Shown here: one piece after another, positions 1-64,000 of the stretch
Position numbering within the stretch: the first letter of the stretch is position 1
Layout: every line of letters begins with the position of its first letter
NCBI GenBank assembly: GCA_910890315.1
Contig: CAJVGD010000005.1
Coordinates: 1,798,001 to 1,862,000 of the forward strand
From: Serendipita indica DSM 11827
Taxonomy: Eukaryota; Basidiomycota; Agaricomycetes; Sebacinales; Serendipitaceae
Reading direction: 5' to 3'
Length of the DNA: 64,000 nucleotides
Position numbers and translations under genes: made by a program
Notes under the pieces: model-generated
Database searches by the model: none
Told to the model about the DNA's origin: nothing
What the model saw: the letters and a program-made list of their open reading frames with translations, nothing else

Positions 1-783
1 TGGTCCTCGTTATTCTGTTGCACCCAAGTACCTGCGAGAGGTTACAAAAGTTTGCCAACAAGTTTCATAAACTGACCACTCCATAGAGAATCGATCACTG
101 CCTGGATATGAGACAGGCTAGGGGTAATGGAAGGAGTACTGACCGAACTGAGCCTCGTTGGATGATAAGAATATGGTACAGTGTTGATCAATAGCGAGCT
201 CGAGGGCAGAGCTTAGACTACTGTCATCACCGTCCCACTCCTTGTGTCTGTAGCGCGTTGACATGATGGACTTTAGACGTTCCTGTGGTGCATTGTGGAC
301 GATACGACGGGCAAGGACCTCACAGGCAATTGCACGACCCATATGCTCGTCATAGTCTGCCGCACTATGATTCGCATCCTGAACAGAGCTCAGAGGTCGA
401 CATGACGAAGGCAGCTTGGCACATACCCATATAAAGGTTTGACGAGCACGTAAGAGACAGTACGGGAGCTAAAGCCATGGTGAGTTCTTCGTGGCCCAAG
501 ATGCAAGATCCATACCGCTTCTCCAAAGTCACCCGCCGCTTTTGCGTACGCGTTGATGACCTTTGGAGTGATAACGCGTGATGTAGGCTCTGCGAGCTCC
601 TCTAAATTGACTTGTACCGGCAATAACTTGAACGTCAAGGCGCGAATACGTTTGATGAGCTCTGTACATGGTCAGTTGCTTCCATTCGTCATGCCAAGTT
701 GACAAGTACGCACTGGTTAGAGTCGCTGGAGCAGGTTGTATGGACCTTGTGGAGATTAAAGATGCCGCTTCTGGGTCTGCCAT
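1..783 (-). CDS. YVC1: YVC1-like vacuolar TRP-type cation channel, N-terminal part (cut by window edge)
   Basis: The N-terminal cytosolic region of a fungal YVC1-like channel, which in yeast releases calcium from the vacuole. The start is ATG at 783; an upstream in-frame GTG is ignored. Five short GT-AG introns join exons reading LIKRIRALTFKLLPVQVNLE, then TSRVITPKVINAYAKAAGDF, PYCLLRARQTFIW, GRAIACEVLARRIVH and STRYRHKEW, ending near LWSGTWVQQNNED, all recognisable from this family. The splice after codon 23 (donor GTGCGT, branch CTGAC, acceptor ACAG) gives ATLTKLIKRIR. The transmembrane pore would lie left of base 1, so channel function cannot be checked. It is divergent with ARPC3, with 77 bases between start codons. 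Confidence 0.85.
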
Positions 784-860
784 GGCCACAGGGCTGTCTA
801 GGTGGATTTGCGAGTTGAAGTCGGAGACGAAGTGACGCTTGTGTTGACCTCTTCCACAAT

Positions 861-1592
861 ATGCCGGTCAGCAAATTATTCCCAAAAATATTCAAGGGCC
901 CTTGTTAATATTTGTATCATAATCAGGCATATCACTCATCCTTCAACGAAGAGGCCGACGTGCGGCTCGTTGGAAACTTGTCTCTGCTGCCCTTCAAATC
1001 CAAAATCAGAGGACCTGCACCGATAGGTACGCTCACATCGCCTGTCCATACACCTTTAAATATCTAAAAGCCCACCAGCTGATCCAAACTCTGTCGATAT
1101 TATCGACGAGACACTCGATCTCTTCCGCGCAAACTCGCTCTTCCGAAACTTTGAGATCAAAGGTCCGGCAGATCGTCTACTCATCATTCTTATCCTCTTC
1201 ATTTCCGACTGCCTGGCCAAAATCGCCGCATCGCGCGTGCCACCGTCGCAGATAGAGGCCACCAAGACGCTGAACACGTTGGCTGTGGACAATTTCCCTA
1301 TACCAGGAGACGCCAATTTCCCACTAAACGCCCACTATGCTACGCCCGCAAACAGAATCGAGGCCGGTGAGTACGCGCAGTCTCCCCGTCTTGCATCGCC
1401 CGCAGTTGGACTTGTTCTTCTAACGTTTGATTTTGCCTTTTAGACTCTCTTAGACAATATCTTGTTCAAGCGAGGCAGGAGACTGCGGCGAGACTGGTGG
1501 AGAAACTCTATGCCGACGGGACTGGCAAACCAAGCAAATGGTGGACTTGCTTCACCAAGCGCAGATTCATGAACAGGAGTCTGGGTAACTAG
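861..1592 (+). CDS. ARC18: Arp2/3 complex subunit 3 (ARPC3, p21, Arc18)
   Basis: A subunit of the Arp2/3 complex, which nucleates branched actin filaments at endocytic patches. Four exons: 861-866 (only Met-Pro), 927-1026, 1079-1366 and 1444-1592. The product begins MPAYHSSFNEEADVRLVGN and continues ADPNSVDIIDETLDLFRANS, then NFEIKGPADRLLI, NTLAVDNFPIPGD and DGTGKPSKWWTCFTKRRFMN, near-complete matches to remembered ARPC3 proteins. The length of about 176 residues is normal for the family. The acceptor at 1078 is chosen over the AG at 1070 because only it gives PAPIADPNSVD. The two-codon first exon is easily missed by gene finders. Confidence 0.95.
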
Positions 1593-1829
1593 CATTGCAG
1601 TAGCATTCCCGCTCAATACACACGGCTGTCAAATCATCCGTTTATGAGCTATAGTCACTCTTTCAGGGACCACTTGCATTGTTTATGCCCTCTAAGTATC
1701 GGAGATTCATTCAATTTTCGTCGCCGATTGTTTGGAAGGGTATTCTCTATTGAAACACATGGGTCTTCGATTACAGGGAGTTTGGAATAACAGAATACAG
1801 CATAGCAGAGTATACACGCGTCCATATAT

Positions 1830-2954
1830 TCAATGGGTTTGCAACCTGCCGCGCCTTGCTTGCTTGCACTTGCGCGTTCCTTGGTGCCGAATAAGATTTT
1901 TGTCCTCGACTCTTGCCCCGCTGTATCACATAATAAGTCGGGAGCTAGAATATGCGCAGCAGACTTACCAAATGTCGCAGTCCTTTTCGTGCTTTGAGCA
2001 ATGAGACTTGAGACAGTCTCGTGTATAGAAAGAGAGCCGGCTAGAGTGGCGTCAGTGCAACCCTCAAGGTACCTCATGTCTCCATACTCACCAATGCCTG
2101 TCGCCGCAACCCTGCCTTCCGTCACAGCGGAAAGGCCTATGAGAGACATGGGTACGAAAGTGGTCTATGGTCCGGTCCTGGCGTTTGAGCTATCAAGATG
2201 AGGTGAGTGAAATCGTCTTCAATAGATAAGGAGGTGACGGACCTTCTTGCCGCAAGACAAGCACTCAAAGAGCTTATTATTAATCCTCCGGATGAATTGG
2301 CTGTATATGCCTTTAGGCTCCGGCTGGTTTTGCTGCCACCAGATCGAGTCGAGGACGTCTCGCAGTAGCCGGGTTTTCAACTCTTGTTGCTCTGGATGTG
2401 GGAATACAAGCTGCGCGACGTCCTCGGGGTTTTCCTTGACAAGACCACGCTCAGGTCCGGACGGATGAATTCGCGGATAGTCGCTGTAGATGCCAGGAAA
2501 CAGTGGGGCCTCGTCGACGGGTGGCGTACGCGGCGGCGTGTATAGCTTCCAGAAAGCGACGTAGAAGTAGACGAATAGATGGACGCGGGTGTTGCGGGCG
2601 TCACGGGCGTCGCCGGTGGTGCTCTTGGTGGTGAAAGGTCCGAAGGAGCGCAGGCGCTAAGCATCGATGGGTCAAACGAATGCGTTGTCCCTTGGGCAAT
2701 CGCGACATCGTCGTCAAACTTGGTGACTAGAAAATCGTTGGGCGTCGCCTCTAAAGTAGAAAAGGGAACTCACGGTCCGCTAGTTGTAGAGGCGGCGACT
2801 CACAAGCCCACAACTGTGACCACGGTGTGTCCCCAGCTGTAGAGAGGTGTTTAATCGCTGGGTGGTCGGAGACAATGGCAGGAGCCGTACCGATGGACAT
2901 GGCCCCGACGTGTTCAGGGTAAAGCCAGGTCTCATTACTCATTTGGAGTGCCAT
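1830..2954 (-). CDS. C2H2-type zinc finger protein, unknown target
   Basis: A gene of several exons whose C-terminus holds three zinc-finger-like modules: LFECLSCGKK joined to LKRQDRTIDHFRTH; then FRCDGRQGCGDRHC with CLKSHCSKH; then CDICGARVEDKNLIRHQG ending in a Cys. They appear only after removing introns whose branch sites (for example GCACTGAC) sit well. The N-terminus from ATG 2954 reads MALQMSNETWLYPEHVG. The middle is Pro/Thr/Ser-rich, then holds EDVAQLVFPHPEQQELKTRL and WWQQNQPEPKGIYSQFIRR. Borders between 2530 and 2830 are uncertain because frames switch without an obvious canonical intron. It is probably a DNA-binding regulator; no specific orthologue is recognised. Confidence 0.7.
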
Positions 2955-3998
2955 TGATGTAAGAATAATGGAGGGCGTGGAAAGGAGACGGTGAGGAATC
3001 GATGAGTTCGAGGCGGAAAGCTCTTTATAGGGTTCGTGACCGGTCGACCAATTCTGTTACAAGCTCGGACCTACTCCTTACCACTATTGGACAGTTTGGT
3101 GTGTCCTGGAGGACGAACAAGGCTCGCTGCTGTGAACTGAATTGGCTGTTGCTGGTTAGTTTAAACCTGACCAGCCTGGCCCACGCCACGTCGAGAGAAT
3201 GCGATAAGAAGCCGCATCCTATAGGGAAAATGAATTCAGGACTCCTGGTATGCTCAAGCATCCCGCATGTCAAGAACCAATCGCGTTCGCTCGAGCGCCC
3301 AACGTTTCGGTGCGTAGTGGCACAAACCAACTAGCAACCGAGTACGTAAGCCAAAGCCCATCTGATGGGCAATCGACCGAAGACTCCTTGTGTCGCGGTC
3401 AGTGGCTTTGGGCTAGAGCCTGCCGAGTGGACGATGCATGGGTCGGTCCTACGGCAAACTGCATTGACAAGCCAGACAATATGTGCGATAGGATTCCGTG
3501 CGGGATGACAAGGGTTGGATAGTCTGACGAGCTATTGGGGCCCTAGTGAATCAGAAATCCGCAGAGCAACGTTTGATTTGCAAATGAAGAGCGATGCGAA
3601 AAGCGAGTGTGTCGTGCCAACTGCATAGAATCAGATTCCACTCAAGTCGCGAGATGGTCTGGAGGCTACGCCACTCGACGTGAAGGCTGACTGCGAAGGG
3701 CCGGCCGATTAACGGGCAACCCCAAACCCAAGTGTCCAAAGGCTGGATTAACGAGTAGGCGCAGCACGTGCCTAGATACGGAGCACCGTCTGCTTTCGAT
3801 CGATAGTAGAGACGATACCTCACGTGTAGGAATCAAAGCGCTTTTTATTCCAACCAGGAAGTTGACGGTGGACATGAACCCGCAATTATGCAAGGAAATG
3901 GGGGGTCGATGGACATCACAGGACCGAGCGCTTCGGTACACCCGGATGACACGTTGAACGGGGCATAAAACGGTGAATAATGATAACGCAAACGTCTT
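2955..3998. other. Intergenic, about 1 kb, nothing recognised
   Basis: Lies between the 5' end of the zinc-finger gene and the 3' end of YOS1. Short open frames on both strands overlap each other and show no family resemblance or splice logic. I see no tRNA, repeat or promoter I can support. Confidence 0.6.
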
Positions 3999-4409
3999 CT
4001 ACCCTCCAAGTACGAGTTCGTAAGCGATGACGAGAATATTTAGTCCGATGAGCGGTACTGTCGAGTCATTAGGCGTCAGATTACAAGAAATATGGTCATA
4101 GACTCACTCCGCAAGAGGGTTCTAACCGCCGCAATGAGATGGACAAGACGTTGTTTAATGCTCTCTTCAGGAGCTTGTTCATAGCCAGAGTATGCTTGCT
4201 GTGTCGCCTGCGAAGATGACCATCCAACTATAAACAGAGTTTATTGTGTGCGTCAGCTCAGAGGCAATGAGTTTGCAGCCCGGGACTGTCATCGAGGGCC
4301 ACGTCTACGCACCCCTGGCAAGAAAACGCTCTTCGTTGAGAACAGCAATTGCGTTTATGACGAGTAGAAAGGCATAGAGTAAATCTCCAAAGCCGTAGAG
4401 AAGAGCCAT
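3999..4409 (-). CDS. YOS1: Yos1-like ER-Golgi transport protein (IER3IP1 homologue)
   Basis: A small membrane protein that in yeast joins Yip1-Yif1 and is needed for ER-to-Golgi vesicle traffic. Three exons encode about 90 residues: a first membrane segment in MALLYGFGDLLYAFLLVINA, then IAVLNEERFLARVGWSSSQ, a short loop, and IKQRLVHLIAAVRTLLRIPL followed by a second membrane segment. The order AVLNEERFLARVGW then AVRTLLRIPLI is diagnostic of the IER3IP1/YOS1 family. The join AGG-G|TT GGA TGG restores RVGW across the first intron. Divergent with uL22m; 83 bases separate the start codons. Confidence 0.93.
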
Positions 4410-4492
4410 GGCCGACCGTCTTTCACGTCGGAGTCAAAGGTTTGTTGAGCACCTTGCCATTCGCCTTTGCCGGGCCTTTTGACCAATCGACC

Positions 4493-5384
4493 ATGAAGGC
4501 TCTGATACGACGTGATTACTTGTTTCATTTTGCAGACATTTCACTCATTAGACCTCTGGCTAGCGCACCGGTCGTATGGGGAACAACTTGCACGAATGCT
4601 GGTGATGCGACACGGATACCAGCAGCGTAGGACAGTGACTGACTGGAGTAATTACATACCTGGCAATAGCAAGAAAAAAATATACAAGGGCGAGTTCAAG
4701 GACGGCAAAGAAGAAAGCAAGGAGAAAGAGCGTGCTCGAGAAGAAACAAAGGCAAAGCAGACCGGAAACTTGTTCGACGCTTTTCCGCTAGATCGGAAAG
4801 CGACTACGATTCAGGAGCACATTTCAATGGGCCTACAATACAAGCCGCAGCCTGGAGTTCCATGGTACAAGACATGGCGCATCCCAGAACAGGCAAGTAC
4901 ACTGCTCTACGAGTTTTAAAACTAGCTTACATCTTTTCAGGTTGACGGTCGAACGCGGACGCTACATACCAGCCATCGAAAGCTCAACAAGCTAGCGAGC
5001 CAAATCATCGGCAAACCTATCGATTATGCCATTCTTCAGATGAAATTTAGCGAGAAGCGCGTATCAAGACATGTCGAACGACTTCTTCTCGAGACAAAGG
5101 AGCGGGCTCAAGGGCTCCAGATGAATCTCGACGAGCTGGTCGTAAAGGAGGCGTGGGTCGGAAAGGGCGCAGATATGCCGAAGCGGATAGATATTCGTGC
5201 GCGAGGGAAGTTTGGCACGAAGATGCGCTACCGTGCGCATATGACAGTCCGGCTGGGTCGAGGCGAGACACCGCAGGAGAAGTACGAAAAGAAGATGCAG
5301 CGGGCTTTGGATAAAATCCGAATCGCAGAGCCGTTGAACAATGACAAGAAGATAAGATTTCCGAGGGGGCAATGGGCATGGTAG
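4493..5384 (+). CDS. MRPL22: Mitochondrial large-subunit ribosomal protein uL22m
   Basis: A component of the mitochondrial 54S subunit, lining the peptide exit tunnel by analogy with bacterial L22. Exons are 4493-4626, 4670-4890 and 4941-5384. The basic, acid-poor N-terminus (MKALIRRDYLFHF) fits a mitochondrial targeting sequence. The intron at 4627-4669 has a GTGACTGAC branch region and joins IPA to AKKKIYKGEFKDG. The body carries LQYKPQPGVPWYKTWRIPEQ, RTLHTSHRKLNKLASQI and GKPIDYAILQMKFSEKRVS, typical of fungal uL22m. The second intron seems to use a GC donor (CAG|GCAAGT); the nearby GT site would put a stop straight after the splice. Confidence 0.92.
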
Positions 5385-6309
5385 AGGGGCACGGTCATGT
5401 ACAGCTTGCTAAGTTAGAACTACGTCCTCGGTCTGTCTATACTTCTAATCTATACCGCCTTGGCGGGATCCTTTGCAAGGTAGAATGACGATACGCATTA
5501 CAACTCGTTTGATTCTTGATAGGGTCGTTTCGTGAAGTCGTTAGATTGGCCATCCAGGGACATGAGCTCTCAGGCGGCACCTAGTTCGTTTCCAGTAGAC
5601 CCGAATCTATGCATTCTGCCACCAAGAGGAGAATTCACTAACAGCCTGCAAGCAGCCACCCACTGGCTGTGGTCAAGTCGACTCCGGGATACTTGATCGA
5701 GTTTCAATTGATTCTCGAGACGTAATTATAAGCAAACACCAAATGGAAATTGATAAATTCTTTATAAAAGAATAATATGGGCTCCTGGCATTTCTCGCAT
5801 TTCTGTCCCTTCCCTCCTCCCTCGAATACCCCTTGGGAGACATTCCAAACCCTCAAGATGCTCATAATATATTACTAATAGACTATTTTCTTTGTAAGAC
5901 GAGGCTTTGTGGATAATGGCTTTCTCGCTGAATTTCCACTCCTCGCCGCCATCCGTGTCATTGTCCTAAAACCGTGGGCTTTTCATCCGCACAAGGAATC
6001 GCAATCCTCGTGTTCTGTGCATGTTTCCAGCCTCATTTTAACGGCCCCCGAGTCCACCTCCTTCCGCATCCTGAGCACTCCCATCCACTCGAGCGGCGCA
6101 TTTGCCAGGATCCTATTCGAATGTCGAGCCAGAACGCACAAAACATGTTTCTGACTTTCCATGATTGGGAGATGGCTGATAGAATGCCCTGTGTAGATGT
6201 ATAAAAAGTGCGCTGGGTTGAGGGACGAGCGGCAGAGACACTCTCCCTTCCGTTCATCCTTCCAACAACTATTCTTGTTATCCTTGCTCCGTCTTGCATC
6301 GTCGTATTC
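5385..6309. other. Intergenic and 5' region of the HMG-box gene
   Basis: No gene recognised. The stretch at 5725-5790 is AT-rich. Near the right end a TATA box at 6200-6207 and a pyrimidine-rich tract at 6240-6300 look like the promoter and leader of the downstream HMG-box gene. Confidence 0.6.
6200..6207 (+). promoter_or_regulatory. TATA box of the HMG-box gene
   Basis: TATAAAAA lies 110 bases before the ATG at 6310 and is followed by a CT-rich leader, the usual arrangement for a TATA-driven fungal gene. Confidence 0.6.
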
Positions 6310-7822
6310 ATGGCCGTTCGTCCCGTCTCGCCTGGTAGGCTGGCTACCCAAGTCGCATCGTCGCATGCTTACCATTGGCAGTACCATCCAGTCTCAATGC
6401 ACATAAAGAGATCATTCTCGACAGTTCCGAGTCTACGACGGGACTCTGGTTCATTCCGCCGAATCTCGCTCTCCCACCTCGCAATCAACGAGGACCGTCG
6501 CACTCGAGACGTAGGCCGATGAATCACGTCCCTCGCCCACGCAATGCATTTATCCTCTTCCGCTCCCACTTTTACGCGATGAACGTCTTGCCCTCCGAGC
6601 TCGACTTTTGCAAGGACCATCGACAAATCTCACGCATCGTGTCTATTATTTGGGCAAAGCTCACAGAGGTACACAAGAGCCGGTTCTTTGCGCTCGTTGA
6701 GGAGGAACAACTTGCCCACCAGCGGCTCTTTCCGACGTACCAAATTCCGAACAAGGAATCAAAAGACACGGGGAAGGAACGCACTTCTCATACAAAGACC
6801 AAGGTCGATGTCGAGGAGAACCCAGCCAAGTTAACAGCAGAGGAATTGCAGTGTCGTGAGATTGCCGCCCTCGTTCTTCAAGGGATTTGTGGGCCCGAGT
6901 TGGCAACAAAGATCCAGGATATCATCCAAACACACCAACAACGACCACGCACGACGAATGCCGCTGGATCCTCCCCAGCACCTTCTAGTCCGTCTCCTCA
7001 TCCAACCCCACGCATGACGAGAGCTCTCCTCAGCAAGTCGAAGAAGCAGAAGAAGAGAATGTCGCCCCATCGAGCACACCACACGCCTCGACGTACAGGT
7101 CTTTGTCTCGTTCACCCTCGCCGTCCATCTCTGTCTCAAGTTTGCCTGCTGCAAAGCACCGCTCACCATTATCCTTGGAGAAGGGGAGTAAGAATAGTCT
7201 AACAGCGGTATACGCACGACTGGCCAACCCACCTCGACGCGCCCGTGCTTCGGCCGTGTACACCATGGACTACGACTCTGACTCCGCTGACGCAGATGGA
7301 CTCGAACGAATGGACATGACCTCAGGTATTCCACCGAGTCTCATCACATTACGTGGATCCCCACCGTCGTCTTTGCTTTCAACCAGCAACATCCCATCCT
7401 CGGCAGGAAAGGCAAGCGAAGCAGTGACTCCCTCACGCGAGTCGAGTCTCGTACCTGTATCCAACTTCGAAGCCAACAGGGTTCAACTTGACTGTTCGGA
7501 GGCGCTAGAGACCGAGGACTCAATCCACTGGTCATTCGAAGACGAGATGGGAACAGCCTCCAACTCGTGTTCGCTCGAACCAGAGGATTCTATGGATCCG
7601 TTATCTCACACAGAGGCAGACTCTTGTGACTCTTCCGAATCACTCGAGCGTGAATTTTTTGCACAGCGTGGTCGGACGCCGTTTGATCCTGAGGACTTGA
7701 CGTGCTATGGACCAGCATTTACGATAGTGCCATACGAGCACTCCATTCTTGCAATGATTCAACGCGCCAACCAGGAGTTTGCCCAGTACGAATCTGTGTC
7801 ACCTGCCCAGTTGCATATGTAA
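6310..7822 (+). CDS. HMG-box (MATA_HMG class) DNA-binding protein
   Basis: A sequence-specific HMG-box protein, probably a nuclear transcription factor. Exon 1 runs from ATG 6310 to 6334; the intron at 6335-6381 joins VRPVSP to VPSSLNAHKE. The HMG box follows at about residues 50-120: VPRPRNAFILFRSHFYA, then HRQISRIVSIIWAKL and HKSRFFALVEEEQLAHQRLF, with the RPRNAFILFR signature of mating-type-like boxes. The rest is long, Ser/Pro-rich and acidic (EEAEEENVAPSSTP; later many Asp-Ser repeats), as in activation domains. A further intron must lie in about 6860-7040 because the frame changes there; its exact ends could not be fixed. Nothing nearby (no homeodomain pair or pheromone receptor) shows that this is a mating locus. 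Confidence 0.8.
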
Positions 7823-9181
7823 CCAGGGTGTCTGTCGCAAGTCGACTGTACGCATGAGCCCTAATTTATTGTTCTCCTGTTGCTTCTTTGTATTCTGGAC
7901 TGTCTCGCCTCTTGTCCTCGGGTATGCCTCTTAGTCGCACTCTGTTCGCCTGTTTGTCGCCTCGAAAGTCATTTCCTGTTCTATGCAATCTACTTGACAT
8001 ATGAACATATGCTGACCGACTCCGTAACAAATGACCTCTCACTGTCCGGCGGGAGGGGCTAGTCGAGTTGAAACGGGAGCAAAGCCAACGTCGGGCAATG
8101 GACATTTATTCACGACACCTCACCCGAGTCAGTTGTCGGCATTGTAGTCAGTATGCTGGTCAGTTACCTGTCCTGCGTCACCCGCCTCGATCCCTTTTTG
8201 TCGCCGCTGTCGTTTGCCTCTTACGTCTGTGATGGGCAAACTGCCAAGGTAATGTGAATAGAGGTGCTTCTCTACCACCCGGTTTCGTCGCAATAGATCT
8301 GGACTGCAAAGAGCTGGGCGGACATATTACTTCGTTTGATATGCGTTTCAGCATCAAACAGGAATCATAGGTCAGAGCTCTAGGCAATCCGTGAGCGTTA
8401 GCTTATCGCTCCGTCCTCCCTTCGACCTCCGTAGCCAAGTGTTTCGGGTGTCAAGTCTTGGGTTGTCCATATGGACATCCGGCACGCCCAGCCGGGAGAA
8501 AAGCCGGAAATAGCTCGTGTCCGCTCCGCTGTGCCGTTGGAAGAACTCTGGCGGTTGCAGAGGAAGGGGACCGCAGACGGAGATACTCAAGGGGTGCAGT
8601 GAATGATAATTGGACTGTATAATTAGATGACCCTATCAGCGCGCTTGCTCGAGGGCGGAGAGGCAGTATACAAACCCGAGGCCAAGTGAATTGGCTAGCA
8701 TCCCCTGGGCAGTGCAAGCGTCTGGTCAGCCATTTGGGCTATAAGAAGACTGATGCCCTGTTCTGCAGAACCACTACTACCTCGCCTTTATCGCCTCGCT
8801 CCTGGTTTCTTTCTCCTCCTCCATCCTTACTTGGACCTCCTTGTTTGGTATCGACGCTACGGAGCATCAGCGTTGCCGTTGACAGCCTGCCGTGTCTAAT
8901 TCAAAGAGGTATGTATTCATGCTGGCTGCCAGCGCTCGCTACAGTCCGTCCCTTGGCCATAATATTTGGTTTATTGCCTGTCTCCCTGCCGAGCTCTCTT
9001 TAACCCTCTTGGACCCGCCCACGTCCCGTCTTTCGTCCTGCAATAAGAGGCAGTCATCAGAACGAGACGCTCCAAGTTGGACTCTACGTCGACGCTGCTC
9101 TCCGCGTCCTTACACTCCTTTACAATCCCCCTCCCCCTTACCACTCGTTACACCATCGCTAACCCATAATCCAGTCTAATT
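7823..9181. other. Intergenic, with probable promoter and 5' UTR intron of the deacetylase gene
   Basis: No protein gene recognised. A TATAAG at 8740-8745 is followed by a long CT-rich leader. GTATGT at 8909 and a CTAAC branch with CCAG acceptor at 9171-9174, just before the ATG at 9182, suggest a 5' UTR intron of about 266 bases. This is inferred from sequence only. Confidence 0.4.
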
Positions 9182-10632
9182 ATGTTTGCCAAATCTCTTA
9201 TCGCGCTTCTTTCTACCCTTGCCCTCGTCACCGCGGTCCCCAACCCCGTTCCTCCGCCCGCTCAGCAAGAACGAAGGGGTGTACTTCCAACATCCTGGCA
9301 TCACCCTCGTGATCACCCAGTTGCTGCCCTCTTCCGTCGTGGCCCAGAGGACTTGCCTGCCGTTGGATCCGATGGTACGGGTCCAAAATCTATACATTCA
9401 AGCCATATTTACTGACAAAACCGTCTTTTCAACAGCCTGGCGTGCCAAATTTGCCAACCTGGGGCAAAACCCAGAGGCCAACATCCCCCAAGCCTGGCTG
9501 GATGCCCTCCATCGTGCTCAAGCAGCAAACTTGATCCCGAACATCCCACTTGCTACGTCCCCAGATGGTGGCTCAACCGCCGTCTACCCACCTGGGGTCA
9601 ATGGTGGACAAGAGCCCATTTGCAGCTCCCAATTCCAATGCCGCCACACGGACGATATCTGGGACGCTCCATCGGGCATGATTGGCCTCAGTGTCGACGA
9701 CGGTTCGTCTTTCTTGTCATTTACCGCTTGAACCCTACCTTACCCGTTTGTCAACAGGTCCAGTTAGCTTCCCCGATGCCAGCCCAAGGCTCTACGATTT
9801 CCTCAGGACCCACAACCAGAAAGTCACTCACTTTATGATCGGTGCCAACATTCTCAATGCACCGACAATGTTCATGCGAGCCTTTGAGGAGTTGGGTGAT
9901 GATATCGGTGTGCACACTTGGACCCACAGGCACATGTCCCTCCTCTCCAACGAGCAGCTCGTCGCCGAGTTGGGCTGGACATTGCAGATTATTTACGATA
10001 GTACCGAGGGCCGTGTTGCCAGATACTGGCGTCCGCCCTATGGTGACTGCGACAACCGTGTTCGTGCGATAGCCAAGCACGTCTTTGGTCTTACAACCGT
10101 CATCTGGAATCAAGATAGCAGGGACTGGACCATGGCTGCCAACCCACCCGGCACGACGCTTGCTCGCATCCAGAGCGACTTTGCAAACTGGCTCAGCGGC
10201 CCGCGTACACCCGGTCTCGTCATCCTCGAGCACGAAATCACCGCGGACGACGTTACGGCGTTTATCAACATGTACCCTCTCATCGCTGCTGCTAGCTCAT
10301 CGGGCCAGCCATGGACTGCTGTCTCTGTGGCGCAATTGTTCGATGGCCACGTTGAAGGCGCTACCCTCAATGGAACCGCCGTAGGCTGGTACCAGAATGC
10401 CAAGGACAATGAAGGCGACGTGGATCAAGAGATGGACGTGGCCGGTGGTAGCCCGACTACGTCTTCTTCTGCTGGCCACTCGAATAGTACGACTAGCACA
10501 AGAACAGGAACGGCGACGGCGACTGCAACTTCTACGTCTAGTCACTCGACGTCTGATGCGCACAAGACGTTTACGCTCGGCGGTGTCGCGGTCGGTGTGC
10601 TCGTCTTGATCACGAGCGCACTCGCACTATGA
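9182..10632 (+). CDS. Chitin deacetylase (CE4 polysaccharide deacetylase), secreted and probably GPI-anchored
   Basis: Removes acetyl groups from cell-wall chitin to give chitosan. Exons are 9182-9374, 9436-9712 and 9758-10632. A signal peptide (MFAKSLIALLSTLALVTAVP) starts the protein. The NodB fold begins at GLSVDDGPVSFPDAS (family motif TFDDGP, here SVDDGP with both Asp kept), then HTWTHRHMSLL (metal-binding His), YWRPPYGDCDNRVRAIA (catalytic-region Arg), NQDSRDW and GLVILEHE. The second intron splits the DDGP motif exactly, confirming the join. The tail is Ser/Thr-rich followed by a hydrophobic end (VAVGVLVLITSALAL), as in GPI-anchored Cda proteins. Confidence 0.93.
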
Positions 10633-11792
10633 TCGACAGCGCCTACTTCAACGTCTTTCGTCTGCAGCATCTCGTCCGATCCTTCATGTGTACAATCAAC
10701 GTCAGCAATTCTTCCTCCTCTTCATGGGCTTTCGGAATTCTCGTACTATTGACATCTGTTGTCTACGCACACCATGCCATGTTGTCCTCTCCTACACCGA
10801 CACTTCAACCCTTTACGCCTTCGTCCTCCCCTCGATAAGAACTATAATTGCAAACGGACTCTTATGATCGAACAACCGTATCATGATGGACTTATGGACT
10901 CGAACTTTTTCCTAAAGCTGTACCATATAGACGGACCCATCCACTAGTCCACTCACTACACTGAAACCATCCCTCTGCCCTTCCTATCCGACTTTCTTGG
11001 ACCGCCGCTCCTCCTGCCTTGCCGCATCCTCATGGAACCCTGGCGAACAGACAGGTGCTCACCAACTCCTAGCTATCATGCCATCAAGCCAGTCGACGCC
11101 AAGCGCCACCTCTTAGAAGCCAACTCGCGACGCGACGCCTGCGGATATGAACGACGAGGATCGCTATACACCATCCCTCTCCATAATTTCATCATCTCTC
11201 TCAAATGAACGGCACAGTGGTGCTTTCGTTCATCAGCTCTCCTCTCCCAACCATCGAGTGGACGTTCGTGGTATCAATAGAGACATGTGACATTGTATGC
11301 GTGTGCAATCGCCTTGCGTAGCATATATATTTGATGTCTTCCTCTACGAGATCCTGAAACTAACCAAGCCGTTGGCGCGAAACCAAGTGGTACGCTTCCC
11401 TTTGCACTGACCAGAAGTAGACTCGTATTTTGTACTCGAATTTTTCACCGTGTCGATTTCAATGCACACAGGATCGCCGGGATCCTAAACCATCCGTTTC
11501 AGCCCAGGGGGAACAAGGGGGAACAAGGGCTCGACCCACGATGGCCCCATTTCTATCGTCAGGAATTCACCGAGAAGTACGGTTCCGAACTACACACGTC
11601 CGATCGTCACGTCTATTATGCAAAGCGCCCAATTGTGTAAGTCGGGTGGTGCGTGTGTCACTATATGTAAATTGTATATTATTATGCTGGCATCCCCGCC
11701 CGTCGAGTACCTTGGAAAATCAAGCTAGTGCTTGTATATATATACATCTCTGTCATCCTCGTCTATCATGCGACTACGACCCGTACCACGAA
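10633..11792. other. Intergenic, nothing recognised besides a TATA-like site
   Basis: Holds the 3' flank of the deacetylase gene and the promoter of the first DUF6533 gene. The open frames are short and overlapping. A short direct duplication (GGGGGAACAA twice) sits near 11507-11528. No RNA gene seen. Confidence 0.55.
11735..11744 (+). promoter_or_regulatory. TATA-like site of the first DUF6533 gene
   Basis: TATATATATA, inside the palindrome TGTATATATATACA, lies about 50 bases before the ATG at 11793. The spacing is short for a TATA box, so it could be only a chance AT tract. Confidence 0.4.
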
Positions 11793-13013
11793 ATGGCCCA
11801 GTCCCCACAGGACCTCGCGCTGCAGATCGAAGCGCTGCGCCTGGAGGGCATACCACTGTGGCAGATAGCAAGAAACGTCACAGTTTCTCGCTACCTTCAA
11901 GGTACGTATTTACGAGTCGTTTCGCGATTATAACACTGAAAGTTTGTTCAGCCGCTGCGGTGACAATTCTCTGTTACGACACGCTTCTTACACTCCGTGA
12001 AGAGGTTTGTTTGCTTGAGCGTGCGGTTCGTTCAGCTCATGTCCCTAGGTCAGATGGCTATGGCCGATGAAATGGGAGGCCATCAAGGTTGGCCTGTACA
12101 TTGTAGGTGGTACTGAGTTTTGCGGCTTTTCTAAGATAATGGCTTCAGAATCGCCTAATCGCAATCACATTTTCGATCTACAGCTGCCTGCATTTTGCAG
12201 GGCTACAAAGGGACTTATCCAAGGCATAGTACGTTTCGCAATTCGGGAAGTATTACAACCCTCACTCTTAGCAGTTGCCGAGGCGCATTCAGTGCGGTCG
12301 GCCTAGCCTGTTTCTGTTCGACTGCGATCTGTAATTGGATCATTCTCTGTCGTACAAACGCTCTCTTAGGGTCCGGAAAGGAGAATTACAGAAGATTTCT
12401 CATCCTCTTTTATGCAATCGTTCATTTCGGCACTCTCTACATCGCCATTCGGATCATTATCCTAGTACAGTCAAAGACATTTTATTCGCGGGAGATTTAC
12501 AGCTGCGCATTCGCCTTTCACTCGCACATTATGCGTTTCCAGTGGATATTAGAGATGTCCTTTGAAGCCACTCTTTTCAGTATCACAATCTACAAACTCT
12601 ACGAGCTTCGCAGCTCAGTCCCATATTTTCGCCAAACGCTTTCCCGACTATTCTATGTCCTCTTCCGCGACGGAGCGAGCTACTACGTAATCCTCTTTTT
12701 CCTCCGCATAGCCAACGTCGTCGCCTACGCAAACAAACACGGCTCACTCAATTTCATCGCACTTTATATACAATGGTCAATCATGACCGTGTTCATTTTC
12801 CGCATTCAGCTCAACCTCCTCGATGCCAGTCACCAGACATGGCCAGAGGATTCTATGGAGCTTACCGATGTCGGAACCTCTGCGGCGACTGGCGAGGTAA
12901 CAAGGCAATTCCGCATCCGAATGGCGGCACAACAAAGACAACGGGAGCTTTCCACTTTCTCTATAGGAGAAAGCTATGAAATAAAACCTCCGGAACAAGT
13001 TGAGAATATATGA
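11793..13013 (+). CDS. DUF6533-type multi-pass membrane protein, copy 1
   Basis: A membrane protein of unknown function from a family greatly expanded in Agaricomycetes. Exons are 11793-11901, 11952-12004, 12049-12102, 12149-12228 and 12272-13013. The DUF6533 region reads AAAVTILCYDTLLTLREE then VRWLWPMKWEAIKVGLYI and NRLIAITFSIYSCLHFAG. Several hydrophobic segments follow (for example LILFYAIVHFGTLYIAIRII) and then the family-typical LFYVLFRDGASYYVILFFLR. The C-terminal tail is short and polar. Intron positions and phases match copy 2 at 16574, so the two are paralogues. A transport or signalling role is possible, but nothing here shows it. Confidence 0.85.
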
Positions 13014-13643
13014 TTCTTTGCATTCACATGTATTTGTAGACCAATTGCAGTTTTTAGACGTCCCATCGAGCGAAAAACTGCCAACCCTGCCTCTCTTAGC
13101 CATTGATCAGCCAATAGGATTGCAAGCCGCCCGAGAAGAATTTGATTTCTCGGGGCTCGATTAACCGTCACTGTAGTCGTTATCGGAAACATCTATACGG
13201 GCAACACGTCGAAATGGAGCTGTTGATCGGAATACGGTTTGGTTTGCTATCTTCTCCCTGTGTTTTATTCCCCGCTTTTCGAATGTCCACCCATCCTGCT
13301 TGCTCTCAACCCCAGAATCGTGCTTTAAATACTTACTATCATCGTAGTGATTCCTTTATTCGGCATGACTGCGTCGAATTTGGCACTCCAGCTCGAAGCA
13401 TTGAGGCGCGAACGACTTTCTCTTAGGGAAGTCGTGCTTAATTGACAGGTGACATGGTACATGCAAGGTATATCGATCGTACTAGCGCATATATGCCCTG
13501 GGACGCAATATACCTCCCGTTCAAGATGCTCCTCGTGGTCACACGGACACCTTTATATCCATGTTCACGGCCGATGAGACATAGCCTTTCGAATCCGTTT
13601 CATATAATGGTGTAATTGTAGTACCATGAACAGAGAGTAATGG
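13014..13643. other. Intergenic between DUF6533 copy 1 and URA3, holding a relict exon
   Basis: Apart from the relict first exon at 13365-13467, nothing is recognised. The exons that should follow it are absent: no YDxxLT-like or WPxxW-like coding appears before URA3. Confidence 0.6.
13365..13467 (+). pseudogene. Relict first exon of a third DUF6533 gene
   Basis: ATG 13365 begins MTASNLALQLEALRRERLSL, which aligns with MAQSPQDLALQIEALRLEGI of copy 1 and MSVALELEAVRNDGLSL of copy 2. In frame, the exon runs EVVLN, a TGA stop, then QVTWYMQ and a GT donor, aligned with NVTVSRYLQ|GT of copy 1. At 103 bases it ends in phase 1, as do exon 1 of copy 1 (109) and copy 2 (94). The internal stop and the missing later exons show that it is dead. 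Confidence 0.75.
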
Positions 13644-14689
13644 TTACTGTGCGATGGTCTGAAGCCGCGAGAGATACGCTTCCCATCCCGCCTGTCGGTA
13701 CCGCTCGGCTTGCCTCTTCATCTCCTCCACATCGTCACCTTTGCCATATATTCCCCTGCCGACAATTATAATGTCGCTTCCACTTTCGTAAACCGCAGCA
13801 TGCGGTGTGCGATATTGCTGACCCATTGCATCGCCCGCAACGTCCAAGCCGACTCCGGGCGTCATGATTAAAAAGTCCTCGACAGCTCCCTACATTTTTA
13901 CTCGATGTGAGCTGAAATTCGGTGTGAAGAAGAAACTCAAGGCGTACAGGATCAGCAGACGCTTTCGCGACATCCATAGGTGGATAAAGGGTCTCGACCC
14001 TCTGCATCGCAATAAATCCAATCACAAAATCCCTCTTCTCTCGTGCCATTTGTACCGCGGCGGCGGTGTATGATCCTTTGGCCAGACATCCCGCCGAACT
14101 CATCTCTGCTAAGAGAAGTAGACCCCTTCCCGATGCAAGCCCGACTGAAGCTAGACCGGTGATAATACCTGGGCCCGGCAGAGGATGGGCATTAGTGATA
14201 TGCGCCCAGCTTGCAATCTTATGTATTCCGCGAGAATATTGATGCACGACCGTATTCCCTAATCGAATTAGTAAGAGTCATTCGCCTGAGGGGAGGATAT
14301 ACCGATATCTGCAAACTTGCGATCTTCAAAGATGAGGAAGTCATATTTGTCACTGAGTTGCCTAAGTCTAGTGATAAATTCTTCGCTGAAGTCTTCGATG
14401 ATGTCGACGTGCGTCTACTGATTCAGCCAAATTGGTCAGTAACGCGTAACGGAGGAGTTTGCGTAGGGAGAGAAGCGTGCGTAGATGGATAGATGATTAC
14501 TTTTAGTAAGCAAAGATGCTCTCCTACGGCATCCACGATGTTCAGAATCTTTTCAGTCGTGGTTACGTCGATGCTTAGGCAAAGATTCGATTTCTTGCGA
14601 TCCATAATCTCCAGCAGTCTTCTTGCTGCCGGATTTGTATAGTTTTTCGATCGTTCCCCGTAAGTTTGCTGAGTGATACGCTTCGACAT
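13644..14689 (-). CDS. URA3: Orotidine 5'-phosphate decarboxylase
   Basis: Last step of de novo UMP synthesis: decarboxylates OMP to UMP in the cytosol. The start is ATG 14689 ([20 protein letters not shown]), with four exons. Active-site blocks are [14 protein letters not shown] and [17 protein letters not shown], whose Lys and Asp residues belong to the catalytic array; then [44 protein letters not shown] and the phosphate-binding [11 protein letters not shown]. The third intron is placed so that ADP joins [12 protein letters not shown]. About 275 residues, normal for the family. It lies between DUF6533 paralogues, which have no known link to pyrimidine synthesis. Confidence 0.95.
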
Positions 14690-14960
14690 GATGGCCGAGA
14701 TCAGAGTGGCTAGACCACTTGACTTGGACACAAACCCAGATAAATCGCAGAGTGATAGTACAACAGAAGATAAAGACTAGAGGGCTATAGATATCGAACA
14801 ATAATTAGCCCGAAAGCGAGAGGCGCCACAATGTATCCAGTCGAAGCTGCCATGTATGAAGTTCGGGGGATGATGGGCTGGAGGTGGTACGTAAAGAGCC
14901 CTATAGAGAGAATGATACCTCCATATTTGGATCATCCTGACTCCCGAAGCACGGCCACTC

Positions 14961-15590
14961 TTATGTCTCCAAACGACGAGTCTGGGGCTCTGGAGATGAA
15001 GGATGCATTATGCTATGGCCTCGAAGAGAGAGTCGCAGTGACTGCGCACTCGATGAGGCATAGGCCGCTAGATCCCCGCGTCTCATTTCCTGACTTGGAG
15101 GCGAATTTGGGCGGCTAGACTCGGTACGTTCAAAGGCCGGAGTTCGCATCTTAGAAGGTGGGACGCTTGCCCTCCTCTGCAGCATGCAAGGCGCTAGGGC
15201 CCTCATTGTTTCCTTTGCGGATTCATTTGATCCTTCACTGGACTGAGAATTGGCTCGGAGGCGCCCAGAGACGTTGAACTCGTCGTAGTCGTACCAGACT
15301 TTGGGTTTGTTACTCACAAGAGTCGGTGAAAGCGGGGAAAAGGGGGGCTCGATTTTTGGTGAGCCCGTCTCGCTCGTTTCGTCTGTATGTTCGAGCGGAA
15401 GGGTTCGAGTGCTGATGGAAAGTCCCCGCGTGAGGCGTCGACGCTGGAGGGAAGGTGGAATAGGAGCCTCTGGTGGGTCACTGGTGCGGACCAGAGACAT
15501 AACGTGGTTTCCTTGAGAGCCTCCGCACGACGTTCCTCGTCGCGTCAACGAGGGACGAGTTGAGATATTGGAACGGTCTGTAGAGGGCAT
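14961..15590 (-). CDS. Hypothetical Ser/Pro/Arg-rich protein
   Basis: An open frame that can start at ATG 15590 (MPSTDRSNISTRPSLTRRG) and run about 209 codons; it is open further upstream but without an ATG, so an extra 5' exon is possible. The composition is Ser, Pro, Arg and Glu-rich and looks disordered, with a short motif KPKVWYDYDEFNVSGRLRA that may be its only ordered part. No domain or orthologue is recognised. Evidence that it is real is the frame length and sensible composition only. Confidence 0.45.
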   Translation of the reverse strand: MPSTDRSNISTRPSLTRRGTSCGGSQGNHVMSLVRTSDPPEAPIPPSLQRRRLTRGLSISTRTLPLEHTDETSETGSPKIEPPFSPLSPTLVSNKPKVWYDYDEFNVSGRLRANSQSSEGSNESAKETMRALAPCMLQRRASVPPSKMRTPAFERTESSRPNSPPSQEMRRGDLAAYASSSAQSLRLSLRGHSIMHPSSPEPQTRRLET

Positions 15591-16573
15591 TGTTGGAGGC
15601 AGAGGCAGAATCCAAGTTGCAATAAATGAGTGTTTGTTGGAAAGGTTGGTTAGGTTAGGAATTCCTTGACAAATGCTCGTGCTGGAATTCTTGATGCCCA
15701 GAGGGACCGAGTCCCCTTCGAGGGGGGTATCGTCTGCCCAATAAGCACTCCCGGCAGATCCTTCCACTAGCTAAAAATGGGGCTGCCGATCTACAGATCC
15801 GTCCCATAGTTTCCTCCGAGGACTAAACTGGGTATTTATTGTTTTCAGAGAGCCTATCTCATGTCATGTTGCGCGTATTCCGTGACGTACTGAAGCCATG
15901 CGCCAGCTATGACCCAGTCAGAACCGATTAAGGAGTCTTGTCCAAGCTCCGCTCGTGTGGTGACGACCGAGGTGAGCTGTCCTACAACTTGGAGCTATCA
16001 TCAGTGTTGTCATTTACATGCTGTAATGGTGATGCAAAACGCACGTCGCCCACGATGTTGCAAGCAGTTATGCCTAGGGGTGAGGTCATTTGCGCAGTCT
16101 CCTGAAACTTATATGCTAGATGAATGTAACTCTCTCGATTTATCTGATCTCTGCTTGCTTGGCATGCCGTGTTTGGTCACGGCTGTGGTCCTCTCAGCGC
16201 AGCGATGTCATGCCGGAAGACAATAATCATTTTAATTCTGTATTGATCATCGCTCTTTATGGCCCTCGCAAAGTCGTCAGAAAGCCAGGTGGTTGTAGTT
16301 GGGTACAAGCGTTATGTCCCCGACCACAATACTGGTGCAAGGCAAATCCCCGGCGAGCGTCTGTCTCTCTCGACATGATCCAATAATGTCTGTGTTACCA
16401 TCCTCGATGTCTGGTCGTCGCAAAGTCTATTCCCCGCTTGGTCCTTTGCCAGGTTCGATCCTCGACGACATGCCAGAAGAATCAAATCACAGCCCTTGCT
16501 TGACAATGCAAAAGCGCCGTATGGCTGGGGTTAAATGGACCGAGATGGGTCAAATGGGATGTGACTTAGTACC
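15591..16573. other. Intergenic, nothing recognised
   Basis: About 1 kb before DUF6533 copy 2. Small overlapping open frames lack any family signal. A GGTTCGATCC near 16453 resembles a tRNA B box, but no tRNA can be folded around it. Confidence 0.55.
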
Positions 16574-17939
16574 ATGTCTGTTGCCCTCGAGCTAGAAGCG
16601 GTGCGAAATGATGGACTCTCCCTTGTACAGATTGCCCAGAATCTTCAGCTCACGCGCTGGATGAATGGTCAGTACTTTCACGAGCTAGTATATGTTAACT
16701 TATAGGTTTCAAATTGCAGCCGTCGCAATCTCCTTACTAATCTATGACACCTCGCTGATTTTCGGTGACGAAGTGAATCTGGCAAGACGAGCATGTCTCA
16801 AAACGTTTCTGATGACATTATAAATTGCAGGTGCAACTGTTCTGGCCAAAGCGGTGGAGTGTCATCAAACTGTTCTACTATCTAGTGCGTGACCTCTCCC
16901 TCGACGATGCATAACAGGTTGACAGGAGTGCTACCTCGGTCCCTTAGAACCGGGCATTATGCGCGGTGTTTACGCTCATTAATGCTCAGCAGTTCATTAG
17001 CAGTAGGACAATGTCGGATAGATTGTGAGTGACAGCCCTCCAATGACCAGACACTCGATTCATTCGCCATGCAGCTGCACGTATAGCCTCATAGGCGTTG
17101 GCTATGCTACATTCCTTTCATTTGCAATGTGCAACTGGATGCTTCTCGCGCGCACTCGAGCACTTCTTGGGCATAGCCGCCCCACGTTCAACACTCTCCT
17201 TGTTATCTACTTCTTCTTATCCTACGCCATTACTGGTGTACTTGTCGCTATCACCTCCCACGAATTCCGCACCAAAATTTTCTTCTCGCCGACAATGCAC
17301 ATCTGTTCCTCTTCCATTCATCCGAAGACGATGGGGTTTATCTGGGTACCTCCAATGCTCTTTGAGGCCACAATATTCGTTGTCACGACCATCAAACTCT
17401 ATGACAAGACGAGGCACAGCAGGGGCTTTGGCACCTACCTGTTCTCCATCCTCTTCCGCGACGGCGTATGCTACTACGTCTCCATCCTCCTGTTCCGGAC
17501 GTGGAACCTCGTTGCTTGGAACATGAGACCCATATCATTTACCTTTACTGGCGTCTTCATCCTCTGGGTCATCATGTCCATCGCATGCTCCCGACTACAG
17601 CTCAACCTGCTCAGAGCTGCCAACTACCAAAGCGAGACATGTGGTACTGGCGGAGTGATAAGCGGAGGGGCGTCAAACACGAGGAGTCGCGATGTACCGA
17701 TATTTGGACGGCGAGCAAGTGGTAGCCGATGGCTTCAACGGCCCAGAAATCCGAGACTGACATTGGATGATGCGAGTGAGAAGAAACAATCTATACTCAA
17801 CACCGTTTTCCAGCAGTCGGTTTCGGCAGTACGTTCGTTGGGTAAAAGAACGAAGCCACAGGATGTTGAAATCACAGTGCTAACCGAGGTCGTCCTGCAA
17901 CGAGATGATCTAGGTGTTAATGCTCGACGATATTCTTAG
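16574..17939 (+). CDS. DUF6533-type multi-pass membrane protein, copy 2
   Basis: A paralogue of the gene at 11793. Exons are 16574-16667, 16720-16772, 16831-16884, 16948-17024 and 17075-17939, with the same intron phases as copy 1. The start MSVALELEAVRNDGLSLVQ leads into AVAISLLIYDTSLIFGDE, VQLFWPKRWSVIKLFYYL and NRALCAVFTLINAQQF, the DUF6533 signature. Several membrane segments follow, with LFSILFRDGVCYYVSILLFR matching the FRDGxxYY block of copy 1. The C-terminal cytoplasmic tail is longer and basic (RSRDVPIFGRRASGSRW), then acidic. Function unknown. Confidence 0.85.
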
Positions 17940-18177
17940 CATTCCTTAGAACCCACTCGTCTGCCACTCTCCATACATTCCACCGAACGCATGGAACTTC
18001 CCTTGACAAGGGAAGTCTGACACCTAATGCACTTGACCGAAAGCTACAACCTTCGCGTAACCTTGAACCTTGTGGATCAGCCTCGTGTGTTTATCATGTA
18101 GATTGATTGAATGCTATTTCACTTCTGGAGACTCATAAGGAGATAACCCCAAGGATCATTCCCCGTACATATACTAT

Positions 18178-21100
18178 TCATTCGTCAGAGTTGAATTGCT
18201 GCATTGGAAAGACACTAACCTCGACTTCATCTACACCTTTGCCTTTATCTTGCACGGCAAACGGTGTCGACCGCTCAATAGGCATTGGCCCCATTTCAAG
18301 TTCCTCATCCTCATCCTCGAGCGCGCTTCCTGCTTCTGGATCGTCCAGGTCAAGCGGAATCACCGGTCTCAAACTGCTCCCCGAGCTCGATCTACGTCCG
18401 CCGCCAGCAGGCGATTTGGCCGGCGATTTCGGCAGCGCACCGAGCGTCTTTGGGCTCATGTGCTAGTACACCACATTTAAGTCATATGAGCAAAGAAAAG
18501 CGGAAAAGTGCGCACCTCCCAGTTATTCTTGCCAACCTCGGTGTCCGAGGGAAGCAACGTCTCGCCGTCTGGTCCAGTCTTGTCTTCGAGCTCATCACCC
18601 AGAGAGGCAACACTTTCCCCATCACTCAGCCCATCACCAAGTGGCTGATCACTCGGGAGTTCGGTCCACGCGGGTGCGGTGTCGGTCGTGACCATGTCTG
18701 GCGGCACACTCGAGCTGTGCAAGTCGAATAGATATTCTTCATATTCTTCTTCAAACGCCAGATCTTCGCTCGGATACGGCATGAAGATGGACGGGTCGGC
18801 GGCTTGCGAGCGCGGCGGAGGAAAGACGTCCGACGCCGCTGGACTGGCAAGTGGATTCGCCATCTGAATCTCTGGTGAGAGTGGTGGGTCACCCATAGAG
18901 ATACTGGTAGAACGCTGATGTTGATCCGAGCTGACCTTTGGCGGAATGTAACCATACCGCTTATAATCGTCTATCTATCGTGAGTATAAAGAGTGGGTCT
19001 TTCTGAATACAAACTTACAAAACGCAACGAGTCGTCGCAGGAACGTCTCGACATTTGATGGAGAATCCTTTACTTCTTCGACGTCCATGGTCGCAAGCCA
19101 CTCGTCTCTGAGCTCTGGTCGACAATTGAGGTAGATGGCGGTAATCAGCTTCATGTTCACTAGACTTGTTATCAGCAACCGGAATCGCTTGAGGCGTAGA
19201 CGTACACTGCTTCCATTTACGACCGCTGTATGGGACTTGCCCTTTGATTAGCTTGAGAATTTGCAACTGCAGCAAAGGGTGCGAGATTCGCATCATGCGC
19301 TTGAGGATCGCCTGTATCTCGTCAACCACGTTTGTTCAGACCAATCAGAGGAGAACACTCACCGACGACTTGTGGTGAACGAGCTGTGTAATCCTGTTGG
19401 GATTACCCTTGGTAATTTTATGTAAGATCTTGAGGACGTTGATAATGGCGAAAAAGTTTCTCCACGAATAGTCTGTGATCATTTCCACTTCCTCCTCTGA
19501 CTGGATTCCATGGGGCATCGTCGTGATACGGGAGCCCTGTCGAGGGGCGAAGAGCGGGAACTCGTCCGCTCGGACTTGGGACGCATTGGGAGAGAAATTT
19601 TCATAACAATATCGGAAGAAGCTGTTCGGGCAACAGGTTAGACCAGGATTTGGTTGGTGTGGAGACACATACGTTCGCTCGGGGACCTCATTCTTCGTCA
19701 CCACATATGTCGAAACCTCGGTGTTTGAGAGCAGACGCAGGATATGTGCGTGGGTGGCAGCTGAGAGAAGAGTAAATGCGAGATGGTGGTGCTTCATGAT
19801 ATCTGTGATGCATGAGTATCGCTGTATTTTCAAGAGGTATCACATACGGGATCGCTTGAACCACTTGAGCAAGAGGAGGATGAAAGCCGAGAGACCTTTG
19901 ATCATAATCTCCCGGTGTCGGAGAGCATCCAATTCTTCCATAGTATGGTGAACCACAGGCGGTGGAGCCTCTAAGACCAATGGTTAGGATCCTGTATAGA
20001 CACTCGTTTTACTTACCAGGTTGCCCAGCGAATATATTGCTCTGCTGGCTAGCATTTTGCGCCGCAGAAGAAATATTGTTGATCGCAATGAGAAACTTGA
20101 GCAAGACGACGACAACACCACTCAAGAATGGCAACGTCGCGGCCTGCCAAAGGAATAAGCAGAGAACCAGCAAGACAAGGAACACAACTCACGTAGATGA
20201 TCTCAACTCTCTGCAATCGCATAAGATCATCCCTGCGTTCCTTTGCGCGCTTCCTCTCCGCCTTTTTAGCCGAATCGATCCCATCCTCGCCATGCAACCG
20301 AATCTCCTTTGCAATCTCCGCATCCAATTTCTTCAGCTCCCTTTCGGCCTTTTCAATCTCCTCTTCGAGAATCTGCGAATCCGGCCATGTAATCGTTTCC
20401 TCTTCATCTTCGCCATCATTGGCAGCATCCATACTCCCACTCCCAAGAATCCCACCCATTGACGCACTAGAAACGTGACCACCACTACCGTACGATGCGG
20501 ACCCAAGGTGTTTCTTGATCGCCACTACACTCCATCGTTTCATACGCACGTCACTCTCCTTGTCACCCGGCATCGCGTCTAATCCACTCTCGTCAAGAAT
20601 AAAGTCTTCACGAGTTCGCCATATTTGGAAGAGTGCAAGGGGGATGTGCATGTGTCGCGCGTACAACGTGTCCGCTTCGTCGATTGCATACGGAACCAGG
20701 CGACTTGAAACGTAAGCGGCGGGTGAAAAGGGGAAGACAAACGGTTTGGTTTGGTCCGTCTGATACTGTTGCTTTTTTGGTTTGGGGGATGGCGGAGGAG
20801 ATGGAGCAGGGGTCGCGAGCATAGGGCCTCCCGGGAACCCTAGAGAGGATGTTAGAAATACAATTTACTCAAATTGGACACCATACCATTATTCCCATAT
20901 CCAGGCGGATTGAGGACAGCATTGGCAGAGGCTGGATCGTCGCCTTGGCCGAGACCGCCGTTGACGTTGTGATCTGGGTGAACGTAATGATTACGGACCG
21001 GGAGAGGAGTAAGAGCCTCTGCGAGTTTGGTCGACGGGACCTTGGCAGCCTCGGTGATAGGAGGGGGTGAAAAAGTTGGATACTTGACAAACGTCTCTTC

Positions 21101-22435
21101 CCGAAAGGTCTGCAAGTCGACAGGGGTGGCCTTGAGCATCAAAGCTGAATGACCAGATTAGGCAAGATGTTCGAATTTCAGCAGAAGAAAGCGTACAGGC
21201 TTCAGTCAGGGGCGGAAGTCCCGCGAGCTCGCGTGCCACTGCTTTGGCCCTCGCTTGTTCATTCATGCCACCCAAACAGGCGAGGAGAACCTTCCATGTG
21301 ATGAGAAGCAGCTATAGAGACCCGCATCAGCACGGGGTGGCGATATGCGTGTCAAGGATCTCAGAACCTTTTTGGCAGGGTAACTCTTTGCGCTCCGATT
21401 GCCGAGGGTGGACAAGAGGGAGAGAAAGTAAATCGGGAGTGGAGGTTCCATTCCCACTGCAAACATCGATTCAGCCCGCATTATCGTGTGTCGATCTCGA
21501 CCTACTCAGCTCTTCGGCGAATTCATCGTCGGACCGGAAAACTTCAATTATCGGATATAACATATTGAGGCACATTGCAATCTCTGCTTGGACTTCGTCA
21601 ATCCAGGATTGGCGCATGTGTGGAGCGGCGTTTATGCGGGCGAGATCCGCGTCTGCAATTGTGCTGAGCGTCGGAGAGAGTGGGGCATGGGTCGAAAACG
21701 AGATAAAGTTAGGATTCTATGGTTGGTCCGATGAGAGGACGCGCTCACGCGAGCTGATCGTGCTTGACCGAGAGCATTTTGAGGGCGTCGACAATGATCG
21801 TGATGCCCTGCGAGGCTCGAACGAGTTTGGCGTTTTCAATTATCCAATGCATTTGGTATTCGGGCGAAGTACTTTCCGCAAACGCGCCTGTTTCGGCGTG
21901 TCAGACGTGTTCCGAACAACGAGGACCAATGAAGACGCGCCTTGTAAAAGATAGAGGAGTCTCCTGCTCGCATTATAGCGTGTCAGGCTGTCCTTGTGTT
22001 CCAAATCTTCCAGGAGCGCGACGACATGTGTTTTGCGCTGTTGGAGTGGGGCCTTTGTCCAGTCTGTGACAGAATAATGAGACGATGAAATTAGGGTGAC
22101 CCATGTGTCTGCTGACCGCCATCAAACGAGCCCTGCCAGACCTTTAGGTTTTCTGCGAGTTGGTCTGCCTCGATAAAGGCATAAAATTCGTTAATCTCCT
22201 CGAACAGCGAGTCCTCGTCGTCGTAATGATAGTCATAGAATGTTTGTTGAGGCCTAGAGTCTTGTCAGACGCGCGAGGCCGACGCGTTATCGACGGCACC
22301 TTTGGTCTCTGCTGGGGATTGCCGAGAGACTATTCAAATAAGATTAGAAATGGCGATCTATAAGCGCTCTAGAACATACTGGCCGCCGAGCTGTAACTGC
22401 TGCTGTTGTTGGCCAAAAGGCTGCGCAAAGGCCAT
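18178..22435 (-). CDS. FAR11: Far11/STRIP-family STRIPAK scaffold (N1221 + DUF3402)
   Basis: A core subunit of the STRIPAK complex (yeast Far11, Neurospora HAM-2, human STRIP1), which links PP2A to cell fusion, septation and pheromone arrest. Many exons; the start is ATG 22435 (MAFAQPFGQQQQQLQLGG). The N1221 region holds TFYDYHYDDEDSLFEEINEF and LAENLKVWQGSFDG. The middle has a coiled coil (LEEEIEKAERELKKLDAEI). DUF3402 follows with SWRNFFAIINVLKILHKITK, NRITQLVHHKSS, QILKLIKGQVPYSGRKWK and MKLITAIYLNCRPELRDEW, then an acidic, disordered tail (EEEYEEYLFDLHSS). The last exon end (18178) and several internal borders are estimates. Divergent with the RING-LON gene. Confidence 0.88.
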
Positions 22436-22638
22436 GGTCAAAAGTGTTGGCAGGTGGTGCGAAAACGGCTCTAGACCCCGATTTCCGAATTTTCTTCTCA
22501 GCCTTCATCGACGTAACCCGATCTTCGCAGCCACCATCTTCCGGGCCTCGCGCCTGGGATAAAACGAGCTTGCTCTCTGCCTGCTGAGCCCCTCGTCGTC
22601 TCGCATCTCATTCTGTTCGTAAATTTCATGGGATTACA

Positions 22639-24762
22639 ATGACATTGCTCTACGATGATCCCCCACGCTTCAATCTCCGCTCCAATTCCCTTCACCCGCA
22701 CCAATTCACCCCTCTCAGCGGCTGTTCAACGCCCACAGAGCCCGTAGATGCACAAGGAGTGCTCTCTCTCCTCGTCTGCGCCGTCTGCGACCGCATTCTC
22801 GAAAAACCGGTCACTCTGGCTTGTGGCCATTCGGTCTGCATCCGACATTTGCTCGGCGATCACGACGATGCTTTGCTTTCGTCTAGAAATCTCAGAATAT
22901 TCGTAGAACGCTGCCCAGTCACGGCTTGCAACGCTCTCCTTGACCGGCCAATGCATCCAACCGTTGCTCTGACTGTAGACGTCCCTACACTCGAGCCCAT
23001 TGTTGGAAACGACGTTCGCATCGTCCAGCTTGTTGCTTTGGCTCTCGAACACTCGTCTTCCGACAATTCCACGCTACCACCCTGTCAAACGCCAATCTCG
23101 CATTCCCCGCCTCTGCACGACGCTAGTCCCACGTCTAGTTCCCCTGAAGCACAAATACAGTCCCCTCAAGAGCGCTCAGATTCAGAACATTCTCAACCAC
23201 CATCCGATCCATTCTCAAAGGCTCTCCGCGGTCTCCTCCAATGCGAAATTTGTCTCAACACGCTCAACGAGCCCGTAACGACCCCATGTCAACATACATT
23301 TTGCACCTCGTGTCTCCAGAGGTCCCTTGATCATCTCGCGACGTGTCCTCTATGTCGTCATGACTATACAAACGTCGCCAGGTTTCACTCCCCGCGGGTA
23401 AATCGCATCATCAACTCGATCAGTACGTCCACGTTCATCCCTGTCAACTTTAATTGACTAATAATTGCTCAGTCTCAACCTTTTTCGCGACACCATCCCC
23501 GACGCCCGCCCCAGACGCCGATGACGACCTCAATACACCCATCTTTGTGTGTCAATTATCCTTTCCTGGGATGCCCACCGTTCTACACATCTTTGAAGCT
23601 AGGTGAGTTCCCAGAAAGCGCTCGTCACCACCTACCTCATTCTGATTCGTCACGGCAGGTACCGTCTGATGCTTCGACGCGTCCTACAAAGGAAAACTCC
23701 TCAATTTGGAATGATCATGTATCCGTCACACGAGGGTACAGTCGTCTCCTATGGGACAATGCTCGAAATACGCAGCGCCCGCATTCTCGGCGATGGCCGC
23801 TCCATCATCGAAACATGGGGGTCATATCGGTTTCGAATCGTCAGACGAGGCGAACAAGATGGCTACATGGTTGGCAAAGTTGATCGGTAAGTGCAAAGCC
23901 CTCACCCTCTTCCCAGTCGATGGGGATTGACCCTGGCTCTCTAGCATCGATGACCTCTCAGAGGCAATGGAAAGAGAGATTGAGCGCAATGCGACACTTC
24001 CAATACCCCCGCGCAACTCTCCAGGCCTTCACCCGCTCTCGCGTCCATTGTCACCAGTGAGACCCCCGACAAGCCCGCATCAATCGCCGACACCAAGCCG
24101 CGCACGCTCTCCAAGTATCTTCCCACGACCTTCTATTCTAGGTAGACGCAGACGATCCAACTCGCCGACGCCCTCTATTGCCTCGATCGCATCAATTTCG
24201 ACGCTTTCTTCCATCAACAGTGCACCACCATCATCTGCCCCATTCCACCCCCAACCACCTCCTTCGGAACCAACTACTTCCCCCTCGAGAAGCGCTCATC
24301 CAGGATCATCATCAGCATCGTCGTCGCCGGGGTCGTATGCATTTTCCGACCGCCACGCGGTAGCTGCTGCCGCACCCGCCGCCGCTCCGTTTGTATACCC
24401 AATCGAACCGACGACAGAACAACTCGTCGAGACGTGTCATACGTTTCTACAACGACTGAGAAAGGCCTCTTCCGCCGCTGTCATTCAACGGCTCGACAAC
24501 GTTGGCCCTCCACCATCCGACGTCGGCATTCTCAGTTTTTGGATAGCTCAGGTACGTGCTACATTAAACGACTTATGGGTGGACGAAACGGTTATTGGAA
24601 CAGTTCATGCTGACAACATTAAACTAGCTACTCCCTATCGACGAGAGCGAAAAGGCGAAATTGCTTCCGATCCGCTCGCCGCGTTTGAGACTTAGATTGG
24701 TCGTCCATTGGATCGACCAGTTTAATTCTGCCTGGTGGTTTAACGGATGCGTCGTTGCTTGA
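22639..24762 (+). CDS. RING finger and LON-substrate-binding domain protein (LONRF-like)
   Basis: A probable E3 ubiquitin ligase of the LONRF type. Five exons: 22639-23422, 23473-23602, 23659-23886, 23945-24551 and 24628-24762. The first RING-like module is CAVCDRILEKPVTLACGHSV followed by CIRHLL; the second is a clear RING, CEICLNTLNEPVTTPCQHTF then CTSCLQRS and CPLCRHDY. The LON N-terminal (PUA-like) domain follows: PIFVCQLSFPGMPTVLHIFE, ARYRLMLRRVLQ, TPQFGMIM, GTMLEIRSARILGDGRSIIE. A long Ser/Pro-rich insert splits it from the C-terminal LON helices (LLPIDESEKAKLLPIRSPRL). The last join was fixed by this motif. Metazoan LONRFs have TPR repeats between; none are seen here. Confidence 0.9.
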
Positions 24763-24943
24763 GGCGAATCCCTGAACCCCCTTTCCGTCGTCGCTAGATT
24801 ATCGTACTACCTGGTCAAGTTGGCTTAGTTGGTTCGATGAGAGCGACGACGCTCTCACAATTTCCTTTTATCTAATACACACATTTTACGACGTTTGCCT
24901 CTCTTGGGACTTTATGGAGGGTTTTCTTTCCACTCTATGATCA

Positions 24944-25282
24944 TTACGCCTCTGTTTCTACTTCAATATGTTTCTCTTTGATTGCAATAAACCCATTTTT
25001 ATACCACCAAGTCGAAGTCGAGCCACTTTCGGAAGCTGCTGTCTCGGGCAGGGAAACTTCATTTGGCGGATACCATGGAGATGAAGGCGTCTTCATTTGC
25101 TCTCCCGTCGTCTTCAACACGATGGCATTCTTAATATACCTGTACGACGAAGAGGTCAGTCGCAATGTTGACCCAACGGAATACGGTCCGTGCGGAAACA
25201 CACTATGCGTTTCAGTAGCACACCTATAGACGTCCATACTTGGAAGACTAGCGTTGATGCCGTACTTAGACAAGTCGGGCAT
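24944..25282 (-). CDS. Hypothetical small protein (112 residues)
   Basis: ATG 25282 to a stop at 24944, no intron needed. The product (MPDLSKYGINASLPSMDVYR at the start, KNGFIAIKEKHIEVETEA at the end) has no signal peptide, membrane segment or recognised domain. It is open upstream through NPSHC, so an extra 5' exon is possible. It lies 3' to 3' with the RING-LON gene. It could be a chance frame. Confidence 0.35.
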   Translation of the reverse strand: MPDLSKYGINASLPSMDVYRCATETHSVFPHGPYSVGSTLRLTSSSYRYIKNAIVLKTTGEQMKTPSSPWYPPNEVSLPETAASESGSTSTWWYKNGFIAIKEKHIEVETEA

Positions 25283-26517
25283 ACAATGTGAGGGGTTCTA
25301 AGGCTAGATAATTCGCCGTATATGAATGTCGCTTACATTTCAGTTCTTTCCGGCGAATAGTGAGTGATTCCGATCGAACGCCGGCTTTGCTTTCTGTGCA
25401 TTCCCAGAAAAGGGTAGTAACTATGGCATTTGACACCCTGATAACATCAAACCCGGCTCTTTACAGCTTTTGATCTCTCGCGCTTTGTGTCGACCGTGGA
25501 TCTCAGCCGCAAGATAGGCACCACCGGGTGACAGACAGGTCCATATGCTCCTAGAAAGGCAAAAGCGGACAAACCTGATGATCCAGCGGTCAACAGGTCA
25601 CAAACGTGTCCTTGAAGTGGCTTTTTTCTACGTCAGTAGCAGGCGGCTTATTTCAGATCAAATGGACACACTGGTGATGAATACCGTCACGCCTTTGTTG
25701 GGTGGGTGACCGCTCCGCTGTCCGATGCATGATCATAGTTGGCATTGGCCGCCTTAGGGACAGCCCTTGTCACGGGTACGTGGGTTGGGCACAGACGCTT
25801 CATTCGGCTTGACCCAAGACCCCATTTGCCATACTATTTGCTAGTCGTCGATTATGCACATGGCCCCGTGGCGTCAGGCGTTAATCCGAAACGGCGTTTC
25901 CTCCGATCAATCCACCACGTTCTAGACAACCAACAAGCAAGCCTGCCCAGTCAAACATGGGACAGTAACTGTTCTTGTCGCCGCTCCGTAGGCGCACGTA
26001 CGCGTGGTTGATCCACTTGACCCTCCTTTATCAGTTTCCCACGATGCCTATTCATCAAGGCATGCGCCGGACGTCATCTTCTGCATTTGCACTTCTGGGT
26101 GAACTCAACCAAAAGTGAGCAATATGGGCAGTTTAGGGACAGAGAAATATCTTTCATTTAGCGCGTTGGTGACTGTTGGTTGTAGTAGGAAACAACAACT
26201 TCGTTTGAAACGGCGCATAGCTAAGCTATCATCGCTTAACTTTACTCCTGTGGAGGAACGGATGAAGCACATGTCAGTATCCGGTTGAGTAGCAAAAATT
26301 GCCCACGGTCAATGAAATGAACGTAAGATTTCTAAAGGTCCATCATTGCGTGTCTCTACGGCCGGACCTACCCGCCAAGTGCCGCGGATTAGCACGTCCG
26401 TTCATCACATGTTCGCGTCTCGTTGATGAGATGATCCCTGTTCGTGACGCTTTGGGAATAGCCCAAGCTTCTGTGCTCGTTGGGAGGGCGGATGGTTGTA
26501 CCTCGCAAGTCTCTGGG
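25283..26517. other. Gene-poor left part of the duplicated island
   Basis: No gene recognised. From about 25990 the sequence (GTGGTTGAT, then TTTATCAG and CACGATGCCT) is repeated at about 29535, marking the left edge of the duplicated unit and the upstream region of microgene A1. Confidence 0.55.
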
Positions 26518-26525
26518 TATAAATA
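26518..26525 (+). promoter_or_regulatory. TATA box of microgene A1
   Basis: TATAAATA, 72 bases before the ATG at 26590. All four microgenes have a TATA element at this distance (72-82 bases). Confidence 0.7.
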
Positions 26526-26589
26526 CGCTCCAAAGTTCCAGAAAATGATGAAAAGCACCTTTTCTCACTGCGTCCAGTTACAGTATACA

Positions 26590-26992
26590 ATGTCGAACAC
26601 GAACAGCAGTGTGCACAGTATGTCCTCCATTCTCCATTCCGCCTGGGTTCGCCCTCGATGCAATGGAAAGGAATTTGCTGAAATAACCATGAATACAGCC
26701 TTAGACGCTAATACGTCCACAATAGAAGGTGGTAACAAACCAACTCTTGTGGTAGGGGGTCATAGCCATCAAAATACGACGGCAGCGAGTGGAAACGATG
26801 GCTCCATGTACTGTAAATCTTTGCTGCTGACAACGGGAATCTTGATACTGACGCAAGACATCCAGTCGTAACCCCAAACTGGGATTCATCGAATAAGTAC
26901 GTGCTCGCAACGTCGACAAGCATCCACTCAGCACAATTTCCAGCTGCTTCGCAAGTTTCACTCGTAGCCTCGATCCTTCTATGTCCCAGTGA
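26590..26992 (+). CDS. Microgene A1: 71-residue protein of an unrecognised four-gene family
   Basis: Four exons: 26590-26617, 26705-26812, 26866-26896 and 26944-26992 (28, 108, 31 and 49 bases; intron phases 1,1,2). It starts MSNTNSSVHN, has a Ser/Thr/Asn/Gly-rich middle (VVGGHSHQNTTAASGNDGS) and ends FVTPNWDSSNNCFASF, then a short tail with LDP. The exon 3 and 4 lengths and phases equal those of the three sister genes. Asp-Gly of the shared SSDGCF block is Asn-Asn here, so this is the most diverged C-terminus. No signal peptide, CaaX end or membrane segment. Function unknown; nothing comparable comes to mind from named families. Confidence 0.7.
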
Positions 26993-27164
26993 TCAGACTA
27001 TCCCGTCACTGCGTCAGAGATCTTGGTGTTCCCCGACGTTGTTGACTCTCCTAAACTCGTTCCGTGTCTGGATAGACCTCGGAATTGAATCTACCTCTGA
27101 AAACAAGCGCGATTGAATGTTACTTGAGAACTACTAGTGATAGAAGGCCACGTCTATCCGCTTG

Positions 27165-27290
27165 CGTTGGGTGGATGGTCTCATACGCTTGAACACGCAT
27201 TACACGTTTGCGTCCGACAAGGGCTTGCCTTGGGTGGATGATCTCATACGCTTGAACACGCATCACGCCTTTGCGTTCGACAGGGTATGT
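27165..27290. repeat. 63-base tandem duplication, two copies
   Basis: TGGGTGGATG occurs at 27168 and 27231, followed by TCTCATACGCTTGAACACGC in both. The period of 63 is a multiple of three, so on the plus strand the copies read WVDGLIRLNTHYTFASDKG and WVDDLIRLNTHHAFAFDR. Nothing else shows that it is translated. Confidence 0.8.
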
Positions 27291-27514
27291 GCCCCGGAGC
27301 GGGCACCACTTACACTCGTTGATGGCGCGATAGTCCAAGGTACACTGCTAACTTTTGTAAATTGTATCCATAGATTAACGAGTTCTCGGCATCTCATTCC
27401 AGGCGTTACATGCTACTTCATGAGAATCATCATGTGAAGTGGCTTGTTCAACAAGTGCTTATACATAGCTGCACAACCTGCCTCGCCGCTCTCTCGGTGT
27501 GGCCTCTTAGACTC

Positions 27515-27853
27515 TTAACGAATGCCTCCCGTCGAGGGTGTCGACTCTACGGTCAAAATCACGATCAACCTAGTTTGAAGTCGAGTTCCCACGATTTCAG
27601 CATCGAGCAACCTTTGCTTGACGGCATTCAGTAGGTCAGGGTCGTCTAGCCACATGGCGGCCCGATTCCGAACGTCGTTGCAGCTGCCACGCAAACGAGA
27701 TTTTTGGAGGTACAAGTCTTGGAAATCAGTCTTTAACGTCTCGAGAGTATTCCCGTACCCAGCCCGTACTAGTTTGAAGGGAATACGCACTCTGCTACAA
27801 CCGAGACCTTTGTATTGGTATCGAGGCGCGTCGACCAACCTAATTCTTGTCAT
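27515..27853 (-). CDS. Possible small hypothetical protein (112 residues)
   Basis: ATG 27853 (MTRIRLVDAPRYQYKGLG) to a stop at 27515. The middle (TLETLKTDFQDLYLQKSR) and the region with AAMWLDDPDLLNAVKQRLL look helical and protein-like, which is why I keep it. No domain recognised, no counterpart in duplicated unit 2, no clear promoter. It may be part of a longer broken gene or a chance frame. Confidence 0.3.
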   Translation of the reverse strand: MTRIRLVDAPRYQYKGLGCSRVRIPFKLVRAGYGNTLETLKTDFQDLYLQKSRLRGSCNDVRNRAAMWLDDPDLLNAVKQRLLDAEIVGTRLQTRLIVILTVESTPSTGGIR

Positions 27854-28144
27854 TTCTACCCTTGCCGATGTAGTAAATTTCCAGATTTAGGTGGTCAATT
27901 TGTATGGATATTCCCAAACTGACGGAAAGCTCGCAATAATGGGAATTTGGGGAAGTTTGCAAGGCGCTAGGTGATGGGAAATATTCCTACTAACGAGAAC
28001 AGAGGCGCAGCCCGTCGGGTGGAGGTTTGAGTGGATATTTCTACCTCTACCGCTGGACACGGAAACTCAGTATCCGTGAAAACAGACATATCCGACCGAG
28101 ATAACTTGCGTAACGCATCTCCTTACTCCAAACCAAAAAAGGGG

Positions 28145-28225
28145 AAAATAAAACAAAACGAAATAAAGTGAAATAAAACAAAATGAAATAAAGTGAAATA
28201 AAACAAAATGAAATGAAATGAAATT
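28145..28225. repeat. AT-rich tandem repeat, 25-base unit, about three copies
   Basis: Units built from GAAATAAAACAAAATGAAAT plus AAAGT begin near 28145, at 28170 and at 28195; the last decays into GAAAT repeats. The strand is strongly asymmetric (almost no T-runs or C), as in polypurine microsatellites. Confidence 0.85.
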
Positions 28226-28273
28226 CCCTGTCTTCTTGCCATAGCCGCTACCCCTAGGAAGGCCCGCATGTAG

Positions 28274-28301
28274 ATATTTATTTTAACCTAAAAATAAATA
28301 T
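28274..28301. repeat. AT-rich inverted repeat (hairpin)
   Basis: ATATTTATTTT at 28274-28284 is complementary to AAAATAAATAT at 28291-28301 with a 6-base loop. Symmetric AT hairpins can be terminators or breakpoints; no role is shown. Confidence 0.6.
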
Positions 28302-28692
28302 TTTATCCCGGAGGACAGGAATCTACTTCTTCGCGCAATGACCGCAGGCCACACCGAGCAGCCGGAGTGGAAATTGTCGAGGGGTGGGGATGAGCGGACT
28401 AACCGAAATAATACCGGGTCCGTACCGACCGGGTTATGCAGCCGCGAGTGTCGGTGTTGCACCGAAAGTGACAAAGGCAAGCCTCCGGGAGTGTTAGCTG
28501 CATACTTAGGCAAGGGCGGGCGTGTATCTAGCATTGGATCCGTAAATAGTAAAACATGAACTAATTGCCCATCGGGGCCATTTCAACTGCAGGATTGCTC
28601 GCATTGCACTTAATGATGAAATTATCTCTCAGCTGTCGACGCTAAAGGACACTTTTGTACCTTTGTACCGCTTTTACCTCGCAGTTGGCGCA

Positions 28693-28698
28693 TATAAG
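28693..28698 (+). promoter_or_regulatory. TATA box of microgene B1
   Basis: TATAAG, 81 bases before the ATG at 28774; the matching element of B2 is at 31659. Confidence 0.65.
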
Positions 28699-28773
28699 CA
28701 TATGGCTACAAGCCATACGGACACCAGCATTTCTTTCCCTCTAAGTGCGACCAACGGCATTCCAGCGCTAAGG

Positions 28774-29195
28774 ATGTTTCCAAATACGAGCGGACTGCAC
28801 GGTGAGCTCCATCGCGGTGTTAATAGAAGTATGGTTGGATGAGAGGACTCGGTTGACATCCTGTCCTGTAGCTATCGCGAACACTGATTCATCGTCTAAT
28901 GGCGAGAAGAATGATTTGCAGAGGGGAAATACATCCTCAACTCCTGCGTCATCCAGAGAAAACGCAGGTTGCCCTGGGCAAGGAGCCAATTGCGACTCCT
29001 CTATCCACTGTGCGGCCTTTTCATTTCGTTACTGCAATCTCTGACTCTGAAATCGCGGTATTGCAGTCACCGAACCCAATTGGGATTCCTCTGATGGGTA
29101 GATATAGGATCTAAGACCTTTGAGCCTCGCTGAAGCCACATTCCAGATGTTTCTCGGGTTTCACCTGCAATATCGACCCGTTCACCTCTCTCTAG
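28774..29195 (+). CDS. Microgene B1: 81-residue protein of the four-gene family
   Basis: Exons 28774-28801, 28872-29009, 29067-29097 and 29147-29195 (28, 138, 31 and 49 bases; phases 1,1,2). It starts MFPNTSGLHA, has a polar middle (SSSNGEKNDLQRGNTS, then PASSRENAGCPGQGANC) and ends FTEPNWDSSDGCFSGF, a five-residue gap, then DPFTSL. Intron 2 has a CTCTGACTCT branch region and a TTGCAG acceptor. Without splicing, exon 3 would run into a stop right after Asp-Gly, so intron 3 is needed to add CFSGF. The middle differs clearly from the A type while both ends are shared. Confidence 0.75.
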
Positions 29196-30044
29196 ATAGT
29201 CACATTCTCACCGTGACGGCAATCAAACCGCACGCACCCTCGGCTCGTTTTCTTTGATTCCTGGTTTATTATTTTATTCGATCCCCTCCCGAGTATTGCG
29301 CCTGAATGATTCTGTGCACAGATGCCTAGTCTGGGATATACACGGGTTTACCGTCTTTTTTGATGCTGTGTTGACTTGAAACAAGATAATATGGGCAGGT
29401 GATAGGATATTGCAAGTCTCAGGTCGGATGAGAGTATGGATAATACCGTACTCAGCCTTGAGAGAATGTAAAGAGCCGAAAAGATCTCACGAAATGTTGA
29501 GGAGAAATCTTCAGGCCTGACGAGCCCGCGGTCAGTCGTACTCGTGGTTGATTGACTCTTTTATCAGCTTCTCACGATGCCTGTTCATCAAGCGGACATG
29601 CTCTCTCTACACTTGTACTTCTTCTGGAGACGCTCACCCGAGAGTGAATGGTATTGGTAACGTCAGATTAGTGAAAGAGCCTCCACCTGGCGGGTTGGCG
29701 ATTGTTTGAGCTTCTAGTAGGAAACGATGAATTCCTTTGAAGCGACGCGGCGAATCCTTTTGTATTCCGTGCATGAGCGGAAAAATCGCACCCCAATGTG
29801 TCCCTTTGGGGGGACAAATTCTGACCAAGGTTAATAAGCGAACGTAAATCACCAAAGGCACATCATCATGACGTGGGTTCTGGCACGTGCGGGCTTGTTG
29901 GACACACCTTGCGCATTCGTACATCCGTTTACCGCATGGTAATGACCGCGGGTGATATAATATTTGTTCCTATCGCTTAGCGAATAGCCTGGGCTGCCAT
30001 GCTCGCAGGAAGGGCCGAGGCTTATACCTCTCCATTTCTCCAGC
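29196..30044. other. 3' flank of B1 and 5' flank of A2, the unit junction
   Basis: Up to about 29510 the sequence matches the 3' flank of B2 (32160-32545); from about 29535 it matches the 5' flank of A1 (25990 on). The two homology blocks abut near 29510-29540, as expected at the junction of a tandem duplication. No other gene seen. Confidence 0.6.
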
Positions 30045-30052
30045 TATAAATA
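30045..30052 (+). promoter_or_regulatory. TATA box of microgene A2
   Basis: TATAAATA, 82 bases before the ATG at 30127 and identical to the A1 element. Confidence 0.7.
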
Positions 30053-30126
30053 CGTTGCAAATTTCCAGAACATGACGAACAGTACCCTTTTGCCAACCTT
30101 TCGAACTACAATATCGAGAGACGGCA

Positions 30127-30525
30127 ATGTCGAACATGAACGGGGTACACAGTATGTTCTCCTTTTGCCGGGCGGCCTGATCTTGCCCTTGGGGGAATGC
30201 GAAGCGACCGCTGAGATAACTACGAATCTAGACCTGGATACCAGCGCGTCCACAACTGAAGGCGGTGGGGACCGATCCCTTGGGGTAGGAGGTCATAATC
30301 ATCAAAATGCGACTGCAGCAAGCGACGACAATGGTTCTCTATACTGTGAGTCCTCGATATTGACAACGGTCATCTTGATGCTGATACATGATATCCAGTC
30401 GTACGGCCAAACTGGGATTCGTCCGACGGGTACGTGGGTCCGACGTCGATAAATATCCGCTGATAGCACGTACCAGGTGCTTTACAGGGTTTGATTGCGA
30501 TCTCGATCCCCTTAGGTCCCATTAA
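30127..30525 (+). CDS. Microgene A2: 72-residue protein of the four-gene family
   Basis: Exons 30127-30151, 30232-30345, 30399-30429 and 30477-30525 (25, 114, 31 and 49 bases; phases 1,1,2). It starts MSNMNGVHN, has the A-type middle (GVGGHNHQNATAASDDNGS) and ends FVRPNWDSSDGCFTGF, then a short acidic tail with DLDPL. Exon 1 is one codon shorter than in the sister genes. The C-terminal block is intact, closer to the B genes than to A1. No targeting signal or known domain. Confidence 0.75.
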
Positions 30526-31658
30526 CCAAACTACACTATCGTTGATGGTCGTCTTATCGAAAATGCAGGCCATCATCAACTCTGTTAATTCTGAAAGTAG
30601 CTTGAAATCCGAATAGGAATCAGATCGTAATACCCATATCCCTGTGGCTAGCTGCCTGTTGCTCATGGATGCCAAACTTGATATCTATGTATACTATCTC
30701 CCGTATAATGACTGCTACAACTATTTCTATACCTTGATAAATTCTTTATATCCACTGTCAAAATGAGTGCCGCAGAATTGGCAACATTTGGTGGCGATCG
30801 GGTTCAAGTTATTGATGTGGTAACCAGTAAGGACTCAAAGGGGCTTTATGGACTGTGTATAGGTATAATACAAGGCATTGTGATGATCCTGGTCCATGAG
30901 ATACATAGTTTGGTGAGCGTACTTCACTTTAGGGGACATTAGGCTGTTGAGGATCTACAGCTACCCCAGTACGAGTTATAACAATCGAATAAAATCATTC
31001 ACCAAGGGGTTATCAATTATTCTGCAGCCACTCACGGTGTATGGTTCTCACTAGCACGATGAAGCCTGAGCCCTGCCCAGGATTCGAGGTGAGGTCAACT
31101 AGCGGACAGTGTAAATTAATCGAGAATTCGCGGTGATCGGGACTTGGCGATTTTGCGCAAGTCACCGGAAGCTATAGAAACCTTGCCGTCTTCTTGTGAG
31201 GCGCGTCGGTCATGACCATTAGCTCGCGAACAATTCGCATGTAGGAATTCCGCTGACCTACGCGAGCTTAGTAACTTATTCATCAAGTGTCAAGGAGCCT
31301 CTTCTCTGCGAGTTGATCGCATGGAACCGTCCGCTGGACTGCAATCGTTGTGGGGCTGGATGAGCGTAGAATATCCGAGATAACATGTTCGTGTCAGACG
31401 GAGAGTGGATGCGAAAGGATCGGTGCTGAAGGCTACAGCTGTAGCTGAGAGTTGGCTGTCTTTCGACGCGCATCAGCACCGCTTCTAAATGGATGTAATG
31501 AGAAAGAAGCAATAGAACTAACTCCTTTTGGCACCAAGCACCCGCCCACAATGTTGCATTGCTCGCATCGCATTCGCAGGGTGAATTTCACTCTCATTTG
31601 CCGAATTAGACATGAATCTTTATACCTTTGCACCCCACCGTGCCTTGCTGTCGACGCG
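30526..31658. other. Spacer between microgenes A2 and B2
   Basis: The first 100 bases match the 3' flank of A1. From about 31520 the sequence matches the 5' flank of B1. Between, no gene, repeat or RNA is recognised. Confidence 0.55.
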
Positions 31659-31664
31659 TATAAG
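31659..31664 (+). promoter_or_regulatory. TATA box of microgene B2
   Basis: TATAAG, 82 bases before the ATG at 31741. Confidence 0.65.
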
Positions 31665-31740
31665 TATGCGACGGCAAGCTATTTGGACACCAGCATTTCC
31701 TTCGCTCCAAGTGTGACCAACATCATTCTAGTTCTGAGGA

Positions 31741-32158
31741 ATGTCATCAAACACGAATGGAGTGCATGGTGAGTTCCATCGCGGGTTTACTAAAAGCTGG
31801 GGGCGGAGAACACTGGGTTGACTTCTGGGTCCCGTAGCTCCTACGGACGCTGATACATCTTCTAATGGCGAGATTAACAATCTGCAGAGCGGGAATATAT
31901 CCCCAGCTCCTGCTTCATCCAGGGAAAACGCAGGTGACCCTGGGCAAGGCGGTTGCGATTCCTCTATCCACTGTGTGCCCTTTTCATTTTGTCACTGCAA
32001 TCTCTGACTCTAATCTCGCGGTATTGCAGTCATCGAACCCAATTGGGATTCCTCTGATGGGTAGATATAGGTTCCAAGAGCTTTGAGCCTCGCTGAAGCC
32101 GCATTCCAGATGTTTCTCAGGTTTCAACCGCGATTTCGATCCGTTTTCCTCGCTCTAG
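31741..32158 (+). CDS. Microgene B2: 80-residue protein of the four-gene family
   Basis: Exons 31741-31768, 31838-31972, 32030-32060 and 32110-32158 (28, 135, 31 and 49 bases; phases 1,1,2). It starts MSSNTNGVHA, has the B-type middle (PASSRENAGDPGQGGCDSS) and ends FIEPNWDSSDGCFSGF, then DFDPFSSL. Compared with B1, changes in the shared blocks are few and two gaps in the middle are whole codons (exon 2 is 135 against 138 bases), as expected for a translated gene. Confidence 0.75.
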
Positions 32159-33091
32159 ATAGTCACATCCTCACCGTGACGGCAATAAAGGCAGGAGGCT
32201 CCGGATCTTCCCCGGTTCGGCACCTTCGGTCTGTTTCCTTTGGTTTCTGGTTTATTATTATTATTTTCGATCCTCTCCCGAGTATTGCGCCTGAAATGAT
32301 TCTGTACACAGATGCCCCGTCTGGACGGGCATGCAACACCGATGCCCATATACGGTAGTTATTATTACATATAGACACGAGTTTACCGTCTTCTTTGATG
32401 CAGTGTTGACTTGAAACAAGATAATGTGGGCAGGTGATAGGATATGGCAAGTCTGACGTCGGATGAGAGTATGGATAATATCGTGCTCAGCCTTGAGAGA
32501 ATGTAGAGAGCCGAAAAGATCTCACGAAGGTTGAGAAATCTTAGGACCATCCTCCAGCTCACTGCCAGATGTTCCTCAACCAGTGCATTTTTCTGCAGTA
32601 AACGTCTCACAACTCCGCTTCTAGGCTAGTCTGGGCCACATACGAGCCACACAGCCGGACAAGACTGCCTACTTGGGGGACGATCTGTAAGTTTGAGTGA
32701 TTCGTGACGGGCGCTGTGTGTGACCCGGAACCACGGATCAGCAAGCAATGGTGGTGCGATAGGTAACTTCCTCTCGGAAGCGAATAGGCAGAGCCACGAA
32801 CTGAACAGAGATCCTTCAGCGCTTCGAACAGCCCCGAATGGGAAAGTTTCAGCATTGGAAAGGTTGACTTGACATGGTCCATTAGGAGAATGGGATGAAA
32901 AGTCACAAAATATGAGTGTATGGACCTCGCTGAGAATCTTGCAGCAATATGAGGGGAGTATGTAAATCCTTTAACGCCGAAGCTTGGAATACAGTAATCG
33001 GAGTAAACGTATTATTACACTACTAGAATTATCAGTGACGAAGCTCGACGTCCGTGCAAGTACGCACAGAATGAATGATGGTTATGGACAA
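32159..33091. other. 3' flank of B2 and intergenic region
   Basis: To about 32545 it repeats the 3' flank of B1 and so ends the duplicated island. The rest, up to the end of SF3B6, holds no supported gene; small minus-strand frames at 32383-32906 look like chance. Confidence 0.55.
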
Positions 33092-33572
33092 TTAATCATC
33101 CCCAATATTGTGCCTCTTCTTCATCTCCTCTAGCTCCTTTTCCCTCCTCTCAAGATCGGCTTTTGCAGCCGCCTCTTGCTTCGTCGGCATATGATACAAA
33201 ACTAGGTAGCCGCTCAGCAAACACGGACTGTAAACATGAGGAAACGAGAGATAACTCACCGACAATATATCGCTCTTGCAAGTGGAAACCATTGAGATGC
33301 TCGAGCGCATTCTTGGCGTCCATCACATCGTCAAACACCACGAAGGCCGTGCCTTTAGTTTTCGCTTCGTTGCCTATTCGTATCTGCCGAATACCACCAT
33401 ATCGTCCAAAGAGATCGTACAAGTCTTCGCCGGTGATGCTGTATGACAGATTTTTCACAAACAAGATGCGGTTTGCGCCAGGAGGTAATTTGGGCTGATA
33501 AAGTGCATATGTTAACTTGAGAAATAATTAGGGGGAGCTACATACGCCTGCTCTCGCTTGCGCCGCTGCCAT
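33092..33572 (-). CDS. SF3B6: Splicing factor 3b subunit 6 (SF3b14/p14)
   Basis: The small RRM protein of the U2 snRNP SF3b complex that contacts the branch adenosine and SF3B1. Exons 33546-33572 (MAAAQARAG), 33260-33494 and 33092-33201. The RRM shows RNP2 ILFVKNLSY, GEDLYDLFGRYGGIRQIRIG and RNP1 KGTAFVVFDD, then DAKNALEHLNGFHLQERYIV. The acceptor CTACCTAG at 33202 joins ERYIV to VLYHMPTKQ, the family-typical sequence; the earlier AG would introduce a stop. A charged helical tail (ERREKELEEMKKRHNIGDD) closes it. About 123 residues, as expected. Confidence 0.95.
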
Positions 33573-33796
33573 TTGATCGTGGAGGAATCCAAGAGGTGTA
33601 AGCAAACTCTTCAGACCCGACCACCATCTCTTGCAAATCCGGAGCAACCCAAACGCGTCTCAGACTACTTTCATTGACCTCTAGGTGTCCTAGTCTCTTC
33701 CTCTCAAAGGTATTTGCTGCCACCTGGCTATGCTATGGGCGTGAAATGGCTAACGTGGACAGCAAAACAGCCGCTTTTCTCTCATCCCTAAAGCAA

Positions 33797-34215
33797 ATGC
33801 AGTCTCTTTGGATGTCATTCTTCCTCCTCGTGGGCCTCTTGCCCTCGCTGGCATTCGCCCAGTTTGGTTTCTTCGACCAAATGTTCCAAGGAGGCCATCC
33901 ACGACATCAACAACAGCAACAGCAAAGACCAGGTGGAAGCCAATGGGCAGCTCAAGCAGACTTAGGCAAGTCGCTCCATTCAAAACAGCAGACGACAGAT
34001 TCACTCAACGAATTTCTAGTTCCTTGCAATAAATACCTCTGCCCAAGTACCTTGATTTGTGTGGAAGCCCAGTTGATTGTCCGTGTCCATACCCAGAGGA
34101 CATCAAGTGCGTCGTCCCCGATTTGGGACGGGATGGAAAGACGACTGGTGGTGGTGGCACGGTCGTGTGTGTGAGCGGAAAGGAAGGTTGCAACGCTGTT
34201 AATAAGATGTGGTAA
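33797..34215 (+). CDS. LCL2: LCL2-like secreted/ER protein, with an apparent frame slip
   Basis: A small Cys-rich protein of the fungal LCL2 (long chronological lifespan 2) family, thought to act in the ER. Exon 1 (33797-33965) has a signal peptide (MQSLWMSFFLLVGLLPSLAF) and FGFFDQMFQ, then a Gln run. The intron at 33966-34019 appears to use a GC donor (AG|GCAAGT), giving AQADLVPCNKYLCPSTLICV. Near 34068 the frame slips by one base in a CCC run: the family sequence PVDCPCPYPEDIKCVVPDLG resumes in another frame and ends CVSGKEGCNAVNKMW. Every conserved Cys block is present, so either one base is missing from the assembly or the gene broke very recently. Confidence 0.8.
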
Positions 34216-34440
34216 TGCCGAGAATCCGAGTTATTTCGGTGCAGCCGTTTGTAGACAACAGTAAAGCGTAGCATTCAAAAGGCCTGGCAAACAAGTCAGC
34301 CCGTGTCAGCAAAGAAAATGGAAATCACATACAGTACAGGGTTCGCACCCCCTCTATACTCCAGAGGGTTTCCACTCCGACCAGCAGCCAGTCTCAGCTA
34401 TTGGGACAGGTCAACAGCAAGCTCCTGATACATCATCAAC

Positions 34441-35879
<1,439 letters not shown>

Positions 35880-36008
35880 TTTCGTATGTCGACGCTGGGT
35901 CCAAGTAAGCTCGTACAAAGAAAGCCGCTTCTTTTCTCCACCCACACGCACGGCTGGCATCGAGCGAGCAGAAAACACAAGAGTGGGATCTAGTTTTGAC
36001 GCTACAGG

Positions 36009-37862
36009 ATGGATTCTATCATCGAAGTCCAGAGACAAACACACGAGGAGATTGAACGCTTTGAGCGGGCGTTGTCAACGATACTATCAAGGCAACATAA
36101 AACTCACAAAGCTCATCTTGCAGCAGAGCACAAGGCAAGTGACATTCTGGACCGCATCGTTGCGCGCTCTGTCACTTTACAGAACGCTTACGATGATATT
36201 GACGGGTGAGTCGATTCATCCATCGTTTCATCTTACAAATCGCTGACTTTACCGCTCTATCAAAAGTACTCGTAAAGCAGAAATAGACCTCTTGGCTGCT
36301 CCAGCGAAACCTGGCATAAACGACTTGGACGAGTTTTACAAACGATTCAAGAAGCTCCAGGACCACCATACACGCTATCCAAATCAACCCATCAACGGAT
36401 TTGAAATAGAGTTGGCTGCAATGGTGGACGATATGGAGGAACAGATGGACGACGAGTACGAACAGGATGACCGTAAGTCTCTTATTCTTATAACAGGCTC
36501 GCATGACGAAATTGACTGCAGCGATCAATACCTTGTTCTCTGGCGAGGAGAGATACGGACTGTGCTTGGACTTGTATGCCAGCCACACTCAGTACAACAA
36601 TCTGAAAAACGTGCCAAAACGACTACAGTATCTGCAATACCTAGATGCACTTGCAACTGTCAGCAATGGATCGCTCCATCCAGAACTACCGAAAGACTGC
36701 AAGCACTCCAAAGACTATGAAAAGTGCGCCTGGAAGAATTTGCATCTTCCTCCATCTAACGTCCTTTGGCAGCTACCTCAGCGGGCTTTATACTTATTTA
36801 CTTTCCTTCTCAAAGCGAACACAACCTCTTGTTGATGTTGAATCTCTTCAACGCCGATCAGAGGAAGAGTTTGCTAGCCTTTGGGAGGAAGGCAAGGTGC
36901 CAGGCTGGGAATCGAAACCCCAAGCTCAGAGTACTGAAGGAGAGATCTGGTGCGCCGCGTGTATGTCGTCTTGATCTCGATTAATGCAGTGCTAATGGTT
37001 CAACAGGTCAACGGTCTTACACCAAGCAAACTGTCTACGATGCTCACTTGACGTCCAAAAAGCACCAAAAAGCAGCGGCCAAGCTAGAGGCAGAAGGCGG
37101 CTCTGCCGCCAACGGAACCGCACACCAAAATGGTGCACCACATCCCAATGGTGCCTCCAAATCACAAGCTTCGACTTCCAAGGGTCGCAACTCTGCTCGC
37201 CTAACGCACCTTATCACCTCTTTACTTGTTCCTTTGCTTCCAACCATTGCCGAAACCAAGGCCAACGTCGAGCGACGGTTCTCTCTCACCGCCCGAGAAC
37301 GTGAGGAGGAACTTGTGGACGAAGCACCAATCGCCGCACCGGCAGACTCTGAGAATGCGGTTCAGGATGAGGAACCAGAGGAAGAGGAGCGGATATACAA
37401 TCCGCTCAAGCTGCCTCTTGGATGGGATGGTAAGCCAATTCCCTATTGGCTTTACAAGCTTCATGGATTGGGTGTGGAGTACCGATGCGAGATTTGTTCG
37501 GACTTTGTCTACATGGGGCGAAAGAACTTTGAGAGACACTTCCAGGTGTGACTCGCCCCCAATCTCTCAAACCCTTCTGAATTCTTTACAGGAAGCACGG
37601 CATGCCTTTGGTATGCGTGCATTGGGGCTACCCAACACGAAGCACTTTCACGAAATCACGAAGATTGAAGACGCATTGGCTCGTAAGTGTACAGAAGTGC
37701 CATTTAACCTGTGCTGATCCAAGCAAAGTTGCCGAAAAGCTCAAGAGAGAGGGTCGAAAGGAAATAAGCCAAAACGAGACCACGGAAGAGATGGAAGACG
37801 AAGAAGGCAACGTCTACAATCGCAAGACATACGAAGACCTGAAGAAGCAAGGCCTCATCTAG
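36009..37862 (+). CDS. PRP9: Splicing factor 3a subunit 3 (SF3a60/Prp9)
   Basis: A U2 snRNP protein needed for prespliceosome assembly. Multi-exon; it starts [20 protein letters not shown] and continues [20 protein letters not shown] and [22 protein letters not shown]1-type zinc finger ([19 protein letters not shown] then TSKKH) follows an intron that splits its second Cys codon. The C-terminal matrin-type finger is [20 protein letters not shown], then [20 protein letters not shown] and EITKIEDA. The end is [12 protein letters not shown]. These blocks, in this order, identify SF3A3. Borders in 36470-36760 are approximate. Confidence 0.93.
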
Positions 37863-37928
37863 CTATATCGTCGTTTGTAATTCGAATTACGAGTCGCCTA
37901 CATGTATCTCCTTTCCACTCTGATATGC

Positions 37929-40900
37929 CTACGAGAACTCGGCCGCGTTCGATGGTTTTGTAGCTCGGTTAGGTGGAGGAGGGGGCTTCTTCGGCTGCTT
38001 TCGTGGCGCTGCGTTGGCCGATATTGCCTTTTGGTAGAGCTCGTCATCGGAGGTGGATGGAGAAGAATGTAGCGAGGATGATCGTGAATCAAAGGGGTTC
38101 GTATGCGCTCGCTGGGTGTCGTCCATGTCGTAAGTCGAAGGGTGAAATACTCCATTGGGATGACCTGCACCGTTCCACCAGTCATCTGCGGCACCAGAGC
38201 TCGGTGGTGGCACTGGAGAAGCTTAGAGGAGCAGTCTTCTAAGGTTAATATCACGCACGGTCTGAGATATCAGGAGCATGTAGGTGTATCGAAGTGAGCT
38301 TCTCATCAAGCTTTTCGCCAACTCCCGTTGCCGTGATGGTTTTGAGCAGTTGCTTTTGAAGAGCCGCTTTCTTTGCATGATCTATGATCCGCACCTCGGC
38401 GCGGAAAAGCTAAGGAATGGTCAAGATAATGAACGAAGTCACATTTGTCACGGACCGCATAGACTGGTCGATGGTCAGAGCTTTTCAACTCTGCCCTTGA
38501 GTACTTCTCCAGGTCTAGATTATTGCCTCTGTACAGGATACGGTCTACTATCCGTCAGGAAGATCACTGCCATGTGGGTATAGCTCACCCGTCCAAGCGG
38601 GTATCCGCATCTTCTCGCTCGTATCGTATTCGTCAGAGTTGAGGTTGTATCGATAGGTAGGTCGAAATAGTATGGGTCCTTCTTCATATCCTACAAAAGC
38701 TGCCCCAGAGTTCATCGCCGCACCGAGCTGCTCGGTGATTAGCCCCCCTACCACCTCGTTCACAGATAGCTTACCTGGTCGGCTGCTACTAGCATGTCGA
38801 TTTCGTCGTTGGTAGCAAGCGCTCGAACGACGTCGTTCTCTAGGTCGATTCGATAGTTGGTATCAGCGGCCCAGATAACATTCCTACACCATTCAAAATC
38901 CTAACTGCGACCAAGACCACAATACGTACTCATGGCTTCCGATTGTCTTTCCCTTTTGAAAGTGCAGACCGCCGACAATCGTTCGATAGTCGCTGTTTCT
39001 CTCATCTACGTTGGTATGTCCAGCAGCCAAATGCGCGGTGAGGAAGCAAAAGCTGGTGTCGTGATAGTCGAGTCGAATTCCAACAGCCCCCTTATTGCCA
39101 GAGATTCCTCTTAAACCCGTCTTTAAGAGTCAGCCTCTGAATACCAGATACCTACCACCATACCTTGCGTGTTGCGGCTTCCACCTTTCTGATATTGCTT
39201 GTACTGTCAGACTTGACAATAACGATTAGAGCAGTCCCAACAAGCTTTCAAATGTCAACACTAGGTAGAAGATTACTGCGTGCTCACTTGCTCGCTCCGC
39301 AGAATCGTGTAGTCTGCTCGTTTCTCTGGACGCCGCGCGAGTGTTTCCATCAAGATATACTCCCACCTTCTTCTGCTCGGGGATTCAGCATCAATCTCCG
39401 GCGTGCATATGTCCTACTTTTGCTCGGGATCAGTTTGTAGGATTTGCTGTGCGGTCAATGGGACAATCTCTTGGAACCCGATGACAAATATGTCTGGCCT
39501 ATTGAAAGATGTAATTATTCCTTCATATTTGGGATAGAACTTGCTCGAGTGAGGCCGCCTTGGGAAATAGCCAGGGAAGCAGGGATTCTGACGATGGCTG
39601 GAAAAATGAGCATACGCCTCAGGAGACTATTATTTTACTCTTACCCTGCCGTTGAGATTCCAAGTACCCACAAAGATGGTAATATAACGCATCGTTGAGT
39701 ATTCCGAGAGTCTATGCGTGGTCAGCTGGGTATGAGAATGATGGCCAGTCGAACCTCTCATGTAGAGCCAGGCGCACAGAGTCATGTATAGGATCGAAAA
39801 TAGAAACCGGTTTCTGACCAGCTAGATTACCCTTGGGCGAGGTCAGCGACGCGCTTGAAGATTTATGGGTGCCATACCAGGAAACAGTCTATCGCCACCT
39901 GTTTCGCTTTGTCCTGAAAGTTGTTAATGTAAGCTCGTGAAACGCTCTTCGTCGCATCCGCAAGTACACCTGCAACTCATGAGTATTGTACCATTGGTAG
40001 AGGCAATACAACTCACCGGCGAGTGTCCGTTTTCCCGTTCTTGTAAAACTTGTATTGAGGGCTCCAGTTCCAGCGTATATCTTTGATAGAGCGTCTCCGT
40101 TTTCTGCCCAGAGTTCGCGATGGCAATTCCACAACGCCGCTGATTGCTTCCATTCAGGACGAAGTTGCATAAAGTAGTCCTCTAGTGCCGTTCTTGATAG
40201 AATGTCCTCTACAAAGTTTGTACGGTCCAGACTGGGATCGTGTCAGAGTCGGAAGTGACGTCCTTAGTAGACGTACCAGTCAAGACAGTTCGTTCTAAAG
40301 ACACCAGTTTGTTCGGTGATGATCGCGTCTCCATTAGAGTCGACGGTAGTGATGCCAAACTTTTCTCGACTGGCTCGAATAGATGCGACACGGCTGGCAA
40401 GGATGGTCAGCCACATTCTACACTAACGAGAAACCTTACCGTATTTCGGTGACGCTATCATGGCCATACTTCCTGACCTGATCGTGAAAGTCGTAGTGTG
40501 TAATCTCAACGTCTATCCCACCTGTGGCTCTCAGAGAGCGAAGGTGAGCTGCATAGGCATCTGTCAAAGTTGCCTCATTCTCCCGAGAGCCTAGTAGATT
40601 GATGGCATGAATAGCATGGTACTCTTCTGCCAATTGCTCAAAGTGCCGATCAAATGCAGGTTGTGAGGCGGCTTGAGAACGAGTGATTTGAACTGTAGGT
40701 CGAAAGGTTTGGAGTCCTTGTTGCTCCCAAAATACTGAAAAGTCTTCAGATGAAATACAGAAGACTTCTTGGACACCTACGCGGTACGCTCCCTCGGATT
40801 TGAACGTACGACATGCACGTTGCGTCGGTGCTAAAGATGGTTTCTGTCTGTTTCTGTCTTTAGATACTATGGATAAGCGGACGGAACGCCTCACCTCGAC

Positions 40901-41888
40901 CGAATTTGCTACATTGCCATCGTCGTCTACGCCTCTGGTATTGAATCGCGTGCCCGCTCGTTTCCATCCCAATCTGGAGATCAGGGAGATTGTCGCAACG
41001 ATTGGATTCGGGTCACTGGGACGGTGGGGTAGAGTGACGGTATACGTCCCCACATATCCTTGGATGGCGAGCAGCTATAAGGGATTTAATGAATGTCACC
41101 TTTCGAGGCAGAATGCTCACAATGAACTGACAGCGATCCAGCTCATCCCTCTCTGCAGCATCCAGTCGTTCTCGAAACGTCAACAATGACTTTACGATAT
41201 ACTCATTCCAGACGAAGCGGCCATCGAAGCTTGCAAACGAGTCTCCAGTATCGCCCTTTTTGTGTATCCTCTGAGAGAGTCTTGAGGAAATGTCCCATAC
41301 GGGTGCTGGGGTATAGTAAAATGTGCCGCTAGTGAACAGGCTCACGATGGCTGTTGCTGGATGCTCGTATATCGATGGTTGTGCTTGCGAATAGCCGTAC
41401 TGAGACTCTCTACCGAGTACTTCTGAACTTTCTAGATGGACTGGGCTGGGAAGGGCGCCTTCTGCGGCGCTAAGGTCGTCATATCTTGACGTGTTCAACC
41501 CAAAGAACGCAACCTCTTGGATGCGGTTGACTTCCTCTGGTTTTTCAGCGGTGGGTCGTATGTTTCCTATAGATATCGCCTGCGTGACCACCGCCAGAAA
41601 GATCTCTGTACAACGCGTCACTGGATGTGCAGGCTCAACGCAAAGAAACGGACCATTTTCAATGTTGATGAGTCCCAAACATCCTTGAACTTGTCTCGCT
41701 GTGAGGCGTATGATGTTCGAGAAGTCGGCCTCGTCTTTGGGCACGAATTCCACCGTTGCCTGGCTCGCAGCTTTTGAGCCCTCTGCACGGAAAATCAGAG
41801 CTCTTCTGGGACATCCTCGTCGCTCGTCTTCGCTGCTCGTCGTCAGCAACAGAGTTCGCACTGGATGCTCGCGCAGATAGAGATGCAT
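37929..41888 (-). CDS. INP52: Synaptojanin-like phosphoinositide phosphatase (Sac1 + 5-phosphatase)
   Basis: Removes phosphates from PI(4,5)P2 and other phosphoinositides in endocytosis and Golgi traffic. The start is ATG 41888 (MHLYLREHPVRTLLLTTSSE). The Sac1 domain includes DGRFVWNEYIVKSLL and, across an intron, RTNCLDCLDRTNFVEDILSR, the intact CX5R(T/S) catalytic loop, then TRTGKRTLAG. The 5-phosphatase domain has VIWAADTNYRIDLENDVVRA (usually WxGDxNYR; Gly is Ala here, Asp and Asn kept) and RIPAWTDRILYRG. The C-terminal tail is Pro-rich (KQPKKPPPPPNRATKP), suiting SH3 partners. Which of INP51/52/53 it matches is not clear, so the symbol is indicative. Internal exon borders are not all resolved. 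Confidence 0.9.
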
Positions 41889-42174
41889 TTCAGGAAGTGT
41901 GCCACAGCTTGCCACTTTCACCACCACCACGATTGTTTCCGAACAAAGCCATTGCGTCCCAACTTACTTCAAGGCGAGTTTTATTGAGATGATCCGAGAC
42001 ATGAGAAGTTTGAGGTGCTTAGAATGACAATAAATAACAAGCCCGACATGTTCTTTAGTCAAGCTTCCTCTCAGAGATTCAGCCAAATGTTTTATTATCA
42101 CAGTGCCGCGGCCGTCAAAATGAGTTTACCGGCAGGTCGAGATGGCAGACGCCGACCCTACATTGGACCCATCC

Positions 42175-43269
42175 ATGTCCACAATGTCGTCCAGAAGACC
42201 AACCACGTCCACCAACAAGACTAGGAACCCCAAGGATCCTCTTCGCGAACGAGGTCTCAAGCGTATAATACTGCCAGTCTCGGTCTCGACGTGACTGCCA
42301 ATATAGCAGAGGCATCCGACGTACTCGCCCCTCTCAAGGCAGCTTGTCGGGCAACTAAATCGATTGCAGGTTAGTTTGTGAGACTAACCTCGCTTGGGTC
42401 TAAGGAATATCACAGACTATCGACGATAACCAAGAAGAATGGAACGATCTAGTATTTGACTGTGGAATGTCGCCACGCGTCAGTCTCGGGGGGAGCCCTT
42501 GAGAGGGCATAAAGATTCAATATTCCAAAGTGCAGTGTCCTCAAATGGCTTACGACTTGCCTCTACTTCAAACGTCCGTACAATTCGACTGTGGGACGTG
42601 ACCACTGGCCAGTCTTGGGGAGAGCCAATTCAATGTCTTGGATACTTTCCAGCCGTGTCCATCACATTTTTCCAGACAGCCCAGGAATTGCCTTTGCATT
42701 CGAGGAAGGTTGCATCCAGTTAAGGAATGTGGATACGGGTCAGGGGTTCAGGAAGCCACTACGGTTTGGTGAAAGCTCTGTCTGCATCATTTCATTCTCT
42801 CGAGACGGCTCGCGGCTCATCTCTAGTTCGTGTGAAGGTATGGTTCAATTATGGGGTGTGGAGGCATGTAAGTCCTACCCCGGCGGGGCGTTGCTTGCGA
42901 AAAGTCAGCTAACCAGCCCTCTTAGATGCAAATTCTGACCATTATGCTCAAGAGACTTCGGATTCAGGTCTCAAGGACGAACTCGAAGGCGACCCCCTAG
43001 GAATCTCCATACCTGGATTCACAAATTGTTTACTTTTCCCCGATGGCTGGGTGCAATTCTCCGGTAACTATCTATTCTGGGTGCCACCAGACAGTCGGTA
43101 TGGATTACTGTCTCCTCATCTTCTCTTGACTCTCCCGAGAACGAGCCCTACGCGCGCAACCCACCTTGATTTCACTCACTTTCAATGTGGTCCCTCTTGG
43201 ACTAATGTTCGGCCACCTACTAATGGATTATCACCATTGCAATTGCTATCACTATCACTTCATCTTTAA
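42175..43269 (+). pseudogene. Decayed NACHT-WD40 (NWD-type) NLR lacking its NACHT domain
   Basis: The left part matches the N-terminus of the NLR at 62793: MSSRR with a Lys/Thr-rich start, then in another frame LGLDVTANIAEASDVLAPLK and ACRATKSI (compare LDIVANIAEASDILAPLKAA), then DNQEEWNDL. It passes, within some 60 bases, into WD40 repeats: RGHKDSIFQSAVSSNGLRLA, TIRLWDVTTGQSWGEPI, then another frame with GIAFAFEEGCIQLRNVDTG and FSRDGSRLISSSCEGMVQLW. The whole NACHT and most of the WD array are gone and frames shift several times, so it cannot be active. Confidence 0.8.
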
Positions 43270-43450
43270 TTTGTAAATACTCTCGAGATTAAACATTGCC
43301 ATATCTTGCAGATTACATCTGTATCAGCAGAATCAGTTGAGGAGGCTTCCGCCCATTAATCAGCTCGAAGGTATGTCGAGTGGCGACCTGCTCTTTGCGG
43401 ATTCCCAGGCGAGTGAAAAAAGTAGTTTCATCTATAGATACACCAAAGTT

Positions 43451-44389
43451 TTACACAATCTGCTCAAGCTCCTTTGCACACGTCAGAGCTTGCGCAATAA
43501 TCTTTCGCGACGGAATCTCCGCAGCCTTGTCATCTGCCTTTGTCGGGAAGGTGAACACCTTTCGAATCAAATCGGGTTGCCAGCCACGTTGCTGTGTAAA
43601 CTGCATCAGGTCCTGCTGGTTGTTGAAGAAGAGGAGTGTCTGTGCGTCTGCCATCGGTAGACTGTTGTAAGCGGCTTCTTCACAGCTCGCAATCTCGTTT
43701 CTGTATCATGAGTGAGTCGTTTTGTGTAAGAGAGGGGTCGAGACATACCGAATGGTACCCATGAGACTGTCGACGAAGAATCGGTACTCTGCAGCGGGGG
43801 CCTCCTCTCGCGCGTTCCATACTTTTGAGTAGCTCCCCTCCATGAGCCATCGCTCCAGATTGACGGGGTGTCGGATGAACGGGTTCTCTTGGAGTGTTTC
43901 TGGTGGCAGCGACTCAAGGACGGTGTGAAAGTCGGAGATGCGGTTTTGTGTCAACAGTCGGATGAGATTAAGTCCCTGTAATGGATATTGTCTAGGCGAG
44001 GGGGGAAGTACACCCTGATAGTCGGTGTAAAAGGTTTGCAGCTGGGAGAAGTAGCGATCAAAGGCGGGTACATCGCGAACACGAATACTCCAAAAGGCTC
44101 CAATCTCCAAGATGTCTCCTGCAGGTTCATCAGCTGGCTAAGTTTATGGGAGAGAGGAAAGAACTAACGAGCATAGCTGAGATCCTGCTCGCGGTGTTCT
44201 CCAACTGGAACGAGGAGTCCAGCTTGAATCAGATCGAGCTACAGAGTAGATCAGATGGTTGTGCACTCTACTTGAAGGACGCGCGTCGCAAACCTTTGCC
44301 TGAGCGAGGAGGGGCGTCGTGTCCTTGCTGCTGCTTGCAAATGCTCTCTGTAATTTGCCATGAATTTGCTTGACTGCGCTGTGTGCCAT
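43451..44389 (-). CDS. RPN12: 26S proteasome regulatory subunit Rpn12 (PSMD8)
   Basis: A lid subunit of the 19S regulatory particle whose incorporation completes lid assembly. The start is ATG 44389 (MAHSAVKQIHGKLQRAFASS). Later exons read EIGAFWSIRVRDVPAFDRYF, SQLQTFYTDYQGVLPPSPRQ, YPLQGLNLIRLLTQNRISDF, HPVNLERWLMEGSYSKVWNA and YRFFVDSLMGTIRNEIASCE, then LPMADAQTLLFFNNQQDL, the order of the PSMD8/CSN8-type PCI fold. It ends CAKELEQIV. Divergent with ROT1; only 80 bases separate the start codons. Confidence 0.94.
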
Positions 44390-44469
44390 GGTGAGCTCAA
44401 ACGGCGGGTCGTGGGCGGCGGCAAGAAAGCAAGCGGCCGTTGAACAACTTGGTTACAGCGTCTTCAGCC

Positions 44470-45398
44470 ATGCGCCAGGCCGTCTTTACCCTGCTGGCCG
44501 CTGCTCTCAGTCTTCAAGTATTTGCGCAAGAAATTATCAGCATCGGTCCAGATATCGAGTTTGATGCCATCCACAACATTTCCGCCATCACTGGCTCTTG
44601 GTCCTCGGGCTCCCAGCGCGTGCTGACGGGTACAGTGCGCATCCTCGATCCTTAGAAGGTGTTCAGAATTGCTCACGATATTTTCTGTAATTTTAGGAAG
44701 CGGGATTCTGCAACCCAGTCGACTCCACCTTTACCTATCCGCAGACTGCAGGCATCGGCTATGCCTTGTACGTGTCTCAAGATGTCGTCTACATGCCATA
44801 ATTGGATTTTAACATCTGTTTTGCCAGCTCCGACGATGGTTACTTTGAGGAGGCGCTCTATCGTTTCACGGGAAATGGTGAGCATTTGTACCGCCTTCGC
44901 TCACCACGAGCATCCGGAAAACTGACAAGCTTTGGCTCAGGCTCTGACCCTCGATGTATAATTGGTGTCATGCAGTGGCAGCACGGGCGATATGAGCTCC
45001 TTGCAAACGGCTCCATTGTCCTCTTGCCATTTGCTCAGGACGGTCGACAACAAGTCCAAGACCCCTGCGCGGCCGAATCAAACGTCCTCCGCCAAATCAA
45101 CGTCACTACGCTCTTCCTCCATTGGCGGATTTTCCGAGACCCGCAACGTCGCGACAAGCTCCATCTGTTCCGCTTCGATGGTGCACCCCTGTCACCCATG
45201 TTTAGAGTATCCGAAACCCCCAACATGCTCCCAACGCGAACGTTGACAAACACGACGATTGGTGCGCAGGCGTCTCGGAAACGCTCGCTGGCGGAGCAGC
45301 AAGATCTGCCCAAGCGAAATGCGGCCACACGCCCAGCGATCGCTGTTGGCGTCTCGGCTGCTGGTCTCCTTTTCGCTGGTCTACTAAGTACGCTCTGA
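44470..45398 (+). CDS. ROT1: Rot1-like ER chaperone/cell-wall protein
   Basis: An essential ER membrane chaperone in yeast, needed for O-mannosylation, beta-1,6-glucan synthesis and glycoprotein folding. Signal peptide MRQAVFTLLAAALSLQVFAQ. Exons joined at ITGSWSSGSQRVLTG-AGFCNPVD, YAF-SDDGYFEEALYRFTGN and N-GSDPRCIIGVMQWQHGRYE, all landmark ROT1 sequences; then NGSIVLLPFAQDGRQQVQDP and LHLFRFDGAPLSPMFR. The C-terminal hydrophobic segment (AIAVGVSAAGLLFAGLLSTL) suits the single membrane anchor. In the first intron the acceptor GGAAG, not the TTTTAG before it, keeps the frame. Confidence 0.92.
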
Positions 45399-46034
45399 GC
45401 GAAAATTAATAGATACTCGACCATCTCCGACGCTAGAATCTATGGCTAGGGATAGCGGCTCACGACCGTTAGGACACTTTTGACGACCCGGTTCTTCTCA
45501 ACACTATTTACCTACCCTTTTGCTCTGTCTCCCCTTTTTTTCCTGAGGCTTCTTCTGATCGCTTCCCTCGTTTTCTTTCCCCCTTTCACCACCTTATTCC
45601 GTGCTCTGACGAGGACTGGTTCTTCCCCCTTACTCCCCCCAATTCCTCTTTTCTCCGATGTCTTCGTAGCTTCCTAATGCCGACCTCCCCCAAATGTATA
45701 CCCAGCCCAACCCAAGCGGAATACAAGATCATTTGGCCTCAGTACACGTGGTCCGGTCCGGTTTTCTTTAGTATCGTAGAGTAAATCTCGGGTCAAGTGA
45801 ACTTGGATGTAACCATCCGAGATGCCCAGCACATCCTTGCCTGTCGACCAAAAAATAGAGGGGCCAATACAGTTCGTTTCGATGGACGACGGCCTTTATA
45901 GGTGTCTGGGAGGTGCCTCGTAACATCTCGTCCTCTTCTGCTCTCCTGCTAGACCCAAAGCAGGTGGACTCTTGAATCTCAACCCTCACGCGCTTTTTAT
46001 TATCTGGACACCCGTTTTCTTTGGACGAGTCAGG
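45399..46034. other. Intergenic, pyrimidine-rich
   Basis: A strongly T/C-rich tract runs through 45480-45670 on the plus strand, perhaps the leader of the next gene. No coding sequence supported. Confidence 0.55.
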
Positions 46035-46964
46035 ATGGGCACACAAGACGAAGAACGGAGTCGTATTACAGTCGCGACGACGCATATCGCTACGCTATAC
46101 GCTCGAGCGATTCATGTATGGGCATATATCATACTTGGAGTGTTGTCCATCCTGCTTCTCATCTTCACGATAGCGAGACTTGTATACACTTTGTCCCCAC
46201 GTTCGGATCGTTTCTTGAATAACGGTCGTCCTTTTTATGGTAGGTTTCTGCTTCCGAATCAGACGCCTCGGACGTCGCTCACTTCATATGCAGAAACAAC
46301 CGTTGTCGAACTTGTAGTCTGCGGATTATTCACGCTTCCTTTCTCTGGACTCATGTACGTATATTCCCTTGACGGCATGCCAATTACTTAGATGGGACAG
46401 GGTCTTCGGGCTGAGAACGCGCTTAAAGGCACCCTTTACGACCGCGTTGTTCGAAGTGATTATCCTTGGTCTCCTCTGGTTTCTCTGGATTGGGGGTGCT
46501 GGATCAGCCACTGTACGTATCCATCTTCTTGCTCCCTTCAGCCACTCACGCCGCCTTGTGTCGCACAGAGCATATGGCCAGATCTAAATTTCTGTGTCCA
46601 GTACTCTCCATGCCGCGTTCTACAAGCGATGATAGCATGGGCATGGCTAGGCTGGATCGTCATCACCTTCATCCTCCTCACCTCGACCTTTTTCGCTCTC
46701 CGCGCCGGAAACTGGGGGGTATCCATATTTGAAGCATGGGAAGTGGAAAGAAGGGTGGACGCCAAGTTTACGCTCGACGTCGAGAGACCTGCAAGGTCTC
46801 AGTATGCGGATAGTGGGAGTGGTAGCAAGAGGACTGGGCGTTTCACGACGAATACCTACGAGGCGGAGAGATGGAGGCGTGCGGTGAATTGGTTGGAAGC
46901 AGATCGAAAGAGCCCGAGCGAGGAGACGCATGAGCGGGTAGCGTCCACCTCTCGCGCGGTGTAG
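46035..46964 (+). CDS. Four-pass (MARVEL-like) membrane protein
   Basis: ATG 46035 (MGTQDEERSRITVATTHIA). Four exons encode four membrane segments: VWAYIILGVLSILLLIFTIA, TTVVELVVCGLFTLPFSGLM, TTALFEVIILGLLWFLWIGG and AWLGWIVITFILLTSTFFAL. Joins are fixed by frame: FY-ETTVVEL, GLM-VFGLRTRLK and GSAT-SIWPDLNFC. A polar, charged C-terminal tail follows. The four-helix layout with a Cys-containing last loop resembles fungal MARVEL proteins of plasma-membrane domains, but the match is by topology only. Confidence 0.75.
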
Positions 46965-47080
46965 ACATTATATACCCTACAAACCACATGTATCGTCATC
47001 TATATATCATTTCAAACCAAATGGGTCTATACTGTATGTGGTCTAAGCGAATTCATAACTTGACCCCGTCCTTATCCACC

Positions 47081-48245
47081 ATGGTTCGTCTTTCTTTACA
47101 AATCTTGGCCAGAATCCTCACTTAGCACAACACAGGCGCGAAATTCAGAAAAAGCACAGTCAATGTTGTACCGGTTCCGCGAGGCGCAAGCCGCAGAGCT
47201 CGGATTGGGCACACGAAGTGATAAACGGCCGCGCATGGCCAGCGCATGCAAGTCTCTGCGCGAATGCGAACGATGGAGAGGAGAGATTTTACGCGAGATT
47301 AGTCGCAAGGTGTCCAAAATCCAAGACGGTCAGCACTCTTGCTTTGCATCTTGGTTTTTTTAGTTTTACTGAGCGTGGTGTAGCTGGATTATCCGACTAT
47401 GAAGTGCGGGATCTAAACGATGAGATTAACAAGCTCATGCGAGAGAAACGTCATTGGGAGAACCAGATCATCGCGTTGGGAGGTGCGAATTATCGAAGGA
47501 GTGTTGCAATGTTGGATGCGGATGGCAAAGAAGTTCCGGGTACAAAAGGATACAAGTGAGTAAACTGACTTCTGGCTACCAGAGTTGACCTGGCGAATAG
47601 GTACTTTGGACGGGCAAAGGAGCTACCTGGCGTCAAAGAGCTCTTTGAAAGCAAGGCGAAAGAAGAAGACGAAGACAAGGCAACAGCAGAGTTTTACAAA
47701 AAGTTTACCAACAACGGCCCGGCGTACTATGGGGACCTGGACGAGGCAGATGGCGAACTTCTCGAGTTTGAGAAACAGGCAGAACTAGCGGGTAGGTTTA
47801 TTCCATTCAAACTACGTGGTAGGATGCTTATTAGGTATAGAGTACCATGAAGCGGTCGAGGCCGTACGAGAGGCGTTAGGATTGGACGAGGATGCACCTC
47901 TACCTGGATTCCGCGACGCCGATGTCAAGGCCATCAACGCTAGCAAATCAAATGCAAACGGGGATGGAGAAGACGCGGTAATGGAGGACGCGGAGGCTCC
48001 AAACGCAAAGAAGAAGGGTAAAGGGCAAAAAGACCGACGCTGCAAAGACGAAGCCGTCCGAAAAGGTCGTAACAGGAGACGGGGATACCAAGTCCGGCGA
48101 GTCGGATGGAATCACGGCGCTCATACCCTTTTTGACCCCCGAGATGATCGCACCGCCCAAGATGCCAACACGAGAGGAGTTGGAAGTGGTCCTGCTCGAT
48201 CTCCGAAAGCGCGCATTACTGGACGAATACCTGGGGGACGCGTAA
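47081..48245 (+). CDS. ISY1: Pre-mRNA splicing factor Isy1
   Basis: A component of the Prp19/NTC complex of the active spliceosome. The first coding exon is only the start codon: ATG|GTTCGT at 47081-47083, with the next exon at 47136 giving MARNSEKAQSMLYRFREAQA. Then LGTRSDKRPRMASACKSLRE, GLSDYEVRDLNDEINKLMRE, KYFGRAKELPGVKELFE and GIEYHEAVEAVREALGLDED. Near 48015-48030 (AAAGGGCAAAAAG) the frame moves by one base: the C-terminus PFLTPEMIAPPKMPTREELE and RALLDEYLGDA is complete but in another frame, with no GT-AG intron of suitable length. This looks like one extra base in a homopolymer or a very recent mutation. Confidence 0.87.
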
Positions 48246-48447
48246 GCATATGTCATGTAATTGTATTGAGCAAATTTCCCGAGAGTAGGAGCCGCCCGCG
48301 CAGCACTCTGTTCCGGAGATTTAGTCATCGTTCGGCTCGGAAGTAAACGCGCGGTATATAAACACACCCTCTGTTGCTGTCAGCCGCGACATTTCCTCGA
48401 CTTCATTCCCTTGATAAATTTACCAGTTACTACAAACAGTTTGTAAG

Positions 48448-49427
48448 ATGAACGAAACCGCACAAACCGCGAATTTGGCAAAGATTTATGCACCAGGCCT
48501 GCTCAACGACGTGTCGGTGGTCGAAGAAGGTGACGGGACGACACACTGCTGGTATTTGGGATATGGCTCAAATATGTCCGAAACGAGTTTCCTCCGACGG
48601 CGCGGAATTCGACCACTCAAGACTGTCGTCGTACACTGTCCGACCCTCGACGTTTGTCATTCAACCTATTCGAAAACGACATACTGACTGCTTTCTAGCT
48701 TGCATTCAACCTTCCAGGCCTGCCTTATGTCGAACCTCGTTTTGCCAACGTAATCCGGTATGCAGACGAAAAGGAAATCTCGGCTGCACCTGAACATCCC
48801 TGGGGCAAGGGACTCATCGGTGTCGCATACTATGTGACAGTAGAAGAGATGGCAACGATCCTCAGGACAGAAGGCGGAGGGTCGAGCTACCAAGTCATCC
48901 AAGTCGACTGCCACGAGATACAACCTGAAAAGGCGCAAAACGGGGAAGCGATCCAGGTTAATGGAGAGACTGGAAAACGACGGACGATCCGAGCCAACAC
49001 GCTCTATTGCAGTGACCCCGCACGACTGAGAACGCAGCTTGGACAGCCCTCGCCACGGTACATGAACCTATTACGCACCGGCGCTCGAGGTGAGTCCATT
49101 TGTCCACTATAAATAGTCGCAAAGGTGCCTCGACTGACGAAGAGGATAGAGAAATCGCTTCCTGAGGAATACATCAAGTATCTAGACGCGGTCGATACGT
49201 ACCGCCGTACCAGCATCCGCCAAACGATTGGCTTGACCATCTTTGTCCTCATGATCCTCCCATTCTTCCTCTTTGGGGTCGTACTCGGTCGTATCTTTCA
49301 AAAGAAGAATGGAGAAGCGCCGAAATGGGCTCAGAAGATCACGCGCACTGTATTTGGTGCTGGCTGGAAAGCGCACGACGCCATATTCAGACCCATCTTT
49401 GGCAATGGAGAGGTTTCGTCCAACTAA
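48448..49427 (+). CDS. Gamma-glutamylcyclotransferase-like protein with C-terminal membrane anchor
   Basis: The GGCT fold is suggested by HCWYLGYGSNMSETSFLRR (YGSN motif of the substrate pocket), LAFNLPGLPYVEPRFANVI, PWGKGLIGVAYYVTVEEMAT and SPRYMNLLRTGAR. GGCT enzymes release 5-oxoproline from gamma-glutamyl amino acids. Here a C-terminal segment follows: YIKYLDAVDTYRRT, then a hydrophobic helix QTIGLTIFVLMILPFFLFGV, suggesting membrane attachment. The last intron (60 bases, GACTGAC branch) joins GARE to KSLPEEY; a 27-base alternative is unlikely. The catalytic Glu was not pinned down, so activity is inferred from family resemblance. Confidence 0.78.
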
Positions 49428-49507
49428 GCACGACTTGGGCTTCCATTGTATTGCATACTTATCCATCCATTTACCTAGGAGGCGTAAATATTCCACTATG
49501 CACTCAT

Positions 49508-50412
49508 TTATCCCTGCATCGTCTTAGCATACTTTCCCCACAGAGAATCGACTGAATGACCCGTGAGCTTTGTCCATATGTGCTCGTCGTACACGTCCTT
49601 CATCGACTCGTTGAGCCTGCGTACACATCCACCATTACCATCGACGGGATAGGTCGTATCAAGCCAGTCGAGGAAGTATCCAGTGCGTTCGTACCCCGAG
49701 TCCCATTTACCTTCTGACGAGCGCTTCCAGTATGGTGGTGCGAATCCGCGGCGAAGGCGAACATAGTCTAGGTTGGGTTAGTTGTGAGAGATAATGTAAG
49801 AGTAGAGTACACACCTGCCATGCCTTCAATGAGACCTCCCGGGCAGCCATGTCCGCTACATTGAAAGCAATGGACGAGCTCGTGCTGCAGGACGCCCTTG
49901 ATGTCGTCTCCGATACGCTCTACGTCGATAGCAGCAATATGTCGCAGGCTGAAGTGAATCTCCTGCCCATCAAAATCAAGATGAGGAACAGCTTGTCGTA
50001 AGAGGAAGAGGAAGAGGACCGGACCTTGTGATCGTTGTCGAGTCGTGAGCCCGTCGTGTACGCTATGCCGTCCATCTCGCGTAAAATCAACGTGACCGAA
50101 CGGACACTAGAACCAATTAGTATGCCTCTCTCACTTGATAAGTACTCACTTTGTAGGTGCCGTGTTTGGTGAGAACAAGAGCTCAAAGATGGCAATAACA
50201 CAGCTCTCCAGAAATGTGTTTATATCTTGTATGTGTTTGAAGAAGCGGACGGCGCCTGGATGTGCCATGTCTTCCACGCTCAATCTCATTTTGGGCGTCT
50301 GTGGCCATGAAGGTGCCGGTGTCGGTGCGGGTATAGCTTCTTGATGGGATTTCTCATCTTTGGTAGGGACGTATACGCCTGGAGGAAGCGCGGTGCTCGT
50401 GGTCGCGGTCAT
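49508..50412 (-). CDS. Plant basic secretory protein (PBSP)-type metallopeptidase-like protein
   Basis: The start is ATG 50412 (MTATTSTALPPGVYVPTK). The PBSP domain reads MRLSVEDMAHPGAVRFFKHI, VRSVTLILREMDGIAYTTGS, then GVLQHELVHCFQCSGHGCPG and GLIEGMADYVRLRRGFAPPY, with the zinc-binding HELVH and the downstream Glu/Asp region of this family. The end is SVDSLWGKYAKTMQG. Related plant proteins are secreted in defence; fungal ones are uncharacterised. No signal peptide is visible here, so it may be intracellular or use another 5' exon. It lies 3' to 3' with the GGCT-like gene. Confidence 0.85.
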
Positions 50413-50566
50413 GGTCGGAATCAAGTTCGGTAGTAAAATGTGATCCCAGACAGTCTGCAACTTACAGTCCAAGAGACGTAAAACAAGGATATGGATAGGC
50501 ATAGGAATACGTTAGAGCTATGGTACAACGGGAATCCTCCTCTGAATCTGCAGTCATTTTGTGCTA

Positions 50567-51807
50567 CTAGACGTTGCTCATGCTGTTCAGGATGGCAGCT
50601 GGAATCGCACCCGTCGTGTGTCTGCCTTCTCCACTCCCACTGGCGACTGGACCTCCATCTTCGTTGAACATGCCACCTCCCCCACTCCCTTCGCCAATCA
50701 AACTCATGGGAACAAAGATGACCTTTGAACCAGCGCTCTTGGCCATGACCTGGAGCGCCTCGAGTTGTCGAATCTGCATGGCAGGCTTACTGGCGAGGAT
50801 ATCGGCAGCCTGTCTCATCAACCGTGCGGCGTCGACTTCGGCTCTGGCAGCAATGACCTTGCTCTCTCCGAGTCGCTTCTGTTGGGCAGCAGAGGAGAGC
50901 GAGGCAGCGACCTCTGGGGAGAAGATGATGTCCTTGATGAGAATGGATTCGACGAGGACACCCCATTTCTCGGCAATTTCTCCTACAATCTCTGAAATCT
51001 CAAATGCAATCGTCTCGCGGTCTGTGACGACGCTCTGGACTGGTCTGGCACCCACGACGTGTCGGAGAGTCGTCTGCGCACGCTCAATGAGCGCCTGGCG
51101 GAGATCAGAGATGCCGAATGCGGCACGGTAGGGATTGGTGATTTGGAAATAGATGACAGAATCAATCTCGACGTTGACATTGTCACGGGTGATGACCGTT
51201 TGTCGACCAATTGGAGCGATTTGGATCTTGACATCGACAATCTTGAGCGACTCTGTGCAGACGTTTACTTGCACCAAACCGGGATCGACGGCCTTGTAGA
51301 AGTGACCAAACCTCGAAACGAGACCAACTGCACTGTAGAAATTGTCAGATCCATATTAAAATGTAGAATATACATACCCTTGGTTGACTTCACGGTACGG
51401 GTTTGGACAAGGGCAGCAGGGAACGGCGCCAATGCAACCAATGATGCTGCCGAGACCGTTGAGCAGCGAGCCGTAGATGCCATGGGTAACGACGCCGACA
51501 CCGAGATCCTGCGCATAGCTGGGCTACGAGACTGTCAGCTTACTCTTATTAGCGACTACGATGTATAATTTACCTGCATCTCATCCTTTTTAAGAGGCTG
51601 GACGGTGATAATCTTGCCCTCTGGATGCGCCGCTCTCCGTGCAGCATTGTTCGTGAGCGTATTATTGTTCGTGCCAGCGACGGGCATATCTGTTACGCCC
51701 GGGGCGAGATGGTCGACGACATTTGAGGACATGCCGTGCGACGACTGCGAGTGTGACGAACGTGTCTGCTTTCTGTCCAATGCGTTGTTGGGAAATGGCG
51801 ACGACAT
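50567..51807 (-). CDS. Stomatin-like band 7 (SPFH) membrane protein
   Basis: An SPFH/band 7 scaffold of the stomatin type, which forms oligomers on the inner membrane leaflet. The start is ATG 51807 (MSSPFPNNALDRKQTRSSHS), a disordered N-terminus, then HGIYGSLLNGLGSIIGCIGA and VPCCPCPNPYREVNQG, a short hydrophobic hairpin with likely acylated cysteines. The band 7 domain follows: SVGLVSRFGHFYKAVDPGLV, VNVCTESLKIVDVKIQIAPI, RDNVNVEIDSVIYFQITNPY, QTTLRHVVGARPVQSVVTDR, then the helical GESKVIAARAEVDAARLMRQ and KSAGSKVIFVPMSLIGEGSG. The architecture is complete. Confidence 0.92.
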
Positions 51808-52057
51808 ATGAGAAATTAAAAGCGGACGGGGGGACCTGTGGGTGTCGGAACAAGCAGAGTCCAAGTCGCGAGCTTATATCATCCTGTTTGGTCTCGATTA
51901 CCTGACTGCGTATGGCAGGCGGGGCCTAGGACGCATCGCCGAGGGGCAGTGCCCCGCAGTAGACTGCCCTGTGGGTCCAGCTTCGACAGAGAAAGGAGAC
52001 GGTCATGTGTCCTGTACCATCCAATTCATTATTCATTATTATTGTGTACACTCTCCA

Positions 52058-52813
52058 CTACGCCGGGATAGGCTCTGGCACAATGCCAATCCCTTGCATG
52101 ACTAGATGCACCTTGGTGCAATACCTTTCCAATTCTCCTCCAGTCGACGGTGTCACAGCCTTGTAGTAGATATCTGCCCGCTCAGGTGTCCCAACCGTCG
52201 GAAAGTTGGTGCACATTGAGAAATACTCGGCGCTCCCATTCGCGGAAAGGTATCCTGGAAGTCCGCTCGACGTCTTTGGATTCCGCTGGAACAATTATTG
52301 TCAGTCCTCTTCCACCAAACGCAGTGCAAGATACTCACCGTCGCGCAGTAGACCGGTGCCAATTGTTTCGCAATCGACGCAGCATCGCTCGTCACAAACT
52401 TGACTGTATCATCCTTGACCAGTGCCTTGTTCACCGTCCGCCATCCCTCTTGCGCATCCGTAAACACTGCTTCCAAGATTTGATCCTTGAGCACCCAATA
52501 CGCTGGAGCACGACCGCAAGACGCGTCGGGGCACACCTATCAAGTCGGTCAATCTCCAAACACCACACAAAATCTATAAACGCACGCTCAATGCGGAAAT
52601 GGTATCGTTGAGCGGTCGCGGCGTGTACAAGTCGATGAGTTTGACCTGCTGCCACTCCGATGCCGGCTGGCCGACAGGTGCTGCGTACAACTTGAATGCT
52701 CCATAGCTCTTCTTCTTGCACGCCGCACGTTCTTCAAGCTCGACGAGCGGGCTCGCGAGCGCAGTCGATACGAGCGAAAGTAACGCGAGGCCAACGAACG
52801 ATTTACCAAACAT
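52058..52813 (-). CDS. Secreted protein of unknown function
   Basis: ATG 52813; three exons joined at ALS-VCPDASC and YCAT-RNPKTSS. Signal peptide MFGKSFVGLALLSLVSTALA, then VELEERAACKKKSYGAF, where a dibasic/EERA site could be processed. The body is Cys-poor but patterned: LYAAPVGQPASEWQQVKLID, VCPDASCGRAPAYWVLKDQI, NGSAEYFSMCTNFPTVGTPE and ELERYCTKVHLVMQGIG. About 214 residues. It resembles the many secreted Agaricomycete proteins without a named domain; an effector or wall role is possible but unsupported. Confidence 0.8.
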
Positions 52814-54391
52814 GTCTAGGAGAGCAACTATAGACGGGGCTGTATCGAATTGGAGGCAAAGAGGTCGTCGAGGTGAGGACTGGGAGTAATGTTCTTGTGA
52901 ACATCTCGAGTCCCTTTATATGTGTGTGTGTGTGCTCGCTGCGCTCATCGAACTCGTTCCGCCATTTTCGCAGGATGATCCGGGAATTAGGCCATGGTCA
53001 GGCAGACGCGCAGGGCGGCACACCTCCTCGTCAAGGAAGAAGCCGCGCGTCAGAGCTTGTTCTGTTGCGCTACGGATCATCCTTCCGCTTTCGCGCGAAA
53101 TCGTGAGATGTGAGCACGGCAAGGGCCAAGGAATGACTATACATCCTTTTCCAAGGACAATCATGCTCACGATATTGGACATTGAACGGGCCGGTAGCTG
53201 TCCAATAGTGATGTATATCAGAAGCTTGATCAGGAGGGAGGGTTGGACGCGTCAGTTTAACGCCAATTCTCATCCGCTCGGCGGCAAATGGGACCTGAAG
53301 TGGAGGACAGGCAGGCTCTTTTTTTACCGGGGGGATCGAGCTTGACCCTCTTCGATCAATTCGTGCACACACTCTCGGTTATCATTCGGAATGAATGTGT
53401 CGACTTGACTTGCTGTGCCCCGCCAGCGGTAGCGCCGCAAGGGCAGGCGAGTGTGAACGAGAATCGTCGGCCACGGGTGCCTGACGGTCCTATCTGTCAA
53501 AACAATCAGCCATCGAGTAAGAAAATAATTCTGCTTACCCATCATGTTCAGCTGCTTGGCATAGAAAAATGGAGGCGTAAAAGCTCGGAACCAAGATCAA
53601 GTGATGAGGGAATTGTTTGCAAATATGGAAGAAAGGAAGAATGTAGTGGAGTTGTCTAAATTTCGTTGCGGCGTCCTGGTGCAGTGTAAATGCACTTTTC
53701 TCGCACCGACTTCGCGGAATCCTTTCTTCCCGGCTTCAAATTCACCTACTCCTCCGCCGAGACAACCACGGCCAAGTCGAGGCTCTTTTGCATCCGGTCC
53801 AAGTGACGTCCAAGGCGTCACGAAGGGGGACATCCGCCGGGCGGAATCGCACGCTGACGGCCTCGTTCGGTCCACGGAGTACATGTGAGGCCATTAAGCG
53901 ACATGGTCGTGACCTCTCCCCTTTACGATGGGAACATTCGAGAGTGCGGCGAGGGATGCACGTTCATTTGACCATGATGTAAACGTTCATTTCATTTGCC
54001 GAGCACCACTCTTCATCTTCTTCATCGTCACAGGGTCTCGTTTTGACCCATGAGAAGTCGTCGGGACGGAACAGGAAAGAAAAAGAGTGTGGTAGCCGAC
54101 GAGAAAGATCAGGGGATTAGACGCAAGTAAGCGTTTGATGGCGTGTGAATACGGTGTCTTGGTCAGGTTCCGATCCCTTCATTTCTTTTCGTTACTTCGT
54201 CCAGGAAGTCCTCAATGTAATGGACGCATGAGGGGTTCACTTTTCTCGAAGAAGCAATGATCCGATCCTTGCACTCGTGATTTTGCCACGGATTCGTTCC
54301 TCAAACACATTCTAGAAAGTGGTCGAGAGCCGACGAGAAATTTGCTGGAAAGAGGCCGTCGACAAGTTGGCGTTGACCACTCCTGGGCTCC
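52814..54391. other. Intergenic, about 1.6 kb, with a (TG)n microsatellite
   Basis: A run of TG dinucleotides lies at 52920-52933. Many overlapping open frames are present but none shows a domain or splice pattern. It separates the start of the secreted protein gene from the GILT gene, which read away from each other. Confidence 0.55.
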
Positions 54392-55276
54392 ATGGTCGGC
54401 AAGCTCGCGGTCACGTTTATTGTACTCCTCCAAGCATGTGGATTCTCATCTAGTGTTTCATCTTCGCCAAATTTGTTCAAGAATGATCAGATGCCATTGA
54501 CATCAGCGGCGAGCGAAGAAATCCGTGTTCCCGTGTTGCTGGGCGTCATGTCCAACTGCCCAGATGCGCTGTATTGTGAAAGAGTTTTCAACGACGTCCT
54601 TTCGCAAGTCGGTCCACTCGTCGAACTCGACGTCACTTATATTGCAAGGTCAGTCCTTCTTTGATATAGAGGTCATTGTACTGATATAGTGCAGAGTAAA
54701 CGCTTCTGAACCTACATACGGCGTGACCTGTAGGCATGGCGAGAATGAGTGCCGAGGAAACGTTCAGCAACTCTGCGCAATTCGCTCTACGAGATCCTCT
54801 TCTCCGCTTAATTTACAGGCGATGTCTCGCGAGTACGATGAACCCTCTTGGAGAACATGGTGGTCGTTTATCACCTGCCAGAATGCCGGCGGTCGATACG
54901 CCCCAGGCAAGGAAGACATAGCGAAACAATGCGCACGTAGCGTCGGATTGCCATGGGTAGACGTGGAGTATCCAGGGGGTGCCAGTAAATTGGGCGTTGG
55001 ATCGTGTTTTCATAACGAGGTCATTGCGCGGACATTGCTCTTGCAGAGTGTAGAGCGAACGAGGGCTATGGGTATCACGTATGTCTTCCTATCACTTCGT
55101 TTGGTCGAAACTCATGTGCTTGTAGCAATAGCTGCACGGTATTCATCAACGGCGTCAAGACGTGCATTCGCGATGACGACAAGTGGAAGGATTGTAAAGC
55201 TGGCAAGGGCTCCGTTGACGACTTTGTTAAGCTCATCCACAAAGAGCACAAGAGGCTTAATCGCAAATCTCCCTAA
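54392..55276 (+). CDS. GILT-family lysosomal/secreted thiol reductase
   Basis: Gamma-interferon-inducible lysosomal thiol reductase (GILT) family. A hydrophobic start (MVGKLAVTFIVLLQACGFSS) suggests a signal peptide. The core reads IRVPVLLGVMSNCPDALYCE (the Cys pair of the family's thioredoxin-like site), LSQVGPLVELDVTYIARVNA, then CRHGENECRGNVQQLCAIR (the GILT signature CxHGxxECxGN), WWSFITCQNAGGRYAPGKED, and NSCTVFINGVKTCIRDDDKW followed by KDCKAGKG. Introns at 54648 and after 55079 restore the frame. In fungi such proteins probably reduce disulfides in vacuole or outside the cell. Confidence 0.88.
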
Positions 55277-55325
55277 ATCAACACTCTAGTCACGGGATGT
55301 ATAATAGCGCGCGTGTATTCATGCA

Positions 55326-57524
55326 TTATTCGAAATGCGCCATTGTGGAGCTATAGCTCTTGAGCATACGAGCAAACACGTTCATAGCCTTCTTCATGTC
55401 CTCTCTCTGGCATTCAATTAGCCTTTTCGTTTCGGAAGAAAGTGCAAAGAAGAACACACCGTTGGATCGCTGAAGCTAATACGGTAATAGCCTACTTCAT
55501 TTGGATCGTCTGAGTGTTGATGTTCCTTGCCACCACGGAACATCCATCCAGGGAGAACCAAGAGGCCCTCGTCCGCGAGACGTGACCATAGCTTGCCTTC
55601 ATGCGTCGCAGCATGGTTATCGAAGCCACTCACGGCAATTGGATTCGCTGTGCTTGTAAAGTGAACTTGAACCTACACGACATTCCTGTCAGTATATTCT
55701 TTTAATTCTGAACGAGGGAGGCGCACCCAGAGGAACATCCCTGATGTAGGTGGTACAAAGCTCACTTGAATCCCCTTGTCCTTTCCACTCGGATTACTTG
55801 CTGACGAGGTCTCTGGTACATCCGCCTTGAACATTTTATTGCCTTCAAAATTCCCTGTCCCGTCGACTATATCGAATGTAATGCCTTCCTTCTCAAACTC
55901 TTCGAAGAGCGCGTCAACGAGTGCATCTCTGCGTGCGGTGTATTGGGTCCTAAGTCCACGTAGCCAGCGTACGTATCCGTCGATACCCCACTGGTGCACA
56001 AGGAGCTGTGTGACGAGTGCTTGACTGAGGCCGGCGGGTGCTTGCGTCGAGAGTTCGCCATGACGCTCCAAGCGTTCAGCGAAGAGGGGATTACAGGTGA
56101 ACCATCCAAGACGTAGACCCGGTCCAAGTGTCTGCATATCAAACACCACGCCATTCGCAAAGTCCTGTATCAGCAATTACGACAACAGAATATTTGGAGC
56201 ATGCACCTTGGAAAATGTATCAAGACGAATCACTCGTCCTTGGTAGTCAATGCTACACGCCACTCAGCAACATATTCAAGGTAGGAGAGGACTCGCACCT
56301 CAAATAGCTCGGCACAAGCTCTCGGATGAAGCCGTCCACTCCATCCTCTTGGGACTGTTTGGGAGCTGACCTGCGTGCATCGGGGCAGCGTACTCGCCTT
56401 CCTGAAGGTAATAGTAGGGGTCATCTTCACAGATGACAAGGTCATATTTCACCGCAATTTCGTAAATCTGCTTCTTGCGTTCAAGTCCAACTTGAATACC
56501 GCATGGATTTTGACCAATAGGGTTGGTGTACAATAAGCGTGGACTGCAAAATCTTTTAGACGGATTGCCAGTGGGTGGATTTACCGTGTACCGTTTGAAT
56601 CCCCTTTCCTCTTCATTCCATTCACTTAATACCTTTTCGAGTGCATCTGGCCTGAACCCTTGACTGTCCAAAGGGATCGTGACGATGCGGATGCCAAAGG
56701 GGTGAGCAGCAGAGATGGCTGCAGTGTAGGTCCATTCCTAACCTGTTTGTAAGAACACAGCCAAGGACCGATGACAGCTGACCTCCATCAATAAGCCATC
56801 TCCCGGATTGAGAAGTGTCATAAGAATGCGCGACCATCCATCTGTATTTCCCGTGTGAACCAAGACACTAAAGTCTGCGTAAGCGGGTCGAAAGAATCTT
56901 GCAGTGTAATCGTATATGAAGGCTTGGAGATTTGGCAACCCCTTTGCCATGTCTCAACTTATGTCAATACGATCCATTCATTCTCCAGGACTGTAGAAAG
57001 TTCATACCGTATTGTAGTGCACGGGCAAGATTGATCTCCTCGCCTGGATGTTCAGGCCACTTTTGCACGACGAGTTTGTCGTGCGCACGCTCGGCGTCGT
57101 TTGAGCCTGCTTTGATGGATAGGTCGAGAGTGGATGTTCCATTTTCTTCTATACTCGTAAACGCATCTGGAGACAGGAGTGCAGACTCGAGGGTACAGAA
57201 TGGGAAATACTGGGGATGGGGAATACCTAGTCAAAAGTGAATGAAAAGACGCGAGACTTTGTGATTTTCACACCTCCTGCCATAGCAAGAACTCCAGGTT
57301 TGCCATAGTACTTGAATACTTCCTTGATGGGAGCTGGTTTCCGTGCTTTGGCGAGGTCGGAGAGGTGGTGACGTAGGTCGACAGCCTTCGACTTTCTATT
57401 TGTTTCGGTATTTTCCCTATATCCATTTCTTATGTCTCGACGCGGGGACCTACCAAACTATGGTGATATCCCGGAAGTATTTAAACTCGACAAGAAGTGC
57501 TCGAGTCACGATAAACGATGCCAT
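55326..57524 (-). CDS. ARO8: PLP-dependent aminotransferase, Aro8/kynurenine-aminoadipate type
   Basis: A class I/II aminotransferase, likely transaminating aromatic amino acids or 2-aminoadipate. Blocks in order: HHLSDLAKARKPAPIKEVFK, LAMAGGIPHPQYFPF, TGNTDGWSRILMTLLNPGDG, YTNPIGQNPCGIQ, YDLVICEDDPYYYLQEGEYA (cofactor Asp and Tyr), RVIRLDTFSK (Schiff-base Lys at an exon end), GPGLRLGWFTCNPLFAERLE and VSFVPPTSGMFLWVRLP. The end is MKKAMNVFARMLKSYSSTMA then HFE. The 5' end is uncertain: ATG 57524 opens a plausible first exon (MASFIVTRALLVEFKYFRDI) but another start is possible. The substrate cannot be read from sequence. Confidence 0.85.
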
Positions 57525-58052
57525 ATGGCGCCTAATTTGTAAGCACTCCACGAGACGAATGTTCTAGAGTCTCAATATAATCATACCGACGAGGTCGGCT
57601 CCATAAACCGGGAGTCGGTTGCCCTTTTGACTATCCAACGCACGATTGATCAGATAGATTAAGTATTGGACTTGTGACAAAATTGTGCGCATGCATTGCT
57701 GCGGCGTGAGTTTAGATGTTTAGAATTGAAATCCGACTAGACTACAAAGTCGGGGTATAGGAACCCGTTGGATCAAGTGAAATATGAAGGAAACCCCCTT
57801 TACGAAAGTGGCTAGAAAGCGCGAACCGGGACTCTTGAAGGATAAACCATTGGTGGGCGACGACATTACAAACGCGGCATATCATGAGTAATTATTACAT
57901 TTGCACGTGGAGGGTGGCGAAGACAGTACTCGGACAACTCTGCATCTTCATCATCTGACCATTGGCAGGTATGGATTCTCGCGCTCTTACAGCCGAGACA
58001 TAAATGTGATAACCTATGATGGTCAATACATCGACATACATCTTATTAGGAC
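57525..58052. other. Intergenic between aminotransferase and F-box gene
   Basis: About 500 bases without a supported gene; the 5' exon of the aminotransferase may extend into it. Confidence 0.5.
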
Positions 58053-59902
58053 TCACATATCAGGTGGGATAATCCAAGATTCCAATGCGACTTGAGTCCC
58101 ACCGGCGAGAGCTCTTTGTATTGCATAATGAATAGTCGGATGAGGTTGTCGAGGCAGGCCAACGGCTCGGAATGGAGCTGCACCAGAGTGTATACGGTTG
58201 GAGGTAGGTGAGTTGCGAGAGGAAATAAATCCGAGCAGAGCATCCCAATTCGGATACTTTGCTATTCGTAGTTCTTCCAGAACCGGGCATCCCTGGTCGT
58301 GATGGAGGATTTCGAGAATTTTATCCACGTGCTTGATATGTTGCGCGAATCCGCATATTGAAAGTACGCGGAGATGAGAGAATAGATGGATGGAGATGGC
58401 GAAGGGTTGAAAATGATTGAATCGGTCAGATATGTGAAAGGTAAGGGCTTCGGCGCTCTCAAAGAACGTCCGAGTGATGGCCCCGGAAGGCACAGGTCTC
58501 TTTTCTAGAGGAGGGTCCTCTCCGATGGTGATTGACAACTCGATGGGTCGGTCGCCGGGACGGAAAAGGGAGAGGGAATACGGAGAATTGGCATAGACCT
58601 CTAGTTGAGTCAAAAGAGGCATCTCGATCGATGGATAATCTTCTTCAATGTCGCATAGAGGTAAACCCCATAGCAGAGCTTTCGAGATCTGCGAACTTCT
58701 TTGTAGGAATGCCCTCAGTGCATCTCGAACGGTGAGGTCTTTCTGTATCTTGGCCAATACCGGCGCCGAGGACTCAATCCTCAAGTGCTCCAGCTGGGGG
58801 GCCCTCATTGTCAGGACGTTGAGGACTTGGCTGCGACATGTCGCCCAAAATGCGAGTTGTGATAAGCGCGGAAGTAGAGGGGAGAGGGAGGGATCCGGAG
58901 AATATTCGTGTCGCTGATCTGTACAAGATCCCGCCCATTCGAACTCCTTGAGTTTGACCAGCTTCGTAACTCCTTCAATACTCGAACAACTTCCTCGTGC
59001 GAGGCAGAAAATGCCAAGCATAAGGACGTCAAAGTGTGAGATAGGGACCTTATTAGCTCTGGAGATCTACCAATGAACCAGGTGGTCGCTAAACGGAGGG
59101 TTTCAATCGACCCACAACGGAAATCCTTGGGAAGCTGGAGTTGATCAAGATCATGAAGTTGTAGATCTACATGTCGAACATAGTTGTTGGAGAGGATTGA
59201 GCGTATCGACGCATTGCTCAGCGCGAAGGGCGCGATAGTCCGAATCGATGGTTTGAATGTAAGTGATCTCAGACGGAGTTCCTGGAAAAGGAGGGGATCC
59301 AAGTCGATCCTCTCACCGATATTTCTGCGGACTTTGACATTCAGCAGGTCCAGTTTCGGAAGCTGGCAGGCTGCTTTCATAAGTTGGTTGGCATCCACAG
59401 ATCCACGAACGAAGCCTTCAAGATTTCTCAAATTGCGGAATGAGGCGAAGGTGTTGATAATTGGGCACCTCATGCGACCTAGACTGAGCGAGTATAATCC
59501 AGTAAGCCTCGCCAATGTCGCACACAACTCATCTTCGTACTGTATACTATAGTCTATCCAAGTGAATGACCTAATTTGCGCCCATTTATTGGTGAATAGT
59601 GATTCCAACACCGGCAATAGGGTCCTTCGCCCACCAGAGATTGTAACGTCCATCTGGGCATCCTTCGAGCAGTAAACGTGAGCAAAAGCCCGATCAAAAA
59701 AGTCGGGCTTTGTCTCGTCAACGGATACCTGTGTCCACAGCGAGGGAGCCTGCTCCACTAGATTGGCCCAGCTTCTACAGACGAGGAGTAGCAGAAGTGG
59801 GTATGCGGAATCCAGATATGTCGTCTGTTTGAATATAGCTATAACTAACTCCAATGGAAGAGAGTCGATCCCTCTAATTCTCCCAGATGATTCCAAGCGC
59901 AT
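58053..59902 (-). CDS. F-box/LRR-like protein, with a frame slip in the middle
   Basis: ATG 59902; an F-box-like N-terminus (IDSLPLELVIAIFKQTTYLD then LLLLVCRSWANLVEQAPSLW and TQV) as in the large Agaricomycete F-box families that pair with Skp1 in SCF ligases. A leucine-rich region follows (GLYSLSLGRMRCPI, FRNLRNLEGFVRG, HTLTSLCLAFSASHEEVVRV) and continues in another frame as EGVTKLVKLKEFEWAGS, then PRLSQLAFWATCRSQ and FSHLRVLSICGFAQ. The switch lies at about 58965-58990 with no usable intron. Either one base is wrong in the assembly or this paralogue is a young pseudogene. The target is unknown. Confidence 0.75.
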
Positions 59903-60086
59903 TGCTGCAGAATTCGCAAGGGAAAATTATTGAATATGCTGAGTCCAGAAGCTAGGTGCGGGCGCGCTGATCGTAATTAGGCCGGAGGTAGTCAGAGACA
60001 AGGTTTCGGCCCCACCGGCACCTGTCTATTTTACATATTAAACTTATTGATTACGTTCTTTCAAGCAGCAGTCTAAATTACTATGA

Positions 60087-61477
60087 TTACGCTCTCCAAG
60101 AGACATGTACTTGATCAGTACGAAATCTAGCAAAGATTGGCTTTGTGTATCAAAGAAGAGAAGGATGGAGCATACCTTTGTGTACAAGTACTTTCCTCTA
60201 GTAGTGTCTTGAAGCCCATTCGATAGCTCAATAGTCCTGCTTGCGCAATCATGATCCCATTATCGATACAAAATCTGGCCAAACTTTAGTCAGAGGTTTT
60301 AATCACGTACTTTACAACGCACCGCTCATCAGTAGCAAATACATTGCCCCCACGTTCCGCCGCCATGATTCCCATCATCTCCTGTAACCTTTCGTTGCCT
60401 GTCGAATGGTCAAACGTGGCCTTGAAAGTCTACCTTAGAAACTCACAGCCAACGCCACCCACAATGAGAACCTCTTTACTCCCAACATGTGCCATTGCGC
60501 GCTCCGTAATCTCTACGAGCATGGCGAACACAGTTTCCTGGAGACTGTAGCAGAGATCTGCTGGTGTAAAGGTGTCATCAGGATCATCCTCGTTCATCTC
60601 TCGACGAAATCGTGGGTCCTGCGTGAGAGTCTCTGCAGCAGTCAAGATCCCAGACAGGTTCACATCCATGCCCTTGGTCGCGTATGGGAGTTGTATGAGT
60701 CGAAGCGGTCTCTTGTTGGCTCCACCAGAGCGTGCCATTAGTTCGATATTGTATCCTGGACTTGGGTCATTGGAGAGACCGATTACGCGGGCGAATCTGT
60801 CGAGACAATTGCCCACTGCAATATCCAGCGTCTCGCCAAAGATCCGATATCGTTGTTGTGAATAGGCAATTACTTGGTGTTTCCTCCGGATACATAGAGG
60901 ACAATTGGGTTCGTTGCACCAGTAATCTGGCGTCCCATCTCGATATCTGCGAAACTTAGCAACCACGGAGTGGTTTCAGACAGGATAACGTACGTCCAAC
61001 GCAGTGATTAACTCCGACCAGTGGCTTCTTATAAAGCAACGAAAGCGTCCTTGCCACTACAGCTACACTCTGGAGTGGCGCACCCATACCCGGACCTGAG
61101 ACCAATCAGTATCCCGAAAATGCACACCAGATGCATACCCTTTGTGTAGCAAATACAATCGACGTTTTTAATACCCACACCGGCCTGTTCCATTGCATCC
61201 TTGATCACCTTCATGATCCATTGCCGATGATGTAGGGCCGTATCGCGAGGTAAGAAGCCTTCACCTGGCGGTGTAATGTACGTGTGTCGGACATTGGACA
61301 AGACTTTGGTTTCTCCCGAAGGCAGATGCTGAATCACGCCGGCTCCCAGTTTGTTGGCAGAACCTTCGAGCCCAAGAGCAAGATAAGGTCGCTCTAAAGT
61401 TCATTAGAGCCTTTTGCATGAACACCAGGGAAACAGAGCTTGCCAGGCTGAAGGAGGGGTTCAGGTCGTCGAGGCAT
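60087..61477 (-). CDS. KAE1: tRNA N6-adenosine threonylcarbamoyltransferase Kae1 (OSGEP), KEOPS subunit
   Basis: The catalytic subunit of KEOPS, which makes t6A at position 37 of ANN-decoding tRNAs. The start is ATG 61477 ([11 protein letters not shown]), then [75 protein letters not shown] (metal His pair), [45 protein letters not shown] and [14 protein letters not shown]. The last exon gives [15 protein letters not shown]. The first intron (61397-61444) seems to start with GC; the only GT alternative leaves a 32-base intron. Length as expected. Confidence 0.94.
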
Positions 61478-61803
61478 TGGGCAAAAGTTGAAACCAACTT
61501 TGTTCAGTGAACCACGAGCAAAAGCGGAGATGATGGTCCAAAATCATGCCTTGTATAGTGATTTCAGGTTATTGCGATATCGAGGTCATGCTCAACAAAT
61601 GGTCTATGCATTGGCTTCTTCGACTCGACCACATTTGCACGCCAGCTGTGCCACTGCAATCCTACCCTTGCATTCTAGATTTGCCTATAATTCAAGAACA
61701 AGTCGCTGCACGTGCATCTTCGGCGGTATATTCTCGATACTAGAAGCGAATTTCAACCCAAAGAGGTCTTAAACGGCCATTGGAAGAACGTGCGTAGCGA
61801 AGA

Positions 61804-62578
61804 ATGTCCCAAGCAATTGGTAATGTATGTCTTATTCTTTCTTCATGGTTTCAGAAGTTCGAAATTCTGGATCTACGCTACGGACGAAAGAACTGCTGAC
61901 CTTGATTCAACTTCACGCTTTCCTCCTGCTTCAAACGCACCTGCTGACTGAATTTATTCTTCTTCAGCCCCGACTCGCCTATACTCGGCTTTGGCATCAC
62001 ACCGACGCGTCTGGCCGCGTCCTAGGCAAATTTGCCGTTCGAATCGCCAATGTACTCATGGGAAAGCATAAGCCTGTGTGGCACCCAAGCTGTTAGTATT
62101 CGATTTTTATCTTCAATGACTGACTATCTGGCAGTGGACAATGGCGATTATGTCTGCGTAACCAACGTTCGCAAACTCATTGTTACAGGCAAAAAGTCTG
62201 AGCAAAAGGTATACCGACATCATACCATGTATCCTGGCGGACTACACGAGCGAAAGTACAAAGATCTCATGAAGGACCGACCAGACCAGGTTTGTCTTGA
62301 TTCTGTCCCAAGTAGCCGGCCGTAATTCAAGTATCATATAGATCCTTCGACTTGCAGTTTCAGGAATGCTTCCAAAGAACAAACTCCGCGAGAGAAGGCT
62401 AGAGAGGCTACGGATATTCGAGGGCGACGTTGTTGAAGGTGGATTAGAAGGAAATATACAAACATCCTGGGGGGGACTCCTCGAGACAAGAGAGGTGACA
62501 TTTACTCCTCGATCGCCTCCGACAGGGTCAACGTCGCCCTCCACTACGTCAAAGCCGGCTTCTGAAACAACAGCATGA
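61804..62578 (+). CDS. MRPL23: Mitochondrial large-subunit ribosomal protein uL13m
   Basis: A mitochondrial 54S subunit protein. ATG 61804 gives MSQAIGN, then a longer first intron (about 140 bases, acceptor TTCTTCAG) to [80 protein letters not shown] and [20 protein letters not shown] followed by ERLRIFEGD. These are the full set of L13 landmarks. The C-terminus continues about 50 residues past the usual end, Gly/Ser/Thr-rich; this extension may be real or reflect a missed splice. Confidence 0.92.
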
Positions 62579-62792
62579 TCATGTTGCTTTATTTGTCACG
62601 TTTCTACTACACTTGTCATGAATGCATCTAGATGGGTGAGAAAGGCGTCGAGCAGGTCTGCGCCTGACGAATAGATTGAAAAGCCATGTCATTGAGCGCC
62701 GTATTCATTGTATCAGGTCACGTTTCTCCACCAAAGAGCGTGTTTTGGAGGTGACAGGCGCTGAGCCTCGCTTGGATCCGGCCACCTTCACG

Positions 62793-64000
62793 ATGTCCTC
62801 GCGAAAGTCTGATAAATCGAAGAAATCACATAATATTGTAAATATATCGGGATCATCATCTTCGGCACATCGCTCAACAAGCAAGAAGGAGCAAGGATAC
62901 GGCACAATCAACACCGGCCTCGACATAGTCGCAAACATAGCAGAGGCATCGGACATACTCGCTCCTCTGAAGGCTGCTTGTCGAACAACAAAATCGATCC
63001 TCGAAGTTGTACAAGTGTGTTACCCAAACTGCCACGGCCTCATACTAACGAATGAAAGGCGATAGAAAGCAACCAAGAAGAATGGACCGACCTGACACGA
63101 CGCCTGAAGGAATACATGTCCGCACTCGAGGAACGCACTGCTCTGTTCGAGACCTACCCACTGGGGGACAGGGCGGTTGACGAGGTGTTCAGCCGTCCAC
63201 TCATCCACTATGTCGAGTACGTGAAAACTCCAGGGATATTTCAATAGGCTGAGATATGTAGATTCCTCGAAGATATGCATGACATGGTTGTCGATCTAAG
63301 GGCGAAGCGGAGTCGCAACAAACTCGGCTTCCTTAATGCGTTTAGCAAAGTCAAAATTGATGCGGGAGAGATTCGTAAACTTAACAGAGAGATTGAAGAC
63401 CGACATAGGTTGTTCATGGTGCGAGCTTCATCAATTTTATACATACCGGTTCACCGTAGACACAGGAAGCGTTGGGCGTTTTTACCGCATTACGTGTTCA
63501 AGTTGTCGAACGGAATACCGAAGCCACGCGGGCCAATGTAGAAGCAATTCTAACGGAGGGTAAGTTGGAATCTTTGGAAAGGAGACTCACTGAGTGTTCC
63601 AAGTCGACGCCGCTGCTATCCTCCAGCTACCGACAGTAGCATTTGTCGCGTCCTCTGTCCACCGGACTTGTCTCAAAGGAACGCGTGAGGCCGTTCTCCA
63701 GATGATACGGGAGTGGGCCCACGACGATACATCGGACAAGTCAATATTTTGGCTCTGTGATATAGCTGGCTCCGGCAAGTCAACCGTCGCAATGTCCGCG
63801 ATGGACGCGTGGCGCAAGGAGGGGGTGCTGGGTGGACGATTCTTCTTCTCGATGGCAAGCAGTGACGGATCAACAACCGACAAGTTTTGCTCCACCATAG
63901 CAAGGGACCTTGTTCATTTTATTCCGGAGCTCACGCCATCCGTCGCTGAAGCCGTGAAGCGGAATCCCTCTTTCATGCGAAGCTCCATTGACGAACAGTT
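62793..64000 (+). CDS. NACHT-type NLR (NWD family), 5' part, runs off the window
   Basis: A fungal NOD-like receptor, probably for non-self or heterokaryon recognition. ATG 62793 (MSSRKSDKSKKSHNIVNISG), a Ser/Lys-rich start, then a helical domain: LDIVANIAEASDILAPLKAA, SNQEEWTDLTRRLKEYMSAL, FLEDMHDMVVDLRAKRSRNK, EIRKLNREIEDRHRLFM. Several short introns divide it. The NACHT domain starts TCLKGTREAVLQMIREWAHD, then the P-loop SIFWLCDIAGSGKSTVAMSA and GRFFFSMASSDGSTTDKFCS. The remainder, expected to carry WD40 or other repeats, is outside. A decayed relative lies at 42175. Confidence 0.88.

What the first reader, a model, noticed from the sequence alone, without database searches (positions are those of the whole stretch)
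26590..32158. A new-looking family of four tandem four-exon microgenes with a PNWDSSDGCF core
Seen directly: four genes on one strand (A1 26590, B1 28774, A2 30127, B2 31741) encode 71, 81, 72 and 80 residues. All have intron phases 1,1,2, exon 3 of exactly 31 bases and exon 4 of exactly 49 bases. All start with Met, Ser/Asn/Thr-rich residues and VH or LH, and end in F[VIT][RET]PNWDSS[DN][GN]CF followed by [STA][GS]F and a short acidic tail with DP. The middle is variable and polar. There is no signal peptide, CaaX box or membrane span. Exact exon lengths and whole-codon gaps across two diverged types argue for translation. I know no named family with this pattern.
Basis: seen in the sequence. 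Interest (0 to 1): 0.88.

Follow-up and report, generated by a model that had tools for sequence, protein, structure and literature searches.

The report
Four tandem orphan fungal microprotein genes
A root-dwelling fungus, very probably Serendipita indica, carries four neighbouring tiny genes, each cut into four exons, whose proteins share a closely kept ten-residue core near the end; they look like real protein genes, have no relative in the collections at hand, and what they do is unknown.

Summary
Four genes on the + strand encode 71, 81, 72 and 80 residues, with intron phases 1,1,2, exon 3 of 31 bases and exon 4 of 49 bases in all four. They behave as coding genes: dN/dS is about 0.3-0.4 within pairs, and stop-free frames in all four are rare under simulated neutral drift (58 and 15 of 20,000 runs). 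A TATA box sits 72-82 bases before each ATG. An A-B block was duplicated. No further copy was found in the 24.7-Mb genome, though a diverged copy could be missed. There was no Pfam, PDB-sequence, viral or prokaryotic relative. The genome is very probably Serendipita indica. Fungal proteomes and RNA data were not available, so 'new family' is shown only against those libraries, and expression is not shown. Best reading (inferred): a lineage-restricted, largely disordered intracellular microprotein that docks onto a partner through its C-terminal F..PNWDSS[DN][GN]CF..F motif. Cyclic-peptide and pheromone family membership fail defining tests.

The parts
26590..26992 (+). gene A1, 71 aa; exons 26590-26617, 26705-26812, 26866-26896, 26944-26992
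   Evidence: spliced translation
28774..29195 (+). gene B1, 81 aa; exons 28774-28801, 28872-29009, 29067-29097, 29147-29195
   Evidence: spliced translation
30127..30525 (+). gene A2, 72 aa; exons 30127-30151, 30232-30345, 30399-30429, 30477-30525
   Evidence: spliced translation
31741..32158 (+). gene B2, 80 aa; exons 31741-31768, 31838-31972, 32030-32060, 32110-32158
   Evidence: spliced translation
26518..26523 (+). TATAAA at -72 from the A1 ATG
28693..28698 (+). TATAAG at -81 from the B1 ATG
30045..30050 (+). TATAAA at -82 from the A2 ATG
31659..31664 (+). TATAAG at -82 from the B2 ATG
25997..29511 (+). first copy of the duplicated A-B block (A part 25997-27000, B part 28654-29511)
   Evidence: self-blastn: 65.5% and 77% identity to the second copy; the spacers between A and B do not match
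29537..32542 (+). second copy of the A-B block (A part 29537-30533, B part 31619-32542)
   Evidence: self-blastn

Best explanation
Supported by computation: four protein-coding paralogues of two types (A, B), arranged A1-B1-A2-B2, fitting an old A/B split followed by a duplication of the A-B block; each codes for a polar 71-81-residue protein with a variable N-terminal part and a more strongly kept C-terminal segment F..PNWDSS[DN][GN]CF..F....DP. Inferred: they are lineage-restricted, largely disordered microproteins transcribed from TATA promoters and kept inside the cell (no signal peptide), whose variable Ser/Asn/Gly-rich part is a tether and whose aromatic/acidic C-terminal segment is a linear docking motif for one conserved partner; the protein would act by occupying that partner's pocket as an inhibitor or adaptor. 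Types A and B may serve different conditions or partner paralogues.
For: Codon-level purifying selection. Across types the 13-residue core has 11 synonymous to 1 non-synonymous change (A2-B1) and 10 to 1 (A2-B2); B1-B2 has 0 non-synonymous changes there; the part before the core has dN 0.76-1.16 in the four A-B pairs. Equal exon 3 and exon 4 lengths and phases in A and B, although introns and flanks are down to 36-57% identity in the two A-B pairs compared (A1-B1, A2-B2). Low hydrophobicity: A2, B1 and B2 on the disordered side of the charge-hydropathy line, A1 just across it; 43-52% S+N+T+G. No dibasic pair, CaaX end, hydrophobic N-terminus or membrane stretch in 4 of 4. TATA at -72/-81/-82/-82 leaves little room for an upstream exon carrying a signal peptide (inference).
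Against: No partner, expression or protein evidence; docking is inferred from conservation alone. A1 breaks the pattern: in its comparisons the 13-residue core has 6.2 non-synonymous to 5.8 synonymous changes (A1-A2), 5.7 to 6.3 (A1-B1), 5.7 to 5.3 (A1-B2), and within the A pair the core is no more constrained than the leader (dN 0.23 and 0.24). A Trp, a Cys and two Pro kept at fixed distance would equally fit a processed peptide. No structure was predicted. The +1 frame of the spliced B1 and B2 also has no stop, and one of 12 introns (A1 intron 3) lacks a branch-like site by the pattern used. The codon-position test alone is not significant for B1/B2 (P 0.11). A1 and B1 have open in-frame ATGs further upstream (-45/-42 and -72), which A2 and B2 do not share in open frame, so the start codons of A1 and B1 are not certain.
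Confidence: 0.45

Rival explanations
1. Precursor of a ribosomally made modified peptide: an 18-residue stretch bracketed by two invariant Pro (P|NWDSS..CF......DP|) with a conserved Trp and Cys is cut out by a prolyl oligopeptidase in the cytosol, leaving a 4-residue tail.
For: The stretch from one Pro to the next is 18 residues and the tail 4 residues in 4 of 4. No signal peptide seen. One prolyl oligopeptidase locus found in the genome, on C1.
Against: The pattern of conservation is the reverse of the MSDIN family, where leader and follower are conserved and the core is variable (passages). The follower is 4 residues instead of 17. The one peptidase locus found is on another contig. Of 25 window ORFs scanned against Pfam, 16 matched a family at the thresholds used and none of those is a prolyl oligopeptidase or a known peptide-modifying family; 9 had no match and stay open.
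Confidence: 0.12
2. Effector-like proteins exported to the plant by an unconventional route, with a conserved C-terminal motif as in the DELD family of the same fungus.
For: S. indica has a family of 101-135-aa proteins with a strictly conserved C-terminal motif (PMC3192844 section 12). The part before the core evolves fast and the genes are tandem duplicates.
Against: No signal-peptide-like N-terminus in 4 of 4. No RSIDELD end. The window ORFs that match Pfam are mostly housekeeping-type genes, whereas DELD genes are reported in gene-poor regions near transposable elements.
Confidence: 0.2
3. Pheromone-like signalling precursors.
For: Small variable precursors with a conserved end, in tandem (sequence).
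Against: No CaaX end in 4 of 4. No Pfam pheromone match at E up to 10. None of the 17 STE3 receptor matches found lies on contig C5.
Confidence: 0.04
4. Not functional proteins: conserved RNA or decaying duplicates with chance reading frames.
For: At nucleotide level exons are no more alike than introns within pairs (A1/A2 exons 61-84%, introns 66-74%; B1/B2 exons 71-97%, introns 75-92%).
Against: Synonymous excess (one-sided Fisher P 1.3e-4 and 3.1e-3 on rounded counts); neutral stop-free frames in 58 or 15 of 20,000 runs; whole-codon gaps in exons; branch-like sites in 11 of 12 introns against a mean of 5.4 in shuffles.
Confidence: 0.06

Closest known systems
DELD (RSIDELD) family of Serendipita/Piriformospora indica
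   Same: Small proteins of very probably the same fungus, a strictly conserved C-terminal motif, no known domain (PMC3192844 section 12).
   Different: DELD proteins are described there as most or all secreted, 101-135 aa, with a regular His/Ala pattern and two predicted helices; ours show no signal peptide, lack that motif and are 71-81 aa.
MSDIN cyclic-peptide precursors of Amanita and Galerina
   Same: Small basidiomycete precursors, clustered genes, two conserved Pro (passages); no signal peptide (recalled).
   Different: MSDIN: 33-37 aa, conserved 10-aa leader and 17-aa follower, variable 6-10-aa core. Here 71-81 aa, variable leader, conserved 18-residue stretch, 4-residue tail.
Intrinsically disordered microproteins (general class)
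   Same: Under 100 aa, polar, low hydrophobicity, one conserved short segment.
   Different: No sequence relation to any member known to me; partner unknown. The class is cited from a search listing and the start of an abstract (PMC13276856), not read.

Membership tests
MSDIN / prolyl-oligopeptidase cyclic peptides | 33-37-aa precursor with 10-aa leader ending in Pro, 6-10-aa core ending in Pro, 17-aa follower | tested here: not met
   71-81 aa; 49-59 residues up to and including the first bracketing Pro; 18-residue stretch; 4-residue tail (definition from passages of PMC5159998)
MSDIN / prolyl-oligopeptidase cyclic peptides | conserved leader and follower, variable core | tested here: not met
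   across A and B the reverse: dN 0.76-1.16 before the core, 0.03-0.20 in the 13-residue core
MSDIN / prolyl-oligopeptidase cyclic peptides | dedicated prolyl oligopeptidase | tested here: inconclusive
   one prolyl oligopeptidase locus found, on C1; role unknown; counts are lower bounds
DELD effectors | C-terminal RSIDELD and signal peptide | tested here: not met
   ends are SMSQ, FTSL, LRSH, FSSL; no hydrophobic N-terminus by a 10-residue hydropathy scan; no signal-peptide program was available
Basidiomycete mating pheromones | C-terminal CaaX (recalled) | tested here: not met
   0 of 4
Basidiomycete mating pheromones | linked STE3 receptor gene (recalled) | tested here: not met
   17 matches found, none on C5
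Dikaritin / epichloecyclin type peptides | signal peptide and Kex2 dibasic sites between repeats (recalled) | tested here: not met
   no dibasic pair and no hydrophobic N-terminus in 4 of 4
Disordered microprotein with docking motif | under 100 aa and low hydrophobicity | tested here: met
   71-81 aa; three of four on the disordered side of the charge-hydropathy line, A1 just across it
Disordered microprotein with docking motif | binding of a partner through the motif | not testable with these tools
   needs a binding assay

The most novel reading that the evidence does not exclude
The four genes encode a new class of ribosomal peptide precursor in Sebacinales: a conserved 18-residue, Pro-bracketed peptide with a Trp and a Cys six positions apart is excised, and possibly cross-linked, in the cytosol from a fast-evolving carrier with almost no follower.
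Probability: 0.1. Interest if true: 0.8.

Novelty: new variant of a known kind. Interest (0 to 1): 0.48.

Why it matters
If translated, this is an orphan protein family with a constrained core and an exon structure kept longer than most of its sequence, very probably in a beneficial root endophyte that is studied in the laboratory. It gives a clean case for asking how a lineage-restricted microprotein gains a fixed motif, and a ready set of four natural variants for finding the partner.

Tried and rejected
A cluster of PNWV[SA]S matches on C1:796000-805500 first looked like a second array; reading it by eye shows genes that I recognise as CBM1-bearing GH10 xylanases (named from recall; no family call was made), so it is chance similarity. 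The 2-mismatch genome pattern gave 181 places (92 forward, 89 reverse, the 4 true ones among them) against 96 in the reversed control, and not all were listed. I read the frame at the 26 weaker places that were fetched as loci and at the 4 extra places: 0 of 30 carry PNWDSS[DN]; the rest were not read. In an earlier script minus-strand places were read on the wrong strand; one search replaces it, and the 'AG' column used a wrong offset and is not used. One search used an exon-3 pattern one base out of register and found 0; one search is the corrected pattern. In one search my enumeration missed B1 because its stretch was cut too short; one search built it. Membership in the pheromone and MSDIN families was tested and fails defining features. 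Upstream 10-mers shared by all four genes at up to 1 mismatch: none. Literature: the motif letters in 0 papers; listings (10 of 10 listed; 2 of 2; 15 of 62; 10 of 91) show no description of such a family in titles or starts of abstracts; these searches cover open-licence PMC papers only, and no supplement was searched.
Full report
Observation. Introns are 47-87 bases. Branch-like sites (YTRAN, 10-45 bases before the acceptor) occur in 11 of 12 introns, against a mean of 5.4 in shuffled introns (P 0.001 in 2000 shuffles). A TATAA[AG] lies at -72, -81, -82 and -82 from the ATG, a word with a rate of 0.00028 per base on the + strand of the window. A1 and B1 also have open in-frame ATGs upstream (-45/-42 and -72); in A2 the upstream ATGs are out of frame and in B2 they run into stops.

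Are they genes? Within pairs the exons are not more alike than the introns (A1/A2: exons 61-84%, introns 66-74%; B1/B2: exons 71-97%, introns 75-92%), so bare identity proves nothing. The codon pattern does more: dN 0.28 and dS 0.91 for A1/A2, dN 0.16 and dS 0.41 for B1/B2; one-sided Fisher tests on rounded counts give P 1.3e-4 and 3.1e-3. Across types, where introns and flanks have fallen to 36-57% identity (A1-B1 and A2-B2 compared), the 13-residue core has 11 synonymous to 1 non-synonymous change (A2-B1) and 10 to 1 (A2-B2); the pairs with A1 are less clean, 6.3 to 5.7 (A1-B1) and 5.3 to 5.7 (A1-B2), still with dN 0.20 against saturated or near-saturated dS. Differences in exons 3-4 by codon position are 7, 5, 21 (B1-A2), 8, 8, 19 (A1-B1), 9, 8, 16 (A1-B2), 8, 3, 18 (A2-B2), 9, 7, 12 (A1-A2) and 4, 2, 4 (B1-B2). 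Results against: the codon-position test is weak for the B1/B2 CDS (P 0.11; 0.013 for A1/A2), within the A pair the core is no more constrained than the leader (dN 0.23 and 0.24), and the +1 frame of the spliced B genes is also free of stops. A neutral simulation (K80, kappa 2, assumed distances, started from the A2 CDS) leaves all four frames stop-free in 58 of 20,000 runs at A-B distance 1.0 and 15 of 20,000 at 1.5. Exon gaps within pairs are whole codons: 3 and 6 bases in A, 3 in B.

How the array arose. Self-comparison gives two homologous pairs: 25997-27000 with 29537-30533 (65.5%) and 28654-29511 with 31619-32542 (77%); 25 bases lie between the end of the first block and the start of the second. 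This fits a tandem duplication of an A-B block after an older A/B split. The B pair is more alike than the A pair in introns, downstream flank and most exons, which one duplication event does not explain without gene conversion or unequal rates.

How many copies. In the 24.7-Mb genome the exact core pattern occurs 4 times with 0 in the control, the exon-3 pattern with splice context and 3 mismatches 4 times with 0 in the control, and searches with the A1 region, the B1 region and the B2 protein hit only this locus. The protein search is insensitive: B2 did not find A1 or A2, and its own exon 3 scored E 4.55. Of 30 weaker pattern places read in frame, 0 carry the core; the 2-mismatch search had 181 places in all, most not read.

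Where it lies. A phosphate transporter exon on C16 is identical, over all 190 aligned residues, to the 'Phosphate transporter' chain 7sp5_A. That this entry is PiPT of Piriformospora (Serendipita) indica is recalled; the start of the abstract of PMC5159500 speaks of a crystal structure of PiPT, a fungal Pho84 homologue. The published P. indica genome is 24.98 Mb with 50.68% GC (PMC3192844, passages); ours is 24.71 Mb and the window 48-53% GC in 4-kb steps. The species is therefore very probable, not proven. I scanned 25 ORFs chosen from the window against Pfam (83 ORFs of 120 aa or more were listed); 16 matched a family at the thresholds used, one of them an aminotransferase just under its cut-off and one a sub-cut-off match at E 0.034: RING, RRM, DEAD-box helicase, SF3a60 (two ORFs), CSN8/PSMD8 family, Isy1, Band 7, TsaD, L22, HMG box, polysaccharide deacetylase, SacI domain, DUF3402 and the two weak ones. 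None of these is a known peptide-modifying family; 9 ORFs had no match.

What it is. No Pfam family fits any of the 4 proteins (one member had a match at E 0.18, taken as chance), no PDB sequence, no viral contig (36 pattern places, none confirmed), no prokaryote contig (208 places, none confirmed), no open-licence PMC text with the motif letters. No other fungal genome could be searched, so family novelty rests on Pfam and these. The proteins are polar and net negative (charge -2 to -9), 43-52% S, N, T and G, without dibasic pair, hydrophobic N-terminus, membrane stretch or CaaX end (hydropathy scan, no signal-peptide program). Between types, constraint is concentrated at the C-terminus and the rest is free to change, which is what one expects of a tethered docking motif. 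That is the reading I commit to at 0.45; the coding status alone I hold at about 0.9. Kept inside the cell is inferred from the lack of a signal peptide and from the TATA spacing.

Rivals. The fixed Pro-18-residue bracket with Trp and Cys (4 of 4) is a real regularity and keeps a processed-peptide reading alive at about 0.1, but the conservation pattern, sizes and lack of a linked peptidase differ from the MSDIN system. DELD proteins are an analogue in layout only (PMC3192844 section 12). The S. indica effector set of 106 candidates required a signal peptide (PMC10333260, passages), so these genes would have been passed over there (inference). Pheromones fail on the CaaX end and on receptor linkage.

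Noticed in passing
window 27515-27886, - strand: A 123-aa open frame between A1 and B1 with no Pfam match (E up to 1) and one partial, interrupted relative on C10:160252-160383 (70% identity, query 62-118). No counterpart in the self-comparison.
   Followed up: partly
window 12159-13010 and 17022-17936, + strand: Two related hydrophobic, probably multi-membrane proteins (35% identity over 187 residues) without a Pfam match at E 0.001; membrane nature judged by eye.
   Followed up: partly
window 27160-27285: A 63-base tandem duplication, 89% identical, between A1 and B1.
   Followed up: no
B1 exon 2, window 28985-29001: ANCDSS near the end of exon 2 resembles PNWDSS of exon 3 (two mismatches to the core pattern); B2 has GGCDSS. 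Possible old internal repeat or chance.
   Followed up: no
L035 (G000:C1:796000-805500), - strand: Tandem genes that look like CBM1-GH10 xylanases with Thr/Ser-rich linkers, two catalytic parts seemingly fused head to tail (read by eye).
   Followed up: no
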